A stretch of 64,000 nt of DNA, taken from assembly GCA_036365515.1 (NCBI GenBank), contig CM070876.1, positions 124,142,810-124,206,809 on the forward strand, in the 5' to 3' direction. The DNA comes from Torymus aiolomorphi (taxonomy: Eukaryota; Arthropoda; Insecta; Hymenoptera; Torymidae). A program made the translations under genes and the position numbers. Each line of letters begins with the position of its first letter. Position 1 is the first letter of the stretch. A model generated the notes under the pieces. The model ran no database searches, was not told where the DNA came from, and saw only the letters and a program-made list of their open reading frames with translations. Shown one piece after another: positions 1 through 64,000 of this stretch.

Positions 1-312
1 CTTAAGGGAGAGAAGGGCATATTTTGCAGCGGTCTTATGTACAAAGTTATAAATTTGGGTCAGCCAGTGTACCTAGCTCCCTTATTTCAAAAGTGCCAAG
101 ATAGAACGTCGAGTAGAACTCACTGCAGATAACATATATTTCCGTCATCACGAACTGACGTAGGGCTGGATTCTTTCTGGTCCCAGGGTAGGCGACTGTG
201 GAATTCGATTCCTCGCGATATTAAGAATGTTACCTCGGCGAGTAAATTCAAAGCGGCGTTTAGGAAGTACTTGATGCAAAGGTCATGCGATGTCGACTGT
301 ATATATGTGTAA
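1..312 (+). pseudogene. LINE reverse transcriptase ORF, C-terminal end
   Basis: One reading frame runs from the window edge to TAA at 310-312, with an internal TAA at 130-132. The last part reads LWNSIPRDIKNV, then SKFKAAFRKYL. A 'LWN.LP..I' motif followed by an FK..L+.YL helix is the usual C-terminal end of Jockey/CR1/R1-type non-LTR retrotransposon polymerases, beyond the catalytic core. The catalytic domain lies outside the window, so the clade is not fixed. The internal stop shows that this copy is dead. A 3' UTR and a short-repeat tail follow directly, which supports the LINE call. Confidence 0.75.
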
Positions 313-710
313 ATAGAATATAGACTTGTACTGCTATTTTTATAACAGTACTAAAATCGTTTTGTGATTAATCTTCTGACGTAGATCGTATGAATAAAGC
401 AATGTGATGAATTCAATCTGTAATCGCTAGATTGAAGAATAACTAAGTTCAATTATGTGATACTTCGTGACTTGGAGATTGCCATTGACTATGTTTGTGA
501 TGATTATACGATTGCGATATAATGTACACAAATGTTAATTATGTTCAATACTTTGAACCATCCTGAGGCGGGTTTTCCTAATAGGATTTATCTCACGTGG
601 TTTGCCTATTAGGTTTTCCCCGTCTCACAGACATGAGCCTGGGCGAATGCGGGATGGTAGACTGTAACTTAATTATTTTGATTTACAAATAAAAACTATT
701 CTATTCTATT
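1..710 (+). mobile_element. Non-LTR retrotransposon, 3' end with UTR and tail
   Basis: After the ORF end there is about 400 bp of UTR, ending in AATAAAAA plus repeats of CTATT at about 685-710. This is the kind of simple-repeat tail left by target-primed reverse transcription. Immediately beyond it, minus-strand gypsy integrase sequence begins in mid-gene, so the LINE 3' end abuts and probably interrupted the gypsy element. The 5' side is outside the window. Confidence 0.75.
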
Positions 711-1628
711 CTACTTCTCTACGCAAACTTTTCACCGGGCGCGGATGTCTCCCAAAATTTAAAAATGCCGGCGATATGCGCGTAGTTGCTTGAACCGCGG
801 TGTTAATCACGTGTCGCAATTCATGTATGTGCGCGTCCCAATTACGATGACCGGGCCCCCAAAAGCAGCGATCATAGTATTTAAGGTCCTGTTACTTCTC
901 TCGACCGGATTCGCCTGCGGATGATACGGCGGTGTCGTCACGTGTCTTACATCGTATTCCTCCAATACTTTCCGCAGCGTTTAATTATCGAACTCGGGCC
1001 CGTTGTCTGTCAATAAGTACTGCGGCGTTTTCCATCGAAACAGAATTAATTCCTCTAACGCGCGCGCCACTGATCTTCCGTCCGCTTTTCTGATTGGCTT
1101 TAATTCTACCCACCTCGTAAATAAATCTTGAAATACGATCAAATATTTCATTTGGCTTTTACTCGGCGGAAATTCCATCAAGTCCGCGGCCACTACTACC
1201 AACGGTCGCTCCAAGATTCTACTGCCCATCAGTCCTTGCGCCACCGTTTGCACCATCTTGTACCTCTGGCATTGTTCGCACACTCTCACGAAATTCTTTA
1301 TGTCGTAGTACATTCCTTTCCAATAATACTCGCGCGCTATACGATTATAAGTGTTCTCCACGCCGAGGTACCCCGACAACGGTGCACAATGCGCATCTAA
1401 CATAACTCGTTCTCTTACTTCAACTGGCAACACTAATTTTAACTTCTCTTCGTGGCTTACGATCGGATCCAAGAGCGGATCCTCGCGATACCTATATAAT
1501 TTTCCCTCGTCCACTATCCAATCTTTATACTTTAACGGCGTATCTTGCACCTCTTTCAACATACGCAAATACCACGGATCACGTACTTCCTCGAACGCGG
1601 CCGCTTCTAACTCGTCCTGCTCATACAT
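711..1628 (-). pseudogene. pol: Gypsy integrase, truncated
   Basis: The frame 1628-981 carries the HHCC zinc domain (DAHCAPLSGYLG, then CEQCQRYK) and the core domain with AADLMEF (first Asp) and LTDNGPEFDN (second Asp). A TAA at 981-983 replaces the next codon. In the same frame the rest of the core, with the NPVERSNRTLN motif holding the catalytic Glu, continues to about 711, where the LINE tail starts. Integrase joins element cDNA to the chromosome. The C-terminal domain is lost. Confidence 0.85.
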
Positions 1629-2303
1629 TCGCGAGAGCGCGTCAGGAAACTGATGCAGCGAGCCTTTGCGATGCTTAACGTCAAACTCCCACTGTTACAT
1701 TTCCAAGGCCTATCGCGCCAATCGCCCTGTCGGCTCCTTTAGATTTCTCAACCACTTAAGCGCGCTATGATCCGTGATCGCTGTAAACTTATATCCCTCT
1801 ACGTACGGCCTAAACTTCTTAATCGACCATAATAGCGCGAGTCATTCCCTCTCAGTCGTCGAGTAATTACGTTCCGCTGGCGTTAACGTTCGGCTCGCGT
1901 AAATAATCGGATGCTCTCCGTCTTTGAACAGCTGCGCGAGAAGCGCGCCTAGCGCAGAGCCGCTCGCGTCGCACTGTATAATAAACGGTTTGGTAAAGTC
2001 TGGTCGCGCCAGGACAGAGGCCTTCATCAGAGCATCTTTAATATTCTTAAATGCCACCTGCTACTCCTCTCCCCACTCCCATTTCTGCCCCTTGAACGTG
2101 AGCTTATTTATCGGTAGCTTCATCTCCGCGTAATTTTCAATAAAACGCGCGTACCATCCGGCCATACCTAAAAAAGTCCTAACGTCGCTAACGTTTCGCG
2201 GTATCGGATAATTCAGCACCGGCGCTATTCGTTCCGGATCCGGTCTCAATCCCTCGCGATCCAGCAAATAGCCGAGATAAGTGACACGCGCACAACAAAA
2301 CTC
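1629..2303 (-). pseudogene. pol: Gypsy Pol middle: RT thumb and RNase H
   Basis: Reading continues in the same frame through several stops (near 2303, 2058, 1841 and others). GLRPDPERI and a FLGMAGWYARFI connection motif are followed by RNase H with FIIQCDASGSALGALL (first catalytic Asp) and the YASRTLTPAERNYSTTERE block (Glu). RNase H removes the RNA strand during cDNA synthesis. Several stops look like single substitutions of Trp, Arg, Gln or Cys codons, so decay is mostly by point mutation. Confidence 0.8.
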
Positions 2304-4088
2304 TCATTTCTTACGTTGAATGACTAACCCCGCGTCCGCAATTCTTCGCAACACTATCTCTAGCCATTTCATGTGATCGACAAACGTCTCCGTCACTACA
2401 ATAATATCATCCAAATAGCAAAATACATATGGCTCACACTCAGGCCCAAAGAGCGCATCGATTAATCTTTGGAAGGTAGTCGGTGCATTTGCCAAACCGA
2501 ATGGCATTCTTATAAATTGCCACAGTCCAGACCCCGGTAATGCGAAAGCCGTGTACTTTCTACTCGTGCGCTCTAACGGTACCTGATAATAGGCCTGTCG
2601 CAAATCTACCTTCGATATATACCTCGCGTTTCGCAAACGATCCAAAATTGCATCCATATTCGGAATTAAGTACGCGTCCTTTTTCATAGCCTTGTTGACA
2701 TCGCGATAGTCGAAACACATTCGGCCTTTATCATCTCGCCACGAAATTACCGGCGCGCTTCGCCAGTCGCTCGCTGACGGTTCTATAATCCCTGCTCTAA
2801 GCAATTTATCTACTTCGCCCCTCGCGAACTCGAACATCTTCGGCGACATCCTCCGAGGCTTCTGTCTCACCGGCGTGGTGCCCTGCATGTCGATCTGATG
2901 CTCGACTAAATCCGTCACGCCAGGCACATCGGTCTCGGGAGGAAGAAGTCTACCTACGAGTTGCTCTATTAATTCACGCTCGCTAGTCGCAATCTCACTG
3001 ATGCCCGCGCACTCGGCATAAATCGCTGCTTCCTTGCCCTCTGCTTTTCCCGCAAAAGGCTTCCACGCTCCATCGTTCGACCGCCACACACCTCTCGCTA
3101 GCCTCGCGTCAATGTCGAACTCTTTGCAAAAGTCCATGCCGAGGATCAAATCATGATCTAATTCAGGCACTACTTTCACACTAATCACTTTCGGCTCCCC
3201 ATTAACTTCAAGCATCAGATCAAACACGCCTATCACCGGCGTTATCTTCCCATTTACTGATCTAATTACCGAATTATACTCCTTCATTCGATTCTTAGCA
3301 ATCTCAGCTACGCGCGGCCCCACGAGCGATAAAGTAGCCCCCGGATCGAACAACGCTTTGTACTCTCGTCCGCCTAACACGACCGAAAAATAGTACCGAT
3401 TATCCACTCTCATACCCGCAACGCCACTATCGTCTACCTGCCCGTCTTCGACACACTCATCATGATTCTCGCTACTGCTCGCTAGACCTCCACTACCGGC
3501 TCTAACACGCTCTTTGCTGTCGCACTCCTCACGCAGCTCTCGCATCAATTCTTCCGCAGCAGCCTCAAGCTGCTTATCCAGCTCTGGATCGATCTCGCAA
3601 TCATCTACCCGCGGCGCCGCCTACCCCGACTGCACGGTCTCACACTCTCGTCGCTCGCACGCCTCACTCTCAGCTTCTACTTTTACTATCGCGCTATCCT
3701 CCACGCCGGGCTGCTGGCCACTGCGCATATTCTCTCCCGATGTTACACTCTTACTCGTCGCTTCGACGTCAGCACGGCTCGGCTGACGTTCGCGCGCATT
3801 CGAATTTCGCATTTTATTCTCCTCACTCATACGCATCTCCTCCCTATCACTCTCCTTCTCGCTTAATTCTTTCGTGCTCACGTCTACAAATTTTTCATTG
3901 CTAGTCATCTCTAATGATTGAATTAAATAAGGCAGATCTATCTCTACAATAACGGCCCTCGCGAACAATATCTCATTAGCGCGGGAAGCGAGCTTTATTT
4001 TTGCTCCGCGCCCTGTGCGTTTCCCGACGGCGGCAATGGAGGTGCACAACGCGCGCACGTCTGCTTCGTCACCCCCGGGGAACCACAT
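2304..4088 (-). pseudogene. pol: Gypsy Pol N-terminal part: protease and reverse transcriptase
   Basis: This frame overlaps the Gag tail, contains an acidic linker with a stop near 3621, and reaches an aspartic protease at ALFDPGATLSLVG. The usual active-site D-S/T-G is D-P-G here, which probably disables it. The flap/helix part ends in LILGMDF. RT follows with CFDYRDVN, a SKVDLRQAYYQ motif A and FCYLDDIIVV (catalytic YLDD, motif C). The frame stops at 2304-2306, just after the RT palm. Protease matures the polyprotein and RT copies element RNA to cDNA. An active element of this kind would carry these domains in one frame. Confidence 0.85.
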
Positions 4089-6566
4089 TTAGTGCAAGCA
4101 AGATTAGCCCGCTGCAGGCAGTCCCTCACCACATGTCCACGCTCTCTGCACCAATAAAAAATCACGTACGGACACTCAGATGCCCTATACCCCACTGATT
4201 GGCATGCAAAACAAGGTCCCACAAATTTCGGCCTCGGGCTACCCGGACCTCTGCGCGCATTTCCCTCTCGAGCTTGGTCAGACTTGCCCGCGCGATTCTC
4301 ACCCTGTTCATCACGCCTGTCCCTCTGTCTCATACCTGCCTCTCTATTCGCACTATGAGCCTGCTGCGCGGCCGTGTTTGACGTGCTAGCGCTCACCGGC
4401 GCATCCCTCCGCGGATACGCGGATTCTCTCGGCGGTGCATTTCCTCTCGTCACTGCCGCAAATGTCTCACCCCGCGTGCCGCCTTGATTCGCCGTACCGA
4501 GTACTCCTTGTTGCACTGCTACTACCTCCTCCACCTCAACTATGCTCACTTCGCCACCACTACTCTTCCCTTCTCGCTTCTTCACGTTACACCTCGTTTT
4601 CGTCGTATCCGCCAGCTCCTTTAACGCTGCCACCGATGGCGCTTCTTCCTCCGCGGCAGCCACTTTTTTGCGCCTTTGTACCCCCGTGAGCGCGGCGCTC
4701 GGTACATGCATCTTCCCGGCTGGGGGTTGGGGAACATAACGTCTGTCGATCGCCTTTTGCTTTTCGAAACGCTTCCCATACTTCTTGATATACTACTTTG
4801 TCTGACATTGCACGACGGTATTCTGGTAGAAGGTTACGGTACGCTAAGTCAACCTGCTCATCTTCGCTCGGCGGCTTCTTAAAGCGCGCCACGATATACT
4901 TAAGGTTTAGCAAAAAGCTCTCTACCTTCTCTCCCTTACCCTGCGTCCGCCGACGCAAGTCATCGTAAAGATCATGTTGGTCGCACTCTCCTACGTACCT
5001 ATCCTTAAACATTTTCGCAAACATCTTCCACGACCGCATACGCTCCCTCTCCATCCTAAACCACTTCGCCGCCTCACCTTTAAACGCGCACGACATGGCA
5101 CTCAGGAATCCACGATCCTTCACGTGACCTTCGACCCTGCAATCATTCAGCTGCTCGAAGAACTCCTCCGCGACGCCTCGTGATTCGCTCCCGTTAAATT
5201 TCATTCCCCAGCTTCTAATTAATTTTCCGGCGCGAATACCATCCTCCGTTTCCTTGCTCCGGCGCCCTCGTTTCTCGCGCACGTCATTTCCTGAATCCGA
5301 CTCAATCGCAGAACTTGAAGTGCGTGAAGCTCTACTCACGCGTTGCGATCTACTCTTAGTCTTGTTCGGTTTCTTAGGACCCCTCCTTTTCCGCCCCGTT
5401 ATATCGGACTCCACGCTCGATTCCGAACTACTAGGCCTCCTGTCATGTACCTGCCACGTCGATGACATACTCCGCCTCCGCACGCGCCTATTCTCACTCT
5501 CACTACTGCTAACTGTCGCCCGCCCCGACGCACACGGCTCAGCTAGCCGTTTCGCCGTCCTCCGATGCTCGCGTTCTCCCGCCGCTCTTTCCGCCGCCGC
5601 CCCGGCATTCTCTCGCCTCAAACGCTCGGCTTTGCGCGCGCGCACCGATTCCTCATCACGCCACTGCTTTTTCCTCGATTCTAGGTGCTGAAGAACCCCA
5701 GCGCCCTCTTCGCTGTCCGTTCCTAAGCCCCTGTAGCTACTCGAGCTGACACTCTCATAGTTCCGAATTTCGTTATAATTTTGCGCTGGAGTGTACCATC
5801 GCGGGCGCGCCTGCTCATGCGACACCGCCTTTGGCCTCTGCGGCTCGGTCAGCGCATCTACCTTTGGCGCGCTTTGCTTTTCTCGCGCTCCGTGTACCCC
5901 CTGCACGTAATGTTCGGAATAACACGCCCACCCATCACGCCCGTCTACGCGCGCGCGGAAATCTCGGCCCATTACTAAACGCAGGGGCGGTTGCGTTGAG
6001 AAAATCGAGTGAATCACCCCCGGCGTCATTCTCGTACTCGTCAGCGGCGTAACGACCGTCGCGATTGATGACGCGCTCGTTGCAACTGTTGTCACCGACT
6101 GCGTGACCGTAGGCGAGCTTGTAGTCACCGAAACAACCGGCACATGCACTACCACGTCCTCTCTCTCGAGCACTATCTCATTCCTATGCTGCTCGGCAGC
6201 TCGCGCCAACGCAGCCTCCTCCAGCTCGCGATCATATCGCTCAACCTCTGCCGCCTTCTCGGCTAGGCTGCTAGACAATTCCTCCTCCGAGAACTTCCCT
6301 TCGTCCTCCACAACCACATTGTCCCACGGGTACCATGGAATTTCATGGTTATTCGGCTCCTGCTCTATAAAAACCGCGCGCAATAGCCGCTCACGCAGGG
6401 TGACTTCTGGCCGATCCAGAGCACACTCGCGATACCCTAACTCGCCTAGCACTTCCTTCAATGATAAGCGATTTATATCCCGCTTCTCCTCCCGGCGATC
6501 ACGCGACGCTAAAAGGGATCGCATAATCCCGCGGTGTCGTTCCATGGCCGAGATCAATTGCCTCAC
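3995..6566 (-). pseudogene. gag: Gypsy Gag polyprotein, frameshifted
   Basis: The first frame (6566-4587, 659 codons) has an arginine- and serine-rich low-complexity middle and then a capsid-like block with AAKWFRMERERMRSW and RRRTQGKGEKVESFL, typical of the retrotransposon Gag capsid domain. A one-base frame change near 4715-4760 moves the continuation to a second frame (to 3995) holding three cysteine knuckles: CFACQSVGYRASEC, CRERGHVVRDC and CTKCGSPGVTKQTC. Gag packages element RNA in cytoplasmic particles. The knuckle frame overlaps the start of pol. Programmed frameshifting is possible, but an indel inside Gag is simpler given the decay elsewhere. Confidence 0.8.
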
Positions 6567-6975
6567 TACCTACTCGAAGAAGAACGCGAACTCCAAATAC
6601 TTCAACAAAATCAAAATTCAAAAAAACGGAAATCGGAATTTAATTGAAAAACTAAATTAAGCTTCAAATAAGAAAATTCATTTAACACGCACTCAAATTC
6701 CCTCCCAAATATAACTTATTCGAATCCGCGCTCCTCTCCGTAGTGTACTGTCTCGCAATTCGCAAAAACAGTCAGCTCGCCTCGATTCCACGAAATACTC
6801 AGCGCAACAAACGCTCGCTTCTTGGAACTCGCGAGCGCGCCGCGACGCGCGCTACAGAAACGCCGCGGAGAGAGACTTATGTCTCCCGCGCTGTCCTCTA
6901 CACTTCGCTCAATTACGCGTTCTCATATATACAACTCTTTGATATTTATTTCACTCGCACTTTTACCGAAAACGA

Positions 6976-6993
6976 GCCCCACGTTGGGCTCCA
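6976..6993 (-). promoter_or_regulatory. tRNA primer-binding site
   Basis: On the minus strand TGGAGCCCAACGTGGGGC follows the LTR end directly. It closely resembles the TGGCGCCCAACGTGGGGC type of site used by many insect gypsy-like elements for minus-strand priming. About 410 bp of leader then precede the gag ATG. Confidence 0.7.
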
Positions 6994-6994
6994 T

Positions 6995-7726
6995 TTATGA
7001 CACGGTACTTTTCTTCGCTCAATCACGCTTCCCTTGCGCGCCGCGAATTACCGCGCACAGCCAAACTCTCTCAATTTCCGCACTGTATTTATAAGGCGCC
7101 CGGCGCTAAAAATCCACTCACTTGCACGCACACAAACACTCTGCCTGGCTTCCGACTCCCGCTCTCATCGCGGGGAAGTTCGCGCTTTCCTGCCGTCTCG
7201 GGGATGACGGCGACCACAACTCATACTCGCGCACAGCCTCTACGCGGCACGCTGCCGCAGAAGCCTCCCAGCTCCTTCCGTCCTTCCACGTAGGGAAGGA
7301 GACCACCACTCACGACCACAATAATCGCGATTATTAGCCACTCGCACGCGCTCGCTTACTCGCCATCGCCGCACTATACTCGCAAGCTCTATTACCTGTT
7401 GCGCGTGTCCCTCGTGCCTCTCTCACTCGCCGAAACCGACGCTCCGGTGATAGCCGCTGCTGCTGCTCTTGCTGCTACCTTCGCTGCTCGTCCTCGGCAC
7501 TCTCTCACACACACTCTCTCGCACCACGAAAACCCGGCGGAAAACAAAAGGAAGAAGAAGGTTGTCGCACGTGTGCTCGCTCTCTACTCTTGCGCGGCTC
7601 AGAGGAGAATGCCGGCCGGCGCGCGTCGTCTCTCTCTGCAGCGCCAGCTCCCGCGCGTTCGTGGCGTGGCGCGGCAACACTGGCGCGCGTGGCAGTTTTG
7701 ATTTTACTATCCGCCCCCCCGTTATA
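6995..7726 (-). repeat. 5' LTR of the minus-strand gypsy element
   Basis: The inner edge is set by the primer-binding site at 6976-6993. The outer edge is suggested by TATAACGGGGGG (read on minus) at about 7726, resembling the TGTAACGG start of the LTR at 29441 with the second base changed. The second LTR is absent, so the limits are approximate (about 730 bp). Long overlapping frames on both strands here are compositional and not genes. Confidence 0.6.
7086..7093 (-). promoter_or_regulatory. TATA box of the gypsy LTR
   Basis: TATAAATA on the minus strand, about 90 bp before the inner LTR edge and flanked by GC-rich DNA. It sits where a U3/R core promoter would be expected. Transcription would run toward gag. 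Confidence 0.5.
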
Positions 7727-7895
7727 CTCACACTCTACCGCGACTACAGCAGCCGCACTTATACTCGTCATAAGAAACAAACAGCGAAAAGAGTTTAAGT
7801 AGTTGTAATGATCATCGATTGGATCAATCGACATATCGATAACGAAATCGATAGGAGGTCATGCAGGTGTTCCTCCAAAATCCAAACGCATCCAA

Positions 7896-8470
7896 ATGGA
7901 AGAAGAAAGACATATTCAAATTCAGAAGGACGCCGCACTTGCTGACCTCCTACAAGACGCGGAGGAGGAAGAGACTGTGCAAGACGACTTCGAGGATGAA
8001 GTTGAATCTGGCTACGAGTCAGATATATCAAGTAGCACGGAGAATTAGTGCAACAACAACAACAGCAAGAAATTGTGGACTCCGACATGGAAACTGTCGA
8101 TAACAATCACGATGGTGGTGATGTTGATGGTGATGGTGATCGCGAGTATGTGCCAGAATACCCCGCGCAGATGCATGAAGTGGCGTTAAGACGCGCTATC
8201 AATGTTTAGGAAAGCGCGGAACAATGAAATAGCGTTGATGCGTGAGCAGCTACGGATAGTACAGCAGGCAGCACGTCGACAACGCCGCCAAGAATTAGTT
8301 GATGTGCAGCGTTGGAACTTCGATTTTTGTTTCGGCTGTGCTAAGCGATTTTGGTGCCAAAGAAACCGTTAGTGGGCGCGTTGTGATGCATGCGGGTTCT
8401 GGCGATGCCCAGATTACAATGAAAATCCTGTTCATAGCCAGAATGAAGAGGATCTTTTCTAAAACATTAA
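7896..8470 (+). pseudogene. Possible piggyBac-like remnant: acidic N-terminus and Cys-rich C-terminus
   Basis: An ATG at 7896 opens a 50-codon acidic frame (start MEEERHIQIQ, end YESDISSSTEN) stopping at 8046-8048. A second acidic stretch follows in another frame (DMETVDNNHDGG and REYVPEYPAQ). Farther on, about 8300-8460, a frame reads CFGCAKRFWC, then RCDACGFWRCPDYNENPVH, with paired CX2C motifs. An acidic N-terminus plus a C-terminal CX2C zinc domain is the layout of piggyBac-type transposases, and here the catalytic middle is absent. I infer an internally deleted copy. The link is weak because no DDE core is present. Confidence 0.35.
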
Positions 8471-8680
8471 AACTCTGTAAATAGTGTATAGTAGTGTATA
8501 TTGTAGTGTAAAAGACAATAATAATAGAAGTTCCTATGAGTTGCATCGATAGTCGTAGCAGTAGCAGCAGCTGCAGCAATTGCAAGTTTTTATATTATTT
8601 GTTTATTTTTTTAATTTAAATAAATATTGTTTTTAATAAATATTGTTTTTTAAATAAATATTGCTTTATTTAAATAAATT

Positions 8681-8776
8681 CTCTCTCTCTCGCTCTCCCT
8701 CTCTCTCTCTCTCTCGTGTGTGTGTGTGTGTGCGTGCGTGCGTGCACGTGTGTGTGTGCGTGTGTGTGTGTGTGTG

Positions 8777-8870
<94 letters not shown>
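8681..8870. repeat. (CT)n(GT)n microsatellite
   Basis: A CT run (about 8681-8715) passes into a long GT run with scattered GC interruptions to 8870. Cys-Val repeat frames here are artefacts of the repeat. Confidence 0.95.
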
Positions 8871-8871
<1 letters not shown>

Positions 8872-8898
8872 TTTTAAATCATAGTTTCAAATTTTGAA

Positions 8899-9009
8899 TA
8901 TTGTGGCACTATGGGGCAGCCATAATAAACCCTCCACCACCAGAAAGGGTCAATGACCTCAAAGTCGGCTGGTGGGGGTTTGTTGTGTCTGCCCCATGGT
9001 GCCACAATA
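8899..9009. repeat. 111-bp near-perfect hairpin
   Basis: TATTGTGGCAC at 8899-8909 is exactly complementary to GTGCCACAATA at 8999-9009. Pairing continues inward through GGGGCAG/CTGCCCC and CCACCACCAG/CTGGTGGGGG, leaving a loop of about 25 nt. It may be a tiny foldback element or a pre-miRNA-like hairpin. Confidence 0.75.
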
Positions 9010-10790
9010 ACTACTTATATACTTTCAGCAAAGTAAATAGGTAAAAATAAATGTTTTTTAAATGTTCCATGTATGAAACAATCGTTCCAGTTACGTATAA
9101 AGCGTAAATAGAAAAACCTAATTTCAGAGATGTGCCTACAACACATTTGAAATCTAGAATCAAGAAAGTTGTATCAGTCATTTCTCAAAAATAAAAATTT
9201 TCATAGTAATTCTGTTCCACACCTTTTAACATAAAGAATTTTCTTAATATGACTATCAGATTTCATTATTTATTCAAAATACAATCATTTGATTTGTTGC
9301 ACGTGGGTGTGCCACGCATTGTTTAAAAGTCATGCGTCTTCAAAAAATTACTTCTCAAGCGTTAAATCATTAAGAAAAAAAAAATAGATTTTTGGTAAGC
9401 ACACGCTGAATTTTGAATTTTATATTCCAAAAATCATTATAATCACTAACTTAATATTTTAGAAAAACGTAGTTAAATTGTCAAAATGATATATTTAAAA
9501 TTTAATACAATTTTGATAGGATTAAGCCAAATAAGTTCGTCATTTATATTATAAAAAAAAATTTTTGATATACTCGTAAAATGGAATTATGTTGCTTTCG
9601 TTTAGAAAAAAAAAAAAACTAAAAAACGAGTAAAGCAAGCTTTGAATAGATAAGTAAGTGCTCGAACAAAAAAATGATGTTTTTTTTAAACACTGAACAT
9701 TAAAAGTTCTAGAGATATTCTCATATACTCGGCGAAAAATTGCATGGAAATGACAGAAATGAAGATTCCTACTTATCGATATTACAATTCAAAAAACGTT
9801 TGTAAAACATTCGTGAAATATTCCGAGAATTGATAAGGCGATACATTACGGAAATATTGCAGAGACATTTCATTTAATTATAATATTTCACTAATAATGA
9901 CGTAATATTCAAAATTATATTGAAGAACTATTTTTCCCTAATTCTATAAATGTTTTTTAATTATTTCGGAAGCATTCCGAGAAACGACAAAAGCGATACA
10001 TTGCGGAAATCTTAAAGATAAATATTTCATAATATATTTCACTAAAAGCGACGTAAACTTCTCCATCAAATCGAAAAATTATTTATTAGTAAATCAAGAA
10101 ACGTTTATAAAATATTCCAACAATATTACCTGAAACGATAAGGCGATACATTGCAGAAATATTACGAAGAAACCTTTCATAAAATATTATACCTCCAAAC
10201 TTTAATTGTATACTATAACCTCCAAATTTTTGTATTGTAGAAATAAACAAACAAATACAATCCAAGTTTCAATAAATAATATTGAATAAATTTTCGGTTA
10301 TTTATAGCATAGGCATTGTTCGTAAAAGAATTAATAAAGTCAAAGAATAGTGGATAAATATTTATTTTTTATTATTAGTCAACGTAATATAGACAGATTG
10401 AAATACATTCGAACTTATTGAGCTTCAATCATAGAATGAATCTTTTTTGTTCTTTTTTTGTTATGTTTAAAATCAAACGGTTGCTATGGTAATACTTTAA
10501 AAGAATATCTCAGCCGACCAGAACATCTACAAGTGCGCCTCTTCGCGCCTGTCCCGTGGTCTCTCTTCATCAATTTCAGAAATTGGTTGAGAAACAGCTG
10601 TGGCCCCGAATGAAAATTCGTGCACGCGGTCGGTAACTCGTAATTTGAGACCAAGACAGAGTTTTGAAGAAATTATTTAAAAGAAAATCTCTAATGATTT
10701 ATGTATATATATGTGTGTGTATAAAAGTGAATTTCAATACGAACGGATTTACAAATTGGTTTCGTAACAGGCATAATATAATAAAGGCAA
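9010..10790. other. AT-rich stretch without recognised features
   Basis: No convincing ORF is seen. There are weak degenerate repeats of words such as GATACATTGCGGAAAT and AAACGATAAGGCGATACA at about 9780-10180, spaced 120-180 bp, suggesting a worn tandem repeat. The rest is featureless. Confidence 0.5.
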
Positions 10791-10859
10791 AGGAAGAGCG
10801 CGCGCAGCGCGCCTGAACTTTCCGATTTTCAAAATAAGATGATTATCAGGCGATCTATG

Positions 10860-13800
10860 AATCTATGAAGCTTCCAAGGTGGAACCCTCCGCGAAACTTC
10901 CAGTGCTGATCTTCTGGAAACTTTTATGGAAGCTTTCTAAAAGCTTCCCCGTAAATTTCAAGTTGCATTTTACCGCAACACTTTTGGAACCTTCTAGTCA
11001 GCCTTCCCTAAAACTTGCTATTAGCATCTTAGGAATGTTACTTTGGAACCCTTTTGAAAGCTTCCATTATATCCTAGAGCCAGCTATTTTTTATATTATG
11101 TTAGGAACCCTGCTTGTAATACTTCCTGGAGTCTTCCATCAAAATTTTCCTCAAGGTTGAATTGGAACTTCCATAGGAAGCTTCCTGGACTGTATTTCAA
11201 AAACTTCCCGCAATATTTACATGTAATTTAACTTTCGATCTTCCTAGAAGCTTTATGTTAGCTTCCAAGAGCCTTCCGCGAACCTTCCAGTGCCGATTTC
11301 AGTAATGGTTTATGTAAGCTTCGTGGAAATATTCTCGTAAGTATTGAGTAACATTTCACCGTAGCACTTTTGGAACCTTTCTGTTAGTCTTTCCTAACGC
11401 TTTCGGCATGAAGCTTCCTAAAAAGGTTACTCCTGAATCCACTCGGAAGCTTTCGGTATAACTTTAGACCAGTTGCTTTATTGTCAGGAACATTGCTTGA
11501 ATACTCCCTAGAATCTTCCATGAAAGCTTTCCTCAAGGTAGAATTGGAACTTCCATGGGAAGCTTCCTGGAATGTATTTCAAAAAGTTCCCGCAATCTTC
11601 ATATGTAATTCAACTTTTGTTATTCCTAGAACCTTTATGTTAGGTTTCAAGAGCCTTCTGCGAAGATTCCAGTGTTCATATCAGTAATCGTTTATGTAAG
11701 GTTCATGGAAACTTTCTCGTAAATTCTGAGTAACATTTCACCCTAGCACTTTTGGAACCTTTCTGTTAGTCTTTCCTAATGTTTTCTGGAAGTTTCCTAA
11801 AAAAATTACTTCGGAGTCCATTCGGAAGCTTCTGTTATAACTTTAGGCCAGTTGTATTATTATATTTCAGGAACCTTGCTTTAATACTTCCTAGAATCTT
11901 CCATGGAAGGTTTCATCAAAGTTTAATTGGAACATCCATAGAAAGCTTCCTGAAATATATTTCAAAAGCTTCCCGTAATATTTATACATATTTTAAGTTT
12001 TGTTCTTCCTAGAAGCTTTATGTTAGCTTCCAAGAGCCTTCAGCGAAGCTTCCTGTGCTCATTTCAGTAATCATTTATGTAAGCTGGATGGAAGCTTTCT
12101 CGTAAATTTTGAGTAACATTTCACCGTAGCACTTTTGGAAACTTTCTGTTAGACTTTCGTAACGTTTTCTGGAAGTTCCCTAAAAACGTTACTTCGAAAC
12201 CTAGCCGGAAGCTTCCGCTATAACTTTAGGCCAGTGCCTTTATTTATATGTCAGTAACCTTGCTTAAATACTTCCTAGAATCTTCCATGAAAGCTTTCCT
12301 TAAGTTTTAATTGGAACTTCCAGAGGAAGCTTCCTGGAATATAATTCAAAAGCTTCACGTAATCTTTGTATGTAATGTAACATTTATTCTTCCTAGAAGT
12401 TTTATGTTAGCTTCCAAGAGCCTTCCGCGAAGCTTCCAGTGCTCATTTCAATAATCGTTTATGTAAGCTTCGTGGAAGCTTACCTGTAAGTATTGAGTAG
12501 CATTTCATGGTAGCACTTCTGGAACCGTTCTGTTAGACTTTCGTAACGGTTTCTGAAAGCTTCCTAAAAAGGTTACTTCGGAATCTAGCCGGAAGCTTCA
12601 GTTATAACTTTAGGCCAGTGCCTTTATTTATATGTCAGGAACCCTGCTTGAATACTTCCTAGAATCTTCCACTAAAGCTTTCATCAAGTTTTAATTGGAA
12701 CTTCCAGAGGAAGCTTCCTGGAATATAATTCAAAAGCTTCACGTAATCTTTGTATGTAATTTAACTTTTAGTCTTCCTAGAAGTTTTATGTTAGCTTCCA
12801 AGAGCCTTCCGCGAAGCTTCCAGTGCTCATTTCAGTAATCGCTTATGTAAGCTTCGTGGAAGCTTACTCGTAAGTATTGAGTAACATTTCACGGTAGTAC
12901 TTCTGGAACCTTGCTGTTAGACTTTCCTAATGCTTTCTGGAAGCTCCCTAAAAAGGTTACTCCGGAATCTAGCCGGAAGCTTCCGTTATAACTTTAGACC
13001 AGTGGCTTTATTTATATGTCAGGAACCTTGCTTGAATACTTCCTAGAATTTTCCATGAAAGCTTTCCTCAAATTTTAATTGGAACGTCCAGAGGAACCTT
13101 CCTGGAATATATTTCAAAATATTTACGTAATCTTTATCTGTAATTTAACTTCTATTCTTCCTAGAAGCTTTATGTTAGCTTCTAAGAGCCTTCCGCGAAG
13201 CTTGCAGTGCTCATTTCAGTAATCGTTTATGTAAGGTTCATGGAAACTTTCTCGTAAATTTTTAGTAACATTTCACCGTAGCACTTTTGGAACCTTTCTG
13301 TTAGTCTTTCCTAACGTTTTTTGTAAGATTCCTAAAAAGGTTACTTCGAAATCTAGCCGGAAGCTTCCGTTATAACTTTAGGCCTGTGCCTTTATTTATA
13401 TGTCAGGAACCTTGCTTGAATACTTCCTAGAATCTTCCATGAAAGCTTTCGTTTTAATTGGAACTTCCAGAGGAAGCTTCCTGGAATATATTTCAAAAGC
13501 GTCACGTAATCTTTGTATGTAATTTAACTTTTATTCTTGCTAGAAGCTTTATGTTAGCTTCCAAGAGCCTTCCGCAAAGCTTCCAGTGCTCATTTCAGTA
13601 ATCGTTTATGTAAGCTTCGTGGAAGCTTACTCGTTAGTATTGAGTAACATTTCACGTTAGCACTTTTGGAACCTTTCTGTTAGACTTTCCTAACGCTTTC
13701 TGGAGGCTCCCTAAAAAGCTTACTCCGGAATCTAGCCGGAAGCTTCCGTTATAACTTTAGGCCAGTGGCTTTATTTATATGTCAGGAACCTGGCTTGAAT

Positions 13801-14560
13801 ACTTCCTAGAATTTTCCATGAAAGCTTTCCTCAAGTTTTAATTAGAACTTCCAGAGGAACCTTCCTGAAATAGATTTCAAAAGCTTCACGTAATCTTTAT
13901 ATGTAATTTAACTTTTATTCTTCCTAGAAGCTTTATGTTAGCTTCCAGTGCTCATTTCAGTAATCGTTTATGTAAGGTTCATGGAAGCTTACTCGTAAGT
14001 ATTGAGTAACATTTCCCCGTAGCACTTTTGGATCCTTTGTGTTAGACTTTCCTAACGCGTTCTGGAAGCTCCCTAAAAAGGTTACTCCGGAATCTAGCCG
14101 GAAGCTTTCGTTATAACTTTAGGCCAGTGGTTTTATTTATATGTCAGAAACCTTGCTTGAATGCATCCTAGAATCTTCTATGAAAGCTTTTCTCAAGGTT
14201 TAATTGGAACTTCCATAGGAAGCTTCCTGGAATGTATTTAAAAAGCTTCCCGTAATCTTTATATGTAATTTAACTTTTGTTCTTCCTAGAAGCTTTATGT
14301 TAGCTTCCAAGAGCCTTCCGCGAAAGCTTCCAGTACTCATTTTCGATAATCTTATATGTAAGCTTTTTGGAAGTTTCCGTGGAACTTCCATGTAATATTT
14401 CATAGTTAGGTATTTGAAACTTTTTCTGTTTCCTTCCTGGAATCTTTCTGGAAGCTTACTTAGAAATCTTCCAATGTAACCTTCCTGAAAGTTTCTGTTA
14501 GCTTCCTGGAAGGTTCCATTAACCTTCCACTGTAAGTTTCCTTGAACTTTCTTCCGGAAC
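10860..14560. repeat. Satellite array, about 383-bp unit, 8-9 copies
   Basis: The landmark GCTTGAATACTTCCTAGAAT or a close variant recurs near 11489, 11878, 12262, 12648, 13029, 13411, 13793 and 14154, giving spacings of 381-389 bp with one shorter step of about 361. Each unit is itself made of repeated GGAAGCTTCC- and TTCCTAGAA-like words. The outer units are more diverged than the central ones. Short frames inside are not genes. Confidence 0.9.
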
Positions 14561-14579
14561 CTTTCATGCTATGTAGGAT

Positions 14580-15280
14580 ACAGAAAATCAGACATATTGC
14601 GGACAACGCTTACTTATTGTTTTAGAATACATTCAAAACATTATCTCTTAGTTAAATTCTTACCGATATACTGAAATATACCATGATTTTAAATAAATAA
14701 GACTTTTTATTTATTTATTCACTTATTTAGATATATATAATCTACCTAATATTTTTACATAAATCTTCGCATAAATTCCATAAAAATAATTGCACTAAGA
14801 GTATTGAAAAATAATTGTTAATAATGGGTCAAAATAATGCAAACAAAATTATTAGAAAAATTCTTTAGCTGTGTAAGTTCATATCAAAACAGAACATTGA
14901 AAGCTTAAATTAAAATAGCTGTGTAATTAATGTGATTGATATGAACTTTGGTAATTAAAAAAAAATACTTGGACAAAAATACTTCAAATATTTCATACAA
15001 AAGAACCATATGAAAAATTATCGATTTTGATATCTTATAACTGAATTAAAAACCTGTACTATCGCATGTTAATCACCAGTTTCACAATTCCAGTTCGAGT
15101 TGATTCATTAACAGTAATATAATTTTAAATTTAATTTCATCCAAAGTAGTATAAAACATGATTTTTAGTGAATCTTCGATAAAGATACTATAAGTTTTTT
15201 CCGCAACATGTCTGACTTTCTGTATTAAATAATTTAAATCATTATAAATATTACTTATACAGTATGTCATGGGGTGGATT
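14580..15280. other. AT-rich stretch, nothing recognised
   Basis: Unique-looking AT-rich DNA follows the satellite. I see no ORF with recognisable motifs, no RNA gene and no clear repeat. Confidence 0.5.
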
Positions 15281-15359
15281 TTCGGGCTAAAGCACGTTTC
15301 ACCTCCGTACCTTAGCGGTTCAATTCCATATTTCTCGGTTCAACTCCCGGAGATGTAAT

Positions 15360-15414
15360 AGCCAGATTAGGTAACAGACGCTATAACGTCGTGCAATGTT
15401 AACCTAATCTGGTT
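15360..15414. repeat. Small inverted repeat next to B-box-like words
   Basis: AGCCAGATTAGGTAAC near 15360 is nearly complementary to GTTAACCTAATCTGGTT near 15398. Two B-box-like words, GGTTCAATTCC and GGTTCAACTCC, lie just upstream at about 15318-15355, without a tRNA fold that I can draw. This may be the edge of a worn SINE. Confidence 0.35.
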
Positions 15415-15699
15415 ACTTACTGTGCAACACGCAAGTCGAAGACTCGCGCTTTATTTCTCACCAGTGATTCGAAGTCCGATGAAACGATACGTTTTCTCTT
15501 ACGTAACGACTGCAGAAGTGGCGGGGAGCTGGGAATGACAAGGTCGCGAAATAATAACTCGAGCAGTTAAAGTTAATAATAAATGACTATTGTTTATTAT
15601 ATAAAAGAAGTTGTAGTTTGATAATAGATCAGAAATATAAAATAATTGAATTTAGATTCGCGTATTTCCTATCTAAACGGTGCGCCAGCACGTTACCTC

Positions 15700-16270
15700 T
15701 GACGTCAGCTGCTTCGGAGACTGACGTCACGCTCACGGTAATTTATGCCGTGCACGTGAGGTATAATACGCCTCACGTGTGCGGTACTCTACGCGCGCGC
15801 TCACTGAGTAAAGCGACGAAGTATGAGAGCAGTCGCGATCGCCGCGCGACGCACACACGTATAAGTGTGAGAGACAGGGTAGACGGCGGGTTTACACGTG
15901 TGCGCACCTGTTGTGCGCACTCACCGGCTTTGAAAAAGCCGGTACTTTCCAGTAAGTACTTTCCACGTAAGTACGTGAAGTCACACTTTTCTGGCAGAGT
16001 AAATGGTCTCAGTAAAGCACACTACTTCTTTACTGAGGTTGAGCGAGTGACAAAAAAACATTGTCACTCGGGAAATTCGCGATAACAAAATCTGCGAACT
16101 CGCACGCGTGTATCTCTCACGAGCGGTAACAACAAGATTGAAGCCGGGCTCTCTCGCGCCGACTCGCTCCCTGTCTCGTCGATGCAGCTCCAATACTGCA
16201 TCGACGCGCCCTCTAGCGTCCGCTATCACGAACTTACTCATTATCGACGTCGGTACGGCAGGCCGTGACA
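15700..16270. repeat. Cluster of about ten short perfect hairpins
   Basis: Exact inverted pairs are: 15700-15708/15721-15729 (TGACGTCAG), 15753-15761/15771-15779 (CACGTGAGG), 15832-15837/15845-15850 (GTCGCG), 15900-15907/15913-15920 (GTGCGCAC), 15923-15931/15935-15943 (ACCGGCTTT), 15964-15969/15972-15977 (CACGTA), 16008-16017/16028-16037 (CTCAGTAAAG), 16044-16053/16061-16070 (CGAGTGACAA), 16177-16187/16196-16206 (CGTCGATGCAG) and 16255-16259/16262-16266. The DNA is GC-rich against an AT-rich background. No coding frame is convincing. It could be a solo LTR or the regulatory end of an unknown element. Confidence 0.75.
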
Positions 16271-16303
16271 CGTATTACTGTAGTATATTATAGAAATATC
16301 AAT

Positions 16304-16307
<4 letters not shown>

Positions 16308-16371
<64 letters not shown>
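16308..16371. repeat. (TA)n microsatellite
   Basis: About 32 TA units lie at the right edge of the hairpin cluster. Confidence 0.95.
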
Positions 16372-16374
<3 letters not shown>

Positions 16375-17069
16375 TACGAGGGTATCCCTACTCGGTCCGC
16401 TCGTCAACCCCCATTTTAAGTAACAACTCATTTGTTCTGTTTTTTCCACATAATGCAAGAGGTAAATAAATGAATGTGCTTTTTTTTAGTGGTATCCCGA
16501 GTAGGCCTAATCCACATTTAAATAAATATCATATATAATTTTTATTTTGGTATTGAATAAGATATTTTATAACATGATTAAAATACTTCTATTATATATA
16601 TTTTTTTTTATGTAATTTTTTTTAATATATAAGAGTATTATTCACGATAAAAATTTTGATTTGATCCTAACTTAAATAAATTTCATATACAATTTTCATT
16701 TCGTCGTTGATTAAGAGCTTATAACATCATTTGAACAATTTCTACTTTATTTTATACTGCTATTGCGTACATTTTATATTGTGAAATTTGCTTTTTGAAT
16801 AAGAGCATATTCACGTTAAAAATTTTGATTTAAAAATCGTTTCTTTGATTTTATTTGTATTTTTATATGGATCAAATCGAAACTTAATTAAATTTTGTAT
16901 ACAATTTTCATTTAGCTAATCATTAAAATCTCTTAACATCATTGAAATAATGTCTCTTTTATTTTATAGTGTTATTGCGTATATTTTATATTGAGAAGTT
17001 TGGTTTTTGAATATATATGAACATGTTTAATAAATATATGCAATGTATACACATATCTACTTATATAAC
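16372..17069. other. AT-rich DNA, probable Helitron 3' flank
   Basis: CCTACTCGG near 16389 and CCGAGTAGG near 16498 form a spaced inverted pair. Three related blocks of about 170 bp (TTTATATTG and CGTTAAAAATTTTGATTT words) follow up to 17000. This lies downstream of the minus-strand Helitron helicase, so it may be its 3' untranslated end, but I could not identify a CTRR terminus and hairpin. Confidence 0.35.
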
Positions 17070-17361
17070 TAAATTTTTTTATAAATATCAAGAATTTCTT
17101 CCCAAACTATATTTTCAATTTCTTATGAATTTTCTAAGTTGTTTTGTATATATATGTTATCTGGATTTCTACACCTTGATAAAGCAACATATAATTGACC
17201 GTGTGAGAATAATTGCCTTTTGATGTATAACCCTACATAATCAAAACTGTCTCTGAGATTTATTAATGGTCATGCAAAATACTAATGTTAATGGAAACTT
17301 TTTTCTATAAAGAATAAAAGGTAATGAAGAAGATTCTCCTGTATTTAATGTAATTCTAGGA
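17070..17361 (-). pseudogene. Helitron PIF1-like helicase, C-terminal end (distal piece)
   Basis: On minus, PRITLNTGESSSLPFILYRK leads to CMTINKSQ and, after a small frameshift, to FSHGQLYVALSRCRNPDNI. This is the conserved C-terminal end of Helitron PIF1-like helicases (motifs V and VI). Its N-terminal continuation is at 24109-25190: the two pieces meet at the PRIT codons, separated by the Penelope insertion. The helicase unwinds DNA during rolling-circle transposition. Confidence 0.85.
17348..17361. repeat. Left 14-bp target-site duplication of the Penelope insertion
   Basis: ATGTAATTCTAGGA here is repeated exactly at 24095-24108. Both copies lie within the helicase PRIT codons, so the two Helitron halves join at this word. 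Confidence 0.9.
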
Positions 17362-18620
17362 TTTGGTTGGTAAAGGCGCTTATGGTAGGATGTGAATCGT
17401 ATGTGTGTCTTGAATCCGATGGCCAATTGTCTACCAGGAAAGGTTTATAAAAATGAGCACCATTTATTCTTAACCGACGTTTCGGACACTTTTGTCATGT
17501 CCTTCTTGAGGTACTATATATTTAACACAAATCATTTACATAATAAATATATACAGTATGTTGAAGGTAAGATTTACATTTTTTCAAAAAAACCGTAGTT
17601 TTTACAATCAATTCCAATAAAAAATAATTTATATTACATATTTAATAAAACTAATCACTTAATTATTTATCACAATTCGCAAACTCTAAACAAGTTATGT
17701 ATAACAAGGTACACTTACATTACGTCAGGATGTAATGATAACGTGATACTGTCCGTTTCATCAATGCTTTTTCTTTACGGCAAACGTTCTATATATACTA
17801 ATATACTGTAATTGTGTGTATATTGTTTGTGTATACGAGTATATAAAACGATGTGAGACAGATAGGGATAGCGCTGAACGATTCGGAGCCGAGGCGAGTT
17901 GTCAGGAGAGCACGTCATAGTGGAAGTCATCCTAATGACACGATTCTCAAAACATACACGAATATTGTGATGGATATTATATGCTCATCCAACGTGCTCC
18001 CCTAATATACCGGTTCGACTTTACAAAGTTTATATACATAGTAAGAGTTATATTAAGCTAAAATTTCGCAGTTATTAATTAATATATTATATTCTTTCGC
18101 TAGTTTATTGATTTCAAATTGTTTATTTATATAATTTTTTTGTTGATGAATGAAGAATGCTTCTGAAAAAAGTCTTTTTCCGTTATTTATTTCTGTATCT
18201 AAGATTTTAATATTATCAAAATCTATTGTATGATTGTTATTTTCAATGTGCGCAAATAAGGAAGTTTTATCATCGTTGTCAAAATATTTTTTCTATGTTC
18301 TTTTATTCTTACATTTAATCGTCTACCTGTCTGTCACACATACGTTGCTTCGCAATTTTTACAATTGATTTTATACACCACATTGTTTTTATTACATTTT
18401 CCTTCTTTATCTTTCCCTAATACTATTACATTACTAGTTCATTTATGGTACTAAACACAACATTAATGTTAAGTTTTTTAAAAAAATTTTTGTAAAACAT
18501 TCTAACTCATTAACATACGGTAAACATATAATCCCATCGCAGATTCTTTGTTGTTTGGGGCTATTATCTGAAATTTGTAGCATTTTTAATCGTTTCTTTA
18601 TGTGGTGATCAACTAAAGTA
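17362..18620 (-). repeat. Inverted left arm: Penelope 3' end in opposite orientation
   Basis: This arm is the reverse complement of about 22870-24094: the end of the RT domain, the GIY-YIG region and the terminal repeat. It continues about 45 bp further at its outer end than the right copy (TAAAGGCGCTTATGG region). At about 18620 it joins head-on to a plus-strand terminal-repeat fragment (18621-18720) that leads into the main copy. Confidence 0.85.
17476..17510 (-). ncRNA. Penelope hammerhead-like motif, left arm (mutated)
   Basis: The minus strand reads CTCAAGA, a stem (GGACA..TGTCC), GAAAC and GTC. Compared with the right-arm copy, the core CTGAAGA has G changed to C at an essential position, so this copy should be inactive. 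Hammerhead motifs of minimal stem III are known from Penelope-like elements. Confidence 0.5.
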
Positions 18621-19200
18621 TCCAAACATTTATTTAAAACTTTCCTGGTAGACAATTGGCCATCGGATTCAAGACACACATACGATTCACATCATACCAT
18701 AAGCGCCTTTACCAATCAAATTCTACACAACGTTTGGCCGAAATTACACGTTGTTAAAGAAACACCATCGACCACCATGGAGTTTTCACCGAATCCGGAA
18801 CAACGAATGGAGATTCGCTTACGTATGTTGAACCAACACATGACACACAAAGAACCATAAAAAAATTTTTTAAAATACCGTCAAGATATTAATGTCAATT
18901 TAACTCTACATTTGATATTCAAAATCTTCGGTTTCAAAGTGAAAAAACAATTCCAGTATTCAACTAAAATGTTATACAAGGAAAAACAATCGAGAGAACA
19001 ATTTAAATTTTTAATTAAATGTAGATTTTTTAATATTGTTCTGAAACATTTACAATGCATTACAAAGAATCTAAAAAATAACTACATGTTCTGAAAAAAA
19101 TGCGTAACTAAACAAAACAAGTTGACGGAAAAAATCATGAATCAAGTTCTAAACATAAAAATTATAGATTTACACACAAAAATTGCATGGTTAAACAGAG
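18621..19200 (+). pseudogene. Penelope-like ORF, N-terminal part (interrupted)
   Basis: After a terminal-repeat fragment, frames from about 18780 include MEFSPNPEQRMEIRLR and, from 18912, SREQFKFLIKCRFFNIV with HLQCITKNLKNNYMF. A third frame ends HTKIAWLNREIIK at the insertion boundary 19212. Lysine-rich, helical sequence of this type is usual upstream of the Penelope RT domain. The frame resumes in phase at 21227 beyond the ribozyme array. Several stops and frame changes show decay that is independent of the insertion. Confidence 0.65.
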
Positions 19201-19212
19201 AAATTATAAAAA
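19201..19212. repeat. Left 12-bp TSD of the ribozyme-array insertion
   Basis: AAATTATAAAAA is repeated exactly at 21215-21226. Taking away the intervening 2002 bp plus one copy of the duplication leaves the Penelope frame in phase. Confidence 0.9.
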
Positions 19213-19350
19213 TGTAAGTAATGCTGCTAATGGGTAATACGGGCAAGTTTTTCGCGAGTGTCCTTTTTAATTAAAGGCCCAATGAAAAAAATTGTCAAAA
19301 TTACGAAATACAATAAGTTAATATCTTATTGTAGTCAAAGAAATCAATCG

Positions 19351-19417
19351 AAGTGTTTCGTCCAGGCTACTAGATTGGACTCATCAGTGATGATCTAGTA
19401 GCCGTCATCAGACACTT
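19351..19417 (-). ncRNA. Type III hammerhead ribozyme, copy 1
   Basis: Minus strand: AAGTGT pairs with ACACTT (stem III), C follows as the cleavage residue (GUC), TGATGA/TCATCA form stem I with loop CGGCTACTAGA, the CTGATGA core follows, GTCC/GGAC form stem II with loop AATCTAGTAGCCT, then GAAA. The two loops are complementary over 10 nt (GGCTACTAGA with TCTAGTAGCC). All catalytic bases are present. Confidence 0.93.
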
Positions 19418-19703
19418 GCCGCTGGGTGGTCACGGCCAAAGCTTTATAGACTGAGCCACCTTTTTCACTAGTGGAAAAGGAGGCTCCATCTATCCATGTA
19501 TAATTAACCCAAACACCGTATAATATAATATAAATTTATGAAGCTAATGCCCGATCAAGATTTCATGTAAGTAATGCTGCTAATGGGTAATACGGGCAAG
19601 TTTTTCGCGAGTGTCCTTTTTAATTAAAGGCCCAATGAAAAAAATTGTCAAAATTACGAAAAACAATAAGTTAATATCTTATTATAGTCAAAGAAATCAA
19701 TCG

Positions 19704-19770
19704 AAGTGTTTCGTCCAGGCTACTAGATTGAACTCATCAGTGATGATCTAGTAGTCGTCATCAGACACTT
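19704..19770 (-). ncRNA. Type III hammerhead ribozyme, copy 2
   Basis: Same fold as copy 1. Stem II is GTTC/GGAC, with one wobble pair in place of C-G, and loop 1 has G changed to A (CGACTACTAGA). Core bases are intact. Confidence 0.92.
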
Positions 19771-20056
19771 GCCGCTGGGTGGTCACGGCCAAAGCTTTAT
19801 AGACTGAGCCACCTTTTTCACTAGTGGAAAAGGAGGCTCCATCTATCGGTATATAATTAACCCAAACACCGTATAATATAATATAAATTTATGAAGCTAA
19901 TGCCCAATCAAGATTTCATGTAAGTAATGCTGCTAATGAGTAATACGGGCAAGTTTTTCGCGAGTGTCCTTTTTAATTAAAGGCCCAATGAAAAAAATTG
20001 TCAAAATTACGAAAAACAATAAGTTAATATCTTATTGTAGTCAAAGAAATCAATCG

Positions 20057-20123
20057 AAGTGTTTCATCCAGGCTACTAGATTGGACTCATCAGTGATGAT
20101 CTAGTAGCCGTTATCAGACACTT
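20057..20123 (-). ncRNA. Type III hammerhead ribozyme, copy 3
   Basis: Core intact. Stem II is GTCC/GGAT, so the closing pair is a G-U wobble, and the apical pair of stem I is lost (TGATAA). It is probably slower than copies 1, 5 and 6. Confidence 0.9.
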
Positions 20124-20408
20124 GCCGCTGGGTGGTCACGGCCAAAGCTTTATAGACTGAGCCACCTTTTTCACTAGTGGAAAAGGAGGCTCCATCTATC
20201 GGTGTATAATTAACCCAAACACCGTATAAGATAATATAAATTTATGAAGCTAATGCCCAATCAAGATTTCATGTAAGTAATGCTGCTAATGGGTAATACG
20301 CGCAAGTTTTTCGCTAGTGTCCTTTTTAATTAAAGGCCCAATGAAAAAAATTGTCAAAATTACGAAAAACAATAAGTTAATATCTTATTGTAGTCAAAGA
20401 AATCAATC

Positions 20409-20474
20409 GGTGTTTCGTCCAGGCTACTAGATTGGACTCATCAGTGATGATCTAGTAGCCGTCACCAGACACTT
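20409..20474 (-). ncRNA. Type III hammerhead ribozyme, copy 4 (stem III damaged)
   Basis: Core CTGATGA and GAAA are present, but a 2-bp loss turns the stem III 3' strand from CACTT into CACCG, shortening the helix. Stem I has a G-U pair. This is the innermost minus-strand copy. Confidence 0.85.
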
Positions 20475-20501
20475 GCCGCTGGGTGGTCACGGCCAAAGCT
20501 T

Positions 20502-20591
20502 TATATAAAGCTTTATACTTTATATAAAGCTTTATATAAAGCTATATACTTTATATACTTTGTATGAAGCTATATATAAAGCTTTAGATAA
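20502..20591. repeat. Central junction of the ribozyme array
   Basis: Imperfect repeats of AAGCTTTATATA and TATACTTTATATA fill the point where the minus- and plus-oriented units meet. The word grew from GGCCAAAGCTTTATAG of the unit, which suggests slippage or snap-back synthesis where two cDNAs joined. Confidence 0.7.
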
Positions 20592-20617
20592 AGCTTTGGC
20601 CGTGACCACCCAGCGGC

Positions 20618-20684
20618 AAGTGTCTGATGACGGCTACTAAATCATCACTGATGAGTCCAATCTAGTAGCCTGGACGAAACACTT
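20618..20684 (+). ncRNA. Type III hammerhead ribozyme, copy 5
   Basis: Plus-strand copy with all stems and core bases. Loop 1 has one change (CTACTAAA), breaking one of the loop-loop pairs. Confidence 0.92.
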
Positions 20685-20970
20685 CGATTGATTTCTTTAA
20701 CTACAATAAGATATTAACTCATTGTTTTTCGTAATTTTGACAATTTTTTTCATTGGGCCTTTAATTAAAAAGGACACTCGCGAAAAACTTGCCCGTATTA
20801 CCCATTAGCAGCATTACTTACATAAAATCTTGATCGGGCATTAGCTTCATAAATTTATATTATATTATACGGTGTTTGTGTTAATTATACACCGATAGAT
20901 GGAGCCTCCTTTTCCACGATTGGAAAAGGTGACTCAGTCTATAAAGCTTTGGCCGTGACCACCCAGCGGC

Positions 20971-21037
20971 AAGTGTCTGATGACGGCTACTAGATCATCA
21001 CTGATGAGTCCAATCTAGTAGCCTGGACGAAACACTT
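20971..21037 (+). ncRNA. Type III hammerhead ribozyme, copy 6
   Basis: Plus-strand copy identical in fold to copy 1 and consensus-like throughout, spaced exactly 353 bp from copy 5. Confidence 0.93.
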
Positions 21038-21142
21038 CGATTGATTTCTTTGACTATAATAAGATATTAACTTATTGTTTTTCGTAATTTTGACAATTTT
21101 TTTCATTGGGCCTTTAATTAAAAAGGACACTCGCGAAAAACA

Positions 21143-21214
21143 TGCCCGTATTACCCATTAGCAGCATTACTTACATGAAATCTTGATCGGGCATTAGCTT
21201 CATAAATTTATATT
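21143..21214 (+). repeat. Terminal tail module of the ribozyme element
   Basis: The tail starts TGCCCGTATTACCCATTAGC and ends GATCGGGCATTAGCTTCAT plus an AT stretch. TGCCCG and CGGGCA can pair, and CATTAGC is repeated about 36 nt apart. A closely related module ends the tRNA-SINE at 50397-50470 and, in shortened form, at 51111-51149. Confidence 0.8.
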
Positions 21215-21226
21215 AAATTATAAAAA

Positions 21227-22985
21227 GTAAAAAATCATTAGAGACGAGTGTAGAAAACAACACTATTGAATTATTTGCTGACTTTTATGCTACTAAACTG
21301 AACTTTATTATTGTTAAATTAAAAGAAAAACTACAACGTAAACTCGAAACCATATATTTCAGAAAATATGAGAAAGAAAGTGAAAAAGATAGATATAAGG
21401 AAGATGTGTGGAGGTTAATGTCCGAGACAATAACACACAGGTTATCGAACCAGCGAAAACTGACGATAGTTGGTGTGTGAATGTTTCGGGCATTGAACTT
21501 CCATCGTACGTTACTGATATATTAAAACTTGGAGAGAAATTCAATTTTAATGAAACATTCAACAACAAATTACTACTGCAATATATTAAGAATTTTGAAA
21601 CTTTTATTGAAAAACACAATAATAAAGCTGATATTCCTAAAATAAGAAGCTCTTTTCTCAACACCATAAAAATTTCATACAATAGAGAATTAGCAAATAA
21701 TTCATACGAAAAAACAAAAAGTTAAAAATAGACCCCAAAAAAACAAGAAAATTTCTAAAACAGAACTCAGATATTCTAATAACTAGAGCTGCTAAAGGGA
21801 ATGCTACAGTGATAATCAAAAAATCATGTTACGTAGAAAAGCCGATACACTATTTAACGATCAAAAATATTATGAAAAAATAAAATCAAATCCTTTATCA
21901 AGCCTAGAAAGGAAAACAAATGATATAGTGAAATGGCTCAATAAAATAAATTTTAGTGGTACTAAGAAACAACTACTCCCGGTTCTTCAAAAATTCAGTA
22001 TATCAAAAGCGTATGGTCTTATTAAAATACATAAAGCAGGTTTTCCAGTCAGACCCATAATATTCACAGTGAACTCTCCTACTTACTACGTTTCAAAGTT
22101 TTTTGCTCAATTCCTACAAAATAATTTAAAAACCCCGTCATCACATGTAGATAATAGTTTAAAACTAAAAGAAAAACTTAAAAAAATATCAAAATACCAC
22201 ATAATTATGAAATAGTGAGTTTCGATGTCGTAAGTCTTTTTACAAATGTCCCTGAATACCTAGTATATGAAGCGATAGAAAGAAGGTGGCATCAAATATA
22301 TAATAGAATAAATATGTCCTGTACCGAATTTCTTAAAGTAAGTAAATTCATCCTAAACAATGATTATTTTAAATTTAATGGCAATTTTTATAGACAGACA
22401 TTCGGATCCTCTATGGGAAATCCGTTAAGTCCTATACTACCTAACATAGTTATGGAAGATTTAGAAAACGCATGTATCAATAAACTTCAAGAAAAACCGC
22501 TATTTTATTACCGTTATGTGGATGATATTGTTCTTTGTATACCGAAAAATAATATACGCGATACATTACAAATTTTCAACTCTTATGACACAAACTTACA
22601 ATTCACTGTTGAACATTCCGAAAATAATAGCAATAGTTTTTTGGACATAAAAATTATAATAAACGATGAAAGCAATATAATAACTAATTGGTATCGAAAA
22701 CCTACCTTTTCAGGAAGATATCTCAATTTCAATTCGCATCACCCGACAAGCAACAAAATAGCTATTATATACTGTCTCCTCGATAGAGCAATAAAATTAT
22801 CGCACAATAGATTTCACAAAGAAAATATAGATTTTATCAAATATGTTTTAAAAAACAATAATTATCCACATAATTTAGTTGATCACCGCATAAAGAAACG
22901 CTTAAAAATGCTACAAATTTCAGATAATAGCCCCAAACAACAAAAAACCTACGATGGGATTATATGTTTACCATTTGTTAATTAG
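21227..22985 (+). pseudogene. Penelope-like reverse transcriptase domain
   Basis: Reading resumes with KSLETSVENNTIELFADFYA, then shifts frame near 21420, 21725, 21826 and 22215. RT motifs are clear: YGLIKIHKAGFPVRPI (fingers), SFDVVSLFTNVP (motif A Asp), FGSSMGNPLSPILPNI (motif B) and FYYRYVDDIVLCI (YVDD, motif C). A thumb region with NWYRKPTFSGRYLNFNSHHP follows, typical of Penelope polymerases, which are related to telomerase RT. The enzyme copies element RNA primed at a nick. This copy cannot make a full protein. Confidence 0.9.
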
Positions 22986-23441
22986 TTAGAATGTTTTACA
23001 AAAAATTTTTTTTAAAAACTTAACATTAATGTTGTGTTTAGTACCATAAATAAACTAAGTAATGTAATAGTATTAGGGAAAGATAAAGAAGAAAAATGTA
23101 ATAAAAACAATGTGGTGTATAAAATCAATTGTAAAAATTGCGAAGCAACGTATGTGGGACAGACAGGTAGACGATTAAATGTACGAATAAAAGAACATAG
23201 AAAAAAATATCTTGACAAAGATGATAAATCTTCCTTATTTGCGCACATTGAAAATAACAATCATACAATAGATTTTGATAATATTAAAATCTTAGATACA
23301 GAAATAAATAACGGAAAAAGACTTTTTTCAAGAGCATTCTTCATTCATCAACAAAAAAATTATATAAATAAACAATTTAAAATCAATAAACTAGCGAAAG
23401 AATATAATATATTAATTAATAACTGCGAAATGTTAGCTTAA
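22986..23441 (+). pseudogene. Penelope-like GIY-YIG endonuclease domain
   Basis: After a stop at 22983-22985 a frame from 23034 reads VYKINCKNCEATYVGQTGRR and then RIKEHRKKY, with an SSLFAHI...HTIDFDN block. VY...YVGQT with the following Arg and the INCKNC cysteines is the Penelope variant of GIY-YIG, the nuclease that nicks the target. It ends at TAA 23439-23441 and runs into the terminal repeat. Confidence 0.9.
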
Positions 23442-23986
23442 TATAACTCTTACTATGTACATAAACTTTGTAAAGTCGAACGGGTATATTAGGAGAGCAC
23501 GTTGGGTGAGCATATAATATCCATCACAATATTCGTGTATGTTTTGAGAATCGTGTCATTAGGATGACTTCCACTATGACGTGCTCTCCTGATAACTCGC
23601 CTCGGTTCCGAATCGTTCAGCGCTATCCCTACCTGTCTCACATCGTTTTATATACTCGTATACACAAACAATATACACACACAATTACAGTATATTAGTA
23701 TATATAGACCGTTTGCCGTAAAGAAAAAGCATTGACGAAACGGACAGTATCCCGTTATCATTACATCCCGACGTAATGTAAGTGTACCTTGTTATACATA
23801 ACTTGTTTAGAGTTTGCGAATTGTGATAAATAATTAAGTTATTAGTTTTATTAAATATGTAATATAAATTATTTATTATTGGAATTGATTGTAAAAACTA
23901 CGGTTTTTTTGAAAAAAATGTAAATCTTACGTTCAAAATACTGTATAAATTTTTTATGTAAATGATTTGTGTTAAATATATAGTAC

Positions 23987-24021
23987 CTGAAGAGGGACAC
24001 GACAAAAGTGTCCGAAACGTC
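23987..24021 (+). ncRNA. Penelope hammerhead-like motif, right terminal repeat
   Basis: CTGAAGA, a stem GGACAC/GTGTCC closed by GACAAAA, then GAAAC followed by GTC. The CUGANGA and GAAA cores with ACGU as a minimal palindromic stem III match the type I-like hammerheads described in Penelope-like elements, which tend to act as dimers. The flanks give only a weak stem I, so activity is uncertain. Confidence 0.55.
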
Positions 24022-24094
24022 GGTTAAGAATAAATGGTGCTCATTTATTTAAACATTTCCTGGTAGACAACTGGCCATCGGATTCAAGACACAC

Positions 24095-24108
24095 ATGTAA
24101 TTCTAGGA
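24095..24108. repeat. Right 14-bp TSD of the Penelope insertion
   Basis: ATGTAATTCTAGGA, identical to 17348-17361. Confidence 0.9.
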
Positions 24109-25190
24109 ATAAAAACTCTATTACCTACTTTTTCTCCAGTTAATATTTCCGCTTCAATATTATATTTAATTAATTTGGTTATTTTAAGTATAGTACCGTT
24201 ACACAAACCTTCGTGTATCCTCAAATTTCTAATTAACATATCAATAGCATGAACTTTTAAATCTAATTTATGAGGTGGCAAACCTTCATAAATATTGTTT
24301 AATGTTTCTATTGGAAAAAGTATATGAATGTTGTTATCACTTTGATCAACACCTTTATGAGTCGCATAATCTGTCCTATAATAAGTCTTTTTATCACCAT
24401 TTAATAACATTAAAATTTTTTCATTCATAAATTTAATTTCTTCATTATGAGGTGCTAAAATAACACTATCATAATAATTTATTTTATTAATATTTTTATA
24501 AATTTGTAAGCAAACATCATTAGTTCTCCAATTATTAGGTATTATAAAAATATTTGTATTACCGTCTTCAATTTGTTATAATAATTTCGAGAATTCATTA
24601 TTCTGAGAACGAATATTGTGTTTTAATTTGAAAATTTTAAATAAAGGCCAAAGTTCAGAATATTTAATAGTGTCTTCAATTATAGCGCTTCTAAATCCGT
24701 GTTTCATTACTGTGATTATTTGTGAAAATCACCTCCTAAAATTATTAATTTTCTCCCAAAAGATAAACCGTTTGTACATAAATCGCTTAAAGATCTGTCA
24801 ATAATTTCTAAAGCATTTTTGGGTATTATAGATGCTTCATCCCAGATTATGACTTCCGTTTCTCTTCATTTCTTTTTATCTGATTCTAATTAAAAAAAAA
24901 ATATTTTCCATACTATTTAAATCTAATGGCAATCTAAAGGTTCTGTGGGTAGTCATTCCTTTGGGTAAGAGAATAGACGCTATACCAGTGCAAGCCATTG
25001 ATATAATATTTTTTCCTTTTGATAGAAAATAATAAATTAAAGTTTTATATACAAATGTTTCACTCGAACCTCCAGGACCATCTATAAAATTGATTTTATT
25101 TATATTTTTTATAAGTTGTTTGAAAATAAATTTTTGATCTTCATTTAATTTTGTAAACATATCTTCGAATATTTCCTTACTAATTAGGTT
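24109..25190 (-). pseudogene. Helitron PIF1-like helicase, main piece
   Basis: On minus the frame starts MFTKLNEDQKFIFKQLI, then a Walker A region IDGPGGSSETFVYKTLIYY, in which the usual GSGKT is GSSET, so ATP binding is probably lost. ACTGIASILLPKGMTTH follows. After a decayed stretch (24430-24875), motifs near 24428-24109 read TYYRTDYATHKGVDQSD, FPIETLNNIYEGLPPH and EGLCNGTILKI, ending VFIPRIT at the Penelope insertion. The rest is at 17070-17361. The Rep domain expected upstream is not seen; homology begins at about 25190. Confidence 0.85.
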
Positions 25191-26380
25191 ATGTCAAGAG
25201 GATACTGTACCGCTAACAGTCCACACGAACATATAACGAATTTAATATTGTTTATGCCTAGGGCAAAGCGTTCCTGTAGATGGCAAAGCGCCGTCGATTT
25301 GATGTTTCTGGAACTCCTGCTACTTTTTTGAACGTCTGCTGCTCCTTCGCAGTGTCCTCGCAGAATATAGCGCGTGTTTACATTTAAATGTTGCAAATGT
25401 TCACTATTTAAGGAGGTTCGATACCAAAATGAATAATATAAGATCATTCCAAAAATTTAGTATGTTGTTCTTTGATTGATTTTCTATAAGTGTGGGGATT
25501 TTCATATCGTTTGTCAAATCGGTTATGAAATTATTGAACTTAAAAGATCAACTCTTATACACGGGTTCTTATGGAAGTACCTTTACTAAAACACAAAACA
25601 CTTAGGAGGCGATTCTTTACAAAATATAAGAATGATCCAAAAAACTATTCGCAATATAGCAAATATACAGGAGAATGTTTGTACGAAGTCGATTCGTACG
25701 TTTATAGACCTCGATACTGAGTACTGCGGCAAAACAAAAAATGATCGAGTTAGTCGACTGCGAGAGGAGGTGCGCGGTGAGTGGGGAAACCTTCCTCCTT
25801 CCCCGCACGCTGAGAAGTATCTATCCTCCTTAAGCAAAAATAAAAGAAAAATTAATCAAAAGATACAGGCTTTTTATTTGCCCGCTATAACGAAGACTTC
25901 GTTAAAAAAAATCCCCCTTCTAATAATATGAAAAAATACAATTCCTTTTTTCGTACTTAGTCTTAACTACTTGGAATTACACACGTAGGTCACTAATGAC
26001 ATAACGAATGTCATATCCAAATTTCAGAGCATTTTATCGTTTGGCTTATAAGTAATTGCTGTGTAAAGTTACACGGATTACATCGGATATACATATATCT
26101 ATATATATCGAAATTGTTGCGTTATGTATCTGTTTACAACAATATCTAAGCAACGAAATTCAAATCAGACTTTGAATTTTATGTACACATAGAATATATA
26201 ATAAGGAATGTTTTCACGCTAGAATGAAGTAGATTCATCGTTTCATTATTAAAATAGAGCGTCTTAAAAATATCGCTTTCGCAGACTTGATATGTTTCAA
26301 GGGTTATGTACGCCCAGCGTGCACTCTCTATCTCTCTCACTCAAAGCTGTCTGTCTCTCTCTTATCCAGGGAACCACGTT
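25191..26380. other. Intergenic DNA, nothing recognised
   Basis: Mixed-composition DNA with short frames on both strands that carry no known motif. A GC-richer patch at 25740-25830 (GAGGAGGTGCGCGGTGAGTG) and an AT-rich remainder. I cannot assign a feature. Confidence 0.4.
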
Positions 26381-26389
26381 AAGTCACAG

Positions 26390-26960
26390 GGACGCGAAAG
26401 GACACGGAGGAACACGGGGGGATAGTTTTCATTTTGCGGAGGGACAACGCAGAGGGACGGTCCTGAGGGATGCAGAGGATCGCGGAGGAATAGTTTTCAT
26501 TTTGCAGTTTTCAATGCGGAGGGACAATGCGGAGGGACAAGGTAGACCCCAAATAACGCAAAAAAACAGTGAATTACGTTATTTTGTGGAGGGGACTTTG
26601 CGGAGGGACGCGGCGGGATGCGGAAGGATGCGGCGGGACGCGGAGGGATGCAGAGGGATGCGGAGGGACGCGGAGGAATGCGGAGGGACGCGGAGGGTTA
26701 GCATCTTAATTGAGCTTACAACTATATAGTAGGTATATATATCTACCTATATTATATAGATGTTAGTGTTGTTTTTGAACATCAGCCCCTCCCTCAACCC
26801 CCCTCATCCCCCTCCCCCCTCAGCCCACCTCAAAATAACGTAAAAATCAGCGTATTTCTATGAGTTTTTTATATTAAAATAGCCTCTGAGCCCACCCCCT
26901 CGTCGCTCCTCCTCTTACCCCCCCTCATATTCATTGTTTTCTTTAATCGTATTTATCATC
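26390..26960. repeat. G-rich GGGA(C/T)GCGGA minisatellite and C-rich counterpart
   Basis: Units such as GGGACGCGGA and GGGATGCGGA repeat from about 26390 to 26700. A C-rich block (26785-26840 and 26885-26935) follows, with AAAATAACGTAAAAATC between. The same AAAATAACGTAAAAAT word sits between C-rich blocks at 59340, so this is probably a diverged relative of the foldback at 59257-59996. Confidence 0.6.
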
Positions 26961-27490
26961 TCGGTATACATGCGACAAAGATCTTTTTTTCTCACACCAC
27001 GCGTAAAGTATTGTGTTTTCACATTGACGCCAGGGAGTCTCGCTTCGCTCGGGCCGTAAATAATTATAAACGGCACTAATCATCGGAAAAAAGATAGACA
27101 TACGAGCGTAGGCTTCGCAGTTTCTAGGAATGAGGTTATGTGACGTTTTCGACCCTGAAATTAAAGATTAAGCACAAATAACTTTCTGTAAGGTATATGG
27201 GAAAATTGTATATTGTCTCCAAACAATGAGGACCATTGATCTTTTTTCTTAACACAAATAAGTCTATTTTTCCACGCCACCCAAGAGGTAGATAGATAGG
27301 CGCGCTTTTTTATAGAGGTTTCCCTTTTTTTACTATCTTTGAATTCATTTTCCATTAAATATTTCATTGTTTCTTCATAATAAAAAGTTAGTAAAAAATG
27401 GCCTATTCCTCTGTTAAAAAAAAAAATGTAAAATTTTCAAGTATTACTTTGATCTATTAAATAAACATATGTTATATTTTTAATCATTTT
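26961..27490. other. AT-rich DNA, nothing recognised
   Basis: No motif-bearing frame. A minus frame at 27161-27367 is lysine-rich and resembles nothing that I know. Confidence 0.4.
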
Positions 27491-27499
27491 TATAGTTAT

Positions 27500-27844
27500 T
27501 TAATTAACATAAATTTTAAGTTTGAAAGTCGTTCAAAGCTTTTGAACTTCATATTCATTTCAAAGGTCGCTCAAAATATAACGCTAAAAATATTAATTAT
27601 GAAGGTCGCTGAAAGCAGACCAAAACTTAAATCGAAACCGTTGTTCAACTCTGAAAGTAGATCGATTTTGAAGGTTAAGCAAAAGATCAGTTTGTTAATT
27701 TTATAAAGGTTGTTGAAAGTTAACCAATTTTGGAGGTCTGATGGCATACCGATTTTGGAGGTCGCTGGTAGCAGACCAATTTTTGAAAGTTAATCAATTT
27801 TAGAGGTCTAATAGCAGACAGATTTTGAAGGTCGTTGATAGTAG
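27500..27844. repeat. Degenerate minisatellite of GGTCGCTGAAAGCAGACC type
   Basis: Related words (GAAGGTCGCTGAAAGCAGAC, GGAGGTCGCTGGTAGCAGAC, GAGGTCTAATAGCAGACAG, GAAGGTCGTTGATAGTAGA) recur every 35-90 bp up to the start of the Helitron coding DNA, so they may belong to its upstream region. Confidence 0.6.
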
Positions 27845-29440
27845 AATAAAATGTTCAGCAGTATTTTGGAAAGAAGAAAAATATAAGTCTAATTGTTGTA
27901 ATAATGGTACAATAATACTTTCACCTTTAAGTGATTATGATAAAACAATGAAAGAAATGTTATTGCATGATCAAACATTCAGATATTTAATACGATATTA
28001 TAATAATTTATTTTGTTATGCAATGTTTAATGCTAATGTCAAACATGAAAAGAAAAAAGGAATTTATAATTTAAAAATTCAAGGACAAATTTGTCACATT
28101 ACGTCAAACACTTTATTACCTATCGTTAAAGATGAACCTTGTTGTGGACAATTATATATTTATGATAATGTAACAGCACTTGAACGAAGGTTAAAAAAAA
28201 TCAAGACTTAAGTGATCAACATATACGAATATTAATTAAAATATTAAACCGTAATCCATACGCAAAAAATTATAAACATTTATATCAAATATCAAATTTA
28301 AAAAATTACCCAAATTATAAATTGTATTTCGTCCATAAAAATAATAATCAAAAGCATAGATATAATGCTCCTGTAACATCTGAATGTGGAGCAATAATAG
28401 TATCGAAAAATGAAATTCCAGAAAATTACGATGTATGTGTATATCCTAAAAACATTTTCTGATAATGAACAAAAAAATACATATATTAATAAATTATCGC
28501 ATCATATTGATCCTATGGTGTTCCCGATATTATTTCCTTCAGGAGATTTAGGTTGGAATGTTGGTTACACTAAAAGAACAAGCGCTCCAGAAAAGGAACA
28601 TCTTACTATCCTACAATATTATTCATATAGATTAGCTTATCGACCAAATGGTAAATTTAGTCCATTATTATATTGGGGAAGATTAACACAACAATTTTTT
28701 TTACATGCATAAGTTATGATGGAAAGTAATAGAATGAATTTTTTTCGAAATAATCAAAAAAAATTAAGAGTAGAATGTTATCAAGGTTTATTAGATCATG
28801 TAATGAATAATGCTTCTAATATTTTTAATAACTTTGAAAATAAAGAAAGATTAGGAAATATTTTTATACTACTAGCCACTTACATTGGTAATCCGAGATA
28901 TATGCAACAGCATTATCAAATGCAATGGCTATTATGAGAAATACTGGGAGACTTGACTTATTTATAACAGTAACATGTAATCCTAAGTGGCAAGAACTAA
29001 AAGAAGTTTTGCAAAAATTTCCTGTAAGGACTACACCAAATGTTATTCCAAATATAGCAGTTAGATTATTTCATACAAAATTAATGTCATTATTAGATGA
29101 CATAAAAGAAAAGAAAATATATCATATATTTATACAATAAATATAATAATATTTATACGATAAATATATATCTGCAGAAATACCAGACAAAAATGAAGAT
29201 GAAAACTTACAAAAATTAGTAATTAAATATATGCTCCATGGACCGCATGCACATAGTTCTCCTTGTTATATAAAAGATAATAGTATATGTAAAAAAAATT
29301 TTCCTAAATCATTTACAAATTATACAAAATTTAAAAAGAATGGTTATCCAGAATATAAAGGAAGAAATAATACCTCAGAAAATTTTACGTATAAAGCAAA
29401 AAATAACAGTCAATTAATCTCAGTAGATAATTCTATAGTA
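27845..29440 (+). pseudogene. Helitron Rep/helicase ORF, N-terminal and Rep part
   Basis: The Helitron-like N domain is seen as CCNNGTIILSPLSDY, then FRYLIRYYNN and LKIQGQICHITSNTLLP. Frames shift near 28205, 28410 and 28710. Later motifs are IDPMVFPILFPSGDLGWN, LLYWGRLTQQFF (the protein-family GRLFQQ block), NNQKKLRVECYQGL and FITVTCNPKWQEL. At 29231 MLHGPHAHSSPCY and KNFPKSF lie around the catalytic Rep region. The Rep nuclease of Helitrons nicks DNA by Tyr chemistry to start rolling-circle transposition. The frame is cut at 29440 by a gypsy element, and the part expected between Rep and helicase is missing. Confidence 0.85.
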
Positions 29441-29681
29441 TGTAACGGCCTGCGCGTGTACGTGCGCGAGTGTGCATGTATCGGTGTGCGCGAACGAGAC
29501 ATGAGGCGAGTCTCAGCACACCGCGTCGGCACGCACTAATGCCCGAAATGTAAACATCTCTCAACCTTACGCGAAGGACAAGGCCGAGAGATGCTTGCGC
29601 GTGCCGACGAAGCAGCAGGCAGGGAGTATCGTTTCGGCCATTACCGCGAGAATAGCCCGCAGTGAAAGAGAGAGAGAAACC
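29441..29681 (+). repeat. 5' LTR of the gypsy element
   Basis: Starts TGTAACGGCCTGCGCG. It matches the 3' LTR with few substitutions up to GAGAGAGAAACC. After that the 3' copy has GACTGCCGAGAGTGAGA and this copy has AACGTGGGC, so the last bases of this LTR appear to be lost in the internal deletion. Confidence 0.9.
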
Positions 29682-29690
29682 AACGTGGGC
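29680..29690 (+). promoter_or_regulatory. Primer-binding site remnant
   Basis: CCAACGTGGGC fits the 3' part of the TGGCGCCCAACGTGGGGC class. The first bases are gone, probably by a deletion that used the shared CC. Pol coding DNA begins within about 10 bp. Confidence 0.55.
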
Positions 29691-32644
29691 GAGCCACCAC
29701 ATCGAAGTGGGGAGTGCACGCCCCGTAAAGCAGCGTTATTACCCGGTGTCCAAGAAGCTCGAAGAAGATATGCACCGCCAGGTGATCGAGATGCTCGAAT
29801 CAGGGGTAATCGAGCCCTCTACGAGCGCGTGGTCGAGCCCTGTCGTCATGATACGGAAAAGCAATGACAAGTACCGTTTCTGCATCGATTTCCGTAAATT
29901 GAACACGGTTTCGAAGGCAGATGCGTACCCGCTGCCGTACATGGACGCAATATTGCGCAAGTTGAAGAGCGCGAAGTACATCTCGACACTCGTCCTAAGC
30001 TCGGCGTATCACCAGATTCCACTGACGCCGGAATCAAAGGAGCTGACGGCATTCACAGTGCCCGGATTGGGCCTGTATCAGTTCACGAGGATGCCGTACG
30101 GCCTATCTCAGGCCGGAGCGACGTTTCAACGCCTTGTGGACAAAGTCATCGGCCCCGAGCTTGAGCCGTACGACTTCTCGTACCTCGATGATATCATCAT
30201 CGCGACAGAGACGTATGAGGAACACCTGAAATGGCTCGAGCACGTGCTAAAGCGCGTCAAAGAGGCCGGGTTGACGATCAACCGCGAGAAAAGTGTGTTT
30301 GGCAAGACTGAAGTCAAATACCTCGGTGTGCTCGTCAACCGGGACGGATTCCGGCCGGATCCTGATAAGATCGAGCCGATGATAAATTTTCCGGTACCAA
30401 AGAACTTGAAGCAACTACGCCGCTTCATGGGAATGGCATCTTGGTACCGAAAGTTCTTGAAAGACTTTGCCACGATAGCCGAACCGCTCACAGCGTTAAC
30501 GAAGAAGGATCGACGATATGAATGGGGCGATGCACAGCAAGAGGCTTTCGAAAAGATAAAAGCCTTGGTGTCCTCGGCTTCTGTCCTCGCCAGACCCTCA
30601 TTCGATGTTCAGTTCGTCGTACAGACAGACGCGAGCGACACCGGCATCGGCGCGGTGTTGTTGCAAGTAATCGAGGGACAGGAACAAGTCCTCGAATTCG
30701 CCAGCCGAACACTTTCGCCAGCGGAGCGCAATTACAGTGTCACGGAGCGCGAATGCCTAGCGGTGATCTGGGCGATTAAGAAGTTCCGCGCGTACAACGA
30801 AGGATATCACTTCTTGGTGGTAACAGACCATAGCAGCTTGCGATGGCTGCACAGCCTGCACAGCCCCACAGGAAGACTGGCGAGATGGGCTCTCGAGCTG
30901 CAGGGACACTCCTTCGATGTGGAACATCGAAAGGGCGCGCTGAACCACGTGCCCGACGCGCTTTCGCGCATGTACGAGGAAGAAGACGACCTCGAGGTGT
31001 ACGCGAGCACGTGGTCCGACGGTACCAAAGATGAGTGGTACCGAACCTGGCTGGACGAAGTGACACGCGACCCCTCAACCCATTCCAGGTGGAAAGTGGT
31101 AGGGGGTCGATTATTCTACTTTCCCGCAGATGAGATAGTAGAGGCGGCGGTCGCCGACGACGAGGCATGGAAACTCGTCGTGCCTCAGGAGCATCGTCGC
31201 GAAGTGCTTCGCGAATCACACGATGATCCGACCGCCGGGCACCAAGGTCAAGAAAAAACGTACGAGCGCGCAGCCAGGTTATATTACTGGCCAAAAATGT
31301 ACCATACAGTGAGGAAGTACGTGAAACATTGCCAAGTGTGCCAGCAGACAAAGGCGGAGCAAAGACCGCCAGCGGGTCTGATGGGACAGCGAGTTATCGA
31401 CGGGCCGTGGCAAGTAGTTGCGGGAGATATAACCGGCCCGTTCGTAAGAAGTAAACTCGGGTATGAGTATATCTTGGTGTTCCAAGACCTCTTTACTCGC
31501 TGGGTGGAGTGCGTGCCCATACGCAAAGCGAATGCGAAGACCATCTTGAAAGAGTTCAAGGAGAGAGTGATTCTTCGATTCGTCACTCCGGAGGTATTCT
31601 TGTCCGATAACGGCACAGAATTCAAGAATAAAGTCGTGGACGAATACCTCGCCGGCCGGCGTCCATCACTCGACTACCCCGCCGTATCACCCTCAGGCAA
31701 ACCCTGTAGAGAGGGTAAATCGAACGTTGAAGACTCGATTGGTCGCGTTCGTCGAGGAATCTCACGCCGAGTGGGATCAGAAGCTGCCGGAGTTGATGTT
31801 CTCGTTGAACAACTCCGTGCACGCTTCAACCGGCGTGAGCCCGGCCGCCCTCAATTACGGCAGGCAGCCGCTTCCTCCAGCTACAGCTCGCCGCAAGCAA
31901 GAGCGCGAGCCCCTTGAGCAACAAGAGCGCGAGGCGGTGAATACGTGGGCGGAGCGCCTGCATGATATGGACAGTCTGCGAAAAAGGGCTGCCGCACAAA
32001 ATGCCGACGAGCATCAGAGACAAGCGGCTTACTACAACGCTCGTCGGAGACAAGTATCCTACGGGGTAGGAGTCCTCGTCTTGAAAAGGAACAGAGTCCT
32101 TTCCTCGGCAGCGCAAGGGATATCGGCGAAGTTAGCGTCGAAGTACGCCGATCCGCTGAAGGTGACCGAGATAACAGGCTCCAATACGGTAAGAGTAAGA
32201 GACGAGAAGGATGCGAGCGAGGAGATCCTGCATGTTTCTCACCTCAAGCCTTACGACGAAGAAAGCAACGACGAAACGGGCGAAGAAGTCGACAACGTCG
32301 AGGATCCGCAACCGCCGAGGGAAGACGTAAGCGTCCCGGTGATGAGCGACCCACCGGAGGCCGGCGAAGCGCCGCCGAGCGATGCGCATCCCGTCGAAAA
32401 ACGTCCTCGGGGACGTCCGCGTAAAACGGTTCGCGTCGTGGTTCGCGCAGTTCCCGGTAAAACGTGCGCGACAACGAAGGTGAACCCCGGGACGGGAAAA
32501 CCCCGGGGTCGACCGAAAGGTTCCGCGAAGCGACAGGAACTGAGGTCAGACCTAGATGCCTCGCCGCGGTTGACTCGCGCACAGCGGCGTGCGAGAGCGT
32601 TAGACAAGAGCAGGAGTTCGGGAGTTGCTAGCGACTCCGTCTAA
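29691..32644 (+). pseudogene. pol: Gypsy Pol: RT, RNase H, integrase with AT-hook tail
   Basis: The first frame begins in RT (HIEVGSARPVKQRYYP) and shows FCIDFRKLN, FSYLDDIIIAT (YLDD), RNase H FVVQTDASDTGIGAVL and the RTLSPAERNYSVTERE block, the integrase HHCC domain (AGHQGQEKTY, HCQVCQQTK), VAGDITGPF (Asp) and FLSDNGTEF (Asp). A frame change in the GC run at 31651-31660 moves the Glu-bearing end of the core to the next frame, which runs to 32644. The tail has two AT-hooks (RPRGRPRKT and KPRGRPKGS, about 32400 and 32500) in place of a chromodomain. RT copies the RNA, integrase inserts the cDNA, and AT-hooks would favour AT-rich DNA. Protease is absent. Confidence 0.9.
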
Positions 32645-32662
32645 TGCACCTTTTCGCTCGGG

Positions 32663-32677
32663 CTCTTTTTGTTACAG
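32663..32677 (+). promoter_or_regulatory. Possible splice acceptor before the third ORF
   Basis: A pyrimidine run ending CTCTTTTTGTTACAG abuts the ATG at 32678. A 3' splice site at this place would allow a spliced subgenomic mRNA for the downstream ORF, as for env-like genes in insect gypsy elements. No donor has been identified. Confidence 0.4.
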
Positions 32678-33589
32678 ATGGCTGAGAAATCACCGGTGCC
32701 GAGCACCGAGGGCAGAGCCCTCGACACTGAGGCGATGGTGCGCGGGGTTCTGCGCGCCATCGAGCAGCTCGGGCGAGCTGAGTTCGCTCGCCCGTCTTCG
32801 GTGGTGCTGGAGGAGCTGCCAGAGGCGGCCGGAGCCCTAGCGCTCCCTCCTCCGCCCACCGCATCCCCACCGGCGCCGTACCTGCGCCGACCGAGGGAGG
32901 CCCTCGCCCTCGCAGCAGGAGAGGACGCCACCACCCCGGAGGACGTCCAGGCTGACCCAGCGGCCCCGATCGCCGAAGGACGGGGACCAGCGGTCCCCGA
33001 GGCTATGGAGCCGACGGCGGCCGAACCGGCTCCGCCATCGCCGATGCTGGCCCGCTGGGGGTCATTGGAGCGCCTCCTGGAGAGGGCGCGCATCTCCAGT
33101 CGCCAGGCCTGGGATCGGTTCCTCGCCGAGACACCGTACGGCCGTGAACTCGCCGGACCCTGGGCGGCCCGCATTGAGGGCCTGAGAGAGGAGCGGGACC
33201 TCCTCTCCGCGGCCCGGCGCGTCCGGAAGGAGCGCCGTGCGGCCGAAGAGGCGGCGGCCCGTGCCCGCGAGGAGATCCGGGCCGCCGAGCGAGACGCCTT
33301 TCTCGCGAGGAAGCGGGGAGAAGCGGCCGAGGAGAGGAGGAGAGAGGCCGTTCGTCGGGCCGGAGAAGCGACGATCGCGATGGTGCCGGCCACGGCGCTA
33401 CGGCAGGTTGCGCCGTCGATGCCCCCTCCACTTCATCGTGAACAAATGCGAGGCGATTCCGCGCCGGCGGCGGGAGGATCCCGTCGCCACTGCTATTACT
33501 GCGGACGACCGGGCGTGTCAACGGACTCGAAGTGCCCGAACGCCGCCCGCCATGACAAGACATGGCCGTGGTTCCACAACCGGGAGTAG
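32678..33589 (+). CDS. Third ORF of the gypsy element: coiled coil plus zinc-knuckle-like end
   Basis: An intact 303-codon ORF from ATG 32678 (MAEKSPVPSTEGRALDTE) to TAG. The first 130 residues are Ala/Pro/Glu-rich. Residues about 165-240 form a charged helix rich in RRA, AEE and REE words (likely coiled coil). The C-terminus has HCYYCGRPGVSTDSKCPNAA, a CX2CX10C plus His pattern resembling a retroviral zinc knuckle. No signal peptide or membrane segment is seen, so it is not a typical Env. It lies 33 bp after pol, in the env position. It could be an accessory nucleic-acid-binding protein or a Gag placed after Pol. Function unknown. Confidence 0.65.
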   Translation: MAEKSPVPSTEGRALDTEAMVRGVLRAIEQLGRAEFARPSSVVLEELPEAAGALALPPPPTASPPAPYLRRPREALALAAGEDATTPEDVQADPAAPIAEGRGPAVPEAMEPTAAEPAPPSPMLARWGSLERLLERARISSRQAWDRFLAETPYGRELAGPWAARIEGLREERDLLSAARRVRKERRAAEEAAARAREEIRAAERDAFLARKRGEAAEERRREAVRRAGEATIAMVPATALRQVAPSMPPPLHREQMRGDSAPAAGGSRRHCYYCGRPGVSTDSKCPNAARHDKTWPWFHNRE

Positions 33590-33623
33590 CCACAGCCAAA
33601 TTCCCCGCCAACCCGGGTGTAAG

Positions 33624-33646
33624 CCCCTTCTTCGGGGAACAATAAA
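33624..33646 (+). promoter_or_regulatory. Small hairpin and AATAAA in the 3' UTR
   Basis: CCCCTTCTTCGGGG forms a 4-bp G/C stem, followed by AATAAA at 33641-33646. This is a possible internal polyadenylation signal after the third ORF. Confidence 0.35.
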
Positions 33647-33795
33647 GAAAGGGGTTAACCCCGCATTATCTTGTTAAGAGAATGGTTTTCTTTTCTCTTG
33701 CGCAATACCCCCCTCTTTCAGGAGATCCCGCGCTGCCGTTAAAGATGTCGAACGTGAGGTAGCCGAGCTGACTCTCCAAGGGATAGTCCGCATCT

Positions 33796-33805
33796 GGACG
33801 GGGGG
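33796..33805 (+). promoter_or_regulatory. Polypurine tract
   Basis: GGACGGGGGG lies immediately before the 3' LTR start TGTAACGG, the position and composition expected for plus-strand priming. Confidence 0.75.
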
Positions 33806-34047
33806 TGTAACGGCCTGCGCGTGTACGTGCGCGAGTGTGCATGTATCGGTGTGCGCGAACGAGACATGAGGCGAGTCTCAGCACACCGCGTTGGCACGCA
33901 CTAATGCCCGAAATATAAACATCTCTCAACCTTACGCGAAGAACAAGGCCGAGGAGATGCTTGCGCGTGCCGACGAAGCAGCAGGCAGGGAGTATCGTTT
34001 CGGCCATTGCCGCGAGAAAGGCCCGCAGTGAAAGAGAGAGAGAAACC
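33806..34047 (+). repeat. 3' LTR of the gypsy element
   Basis: Direct copy of 29441-29681. It may extend to about 34063 (GACTGCCGAGAGTGAGA), because GC-rich sequence continues to there before AT-rich Helitron DNA starts. Confidence 0.9.
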
Positions 34048-34063
34048 GACTGCCGAGAGTGAG

Positions 34064-35640
34064 AATTTAATAACTATTTAATAATTATTTTTAATTTAAT
34101 AATTATTTGGAAGGAATTTAATAACTTTTTTATAGAAGATTTTAAAGATGATAAATTAAACAATGCCCTCATACAAATAAATGAAATATTATCATGAAAC
34201 GAAAAATCATGTATAGATTTTGGATTGCCTGAATCAAATAAAATCTTAAAAGTTGAATGTAATGAAGTTAATAAGACTGAAATTTTATTCTGTGAAGAAA
34301 TGTTTAGTAACATGTATACTCAACTAAATTTAGAACAAAAGTATATTTTTGAGAAATTATTAAATAATGAACATAATATTCATTTTATAGACGGTCCTGG
34401 TGGTTCAGGTAAAACATTTTTATACAAAACATTAATTTTTTACTTTTTGTTAAAGAAAAAAAAATGTTATCAATGGCTTGGACTGGTATTGCGTCAATAC
34501 TATTACCAAAAGGAATGACAAGTCATAAAACATTTAAATTACCTTTAAATTTAGAAAGTATAGAAAGTACAATTTTAAAATTAGACTCTGATAAGAAAAA
34601 ATTACGGGAAATAGATGCAATAATTTGGGACGAAGTATCAATGATACCAAAAAAAGCTTTAGACATTGTAGATAAAACATTAAGAGATGTTTGTAATAAT
34701 AATTTACCATTTGGGGGGAAATTAATTGTATTAGGAGGAGATTTTCGGCAAATTCTTCCAGTTATTAAAAACGGTTGTAGAAACACAATTATACAAGAAA
34801 CAATAAAATATTCAGATATTTGACCACTTTTCAATATAATGAAGTTAAAAAAAAATATTCGTTCTAACAATGAAGAATTCGCTTCATTTTTATTAGATAT
34901 TGGAGAGGGAACAATTAATCCATTCAAAGTACGAAACAGTTGGAAAACTGACGATGTTTGTTTGAAAATATATAAAGATATAAATTATAATTTATCTATG
35001 AATAGTGCAATTTTAACGTCTCATAATGAAGATTCAACTATTCTGAATAATAAAATATTAAAATTGATCGATAGTGATAAAATGACTTATTATAGTATAG
35101 ATACTGCTACATATAAGGTGTTGATCTATCAGATGATAATATTTACATAAATCGATAGTGATAAAATGACTTATTATAGTATAGATACTGCTACATACAA
35201 AGGTGTTGATCTATCAGATGATAATATTTACATAAATTTTCCTATTGAATATTTGCATAATATTCGTGAAGGTTTACCTCCACATAAATTAAATCTGAAA
35301 ATTAATGCGATAGTAATGTTAATAAGAAACTTAAGTATAAACGATGGTTTATGCAATGGAACGCGATTAAAAATAATTAGACTATTTAAATACAATGTAG
35401 AAGCTGAAATAATAACAGGTGAAAAATCAGGAAATAAAGTTTTTATACCGAGAATAACATTAACTACTGCAGAATCGTCTTCATTACCATTTATAGTTAA
35501 TAGAAAACAATTTCCTATCCTCTTAGCTTTTTGTATGACAATAAATAAATCACAAGGACAAAGTTTTGATGCTATAGGTATTTATATTAGAAAACCATTG
35601 TTTTGACATGGACAATTATATGTTGCACTATTTACTAATT
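34064..35640 (+). pseudogene. Helitron PIF1-like helicase, C-terminal half
   Basis: Resumes after the gypsy element with KEFNNFFIEDFKDDKL, then MYTQLNLEQKYIFEKLL and an intact Walker A FIDGPGGSGKTFLYKTL. After a frame change come ASILLPKGMTSHKTFKLPL, IIWDEVSMIPKKALD (Walker B DE), GGDFRQILPVI, FASFLLDIGEGTINPF, then FPIEYLHNIREGLPPH, RNLSINDGLCNGTRLKI, VFIPRITLTTAESSSLPF and AFCMTINKSQGQSFD. The order matches Helitron helicase motifs I to VI. It supplies DNA unwinding for rolling-circle transposition. A tandem 84-bp duplication and several frameshifts inactivate it. Confidence 0.9.
35067..35235. repeat. 84/85-bp tandem duplication inside the helicase
   Basis: ATCGATAGTGATAAAATGAC starts both copies, at 35067 and 35151. 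The first copy lacks one A (84 bp against 85), so the duplication also shifts the frame. It is a local slippage or repair scar. Confidence 0.9.
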
Positions 35641-35929
35641 ACGATTTAACCCACGTGCTTACCAATGCGGGATGGATTACGTAGGAAAAAAATGTAGGTA
35701 AAAGAGAGTTCCTCATGAAATGTATAGGTGCACAGAGAGAAATTCCCTAGTAGTTTTGCAAGGTACTATTGTAATTCTCTCACAGACTGCTAAACTGACA
35801 AATTGCTTCCTCATAGAGGAAGTTGTAACGATGAAAAAACTTTCGAGACAAAAAATTTTCAAAAATATGTTTTAAGGCGATATATGTCGATATTTGTTGA
35901 TTTTGAGAAAATTTTTTTTCGAGGATGTA
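35641..35929. other. Spacer, nothing recognised
   Basis: Short AT-rich DNA after the Helitron helicase; no ORF or element end seen. Confidence 0.4.
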
Positions 35930-36060
35930 TGTATGTGTGAGTGTGTGTGTGTGTGTGTATGTGTGTGTATGTGTGTGTGCGTGTGCGTACGCGTGCGTGT
36001 GTGTGTGTGTGTGTATGTGTGTGTGTGTGTATGTGTGTGTGTGCGTGTGTGTGTGTGTGT

Positions 36061-36099
<39 letters not shown>

Positions 36100-36104
36100 C
36101 GTGT
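35930..36104. repeat. (GT)n microsatellite with GC interruptions
   Basis: GTGTGT with GTAT and GCGC interruptions. Repeat frames on both strands are artefacts. Confidence 0.95.
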
Positions 36105-36885
36105 AAACTCTTTATATTTCGGAAACGAATCGACCGATTTTCGTCGGACAAAGACTATTCTCTTCGTCTAGCGAAAAAACTCAATATTATGATAGATTTG
36201 AGTTTTTATTGATTTTCTTTTTTTTATAACCATAAAATGATTTTTAATTTTTATTTTTTTTTTTTTTTCATATCTTACAGTCATTATTAATATAATGAAC
36301 TTTTCTTGAAAGGCATTTAAATTACCTATATTTTCTTTTTTTAATATTTACATTATCTTCACTCTGTCATTTGTTATTAAGGAAAAAGTTTTTATATTAC
36401 ATAAATTAATTTCTCAAAAAATATTTTATTTATCGACTTGAAATTTTAACCACTTATTACACTCATTGAAGACTATATTTGGTTAAAATTTCAAGAGATT
36501 ATCTTCATTTGTTTTTTAGAAAAAAATTATTTTAGAAAAAATTTACGTTTTCGTTGTCACACGATAACAAGAGTAAAAATTATCCAATCGTCCTGAAATT
36601 TGGCACAGATGTAGGTTTTTTATATCTTTACATCCGGTTTGTTGCCCAGAAAAATCGATCTATTACGACCAAAGATATTTGAGGTTATAAATTTTTAAAA
36701 AAAATTTCGAATCGTGTTTACTCAGAAAATACTTGATTTATCAACTTAAAATTTTAACCACTTAATAAACTCATTAAAGACTACATTTAGTTAAAATTTC
36801 AAGGGATTATCTTTATTTGTTTTTCAGAAAAAATGTTTTATAAAAAAAGTAGAGTTTCCGTTGTCGGACGATAATCGTCAGATCG
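36105..36885. repeat. Diverged 308-bp direct duplication with internal hairpins
   Basis: The block from TATCGACTTGAAATTTTAAC (36431) recurs from TATCAACTTAAAATTTTAAC (36739). Each copy holds an inverted pair TTGAAATTTTAACCA and TGGTTAAAATTTCAA (diverged in the second). No coding potential. Confidence 0.7.
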
Positions 36886-37320
36886 ATTATATATTGTCAG
36901 ATCGAGTTCGTTGCCCGTTATCTCGGAGCCCGGCCGAAGAAGGCATTATCTCGGAGTCAGGCCAAAGAAGGCCTTATCTGGTAGTCTGGCTGAAGGAGGC
37001 CTTATCTGGGAGTCCTCCCAAAGAAGGCGTTATCTCGCCGAAAATAGATAATATATAGGCGGTGCCGCCAATTGAAATCTGGGGCGAAAAAATTTGCATG
37101 TGAGATGACGCCTTCTTCAGCCGGACTCTGAGATAACGCCTTCTTCGGACGGACTCTGAGATAACGCCTTCTTCGAGCGAATTCTGAGATAACGCCTTCT
37201 TCGGGCGAATTCTGAGATAACGCCTTCTTGGGCCGGACTCCCAGATAACGCCTTCTTGGGCCGGACTCCCAGATAACGCCTTCTTGGGCCGGACTCAGAG
37301 ATAATGCCTTTCTATTCGGG
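36886..37320. repeat. Inverted minisatellite, about 30-bp units on both strands
   Basis: Left half: four or five units of AAGAAGGCNTTATCTCGGAG type (36900-37045). Right half: seven units in the opposite orientation (ACTCTGAGATAACGCCTTCT type, 37100-37310). A spacer of about 55 bp holds the palindrome GGCGGTGCCGCC. The two halves could pair into one long stem. Confidence 0.85.
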
Positions 37321-37559
37321 AGCGACGATATTAAATGTATTGAGGCGATAAAAATCGCGTGTATATAGGTTTAGATAATCAGGAATTGATTGTACATGAA
37401 AATGTTAAATGGGAAAACGTTTTCTTTAAATGTTATCTATAACTTTTGTATTTAATATTTTTGTGTGAAGCCAAATCCTTCAACAATAAGCGAAAATCGA
37501 CTATTTCAGGTGTATTTGGGCATTAAAAAATTGTTTTTATGGATCTAACTTGTCAGGAA

Positions 37560-37727
37560 TCGATTGTACATGAAAATGTTAAATGAGAAAAAGTTTTGTT
37601 TAACCTTTAGAGGACGGAGGTGGTCGATATTTCGACCAGATGGTCGATTGTACATGAAAATGTTAAATGAGAAAAAGTTTTGTTTAACCTTTAGAGGACA
37701 GGGGTAGTCGATATTTCGACCATAGCT
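37560..37727. repeat. 84-bp tandem duplication with GGTCGATATTTCGACC
   Basis: Copies start at 37560 and 37644 (TCGATTGTACATGAAAATGT). Each holds the palindrome GTCGATATTTCGAC. A third, diverged start lies near 37384. Confidence 0.8.
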
Positions 37728-38600
37728 CCCAGAAAAAAAATTTTCAGTATGAAAAAATTGTCAGTCTTTTAACTAATTTAAATTAATTTAAATTATATAT
37801 TGAAACAGACAAAGAAAATAATGGCTAAGAACGTAAGTAAAGGTGGTAAATGAATAAAAACTGCACAAAAATGAAAAATTTATAATATAATGCAATAGAT
37901 AAAAATAGCATGTTTAAAAATATAAAAATGTATGTAAACAAAAAAAATAGTTGATAATACATAATAAAATGAAAAAAATACGCAATAGAATGTATAAAAA
38001 TATAAGTAATCTAAAAATACGCAATAAAATGTAAAAGAATGCAAAAAGACGTGTGTAAAAGTGTAAAAAAATATAATAAAACGTAGGAATATGTAAAAAA
38101 ATGTAAAAAGAAGTTAAAAAATATAACAAAATAAAAAAACCCGTAGAAAAAAAAGTATAACAAAGCATAAAAAGTAGTTAAAAAAGTATAAAAAAGTATA
38201 AAAAGTAGTTAAAAAAGTATAACAAAGTATAATTATATGTAAGAATACGTAAAAAAAGTAACAAAATACAAAAGGACGTGAAAAAATTGTAACAAAATAT
38301 AATAATATGTAAGAATTTGTAAAAAAAAATCAAAAAACTGTAAAGTAATTTTACAATTTAGGATATTGATGAAAATGTAATGAAATGTAAACAAATGTAA
38401 GGAAACGTAAGATACTAAAAAAGAAGTTAGAAATTGTAATAAAATATAAGAAAGTGTAAGAAGACGTAAAAACCATACGAAATCCAAGAAAAAAGTACAC
38501 TTAGTTACGTTTGTATACATTTTCTTACATTTTCTTATACTAATTTACATTTTCTCACCTTTTCTTACATTTACTTACGGTTTTTTATATTTCATAATTT
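37728..38600. repeat. Low-complexity AT tract of AAAAAGTATAA / AATGTAA type
   Basis: Loose repeats of GTATAAAAAAGTAG and GTAAAAAAATGTAA, inverting to TTTTCTTACATT at 38518-38570. It ends at TTCCGCCAGGGATTAT, a word also found at the edges of the tracts at 47560 and 51905 (CCCTGGC), so it may be an end of the same repeat family. Confidence 0.55.
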
Positions 38601-40445
38601 CCGCCAGGGATTATATTAAATATCAATTTATATAAATAAATTGATAGAATTAAGAGTACATTGAAATTAGGTTAAACTCGGCTATTGTTATGTTTGAATC
38701 GAATTTAATACTAATTTGTAGATAAATGTTCTATCGTTTTAATCGTATATCATATATGAAACTATACATTGAGCCGACTTGAAGTGTCAAAATTGGTGTC
38801 ATGATTCAATCTCAAGATCGATTCAATTTTTTTTATCGACTTGAATCGGCTATTTTTAGCAGAGTGACTTCTATTTAATGTACCGGCTGTGGACAGCCAT
38901 TCTTATACGAGGCACATAATCAATGTTTTCTTGCGAAAAAAGTCAGTTTTAATATTTTTAGATTTTTTAAAGTATACATATCATTATATAAATATCTATA
39001 CATGGGGGAAAAAAGTAATTTGAACAAAGAAACAAATGAAAAGCTTTCTCAGTGTTTTGTCTATATTTCTAGAACAAAAGTAGATAATTTTTTAAAACAA
39101 TTTGGGACATATTGTAAGGGTTCCTCTAGTGAAATAAGTAGAAAAAATCGATTTTCCGTCATTTTAAAGGTGTCTGACCGCTTTCAGTAATCTGAGTTAA
39201 ATAGTTATGCATTTTTCTGCAGATATTGGAATCAGGGAAACATTATTATTTTAAAATATTTCTTTTTATGAAGTAGGTATAACATTTTAAAATCTGGAAT
39301 AAAAAATAACAATATCTTAAAAAATGCATCTTCAAATGATAACAATAATTAATAAAGGTTTGAGATTGCTTAACGTTATCGAAATTTACCAATTGCTTTC
39401 TTTTTCTTAGGTTCATTAAATTTTAGTAAAATTTGTTATTCTAATTCATATAGTTATTTGTAGCAGTCAAACTAAACATAATGTACCAATATCTAGTTTA
39501 AGCATGTAAGGGGCTGATATATTCACTACTTCTTATTTGTTTATTATTCATATTATTTATTTTAAAAATTAGATCAATTCGACTTTTTATCTATTACTAC
39601 TATTTACAACATTTTTCTTATTTTTGCTATATACGTATTATACTTATTCGTAATGAAAATTGTATATTAATCTATATTTATATATAATTCAGTGCTTGAA
39701 AACACGTATTAATCTTGAAATAAATCATAAGACATTCCAATTTCACGATAATAAATGCAAATTAAGATTAGAAAACTTACATGCACTGCACTATGAGACT
39801 TGAATTCTAGTATTTTATATTGTTGAGTACAATATTTTTTTAATAATGGGTCAGTTTCTTTAGGGCAAGACATATTCAATTGTAATATTCAGAATTTTAA
39901 TTTTGTAGAATAAATCTTTCATATATCTTCAACGTTGTATATCCGTTTACAAGTATCTACAATACATTCTCTATTGGTGCAGGAGAAGTTGATACTAGAT
40001 TAGTTACGTAAAGAAAGAATGACAAATCGACGCAACGTTTACATTATTATAAATAAGACATATGCACAGTAGATACGTTAAGCATGTTTATAATTACATT
40101 TGTTTATACAATATCATATAAAAGACTTTTGAAAGAAGAAAGTATATAATTGTGATTACTCGATTCTTTAATTCTTTGTCTACATAACGATACCTTTAGT
40201 ATTAAAATTAAAAAAAATTTTGAATTTCTGTTTACTATCAAAATATATCAGATAAAGTGTATTTTGCAATAATTATTTAAGAATAATATGTATATATTGG
40301 CAACAATTCACGGGTCCTTAGTTGCATCGTCAATTGAATATTAAAGTTAACTTTTTAATTCGGCTCTAACTTAAATGGGAGCATGAAAGTTAGGGCGCAC
40401 AAATTTAACAAATGTATTTTAGTGATGTTTTTAGGGAGTCAGGGG
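38601..40445. other. AT-rich DNA, nothing recognised
   Basis: About 1.8 kb with only short frames lacking motifs. One 62-codon plus frame at 39002 is unremarkable. No repeats or RNA genes seen. Confidence 0.5.
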
Positions 40446-40650
40446 TGTTACGAGTGAGCTATCGTAACTTTTAATAATAAAAAGTGACGGACCCTGGGAT
40501 CGAACCAGAGCCGCCGACTCGCGAGTCAGAAACGCTACCATCAAGCCACGGCCGTCCCCGCGCGGCTTTCTGCTAATCGGCGTCATATTGTAATCGGATG
40601 CCTTGCTTATTTCGTTCTTTTCATATTCGTACGTGTATCTACACGTAACA
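40446..40650 (-). repeat. TRIM LTR (3' copy on minus)
   Basis: Direct copy of 40835-41041 with a handful of differences (GTAAC for GCAAC, CCCC for CACC, ATATTG for ATATATTG). Confidence 0.85.
40486..40556 (-). ncRNA. tRNA-like Pol III unit in the left TRIM LTR
   Basis: Minus strand: 5' GACGGCC and 3' GTCCGTC ends pair, an A-box-like TGGCTTGATGGTAGCG, an anticodon-like arm CTGAC/GTCGG, and a T arm TGG TTCGATC CCA containing the B box GGTTCGATCCC. A TTTTT terminator lies at 40479-40483, just 3'. Confidence 0.75.
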
Positions 40651-40812
40651 CTTCCAGGGCTCAGAAAATCGACGTCATCGTCGATGAAATCTTCTTTATC
40701 GGCTCCATATGCGCTGCTCGGACCTCGTGGAACTGCCACAAAACACAGCGAAATTAATTATCCATGAGACTCTTCTTTATCTCTCGTGGGTTCCAGCGCA
40801 GTTTAGCTACCG

Positions 40813-40832
40813 GCCCCTCAGTTGGATGCCAA
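40813..40832 (-). promoter_or_regulatory. TRIM primer-binding-site-like sequence
   Basis: TGGCATCCAACTGAGGGGCC on minus begins 2 bp inside the LTR, in the position and with the TGG start expected for a tRNA-primed site. Confidence 0.6.
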
Positions 40833-40834
40833 AA

Positions 40835-41041
40835 TGTTACGAGTGAGCTATCGCAACTTTTAATAATAAAAAGTGACGGACCCTGGGATCGAACCAGAGC
40901 CGCCGACTCGCGAGTCAGAAACGCTACCATCAAGCCACGGCCGTCACCGCGCGGCTTTCTGCTAATCGGCGTCATATATTGTAATCGGACGCCTTGCTTA
41001 TTTCGTTCTTTTCATATTCGTACGTGTATCTACACGTAACA
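40835..41041 (-). repeat. TRIM LTR (5' copy on minus)
   Basis: The LTR next to the primer-binding-like site. TG...CA ends are intact on both copies. Confidence 0.85.
40875..40945 (-). ncRNA. tRNA-like Pol III unit in the right TRIM LTR
   Basis: Same sequence as at 40486-40556, including both boxes and the following TTTTT. Its conservation in both LTR copies means that it travels with the element. Confidence 0.75.
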
Positions 41042-41046
41042 GGGGG

Positions 41047-42239
41047 AAGGATGATTTTCACTATAAAATATTAAAAATTGACTGTCGGACCACAACTGCG
41101 GGAATTTGCCGTAGAATCTACTTCGACTGTTAAAGGTAGCTTAATTTATCTCGAAAAAAGTAGTAAAAATAACCATTGAAGCGACTACAACTAATACGAA
41201 ATTTAGCATAAATTCACTAAAAAAAATCAAATAAAAAAGTAAGAGAGGAAACCACACAATTTGAAAGATATGACACCATCAAAAGTAAAGTATCTCAACA
41301 ATTGAAACGATTATAGATAATGTGCGTGGGTATGTGTGTTTATATATGTGGGTGAGATTCAAAAATCTCTGAGAAATGAGAACATTGACTTAAACTACTT
41401 GCTAATTTCTATTTATCTATATTTTTTCGAACCAACTGGTTAAGAAAAGTACACAAAAATATAAAAATTTATTCAAATTTTCTTAAAGGAATCAGGTAAC
41501 AATAGTTGGTTAAGAAAAAAACAAAATAAAAATTAATATCGAAAAATTGAAGAAAATCTTTTAGCTAAGGTATTTGAAAATTTGTTAGGAGTAGAAGCCT
41601 ATTCTAAAATTTCTTGTTATTTTCTATCCATCAATATCTTTTTGGGTCGATCGTATATTATTAAGTTTTTAAAAATGTTAGTATTGTATTATATTAATAA
41701 TATATTTTTGGAAAACAAATATTAAAAGAATTCGAAAAATTTTTTTCAGTCACGGGATTTAGAAATATGTAAGATATAATACGATATTTTTTTTCTTAAA
41801 CTAATATCTAATGTTTCTACAACTTTGCAGGTATATAAAGTGATAATAAAATTAAAACTCTATGAGTAAATTGCAAATCTATTCCGAAAATATATTTCCA
41901 AATAATTGCAGATTTTCCTGGTGGAAATCGGTTCCATTATTCTCCTACTAAAGAACTAGTTTTGCTGGGAGTAGGCTACAATTAAACACTTTTCTATGGC
42001 ATTCATATTCTACAATGAAATCCGCCGGGGAGTCAATGTGTTCCGCACGAACTGGCACACGCTTCTTCTTGAGTATTTCATAGAAATTAAAGTTAGAGAA
42101 AACAAGAAACATGGTCAGCATTTTGATTCCTCAAAGAGAAAGCTTTATAAGGGTGAACAAAATTTTTGAGTCAAAAAATGTTTAAAAAAATGTTTTAAGA
42201 TGTTTGGCTCCAAAATCCGTCGTTGAGGAGTAAGAATTT
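41047..42239. other. AT-rich DNA, nothing recognised
   Basis: No motif-bearing frame or repeat seen. Confidence 0.5.
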
Positions 42240-42302
42240 TTGCGCGCGCGCGTGCGCGTGTGTATGTGTGTATGTGGGTGGGTGGGTGGGTGGGTGGGTG
42301 TG
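42240..42302. repeat. (GC)n(GT)n(GTGG)n microsatellite
   Basis: GCGCGCGCGT, GTGTATGTGTG and then GGTG repeats. Confidence 0.9.
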
Positions 42303-43272
42303 GGATTTAGGCGAGCGGCGCACCCCCAAAAAGACGCACAAAAAACGAGTTGACCGACCACGCAAAGACGCCAGGATCAAACCTATTGGGATCGATGCGC
42401 TATTTTATTATGAACAAAAAATCCTTATGACATTTTTTCGTCACGATGGTCAGTAATTTGTTATTAACAAAAAACTTGTACAATTATAAAAATTTTTAAA
42501 ATCAATGAAACAATAAGTTTTTTAGTTAAATTGCGCAAAAATAAAAGCTTTTTGTTTCTTGTCATTTTTTTGAAAAATGCTTCATTTTCGAGCTACAACC
42601 TATTTAAAGTCGAAAAATTACCAAATCACGACATCTTTGACAATTTTTTTCTCTGCTTCTACTGGAGCTTTTGAAATATTGGAAATAACTCGGCAAAATT
42701 TTTCCTTTAAGGCTATATTTCTTTTATCCAGGCGTCTGGTTTTTCCTCGTGAAATTTTCAATCAAAAACTTGTGAAATTTGCAGTGTTACTATACGAGAG
42801 AATGAATAGCCGTAAAACAAAAAATCGATTTGCAGATAATTTTTTAGGTAAATTGGGCAAAAATAAAATCTTTTTCAATCATGTCATTTTTTAAAAAAAT
42901 ACTTCATTTTGTATCTACAAGCGATTTAAAGTCGAAAAATGACTAGAAGATGTCATTTTTAAAAGAAATATCCTCGGCTTCTAAGAACGAAGATTTACGT
43001 TTTTCAGTAACTGATAATATTCTATTCAAAATGTTACAGAAATTCATTTGTTCCTGCAGTGAAAAGTTACCTTGCAATGATGAAGAAATTTGTTCTTGCT
43101 TACCTAAATGATTTAAATGTTGCGATCTTTGCTCTTGTTCTATATAATGTAGCAATGTAGGATTATCGACTGACGATATTGAAAATGAAGATGAATGTGG
43201 GACTGAAGATTTATTGTACTTATAATAGTTATAATAGTTATAATAATTAGTAATAATAGTTTATATTCTATA
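42303..43272. repeat. AT-rich DNA with a diverged direct duplication (about 320 bp apart)
   Basis: CTTCATTTTCGAGCTACAAC with TTTAAAGTCGAAAAATTACC at 42580 recurs as CTTCATTTTGTATCTACAAG with TTTAAAGTCGAAAAATGACT at 42902. Frames are short and without motifs. Confidence 0.5.
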
Positions 43273-44254
43273 CTGAGAAAAATGTCATAGTAATATTTAC
43301 TACATATGTAGCAAAAATTGCTATATAATATAGGAACGGTAGGATATACTCGATTTATGAGAAAGTTTCTTATGTATATACTAATAATTGTCATGTATCT
43401 AATAAAATTTACTATAAATACCATTGAAAAAGTATTATGAAATATGACAAAAACTAGTATATAAGATAATAAAAATTTATTATTTCAGAATTTGTTATAA
43501 TAGACATTAAATTTTACTATACGTATAGGAATTTTTACTATATAATATAGCAATTTTTGCTACACAATATAGTAAAGATTATGTTCAAGCATTCAGTGGC
43601 GCCACCAGTTGTATCAGGTTAGGTTACGTTGCCTTTGTTTGTATGTAAGAGGTCCGAGGACAAGCCGTGGAAGAGGGGGTGAGGAGGGGAAGAGGAGTCT
43701 TGTGCGTGTGTGGTTAGTTGTCCGACTGACCGCTAGGTGGTAGATGCCTCGTGCACCCTAAGAATTTAGTACTCTCGAAAGTGGTCAATTGAGGCTTCGG
43801 TTAATATATAAGGCCGACTAACGATAATGTATTCATGGCGCGTGGGTCAGTGGTCGCTCACTTTAAGTATATAGTTTTCTAAGTTATGGATTTATTATTA
43901 AGTTAGGAAGAAATACACAAGACGGTGCAACCATGTTCTAAAAAAAAACAATGTTAAAACAGTAAATAAAAATAAATACAGTTGTAAATTCCGAGAATCA
44001 ACTCTCCATACCCAGAAACCAATACATATAGTCTTATTTTTTTCATTTCAATAAATTAAATTTATTTATGAATATAATAAAATTTGCTATTTTATATAAT
44101 AAAATTTGCTACTTAATATAGTAAAATTTGTTATTTTTAAAACTTGTTATATAGAATAGTAATTTTTGTTAGAAAGCGAGTATATCCTACCGTTACTATT
44201 ATACAGCAATTTTTGTTAGATGTATAGTAAATTTTACTATGACATTTTTCCCAG
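43273..44254. mobile_element. MITE-like DNA element with about 100-bp TIRs
   Basis: Left CTGAGAAAAATGTCATAGTA (43273) and the reverse complement of the right end, CTGGGAAAAATGTCATAGTA (44254), match. Similarity continues through AACGGTAGGATATACTCG on both sides. Inside are AT words such as AAAATTTGCTATATAATATA and a more GC-rich middle (43600-43960) with TATATAAGGCCG. No transposase. I cannot name the superfamily; a TA target is possible. Confidence 0.75.
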
Positions 44255-44319
44255 TGTAGTACAAATGTATTTATAGTAAATAAATAGCTATTACATATAT
44301 AAAAACGGGATAAGTAAGG

Positions 44320-44729
<410 letters not shown>

Positions 44730-44730
44730 C

Positions 44731-45108
44731 TGTTCACCGCTATGTTTCAGGACTTTTCATTGGTTTACCGCTATGTTTCAGGACATTTGCATGTTTTCAG
44801 GACTGTACTGAATTAAGAATATGTTTACCGCTACCTTTCAGGACATTTTTGTATTATTCAGGACATTTAGGGTTTCTTTCACAACGTTTTTTTCCGTAAA
44901 ATTTTTCCGAAATCAACGTGAAATACTGCGGAACTGAAAGGGGGCGCCGCAGGTGTCGTGGTGTTAGTCAATACCCTGAGGGATATTATTTCTTTAGTCA
45001 CTTATATACTGTTTAACGTTTTATACCTACTTCTATTGCAGAAAACATGTAGGTGTCCTGGAAGGTAGCGATGTACTAAGTTATATATATATATATATAT
45101 ATATATAG
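44731..45108 (+). repeat. Modular core repeat, copy B
   Basis: Variable units of ACCGCTATGTTTCAGGACAT type (44738, 44775, 44827), core GAGGGATATTATTTCTTTAG (44979-44998), then GTGTCCTGGAAGGTAGCGAT (45053-45072), which is the reverse complement of the variable unit at 44827-44846 at 17 of 20 positions, then (TA)n to 45108. Confidence 0.75.
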
Positions 45109-45109
45109 G

Positions 45110-45900
45110 TAGGTCTCTGAGAGATCGTGCACAAAAAAAAATTTTCTTTGATAACCGTCTAAATGTCTTCCTAGGCATCCCATGAGTGGCCCTGAATTTT
45201 TTAGATTTTTGGTAAACCTACAAAAAGAACTGTGGCATCATACATATGGCCAGATCTAGCATTCCGTATGAAAAAAAAGAAATGTATGAAAGCGTATACA
45301 ACCGTACAAAACTGTATAAAAACGTATAAAACCGGATCTAAACATTGGTTTTTGGACAACTTTATACGTTTTAATACGGTTTCATAGGGTTTCTAACATT
45401 TTCATACAGTTTTCTACGATTTGCAACGATTTTATATAATTTCATACGGGTTTTTACATTTTACAGAATTTATAAAACGTAAAGAACGTAAAAATATAAT
45501 TAAGTTTTTATAAACATTAAAACATAATTTATTTATTTATTTTTCTATTTATTTTTTTTTATTTTGTAGGAAAATGTATTAAACTGTATAAAAATGTATA
45601 AAACCGTATAGAAATGTAATCAATTTGAAAAAAATCTACGGAAAAATACAGAAATATACATTTTTATACGGTTTCCTATGATTTGTTACATTAAGCTTTT
45701 TACAAACTTGACATGGAAGAATTTCTGAATTGTAAGACAATGTCTGAAAATGTATTAAACTATATAAAAATATATAAAACCGTATAAAATATGTCCAAAA
45801 ACCAATAGAAAGGTTCATTTTTATACGTTTTTATACGTTTTCCTATGGTTTCATACATTTATTATTTCCATACGGGATTTTTAGCTTTTTTGCCTATTTT
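45110..45900. repeat. Low-complexity GTATAAAACC / TTTTATACGG tract
   Basis: AAACCGTATAAAA-type words and their complement TTTTATACGGTTT alternate in blocks (45270-45340, 45360-45460, 45580-45660, 45740-45850), so the tract is both tandem and inverted. No gene. Confidence 0.7.
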
Positions 45901-46153
45901 GAAGACCAAATAACACGATTCAAAAATATTAAAAAATTAATTTTGACATGATTAACTTTACAATTTACAAACTAGGTCTTTTTATTTAATAATCAACTTT
46001 ATAGTTTCATTTTTTATTTATATCAGCATGCATATACTCTGAATTGACAACTTCAAATGCATATTTACAGTTACAGATGAATAATTAATCAAAAAAGAAA
46101 TAACATTTTCATTAATGATCTTTGAATCGCTTTATTATATCAATTCAGCTATA
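45901..46153. other. AT-rich spacer
   Basis: Nothing recognised. Confidence 0.4.
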
Positions 46154-46424
46154 AGTGAAAGACTTACCTGTTCTAAGATGTAATAGTATTACATATTCAT
46201 AAATTAGTCTGCTGCACTTGAATAACATTACTTTAATATGCCATTCAAGAGACTTATAGTGCGAGTAACTTCAGATATTAATCTTCTTAATCGGTATGTA
46301 TAATTTATTACTTGCACTATAAGTCACTTCAATGGTATATTGAAGTAATATTGTTCAAGTGAAGCGGACTAATTTATGAATACGTAATACTATTACATTT
46401 TAGAACAGGTATAAGCTTTCTTCA
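46154..46424. repeat. Foldback element, about 110-bp arms
   Basis: TTACCTGTTCTAAGATGTAA (46164) to CTTATAGTGC on the left is complementary to GCACTATAAG (46314) to TTTAGAACAGGTATAAG on the right, with a loop of about 40 nt at 46268-46306. Short and non-coding. Confidence 0.85.
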
Positions 46425-46884
46425 CTAAATAAACTCAATATTTATAGAGATCTTCTTAGCATATTCCTTAGCAGAAGAAATATTTGAATAAAAAGAGATA
46501 ACTATATTTTAATTAGCTGGTTATTAGTAACAATAAAGAAAGAATGTCAAAAAATTGACTAAATTAACGCAAGAAACTAGTGGCTGTTAGGTACTTACTT
46601 ATGAGAATAGGAAAGTCTGAAATGGTCAAATTGTTGGTTTTTGAGTGTTCTTTTATAAGAGAAAATTATTATTTATGCGTATACATACGAAGTAATAGTG
46701 GTCTAATTATAAGTTAAAAGGGTCAGGCACCTTTAAAATTTTCTTCATAAAATGACCTGAAACAAATAAATTTTTATAATTAGAAATATATAGAAGTAAT
46801 ATCCTAAAAATATATTCAATTTGTGATAAAATTAGACCCAAAGAAAAATTTTGATAGATTTTAACCAAATATATGGTCATTTCA
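46425..46884. other. AT-rich DNA, nothing recognised
   Basis: No ORF with motifs and no clear repeat. Confidence 0.4.
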
Positions 46885-47166
46885 AAATTTTTGCTCTGTC
46901 GTCGATTCCAGATTCAGGAACTGCATATATTTTAATGGGAGAGGTCCTAAAATTTTGGTATTTTATATGACTATTGACTGAACAATTGTATGTATCCAAT
47001 TTATTTCATTAAATAATTTTTTACAGTCAAAAATTATTTAATCAAGTAAATTGGATACATACAACTCTTCAGTCAATAGGCATATAAAACACCAAAATTT
47101 TGGGACCTCTCCCATTAAAATATATGCAGTTCCTGAATCTGGAGTCGATGGCAGAGCCGAAAATTT
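46885..47166. repeat. Foldback element, about 138-bp near-perfect arms
   Basis: AAAATTTTTGCTCTG at the left end matches CAGAGCCGAAAATTTT at the right, and pairing runs to a loop of only about 7 nt at 47021-47027. As RNA or single-stranded DNA it would be an almost uninterrupted hairpin. Confidence 0.9.
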
Positions 47167-47550
47167 TACATTATGTAGAAAACAGCTTTAAAGATAAAAT
47201 TACTCCTTTATTTCTTCTTTGTTATTTCTTAACTCCAACTCTGCCCTGAAATACAAAAAAGTATTGTTTTTAGCTCAAAATATTTTAGATTTAGAACAAA
47301 TATTTTGGTACCTTAGTATACGGTCCATCAGACTTGTAAGCTACGAGCACGCGTAACAGTCATGTACACATCAGTCAGTCAAGTTTGTTCAGTGGTTTAA
47401 CATGTAGATCCTTTGGTGCTTTTAAATCCATATGTTTTTAATAATCTTTATCACATATATTACAATAGATTCTTATATACTGAAATAAATAAAGAATGTG
47501 TTGAGAAATCCAAAATCCTTCATGCATGTTATGAAGCCAGTATCGCCACA
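47167..47550. other. AT-rich DNA, nothing recognised
   Basis: Short frames only; no motif. Confidence 0.4.
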
Positions 47551-47900
47551 GCCAAACCCTGGCAGAAAATAGTTCTATTTTTTTTCTGTTTTTTTTTCTG
47601 TTTTTCTCTATTTATTCTTATTTGTTTCGATTTAAAAAATTTTTTTTCTGTTTTATTCTGTCTTTTTCTGTACGAATTGGAACATTGCATATAGAAAATA
47701 AACAGAAAAAAACAAAAAAAAAATAAAAATGAACAGAAAAAACAATAATATATAAAGAAAAACAAAAACAAATAGATAAAGACAATGACAAAATTACCAA
47801 ACTCTATTTTATTAAATAATTAAATTAAACAGTAAAAAAACAGAAAAAACAATAACATATAAAGAAATACAATAATAAATACATAAAAACAATGGGGAAA
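47551..47900. repeat. (TTTTTCTGT)n / (ACAGAAAAA)n inverted tract
   Basis: Begins CCCTGGCAGAAAATAGTTCT, then TTTTTTCTG repeats, TACGAATTGGAACA, then ACAGAAAAAAACA repeats. The tract at 51600-51915 has the same parts in the opposite orientation. Poly-Phe or Lys frames are artefacts. Confidence 0.7.
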
Positions 47901-48129
47901 TTTTTTTAAAAATCATATGTTTTAAGATATTAAATAGTGGCATATTTTGAATTTGTTCGTTTCTTATTTTCTTTAAGGAGTGTCTACATAATGTGCCTTG
48001 CGCCAAGGCACACGATTCAGTAGTTCGGTTTGTGAAATTCCTACTGAACAGGAACGTAATATTGTCTGTAACTTTATGATTTATTAGTAGTTGCGCCACA
48101 CAAGACCGTATACTCTTTCCATATCTCTA
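47901..48129. other. Spacer, nothing recognised
   Basis: AT-rich, no motif. Confidence 0.3.
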
Positions 48130-49262
48130 CATATTTCTATAGAAGAGATTGGTTGGTTTCGAAAGCATTGCATATGTTTGTTTAAGTGTTCTTTCAGGGC
48201 TCGCGCTGCTTTCTTTCCGCCGCGCCTGGACGTTAGCGCCGCGTATCTGCGCGACCGTGTGGAGTACTAACGCTGTAGTATCAACGCTCGGAGTTTCCGT
48301 GCGTGCGTACCGTATACATAAACACATGTGTCGTCCGATTCCCGGTGTTGACTGCGTTGTATGCCCTTCTCGGCGATGACAGCTTCGATTGAAGTAAATA
48401 CGGTATTCCGGCAGGTGTATTTCTCCTCCTCGTGTCCGCTGGCTAGTGGCGATTCGGTGGGGACAGCACGGCAGCGGGGTCAACGACGAGAGCAGACCTG
48501 GTAAGCACCTCTGACGTTCCTAACCTCTGATACGTATGCTGATGGTACTTATGTTTTCTTGCAGGTTGCTGGAGCAGCGAGAGGAGCGAACAACCACCAC
48601 GGCTGTCAGCTCTCCAGTTGGCAATGTTGTTAGTGTCGATTATTTATTACCTATATGTGGTTTTTAGGTGCTCTACTCTCTCTGCGTGCTCCCAGATGAT
48701 CAGCTGCTCTGCGGTTTGGGCTATGTCCACTTCCCTGCTGTGGCTGTCCCAGACAATAATGTGACTTGAAGATCTTTGTCCGTCTTTTCTCCTAGTTGAT
48801 GTAGCTGATCGTTTAACGGAGTGCTGTTAGCAGATTGATCATCGTAGTGAGCAGGCTGGTGTCCATGTGGTACAGCCAGCCTAGACCATCCAACCCCACT
48901 GAGCTACTTCTGCAGCTTCCTCAATGATCTTCGAGTGTCAGTGCTTTAGAATGTGAGGGGGTAGGTAGAGAAAGCAGGAGAAAACTTAAAAGGTGTAGGG
49001 TGTGTGTTTAGAGGTGATGCGGATAGGTAGATTCAACCCATCGCTTAGTTCGTTTTAGTAATTTCTAGTTTTCACCAGGGTATGGGAACTCGCCTCAGGG
49101 GATCTGTTGAATAATAATACATTATTGTGTATTCCGCAGACTTCCCAGCGAGACTTGCCTAGCTAAGGTTTTTCTGCCACGCTGTAAGTCTGACAAAGTC
49201 AGCTGGCATTTATTTTCTTTGGAACATGGCCATTTGCCATGTTATAAACCTTTGATTGATTT
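48130..49262 (+). other. Possible spliced non-coding unit or LINE-like UTR remnant
   Basis: GC-richer DNA without a long ORF. A good insect-type mini-intron is visible at 48501-48564. The unit ends at 49262 with ATAAACCTTTGATTGATTTG, resembling the repeat-like 3' tail of a non-LTR element. It could be a host lncRNA exon pair or the untranslated ends of a retroposon. Function unknown. Confidence 0.35.
48501..48564 (+). other. Candidate 64-nt intron
   Basis: Donor CTG|GTAAGC, branch-like CCTAACC near 48520, pyrimidine-rich TTTTCTT and acceptor GCAG|GTT. Length and signals fit short insect introns. Not proof of transcription. Confidence 0.45.
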
Positions 49263-50384
49263 GATACCAACCTATAGTAATTGGTAACTTCATCAATTTG
49301 CAATCGAATGCTGTAGTTGTAAATTTGCTTGATTTTATTTAATACTGTATTGGCATAATTTTATTTAATACTGTATTTGCATGATTTTATTTAATATTGA
49401 TAATTACTTTATCAATTTGCTATCGTAGATTGTATTCATAATTTTGCATGACATTATTTAATCTGCAGCAATTGATGAATTCTTTACTGATCTGCAATAT
49501 AATATTATTTATGTATTATATCGCATTATTTATATAAGTATTTTTGTATTTATCGACTTGCAATCAAATGCCTTTATTATTATTCTGCATGCTATTATTT
49601 ATCACCATAGTAATATGGATTCCTTTATGAATCTACAATGGAAATAATGTTTTTATGATTTTGCATGTTTTAAAAAGTTGCAGTATATGTATACTGCAGC
49701 ATTACTATCAGTATGTGTATTGCATTACATTATAGAATGTTTCTATACAGTTTGAAATGTAAAGTTTCGTTCGTAACCAAATTTCCAGTTTTGAGAATTT
49801 TAAAAAATATTATTTTTATAAAAAAACAATTATTTTGTATATACTCATTATTCAAAAGAGATTAAGTAGATTTTTCTGCAAGATTCCTGTCTCTGAATAA
49901 GTTAGTAATCTCCTAATAAATCTAATTTCGATTCAATGGTCTCCGCTAACATGATCAATTGCTTACCACTATTAGCAAAGCATGATATTAAAGATTAATA
50001 ATGTTTGATTTATAGGAATTAACAAAATTAATAGTGCATGATTTATAGGAAATAAGAAAATTAATAGTTCACGATTTATAAGAAAAAAGAAAATTCAGAA
50101 TGCATGATATTAGAAATAAGAAAATTGAGAATGCATGATATATTATAAATAAGAAAATTCATAATGCATGTTGTAAAACAGTTGTGTCTAATAATACTAG
50201 TGCATGTATTGTTGCCTTATTTAGTACTATTATGTATCAAAGAATTACTATTAGTATGCAATTGCAGTACATGGTAAAATGTTTCTATACAGTTTGAAAT
50301 GTATAATGTTGTTTGTAAACAAATTTCCAGTTTGAAAATGGATTTTAAAAAATATCAAGTTTACAAGAAAAGAATTTTCTACAC
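49263..50384. repeat. AT-rich DNA with diverged internal repeats
   Basis: TTTATTTAATACTGTATT words repeat at 49330-49400. A block GTTTCTATACAGTTTGAAAT at 49740 recurs at 50283 with similar flanks (about 540 bp apart). Words with AAATAAGAAAATT repeat at 50040-50160. No gene. Confidence 0.5.
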
Positions 50385-50396
50385 AAAACTAAATTA
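50385..50396. repeat. Left 12-bp TSD of the inverted SINE pair
   Basis: AAAACTAAATTA, exactly repeated at 51150-51161. Confidence 0.88.
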
Positions 50397-50699
50397 ATTT
50401 ATCAATTGAAGCTAATGCCCGAATATTTTTATGTTAATTAATAAATGAAGCTAATGGCTATTACGGGCAATCGATAAAGGATAAGGAAGGTGCCTAACTT
50501 ATCAATCATCGATTTTATTCTTTTTACATGTGTATACTTACACATCTCTAATTATTCTAAGCTATTAGGGTAAAGCAGTCAAGGATATTAATGCACAATT
50601 ATTTTAATAATTTTAAAGTGCCGTCAAGAATTTTTAAAGGATGAGGAAAGGAAAGGTAAACGTATAGCATGAAAAAATGAGAACGAAAGAATAACGGCC

Positions 50700-50759
50700 C
50701 AGGTCGGGATCGAACCGACAACCTTCTGCATACCGGGCAGCTACGCTACCATTTGCGGA
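50700..50759 (-). ncRNA. tRNA-like SINE head, left copy
   Basis: Minus strand: CGCAAATGGTAGCG (A-box region), anticodon-like arm, GTCGGTTCGATCCCGAC (B box and T arm) and CTGGGCC. The 5' acceptor strand is missing at the inner end. Confidence 0.75.
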
Positions 50760-50811
50760 AATAAAAAATTGAGAACGATTAAGAACCGGTTAGGGTCCTG
50801 ATAGAATCGTC

Positions 50812-50883
50812 ATCCCAGTGGCGCAAATGGTAGCGTATCTGCCCGGTATGCAGAAGGTTGTCGGTTCGATCCCGACCTGGGCC
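50812..50883 (+). ncRNA. tRNA-like SINE head, right copy
   Basis: CCCAG/CTGGG acceptor pairs, D arm TGGCGCAAATGGTAGCG, anticodon stem TCTGC/GCAGA with loop CCGGTAT (GGT, Thr-like, if taken literally), T arm GTCGG TTCGATC CCGAC. A T7 run at 50888-50894 could terminate Pol III early. Confidence 0.8.
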
Positions 50884-51149
50884 GTTATTTTTTTCGTTCT
50901 CATTTTTTCATCCTATACGTTTATCTTTCCTTTCCTCATCCTTTAAAAATTCTTGACTACACTTTAAAATTATTAAAATAATTGTGCATTAATATCCTTG
51001 ACTGCTTTACTCTAATAGCTTAGAATAATTAGAGATGTGTAAGTATACACATGTAAAAAGAATAAAATCGATGATTGATAAGTTAGGCACCTTCCTTATC
51101 CTTTATCGATTGCCCGTAATAGCCATTAGCTTCATTTATTAATTAACAA

Positions 51150-51161
51150 AAAACTAAATTA
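51150..51161. repeat. Right 12-bp TSD of the inverted SINE pair
   Basis: AAAACTAAATTA, identical to 50385-50396. Confidence 0.88.
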
Positions 51162-51599
51162 CAACTTCTCTTATATTATGCATGCCCTCTGTGACTATTT
51201 TTTGGAACTAAAAGTTCCATCTACTGTTCCATATACAATAGTTGGCTCCACCTACATTGTCGACTAAACCCAACATGATTTTTGTGGAGTATCACATGGA
51301 CTTATATACCATTTATTAATGTATTTAAACGTATTCAAGTAACTTTAATAGTTCAAGAATAATTTAATAATTTTAAAAAATTACTATGATTGATTAAATA
51401 CTACTGATTAATGTACTTAAACATATTAAACGACTTTGTAAATGTTATAATGAAAACTTTATACGAATAAAATACTTAGTTTATTTAAAAAATGATTTAT
51501 TTATTTCTAAAAAATCCTTAAATATAAAAATATAATTTATTTATTCGAAGTAAAATTAACTAACAAAAATTTGTTTCATAAATTATGTGTTATATTTTC
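51162..51599. other. AT-rich DNA, nothing recognised
   Basis: No motif-bearing frame or clear repeat. Confidence 0.4.
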
Positions 51600-51915
51600 C
51601 TGTTAGTTTCAATTTTTTATTATTAATTCTCGTTTATTTCTATATATTAAAATTTTTTTCTATATATTAAAATTTTTTTTTGTGTATTTTAATTTTTTTC
51701 TGTTTATTTTCGTTTTTTTTCTATTTCTATTGTTCCAATTCGTACCAAAAGAAAGCAAAAAAAAAACACAACTTGGAATAAGAATAAATAGAGAAGAACA
51801 ACGGTAAACAGAAAGAAACAGAAAAAAGCAGAAAAAAACAGAAAAAAACAAAAAAAAATTATAAAAAATAGAAAAAAACAAAAAAAAGCAGAACTATATT
51901 CCGCCAGGGTAATCT
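51600..51915. repeat. (TTTTTCTGT)n / (ACAGAAAAA)n inverted tract, second copy
   Basis: T-rich repeats, CCAATTCGTACC, A-rich ACAGAAAAAA repeats, then AACTATATTCCGCCAGGG. This is the 47551-47900 element in reverse, sharing both the CCCTGGC end and the CGAATTGGAA middle. Confidence 0.7.
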
Positions 51916-52019
51916 TTTTATTAATGGTCATTTTTACAGTTATACAGAGCCGAGGCCGCTGCTCGATCAGAGGCCTTATAAGCATACACATGAGAGACTT
52001 AGGCGGCATGCCTGCGATC

Positions 52020-52310
52020 TTTAACTTATATAGGTACTATTATTAATTATCATATACGACTTTTTTGACGGAGGGTACGGTAGAAATTTTGAAAGTAGAT
52101 AATGAATGCTATAGACGTAGGGTAAGATCACTGAATAGAGCCACCAAACGACCAACCTCGACTCTAAACCAACGCTGCCATCATTTAACTGTTCCGTTAC
52201 GTATGTGAGAAATAAATGAAATGAAGTGAAAAAATAAGCGACGAGTGGGACGCGAACCCGCAATCTCGAGAATTCTAATCCCGCGCTCTACCACTGAGCT
52301 AACATCGCGA
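52020..52310 (-). mobile_element. tRNA-derived SINE
   Basis: A tRNA-like head (52308-52238 on minus) followed by about 200 bp of non-coding body ending in AT-rich sequence near 52020. There is no sign of the tail found in the SINE pair at 50397-51149, so this is a different family. Confidence 0.55.
52238..52308 (-). ncRNA. tRNA-like head with AGA in the anticodon position
   Basis: Minus strand: acceptor GCGATG/CGTCGC, D arm GCTCAGTGGTAGAGC, anticodon stem CGGGA/TCTCG with loop TTAGAAT, T arm with GGGTTCGCGTCCC, and a T run just 3' (52228-52234). AGA would be Ser, but a Ser tRNA needs a long variable arm and here it is 5 nt, so a decoding tRNA is unlikely. Confidence 0.65.
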
Positions 52311-52669
52311 TGCTACGACGAGTGCATCGCGAGCTAGTTATGTTTATGCTGACTGAGTGGTTTCTCGTCTTCCACGTTGTGTCCAACGTCGGTGGAAACC
52401 TTCGTGACATTATGTAAAAGTTTCATAACTGAAATGATAACTGTCATGGAGTAATTCAGCTTTAGTCACATTATTTATCTGAAAATTGAATTTAAGCTCG
52501 AATATATATGGGATCTGCATGAAATTTGGCACACCTTCTCAAAATAGAATTTATGAGCGCCTGACGTTCTTCTTTTTGTGAAATTATTTAAAAAGTATAA
52601 TTTTATTATTTTCTACAATTTAACTTTTGATGATACTTTTGAAGGTTGGCAGAACTTTCTTTTTTTATT
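52311..52669. other. Spacer, nothing recognised
   Basis: Mixed AT-rich DNA; no motif. Confidence 0.3.
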
Positions 52670-52870
52670 TATTTATTAACCAGAGTAATACAAAATTACA
52701 TTACAAAAGTAGTCCAGCAGAGGAAGTCACTTCCTGTATGCTGGTCTGGTATATATAATAAACTTACAAGCTAAACTTATAATCTAATACATTTCTTTTA
52801 GAGCGTATTTGTTTACTTTCCTGTAACTTGGTTACAGGGGGAAACAAATTTCAACTATAAATAAAACTAT
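52670..52870 (-). mobile_element. LINE-type 3' tail
   Basis: On minus, a UTR ends with TTGTATTACTCTGG and TTAATAAATAAATAAA, a common form of insect non-LTR 3' end. It lies directly downstream of the ORF at 52884-53720. Confidence 0.6.
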
Positions 52871-52883
52871 GTCACTACCACTT

Positions 52884-53720
52884 TCACCAATATCTTATTA
52901 GCACAGATCTCGCAGTTGTAGGTGTTTCTGTTGTTGCATTCTTGTTTCTTGCATAAATTATCCTTTCATGTTTGCTGAGTTGAGCTGGGCATGTAAGCCC
53001 AACTGCACGAGTGACCCTATAATGCGGGAACATATCCCTGTGTTGGTTACTCGAATCGCATTTACAGTTTGATGTGAAGACTATTTCATCTATTACTACT
53101 ATATCCTTGTGTTTTGGTTGTGCATCTAGTGGGTACATTGAATTAGTAAAAATTTGCTTGCCTCTGATTCCTCTATCAAAATAAAAAAGTGCTTTGTTTG
53201 ATCCTAGGTAGTTAATATCACCATATGTTATACGGATGTTGTTTGTAGTTGTTTTGTTTCCTGGTTCTTTTGTTACTGGTTTTTGTAGTAATTTAATGCT
53301 ATTTTCATTGGCTATATTGTTAATCATATATATTTCTTCTATTCCATTATGTTCTGTTTTGGGAGTTTTTTTATTTTTTCCTTGGTTTTCAGTTGTATCT
53401 GTGCTTTTTAAGAAATGGGTATGCTTAATTCCACGTGTTTTAGGATCATGGCAATAAGAACAATTTTTGTTGTATGTTTTTGTTTGTGAATTACTGTTCG
53501 AGTTGGGTCATTTAGTAAATTTCCTTATAAAATAATATTCTTTTTTTGGTTGTTTAATTTTTTCTTCCGTTTCTGTAGTAAATAACTGGATTATGCTGTC
53601 TGCGATTAGGTTTATATTTTGCAAGTATTTATCATTGTTGAATTTTTTTAATTTGGTGTAGTTATAATTTGTCATTCGTTGGTGTGAGTGAAATTGGTGT
53701 CGTATGCATTTGATTTTCAA
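52884..53720 (-). pseudogene. Gag/ORF1-like protein with a zinc-knuckle-like motif, one stop
   Basis: One minus frame of about 278 codons from ATG 53718-53720 with a single TGA near 53508. It is rich in Asn, Lys and Thr. The middle has NCSYCHDPKTRGIKHTHF, a CX2C plus HXH pattern resembling a retroelement nucleocapsid finger. The C-terminal part (DYNYLG-like, then FPHYRVTRAVGLTCPAQL and KHERIIYARN) matches nothing that I know. It is followed within 20 bp by a LINE-type 3' UTR, with no reverse transcriptase between. That would fit an ORF1-only (HAL1-like) non-autonomous LINE, or an unrelated retroelement gag next to a LINE tail. Confidence 0.4.
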
Positions 53721-53973
53721 GCAGATGTATGTTCTAGTATCTAATAATAATGCGTCAAAGTAGTATAACTAGGACAGTTCTACCTGCCACCACCACTCGT
53801 CCACCAGCCGACCTGTGTAGCGTTCTGATAGGTTGAGACGGGCAGGTGAGTCTCCGCCCACTTTCGAAAAGCTTCTACCCTTCCATTTGTAATGACGTCA
53901 TCGAATAAAAATTATCCGCATTTTATTGTCACATTTTTGCATGATTTTTACCCGGCGGCGGGCGGCGGGGGCG

Positions 53974-54690
53974 CACACTGGGGCCGAAAGGTTCAAAACC
54001 ACCTAGAGGTCATAATTCTCAACCGAATTTGAAAATTCAAAAACAGGAACTTTTGTGACAAAATACCAAAGACCGCTACGAAGCCTAATTTTGAAAATAT
54101 GAACCTATAAACCTAATTTATAACCTATAACCCCAAAATTTACACTTGTGATTCCCAAAAATGCTATAAAACTTCAATTTATAAGTCCTTGACACATGCT
54201 CTCTTAACCTTGATTCATAAAATTGGTCTACAGATTAAGTCTTGGGCCATTCTGTCAGAAATAGTGTATATTTTTAGGATATACATTGTATGTGGTTTAA
54301 ATAACATTTTTCTCTTTTTTATAGCTGATTTTGGCCTCAGAAGCCACTAGGTGTAAGACCCCCTTAAGACTTATGAGGTTAGGGCTTATAGGTTTAGAGT
54401 TTATTAGTGCATGGCTTACTGGATCAAAGGTCAAGAGTTCACGAGTAAAGGGGTTACAAATTAAAGGTTTATCGTATTTTTGGGATTTGCAGGTCAAAAA
54501 TTGAATTGATTGGTTTATGTGATAGGATTATATGACTCCTTAGATTTATAGGTTAATTTTTTGGAATCAGGCTTCGTAGGGCTCTTCGATATTTGATAAC
54601 GAATGTTCCTAAGCAAAAATTTTGAGATTCCGTTGAGAATTGCGACCTCTAGGTGGTTTTGAACCAAAAAATCCGTATGGCCCCAGTGTG
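53974..54690. mobile_element. DNA element with about 140-bp imperfect TIRs
   Basis: Left CACTGGGGCCGAAAGGTTCA with AAAACCACCTAGAGGTC matches the reverse complement of the right end (54550-54690), including ACGAAGCCT farther in. No transposase; the interior has CCTATAAACCTAATTTATAA repeats. GGGGCG-like words outside both ends may be a TSD of about 8 bp, which would fit hAT, but this is uncertain. Confidence 0.7.
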
Positions 54691-54699
54691 GGGCGGTGC

Positions 54700-55827
54700 G
54701 CGCGCGGGGACTAGCATCTTACCGCGGTGACAAGCTGGACGACCGCGGGGATGAGCTGATTCGCGCAGCAGGCGCGCGGAGATGAGCATATTACCGCGGT
54801 CATTAGCATACACCGCCCGCGTGTAAGTATATTTACCGCGTTGATGAGCTGACTTTCGCGGGCATTAGTCTATCGTCGCTGATAAGATATTTACCGCGCG
54901 TTTATTTTTTCGAGGTGGCCTGCATGTATGATGTGACTAACTCAGCAAGTGTATTTTGGCTATAGCATGCTGAACTATCGCATCTCTTCGTTGTACCGAT
55001 ATTCGTAGTTGCCTTATCGCTATTAATTCTAAGAACTCCAGAGTATTTCAATTGCATTCTCCTTGCAATCGTTTCCTAACGACTTACAAAAAACTTAAAA
55101 GTATTTCATGGAATTTTACCCGGTAAATCGAAATACTGTTTTGGTTAACTGCATAGACAAACGATAAGAGTGACGGCATCGATGGAAACCCTAGATATAA
55201 TAATTATGATGTGGCCCATACAAAGGAGGCAAGACGAAGAGTATTTCACTCTTGCCAGCAACCGCTACACGGGCGACGTCATCGCATGCTATGCAGGTTG
55301 AAACGTGCCTTCTGGTATGAGTATTTTGCGGGCATTAGTCTATCGTCGCTGGTAAGATATTTACCGCGAGAGAGCGAGTGAGAGAGAGCGAGAGAGAGAG
55401 CGAGAGCGAGAGAGAGTTTTCGAGGTGGCCTGCATGTATTATGTGACTCTAACTCAGTAAGTATATTTCGGCTATAACAGACTGAGCTGTAAACCCGGTT
55501 GACCCGACACAACAGGATGTATAGTTTTTATCTCGAGTGTGCTGCATGCGTCAATAGGGTCGTATTTTTTACGACGCTGATCCATGCTCGTACGTGCAGC
55601 GCGTGCACGTTTGACGAAGCGTTGTTCCTTTCCACATCTGGAGTGCGTGTATAGTGCCGTTAGTCTTTTCGATGCTCACCCTTCTTCATAAGATATGTAT
55701 TTTGAATCTCAGTAATGTTTCGAAGAAAATGTGCTCACAGGGTGGGCGCTGACGCAAACGCCGATGAGATGCTACACGTCATCGCATGCTGTGTAGGTTG
55801 AAATGCGCCTTCTGGTATGAGTAAGCT

Positions 55828-55877
<50 letters not shown>

Positions 55878-56870
55878 CGAGTGGGAGAGCGAGAGAGTTT
55901 TCAAAGTGGCCTCCACGTATGATGTGACTCTAACTCAGTAAGTATATTTCGGCTATAGCATGCTGAACTGTAAACTCGGTTGGCCTGAGACACAACATTT
56001 TTATCTCGAGTGTGTTTCATGCGTCAATAGGGTCGTATTTTTACGACGCTGATCCATGCACGTACGTGCGTGTGCACGTTTGACGAATCGTTGTTCCTTT
56101 TTCACATCTGGAGTGCGTGTATAGTGCCGCTATTCTTTTCGATGCCCACCCTTTATAATAAGATGTGTATTTTGAATCTCAGTAATGTTTCGAAGAAAAT
56201 GTGCTCACGGGGTGGACGCTAACGCAAACTCCGACGAGATGCTAGACGTCATCGCATGCTGTGCAGGTTGAAACGTGCCTTCTGGTACGAGTATCATCTT
56301 GCGCGTGCCCTCCATCTTATCGCAAACGCCTCTTGTCGATATCGTTCAATTTTACGTCCCCTTGTAAAACATTCAACACGCACTCGCATATGCACTTGAC
56401 GAGCGGTTTGTCAGCCGTGCGCGCGATAGCCGTTCGATGTTTCTTATCTTACTGTGAGACGTATGGCATACCGAAAAGTATCAAATTTCAACCGCTTCCT
56501 GTCAACGGCTCCCAAAACTTAATAGTATTTCATGGAATTTTCCATGGTAAATCGAAATACTGTTTTGGTTAACTGCATATACAAACGTGAAGAGTGAGGG
56601 CGCTAATGCAGGAAACCCTCGAAATAATAGACCCATACAAGAAGGAAAAACGGAGAGCATTTCAGTCTTGCTCGGAGACGAGAGCAGAACAGTCGTGTCT
56701 TGAATTAATACCATATATACTTGTTACAGTCAAATATCAGAATACACACATCATTTTTATTAGTTTATTCTCAAATAAGTATTTATTTATCGTTAAACTT
56801 GCTACCTCGAAAGGACATAAGATTACAATAAATTCTTAAAATTTGTTATTCTATTCATAATTAGTCATAC
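54700..56870. repeat. Tandem repeats upstream of the PolB element
   Basis: Units of 481 bp start at 55417 and 55898 (TTTTCGAGGTGGCCTGCATG and TTTTCAAAGTGGCCTCCACG) and a shortened unit starts near 54906. Each ends in a GA microsatellite or in GACGTCATCGCATGCT. Words with TTACCGCG and GGGCATTAGTCTATCG repeat at 54715-54900 and 55325-55370. A block with AAATACTGTTTTGGTTAACT occurs at 55132 and 56557. No ORF. This may be the long terminal region or promoter of the PolB element. Confidence 0.65.
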
Positions 56871-56876
56871 GGGCCT

Positions 56877-56884
56877 TATAAATA
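56877..56884 (+). promoter_or_regulatory. TATA box of the PolB-type gene
   Basis: TATAAATA, with an initiator-like TCATTG at 56907-56912, so the expected start A lies about 32 bp downstream. A 5' UTR of about 29 bp would lead to the ATG at 56938. Confidence 0.65.
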
Positions 56885-56937
56885 CGACGAGGGAGCTGGA
56901 ATTCTTTCATTGTGCAACGAAGGTTTAAGTGATCACT

Positions 56938-58513
56938 ATGTCCGCGTTTGACTGTAAAAAACTTATGAATATTATGCTAGAAGTATATGGGCTTTTAGCC
57001 TATAAAAAAGTAAATCCTGAAGAAATTACGAAGTGGATTAAACTAGGCAATCAGAATCTAAGAAACTTCAGGAGGCTTTCGCTTAAAAATGGAAACACTG
57101 TTGCAGAAAAACAAAGTTTCATATCCACAATTGGATTACTCAAAGGCATTCAAGACAGATTCAAGCGTTTATTAAAGAGTGGTGCGGGTTTGCGTGAAAC
57201 AAGAAGTGACAGAGTAAAATGGCAAAATGTGGAGTCTGCTTTCAATGATCGTATTAAATTTGGAGCGATTACCAACTTAAACAATTTAGATATTACTAGA
57301 TTTATGAAAGACGCTCAAGCATTATTTCAATCTCAAATGAAAAATGTTTTGAAAAAAGAAGAGGCTCTCAAAGTGTATACTATCTTGTCAGCTGAATACA
57401 TCATGATAAAAGCTGACAAAGAGATAGTAGAAATCAAGTATTTTAATACAAGGGCGGAGCCGATTTTACGAACAACTGACTTAAAGCAATGGTTTGCTGA
57501 GAATGTTCAACAGCGCATTGAAAAGGATATGGAAGAATTTCAAGAGAAAGATTCCGGCTGGACACTTGGACAGATTCTTAATTTATCTGTACACATCAAT
57601 AAATACAATCCAATGCGAGGAGGCTCATACCTCAGTCTACCTCAGCAAATACAAAAGAAACATGCATGCATCAATGTGCGGAATTTCGACGATGCATGTT
57701 TCAACTAGGCAATACTGTCAGCTTTGCACCCTACGCATAACTCTGACCGAGTATCATCATATAAAGCTTATGAGAATGAATTGAATTTGAATGGAATACA
57801 ATTTTCCGTGAGCCCCAAACAGATTCCAAAATTTGAAAAACAAAATAATATCTCGGTTAACGTTTATATTTTAAAAAAGTCTGGTGGAAATTTTAAAATT
57901 GTGCCGCTTCACATAACATCATGTAAGAAGGAAACTCATATCAACCTTCTTCTTCTACAAAACTATTACGTAGATGATGATGAGGAAAGTAAACAGGGGG
58001 AAAACTTTGAAAATGATTTATCTATATTCCACTATGTTTGGATCAAAGATTTGTCGCGTGTAGTATGTACACAACTTTCAAAACGTGATGGGCGAAAATA
58101 TTTTTGTGATCGGTGTCTACATTATTTCAGAAATGATTATAAATTGAACTTGCATGAACAAGATTGTATGCAACTCAACAAGTAGAAAGTAACTTTGCCT
58201 ACACCAAGAGACAAAATTTACAGTTTAAAAATTTTTATCATAAAGAAAAAGTGCCATTCGTCATATACGCAGATTTTGGGTGCCTTCTAAAAGCTGTGGA
58301 AATTGGAAATGCTTATCAAGAACATGAAGCATTTAGTATTGGATATTATTTAAAGTGTAGTTATGATAACTCTCTATCTCACTACAGTAGCTACAGAGGA
58401 AAAGATCCTACTAAATGGTTTGGAGAGCAGTTGCAAAGTCTGGCAGAATATTTTGAGACTATCTTCAAGTTCATAGTACCAAGAAGCGTGTACGAGATCA
58501 TTGTCATCTGACT
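56938..58513 (+). pseudogene. PolB-type element protein: N-terminal region, zinc finger and exonuclease start
   Basis: The ATG at 56938 (MSAFDCKKLMNIM) is preferred to an in-frame GTG at 56929. About 255 residues of helical sequence end at KKHACINVRNFDDACF, after which the frame breaks (about 57700). The next frame reads HNSDRVSSYKAYENELNLNG, then YFCDRCLHYFRNDYKLNLHE (C2HC finger). After another shift comes VPFVIYADFGCLLKAVE, the Exo I position of family-B DNA polymerases, where D-x-E is D-x-G and so catalytically broken. The sequence stops near 58513, before the polymerase domain. Such proteins occur in self-synthesising and related large DNA transposons of insects. Relation to Maverick/Polinton is inferred. 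Confidence 0.7.
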
Positions 58514-59007
58514 GGAAGGTATGGTTAAAAGAAAATTAAATATGCTTCAAGCGAAAATTTTACATTTTTCTTATGTCTGCGTGTGACGGCAGTGAAATGC
58601 GGCGTCTGTGAACGCATGTAAATGTACGTGTGTGTGTGTGTGCGTGTGTGTGTATGTGTGCGCTACTTTAAAATTTATGTAATCAGAGTTTGTAAGTTTT
58701 TTCGTATTCATACTTGTATTTTTACTATGTAAGTTTTTTCTTCATAATAAACTGATCGATCGATTAAAATTTTTTACCAAAACAACTTTTATCATTTATC
58801 GACCTCACACTCTCCCGTAAATTATCCAATCCTCCTTGTTTCCTTGAATAAATAATAATAGTCGAGTTTCATTTTTGTTCATACACACGCACACGTATGA
58901 CTAACACGATGAAACGAGTTGCTTGCAAGTCTATCCCTGACTTTCTTGGAATATTTATCGATATTTACGCGCTGATCGTGTTTCTCTCTTTTGTACAAAA
59001 CTTTTCA
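58514..59007. other. AT-rich spacer with a short GT run
   Basis: GT repeats at 58628-58662; otherwise nothing recognised. Confidence 0.4.
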
Positions 59008-59248
<241 letters not shown>

Positions 59249-59256
59249 ATATTATA

Positions 59257-59996
59257 TAGTTGTAAGAAAATTTTTACGACTCAGCGCCCCCCCCCCCCCC
59301 GCGACTCCACGCCCCTCCTCAGCGCCCCCTCACCCCCTCAAAATAACGTAAAAATGTGACTGGTTATACGTTTTTTTTTTGAAAAAATTGTTAGAGGCCC
59401 CCCCCCCTCGCCCCTCCTCGCGCCTCCTCGCCTCCCTCAGCCCCTCCTCAGCCCCCCCCCCTCAATTGTTTCAGTTATAAATCATGATATAATTAATTAG
59501 AAGAATTGTCGAGTATCGCAAATTCTATGTAATAATATTGATATTTATTTATTTGTATATTTATTTTTTTTTTAAATTGATTTAACTATAAAGATTGGTT
59601 GAAAAGACGAACAGTTTTCCACGTCACCCTGGAGGTACTGTTCATTGACGCGTTGGATTGTTATTTTAAGTGGTATCTTTCGTCAATAGCCATATATAAC
59701 CACTCTCATAATAGTATCTCATTGTTCTGAAGAAATGGACATTATCAAAGGACAAAAAGTTTTTGTTATCGGGGACATTTTAGAAGAAATGGAAGATATA
59801 TCGGACATGTAATAAGGAATATTTAAAGCCTCTAACAATTTCTTTCAAAAAAACGTATTACCAGTCACATTTTTACGTTATTTTGAGGGGGAGTGAGGGG
59901 AGCGCTGAGGGGGGCGAATGGACACAAGGAGGGGCGAGGGGGCGCGAGGGGGGCGAGGGGACGCGAGGGGGGTGAGGGGGCGCTGAGTCGTAAACA
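59257..59996. mobile_element. Foldback element with C-rich/G-rich inverted ends
   Basis: TTTACGACTCAGCGCCCCC at the left (about 59272) is complementary to GGGGGCGCTGAGTCGTAAA at the right end (to 59994). Pairing extends through ACGTAAAAATGTGACTGGT / ACCAGTCACATTTTTACGT and GTTAGAGG/CCTCTAAC. The interior (59470-59825) is AT-rich and non-coding. The G-rich arm 59878-59985 has many runs of four or more G and could form G-quadruplexes. Confidence 0.8.
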
Positions 59997-60016
59997 TTTT
60001 CGAGATTATTAAAAAA

Positions 60017-60757
60017 TTCTTATCTTTGGCCTTTGTTTAAAATTTTCCATTTAAAAATAAACATTCGTACTCAAGATAATGCTTTTGCATCATTTTTATT
60101 AGATATTGGAGAAGGAAAAATTGATCACTTTAAAATTCCAGATAAATGGAAAACAAATGATGTTTGTCATGAAATATATAAAAATATTAATAAAAATTAT
60201 CATTTTTCAAAAAATGTAATATTAAGTTCACATAATGAAGAAGTAAATATATTAAATAATAAAATATTGAACTTAATTGAACATAAAACTGTAACATATT
60301 ATAGTATAGATTATGCAACACATAAAGGAGTAGATCAAACGGATGAAAATATACATTTAAATTTTCCGATAGAAATGTTAAATAATATACGAGAAGGTTT
60401 ACCTCCATATGAAATAAAATTAAAAAAAAATGCAATTGTTATGTTAATTCGTAATCTTAGCATCGTTGATGGACTATGTAATGGAACACGATTAAAAATA
60501 ACAAATTTATATAAATATAATATTGAAGCTGAAATCATTATTGGAGAAAATAAAGGAAATAAAGTATTTATACCACGCATTACACTAAATACTTGTGAAT
60601 CATCATCGTTACCATTCATTTTGTATAGAAAACAATTTTCAGTTGTATTGGCATTTGCTATAACTATTAATAAATCACAAGGACAAAGTTTTAATAGTGT
60701 AGGAATATTTAAAAAAAAAAAAGAATTATTTTCCCATGGATAATTGTACGTAGCACT
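60017..60757 (+). pseudogene. Helitron PIF1-like helicase, C-terminal fragment
   Basis: Reads YLWPLFKIFHLKINIR, then FASFLLDIGEGKIDHF, THKGVDQTDENIHLNFPIE, RNLSIVDGLCNGTRLKI, VFIPRITLNTCESSSLPF and AITINKSQGQSFNSVG, ending FSHG and, past a stop, LYVALS. These are motifs IV-VI of the Helitron helicase. The fragment starts abruptly next to the foldback end at 59996 and ends at an AT microsatellite. It is closer to intact than the other two copies but lacks Walker A and Walker B. Confidence 0.88.
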
Positions 60758-60776
60758 TTCATGATGTAAAAATCCA

Positions 60777-61262
<486 letters not shown>

Positions 61263-61267
<5 letters not shown>

Positions 61268-61486
61268 GTTTTATGTTAGTTTCCAGGACATTCCAGATGT
61301 TTAACGTTGGTTTCGGGGACATTTGTTAGTTTTGGGGACAGTCCCTGAATCTACATATGTTTAACGTCAGTTTTGAGGACATCGGCCCCCATGAGAGACA
61401 TTATTTCTTTAGTCACGTACAGGTATACAGTAACATGGGGTCCTGGGAACTAACGTTATACAAGTTTATATATATATATATATATA
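61263..61486 (+). repeat. Modular core repeat, copy D, with TA-rich end
   Basis: Variable units of ATGTTAGTTTCCAGGACATT and TAACGTTGGTTTCGGGGACA type, core GAGAGACATTATTTCTTTAG then TCAC (61392-61415), the reverse-complement arm GGTCCTGGGAACTAACGTTA (61439-61458), then (TA)n that adjoins the mariner end. Confidence 0.75.
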
Positions 61487-61499
61487 CAGCGTGTCCAAA

Positions 61500-62080
61500 A
61501 AGTCTGGAAACACCCAAATAATTTCTCAGCTGAATTACTATTGGAAAATGTTAAGGTCGCCTTTGTAGTAATTTTTTACGAGGAATCCAATGGTGACCTT
61601 GGATTCGACCTTGGACCTCATTTTTGAGGTTATTTCAAGGTCAACCTCATTTTTTTAAATGGTAACTCCTATTTTTTATAGCGGAATCTGAAAGAGCGGA
61701 AAATTTTACGTCCGGATATGTATTAAGGTATGAGGTTGAGGTTACCCCCAGAGGTCAAATTGAGGTCAAAGTATGATTTCTTAAAAATTTCGCGAGTTCA
61801 GTGGTAAAACAAAACAAACAAAGGTAAGGTTTGGTAAGTTCGAACGAAGACTTGAAGGTGACCTCTGATTCGACCTTGAACCTCATTTTGAGCCTCATTT
61901 TTGAGGTTATTTCGAGGTCAACCTCATTTTTTTAAATGGTAACCCCTATTTTTTAGCGGAATCGGAAAGAGTGTGAAACTTTACGTCCAAACATGTACTC
62001 AGAACATAGTTCAAGAAGGACCTTGACGTTCATTTGAAGGTCATTTAAACTTAATGACGGTCTGATCTTGTGTAAACTTT
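61500..62080. repeat. Left terminal/subterminal region of the mariner
   Basis: Contains repeated blocks (GAGGTTATTTCAAGGTCAAC at 61627 and GAGGTTATTTCGAGGTCAAC at 61902; ACCTCATTTTTTTAAATGGT twice), so the arm itself is internally duplicated with a period of about 270-280 bp. Confidence 0.7.
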
Positions 62081-62234
62081 TTATCACACTGAGCGAGGTT
62101 AATTCTTTAGTAGTTTTCAACGAGAAATCTAATGGTGACCTTGACATTGTCCTTAAAAGTCATGTCAAGTTCAATTTTTTACATTTAGTGTTACCCAGGA
62201 ACAACGACGTAGACGTAGTAAAATCTGTTCCCTT

Positions 62235-62434
62235 TGGGGTGCTTGATTTACGTGAGTCCCCTTGCCTCTCACGATGGGGTGCTTGATTTACGTGAGTCCC
62301 CTTGCCTCTCACGATGGGGCGCTTGATTTACGTGAGTCCCCTTGCCTCTCACGATGGGGTGCTTGATTTACGTGAGTCCCCTTGCCTCTCACGATGGGGC
62401 GCTTGATTTACGTGAGTCCCCTTGCCTCTCACAT
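62235..62434. repeat. 40-bp minisatellite, five units
   Basis: Units at 62235, 62275, 62315, 62355 and 62395 start TGGGG(T/C)GCTTGATTTACGTG. They are nearly identical, differing by T or C after GGGG, so expansion is recent. Absent from the right arm of the mariner. Confidence 0.95.
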
Positions 62435-62459
62435 TTGATTTTTTAAACAGTATAACATC

Positions 62460-63484
62460 TTATTTCAAGTGCTCGAACTGTTCTCCATTCATTTCTTGAC
62501 AGTAACCTAATCGATGATAGAAAGCACCAACAGCATTTTCAATCATTTCAGTAGGAATGAGAGCTGATTCATCAATGATCCTTTCACGTAATTCATCTAA
62601 GTTTAAGGGTTTTGTTTTGAATACACGATCCTTCAGATAACCCCAATAGAAATAATCTAGAGGCGTTAAATCGGGGGACCTAGCTGGCCATTCAATTGCA
62701 CCTCTTCATCCTATCCATCGATTAATGAATACTGTATCTAAGTATGTGCGAACGTTTCGTGCATAATGAGCTGCTGCACCGTCCTGTTGATACCATGTGT
62801 TATTAAAGTCCTCTCCAGCTATTTCTCTTATAGCAGGAACAATTTGATTCCGCAACATAGTTTCATACTTTTCTGCATTTAAATTGCCATCAATAAAAAA
62901 TGGTCCTATAATCCTATTATTTAATATTCCAGCCCAGACATTTAATTTTTGTGGATATTGTGACTTGGCTTCTCTTGCCCAATGAGGGTTTTCAACTGCC
63001 CAATATCTACAGTTATGCCTATTTACGCTTGAGTCAAGTTGAAATGTAGCTTCATCTGAGAAGACTATATTTGATGGAAAATTTGGATTTTGTACGATGC
63101 GTGCCATCATATCATCACAGAATTCAACGCGACGATCGAAATCATCTTCATTTAACTTGTGTATTAGCGTTACTTTAAATGGATGGAACTTCTCTCTTTT
63201 AGTATGTTATGAATAGATGATTTACTTATTTCGTGCACTTGAGCAGCTCTACGAACGGAAGTATGCGGATCTTCGGTGAATGTTAACACAACATCTAAAA
63301 ATTTCTCTTCGTTACCTGCTGACATTGGTCTGCCTGATCGAGGTAAATCGCTGATAGTGCCGGTATTTTCAAACCTTCTAACAGTTTTTTGAACTGTTGA
63401 AAATGATAGTGGAGTTCCACCAACCCTAAATGAAGCATTAAAAATATCTCTTACGGCCCTATAAGATCGCTGCATGTGTCCCAA
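62460..63484 (-). pseudogene. Mariner-family transposase (DD41D)
   Basis: Minus strand, about 341 codons. The N-terminal HTH region reads RAVRDIFNASFRVGG, then STVQKTVRRFENTGTISDLP and RSGRPMSAGNEEKF. A frameshift occurs at 63110-63170. The catalytic domain has FSDEATFQL (Asp 1), NVWAGILNN, WYQQDGAAAHYARNVRTYLD (Asp 2, codon 62781-62783) and, past a TGA at 62706-62708, SPDLTPLDYFYWGYLKD with Asp 3 at 62655-62657. Asp 2 and Asp 3 are 42 codons apart in one frame, so 41 residues lie between them. DD41D defines the rosa-type mariners. Cut-and-paste at TA sites. One stop and one frameshift inactivate it. Confidence 0.88.
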
Positions 63485-63699
63485 CCTCTCATCATGAGAA
63501 TCGTTATTCTTTCTCTATCAGTGAGTTTGTTCATTTTTATTACTCTTCCTAGTAGACCTTATCCAAAAATACTTTTTGAGTTGAAAATAAAAAGAACTTT
63601 TAATTTTCAAAAAATATGTTTGAAAGATGACCAACCCTTTTCTGTGGTGGTTATGGAATGAATAATAGTTTATTGTCACTCTAACCATACGAAAAATAA

Positions 63700-64000
63700 C
63701 AAGTAACAATGTTCAATATTTAAACGCTTCAAAAAATTTTACAATGAATCAGCTCTCATTCCTACTGAAATGATCAAAAATACTGTTGGTGTTTTCGATC
63801 ATCGATTAGGTTACTATCAAAAAGTGGATGGAAAGTAATTCGAGCACTTGAAATAAGATGTTAGACTGTTTAAAAAAATTAAAAAGTTTACACAAGATCA
63901 GACCGTCATTAAGTTTAAATGACCTTCAAATGAACGTCAAGGTCCTTCTTGAACTATGTTCTGAGTACATGTTTGGACGTAAAGTTTCACACTCTTTCCG
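63700..64000. repeat. Right inverted arm of the mariner, cut by the window edge
   Basis: Reverse complement of 62443-62572 followed by that of 62080-61965. The last bases ACTCTTTCCG match the left arm near 61965, so the true end is at least several hundred bp beyond the window if the arms are equal. Confidence 0.8.

Follow-up and report, generated by a model that had tools for sequence, protein, structure and literature searches.

In the genome of Torymus aiolomorphi we found a non-autonomous retrozyme with predicted type III hammerhead ribozymes that probably moves by way of a circular RNA of 353 nt, which a Penelope reverse transcriptase (RT) would copy; we infer self-cleavage, the circle and the dependence on Penelope, and the Penelope-like scars of its insertions make this route likely. 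The window analyzed comprises 64,000 nt (GCA_036365515.1, contig CM070876.1, positions 124,142,810 to 124,206,809, forward strand), and the element lies at positions 19213 to 21214. A preliminary description of this DNA had taken the six hammerhead units for a single array. Instead, the element consists of two outward-pointing arms placed head to head, with four hammerheads on the minus strand and two on the plus strand, which form an inverted repeat of 635 nt (97% identity). The left arm (positions 19213 to 20505, sense on the minus strand) holds 3.67 units of 353 bp, and its outer end is at unit position 198 (the short start site); the right arm (positions 20588 to 21214, sense on the plus strand) holds 1.8 units and has its outer end at unit position 237 (the long start site, or "tail"). 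Where the two arms meet head to head, they break off at unit positions 316 and 317 and are separated by an AT-rich palindromic filler of 82 bp (positions 20506 to 20587). Rfam microRNA matches at about 20467 to 20625 sit on this inverted-repeat junction and were set aside.

The unit measured 353 bp and once 351 bp, the same lengths as had been described, with a low GC content of 37%; within 19213 to 21214 there was no open frame of at least 120 codons, nor the RT/GIY-YIG by which membership of Penelope is recognized. The target site duplication (TSD) of 12 bp, AAATTATAAAAA, flanks the element at 19201 to 19212 and 21215 to 21226, and the flanks joined without the element gave a single open frame of 123 codons, which bears out the earlier claim of a 12-bp TSD and an interrupted Penelope frame. 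The host is a degraded Penelope locus (positions 17362 to 24094, plus strand) that is itself head to head (17401 to 18621 versus 24096 to 22870, 95.8%), with a 14-bp TSD match, ATGTAATTCTAGGA, at 17348 to 17361 and 24095 to 24108, an RT at 22182 to 22985 and a GIY-YIG domain at 23016 to 23441; Pfam identified 0 families on the first Penelope piece. A Gypsy-type polyprotein piece is also present in the window.

The canonical order of stem III, GUC, stem I, CUGAUGA, stem II, GAAA and stem III (type III order), which had been read in the six units, was confirmed in 6/6 copies by matches to RF00008 (Hammerhead_3) and by the core bases. The predicted ribozymes are at 19350 to 19418 (copy 1, 39.4 bits), 19703 to 19771 (copy 2, 35.1 bits), 20056 to 20124 (copy 3, 30.7 bits, with one stem I mismatch) and 20407 to 20475 (copy 4, 29.8 bits) on the minus strand, and at 20617 to 20685 (copy 5) and 20970 to 21038 (copy 6), both 39.4 bits, on the plus strand. 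Copy 4, in which stem III is damaged by a 2-nt deletion, corresponds to the damaged copy previously placed at 20409. E values ranged from 1.8e-6 to 9e-4 when 2,251 bases were searched and from 5e-5 to 0.026 when the whole window was searched. Scoring with the Rfam type III model, as had been suggested, thus yielded six matches (39.4 to 29.8 bits), 0/6 of which reached the gathering score of 48.5 bits; relative to the model, loops I and II carry long insertions. These loops, of 11 and 13 nt, are complementary (GGCUACUAGA / UCUAGUAGCC), and the predicted loop-loop hairpin (−23.3 kcal/mol) was more stable than the predicted nested hammerhead fold (−11.0 kcal/mol). The hammerhead core was unchanged in all six window copies, as had been noted, but its interpretation as a sign of selection was rejected: across 115 full units (39 loci), core variability was 0.8%, not significantly below the mean of the unit (1.4%; P = 0.17), and 107/117 segments retained all 12 core bases, where the background rate would predict 84%.

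The 353-bp unit recurs in its own 1.08-Gb genome (246 scored matches), and we analyzed 39 hammerhead loci, namely the window and 38 among the matches listed, which are the best-matching copies. TSDs of at least 11 bp were present at 22/39 hammerhead loci (12 to 16 bp, mode 13) and absent from 17/39, compared to 1/233 in swapped-flank controls (a first control run, 3/218, still included the duplicated pair L028/L029), so that the genome search proposed earlier did recover further 353-bp multimers with TSDs. Pattern scans of further genome contigs and of viral contigs gave 0 matches in each. Tandem 353-bp repeats, including one arm with 20 full units, would also be expected of fixed satellite DNA with a decayed hammerhead that spread by recombination, and single arrays may have expanded locally, but the frequency of TSDs relative to controls, the discrete ends and the differences in inner junctions between loci leave this explanation with next to no probability.

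The arms were head to head in 20/22 hammerhead loci with a TSD of at least 11 bp (19 independent); L017 and L043 were in a single orientation only. With the whole TSD match counted as outside the element, one outer end of the head-to-head loci with a TSD was located at unit positions 195 to 203 and the other at 231 to 240 in 20/20 cases (about positions 198 and 236; offset 38.0 nt, sd 3.0). Both outer ends were short in L041 and L019, which have no TSD. Inner junctions varied between loci and were often at short overlaps (the greedy inner-junction map undercounted units in L015 and entered its junction more than once).

A second passenger in the window, unrelated in sequence to the 353-bp unit yet likewise multimeric, showed the same arrangement. 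This copy (positions 50397 to 51149) contains a non-autonomous 474-bp unit bearing a tRNA-Thr, in head-to-head orientation and with a 3′ module common to the hammerhead unit, and is flanked by a 12-bp TSD, AAAACTAAATTA, at 50385 to 50396 and 51150 to 51161. For this family, 21 loci were assessed, the window copy and 20 drawn from the first 100 of the 447 places, which lie on a single contig. TSDs of at least 11 bp were found at 12/21 loci (controls, 1/126) and not at 9/21; the window copy counted among the latter (TSD 6), a stray segment having entered its mapping, whereas direct reading gave the 12-bp TSD. All loci with a TSD were head to head (12/12) and had one short and one long end (12/12), with an offset of 37.8 nt (sd 2.7). 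No recognized ribozyme was found in three loci of the tRNA family. Head-to-head insertions with TSDs are also produced by twin priming in LINE-type insertion, which would need no Penelope. However, the fixed pair of ends found in 20/20 and 12/12 loci, spaced by 38 nt with one on each side, is the signature of the Penelope tail, no A-tail was present at the element ends inspected (the window hammerhead element and the window tRNA copy), and the module is related to Penelope ends; we therefore consider LINE-type insertion very improbable.

This module is a 3′ stem-loop, for which the window Penelope has a complete version at its long end (positions 17364 to 17438, minus strand, stem TGGTAG/CTACCA). 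In the 353-bp unit the Penelope-like module (e.g., positions 20788 to 20863, plus strand) has a 6-bp stem, TGCCCG/CGGGCA, with CCATTAGC in the loop, CATTAGC following the stem and both start sites inside. The right arm carries the module at its long outer end (positions 21141 to 21214, plus strand), and the left arm carries the first half of it at its short outer end (positions 19213 to 19249, minus strand); the module of the tRNA unit is at 50395 to 50471 (minus strand). A covariance model (R1) built solely from four Penelope ends matched the tRNA module with an E value of 1.3e-7 and hammerhead modules in the window with E values of 0.0058 and 0.021; the remaining hammerhead modules scored 0.27, 0.91, 1.4 and 2.1, with non-module matches starting at 1.4 (position 50733) and 1.5 (position 45193). 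At hammerhead loci beyond the window, E values were 0.018 to 0.62 (10/38 hammerhead loci scanned; 18/58 passenger loci were included in the Penelope-model scan overall). The end of Penelope family B was matched by the tRNA-unit module with an E value of 2.6e-7 and by the hammerhead unit with 7e-4.

Stem cells were paired in 36/36 cases across six modules, and three pairs were changed on both sides (compensated), with the stem having been chosen on the very sequences used to assess it. In shuffle tests of the stem, two of five measures were not significant (112/500 and 300/500), and the stem was part of the lowest-energy fold in 3/6 Penelope ends (the window Penelope, L089 and L097) and absent from that of L093, L095 and L098. 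No Penelope with a TGCCCG stem was seen among three families, each with few copies. From sequence comparison, a 3′ stem-loop thus appears to be common to the passengers and the Penelopes of this genome, clearly for the tRNA unit and weakly for the hammerhead unit alone, and the Penelope link to the hammerhead unit draws part of its support from the tRNA module, which is the stronger; two otherwise unrelated passengers would each carry a structurally compensated version of a Penelope end. A retrozyme of the plant LTR type, mobilized by Gypsy elements, would likewise have a type III hammerhead, and the window does hold the Gypsy-type piece, but the TSDs of 12 to 16 bp differ from the 4 bp given for plant LTR retrozymes in the parts of PMC4918200 covered, and neither the head-to-head arms nor the Penelope-like module fits such an element, which makes this origin exceedingly unlikely. 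The resemblance to plant retrozymes proposed in the preliminary description accordingly does not extend to the mode of insertion, which is Penelope-like.

In arms with at least two full units (n = 20), units differed at 6.08 positions on average, compared to 9.48 (sd 0.38) after permutation (0/2000 lower). When all segments were included, differences were 0.0186 within the same arm, 0.0176 across arms and 0.0245 between loci. L029, which has the same TSD as L028, was left out of both comparisons, and L040 was left out of the latter, since it shares its inner junction with its neighbor L041 and the two are probably one interrupted insertion. In 9/29 hammerhead and 4/18 tRNA loci, the two arms resembled each other no more than they resembled other loci. 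An indication that the arms derive from different templates was first seen with full units only (cross-arm 9.00 versus 8.96, five loci) and was dropped, since segments of at least 60 bp agreed. In the insertion of about 20 units at L015, variant 326C was present in 22/22 segments and elsewhere only in L037; the longest arm has 20 full units. Spacing across the predicted cleavage junction was exact in 169/174 cases, the other five being 1- to 2-nt deletions beside the junction, and 0 insertions were found at the 174 junctions examined. Units of one insertion thus tend to trace to one template, copied for up to 20 laps.

Insertion could also be driven by Penelope with a linear RNA, transcribed as a long multimer from a genomic array, as the template, the ribozyme being inactive or blocked. 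Penelopes are transcribed from tandem repeats, in vitro the enzyme PAc worked on unprocessed RNA (PMC11167929), and the tRNA family yields similar multimers with no ribozyme found in the three loci. The private unit differences of an array should then, however, be inherited unit by unit, whereas the units of an insertion tend to have the variants of one template, as with 326C in all 22 segments at L015 and otherwise in a single locus. A very young source array would give the same pattern; overall, we consider a linear template unlikely. The earlier proposal of an animal retrozyme-like element spreading through 353-nt circular RNA is supported by the dispersed insertions with TSDs, one template per insertion and the junction spacing (169/174), which make the circle itself probable.

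In the mechanism that we propose, the transcript of the unit would cleave itself after the predicted site ...AAGUGUC, and the resulting 353-nt RNA would be ligated into a circle. The loops GGCUACUAGA / UCUAGUAGCC are predicted to kiss in the active form or else to pair as a long hairpin engulfing the core, by which a finished circle would be protected. A Penelope RT/GIY-YIG protein would bind the circle via the 3′ module and copy it from each 3′ end of a staggered cut, one copy starting near 198 and the other near 236; reverse transcription would run several laps round the circle, and the two cDNAs would meet head to head and be joined, in many cases at short overlaps. On a broader reading, which we hold to be about evenly balanced between true and false, the Penelopes of this genome mobilize a guild of small RNAs that are unrelated to each other and require only the Penelope 3′ stem-loop, namely the 353-nt hammerhead circle and a 474-nt tRNA RNA. 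Both target strands would prime on the same circle, one at each of two sites 38 nt apart, and the cDNA, of up to about 20 laps, would be joined head to head. If so, the tRNA family would imply a second way of making a template that is circular or multimeric, and the Penelope reaction would be recorded in vivo in these insertions.

In the parts covered of the report on metazoan non-LTR retrozymes (Cervera and de la Peña 2020, PMC7229834), these have type I hammerheads and circles of about 170 to 400 nt, and Penelope is named a strong candidate partner on the basis of common hammerheads, tandem copies and co-existence. The present element resembles them in its tandem units (150 to 450 bp), hammerhead, low GC content, dispersal and TSDs of more than 4 bp when present, and differs in its type III hammerhead with complementary loops. 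The Penelope link in those parts is a proposal without insertion footprints; the insertions described here go beyond it in bearing the Penelope signature of the mover, and if this reading is true, it identifies the partner by which animal ribozyme circles are mobilized. In the portions of PMC7936874 considered, type III hammerheads with interacting loops occur in hepatitis delta virus (HDV)-like RNAs, termites and dipterans, and a search of hymenopterans and hemipterans found none, so that a type III, loop-complementary hammerhead retrozyme is now added to Hymenoptera. Those hammerheads also have long loops able to pair and occur in insect genomes, but the genomic ones of termites are isolated motifs, and stem I and loop lengths differ from those found here. 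With plant LTR retrozymes, as far as PMC4918200 was covered, the element shares the type III hammerhead and a circular RNA, reported there and putative here, whereas LTRs, PBS, PPT, the 4-bp TSD and Gypsy are plant features. Titles and abstract openings of openly licensed papers revealed neither a Penelope-moved tRNA multimer nor a hymenopteran type III retrozyme.

The Penelope insertions described in the covered parts of PMC3846280 have inverted pLTRs and TSDs, with palindromes where copies join head to head and, optionally, a tail of 31 bp, and purified PAc cuts and extends both strands, two internal start sites bounding a tail of 30 to 40 bp, with no need for hammerhead cleavage (PMC11167929). 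Head-to-head arms, a palindrome or microhomology at the junction, a TSD, a 30- to 40-bp tail and a 3′ stem-loop are thus common to Penelope-like elements and the insertions studied here, which encode no protein and have type III hammerheads, unlike the minimal type I motifs of Penelope hammerheads in the sources as covered; TSDs are 12 to 16 bp here and 8 to 10 bp in the Adineta Penelope-like elements of the same sources. The integration reaction is otherwise known from one purified enzyme, and the dozens of natural insertions would provide a record of it, with both strands primed, two start sites and short-overlap junctions. With PAc the start site does not differ between strands (PMC11167929), whereas each head-to-head insertion with a TSD in this genome pairs one short with one long start.

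The preliminary description claimed six hammerheads in the retrozyme copy (19213-21214), whose 353-bp unit carries a predicted type III hammerhead; all six were present and were matched by Rfam Hammerhead_3, with 39.4, 35.1, 30.7, and 29.8 bits for the minus-strand copies and 39.4 and 39.4 bits for the plus-strand copies (E values of 1.8e-6 to 9e-4 in the 2,251 bases searched and 5e-5 to 0.026 in the whole window). None of the six reached the gathering cutoff of 48.5 (best, 39.4 bits). The helix order was that of type III: stem III (AAGUGU/ACACUU) followed by C17, stem I (UGAUGA/UCAUCA, 11-nt loop) followed by CUGAUGA, and stem II (GUCC/GGAC, 13-nt loop) followed by GAAA. Fold computation revealed complementarity of loops I and II over 10 to 11 nt, the duplex of the two being at -17.3 kcal/mol. 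This complementarity may be a switch of the hammerhead, as the most stable fold of the ribozyme segment paired the loops with each other at -23.3 kcal/mol, versus -11.0 kcal/mol for the nested hammerhead. Loop-loop pairing was also found in the lowest-energy folds of three sense circles.

The six copies did not form the single array first described but two outward-pointing arms, a left one (19213-20505; minus strand sense, 3.67 units) and a right one (20588-21214; plus strand sense, 1.8 units), separated by 82 bp of AT-rich, palindromic filler. The proposed 12-bp target site duplication (TSD) was recovered as AAATTATAAAAA on both sides (19201-19212 and 21215-21226). Joining the flanks yielded one open frame of 123 codons, a putative Penelope frame. 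The element appears to sit in the 5' portion of a degraded Penelope, of which a reverse transcriptase (RT) piece (22182-22985) and then a GIY-YIG piece (23016-23441; score slightly under its cutoff) follow the insertion.

A first look through its own genome (1.08-Gb assembly) turned up 442 candidates for the 353-bp unit; 39 of these were scored, with 246 matches. We assessed 39 loci, namely, 38 from the matches listed (best-matching copies) and the window. Most consisted of a minus arm and then a plus arm, joined at inner junctions that varied between loci, mostly overlaps of 1 to 9 or gaps of 0 to 4 bases; the exception was the window locus, with its 82-bp filler and arms ending at 316/317. 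Further multimers with flanking TSDs, whose existence had been left to be checked, were indeed found: TSDs of at least 11 bp were present at 22 of the 39 loci (12 to 16 bp; mode, 13) and in 1 of 233 swapped-flank pairs (an earlier control, 3/218, contained the duplicated pair L028/L029). Twenty of these 22 loci were head to head, L017 and L043 being in single orientation. In all 20, one outer end lay at unit position 195 to 203 (mean, 198.2; short end) and the other at 231 to 240 (mean, 236.2; long end), an offset of 38.0 (standard deviation [SD], 3.0). Assuming ends picked independently and evenly, the chance that all 19 independent loci would be mixed is about 2e-6.

A BLAST comparison of the hammerhead unit with the rest of the window returned 50407-50470 (66 bp, 75.8%, E = 1.7e-6), the end of another head-to-head element (50397-51149), which has a tRNA-Thr-like sequence in a 474-bp unit and a 12-bp TSD. 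The end motif of this tRNA unit was found at 447 genomic places (control, 0); among the 100 of these listed, it often had a spacing of about 474 bp and the order minus then plus. Among 21 loci (20 fetched and the window copy), 12 had a TSD of 12 to 14 bp (controls, 1/126), and all 12 were head to head with one short (30 to 38) and one long (70 to 77) end (offset, 37.8; SD, 2.7). The unit (50397-51149 and L067-L086) contains a hairpin of 9 bp with G7T5 behind it, and a T7 after the tRNA. One hammerhead retrozyme, L021, lies about 1 kb or less from a tRNA-unit end motif (G000:C1:154299997-154301596). The tRNA units form head-to-head multimers with Penelope-type ends, presumably copied from a circular or multimeric template.

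Full units within one arm of a hammerhead locus differed by a mean of 6.08, compared with 9.48 (SD, 0.38) after permutation across arms (none of 2,000 permutations fell below the observed value; 20 arms). Over all segments, divergence was 0.0186 within arms, 0.0176 across arms, and 0.0245 between loci, cross-arm divergence lying below that to other loci in 20 of 29 loci; in the tRNA family the values were 0.0205, 0.0218, and 0.0295 (14 of 18 loci). Variant 326C was present in 22/22 segments of the longest insertion and otherwise in just one locus. Recurrent length changes (115 full units) were confined to a T run. Across the predicted cleavage junction, 169 of 174 cases kept exact spacing; the five exceptions had 1- to 2-nt deletions next to it, and none of the 174 had an insertion there. 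Such scarless, many-lap copying of one template is the outcome expected of a ligated circle. A linear, multimeric transcript is a less likely template, kept in contention by the tRNA family, which makes multimers and in three loci of which Rfam matched the tRNA and found no ribozyme.

The sole BLAST similarity between the two passengers (hammerhead and tRNA units) was a module around the outer ends, a 3' stem-loop with both start sites. In a six-module alignment with Penelope ends, the stem was paired in 36/36 cells, versus at most 58% for slid structures; three shuffle measures stood at 1/500 and two were unremarkable (112/500 and 300/500). Three stem pairs were altered on both sides (Penelope, TGGTAG/CTACCA; passengers, TGCCCG/CGGGCA), probably in one event, since both passengers have one common stem. 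Lowest-energy folds contained the stem in both passengers and in three of six Penelope ends taken alone (window, L089, and L097). A covariance model built from four Penelope ends only, with rough E values, matched the tRNA module at 1.3e-7 and hammerhead modules at 0.0058 and 0.021 (others, 0.27 to 2.1), non-module matches starting at 1.4 and 1.5. On 18 of 58 passenger loci, tRNA modules mostly gave 1e-7 to 2e-6 and hammerhead modules 0.018 to 0.62. Taken alone, the hammerhead module is a weak match to Penelope ends. An additional Penelope end module at 18644-18718 (E = 9e-16) marks a further end piece within the window's Penelope locus.

The window RT had 1,389 relatives; of the 120 listed, those with names came from ants and a sawfly, which makes a hymenopteran host probable. 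The window Penelope is built like the passengers: its arms stand head to head, it has a 14-bp TSD match, and only one of its sides has a long end. Of another 10 copies in its family, counting the one in the window, 7 had the end motif in the part of the sequence supplied. On visual reading, L089, the minus end of L093, and L095 included the tail between the two start sites, and the remaining copies ended after the first half of the module; L093 has one end of each kind. At their 3' ends, L097 and L098, one copy each of two further families (RT identity, 72% and 68%), had GGCCATTAGC or GGCCATAAGC after TGGTAGA, and TCTACCA then TTAGC or TTTGC. Penelope RT had 14,716 first-look candidate places (144 scored); three or more families could be told apart by identity, and the matches listed included at least a dozen minus-then-plus neighbors.

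In Adineta, Penelope insertions are reported to contain pLTRs in direct and inverted orientation and palindromes where arms meet head to head; any TSDs measure 8 to 10 bp, and a 31-bp tail may be present (PMC3846280). A purified Penelope enzyme, PAc, cleaves both strands of its target and extends them, with a preference for AT-rich DNA; it starts inside an AC-rich stem-loop, its two start sites bounding a 30- to 40-bp tail (PMC11167929). The insertions here are alike in having two start sites (38-nt offset), a stem-loop, and priming from both sides. They differ in using one start site of each kind, whereas PAc uses its sites without strand difference, and in their longer TSDs (12 to 16 bp); PAc in vitro does not require hammerhead cleavage.

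The insertions are dispersed, with TSDs, fixed paired ends, a common template, and a related module. We propose that the transcript would cleave itself and be ligated, that a Penelope protein would bind this RNA through the module, that both target strands would prime near 198 and 236, and that synthesis over multiple laps would be followed by joining at short overlaps. Earlier reports describe animal retrozymes with type I hammerheads and Penelope as proposed partner (PMC7229834). Termites and flies have type III hammerheads whose loops interact, whereas a hymenopteran search reportedly found none (PMC7936874). The openly licensed literature searched yielded no paper describing a type III retrozyme or a tRNA multimer moved by Penelope.

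Elsewhere, the window contains a 384-bp tandem repeat (11090-14373; 8.6 copies) without a hammerhead match, two adjoining arrays of 28-bp units in opposite orientations (36918-37310; 4.3 and 7.5 copies), and a Gypsy-type polyprotein piece (29656-31917; RT, RNase H, and integrase) with a long open frame.
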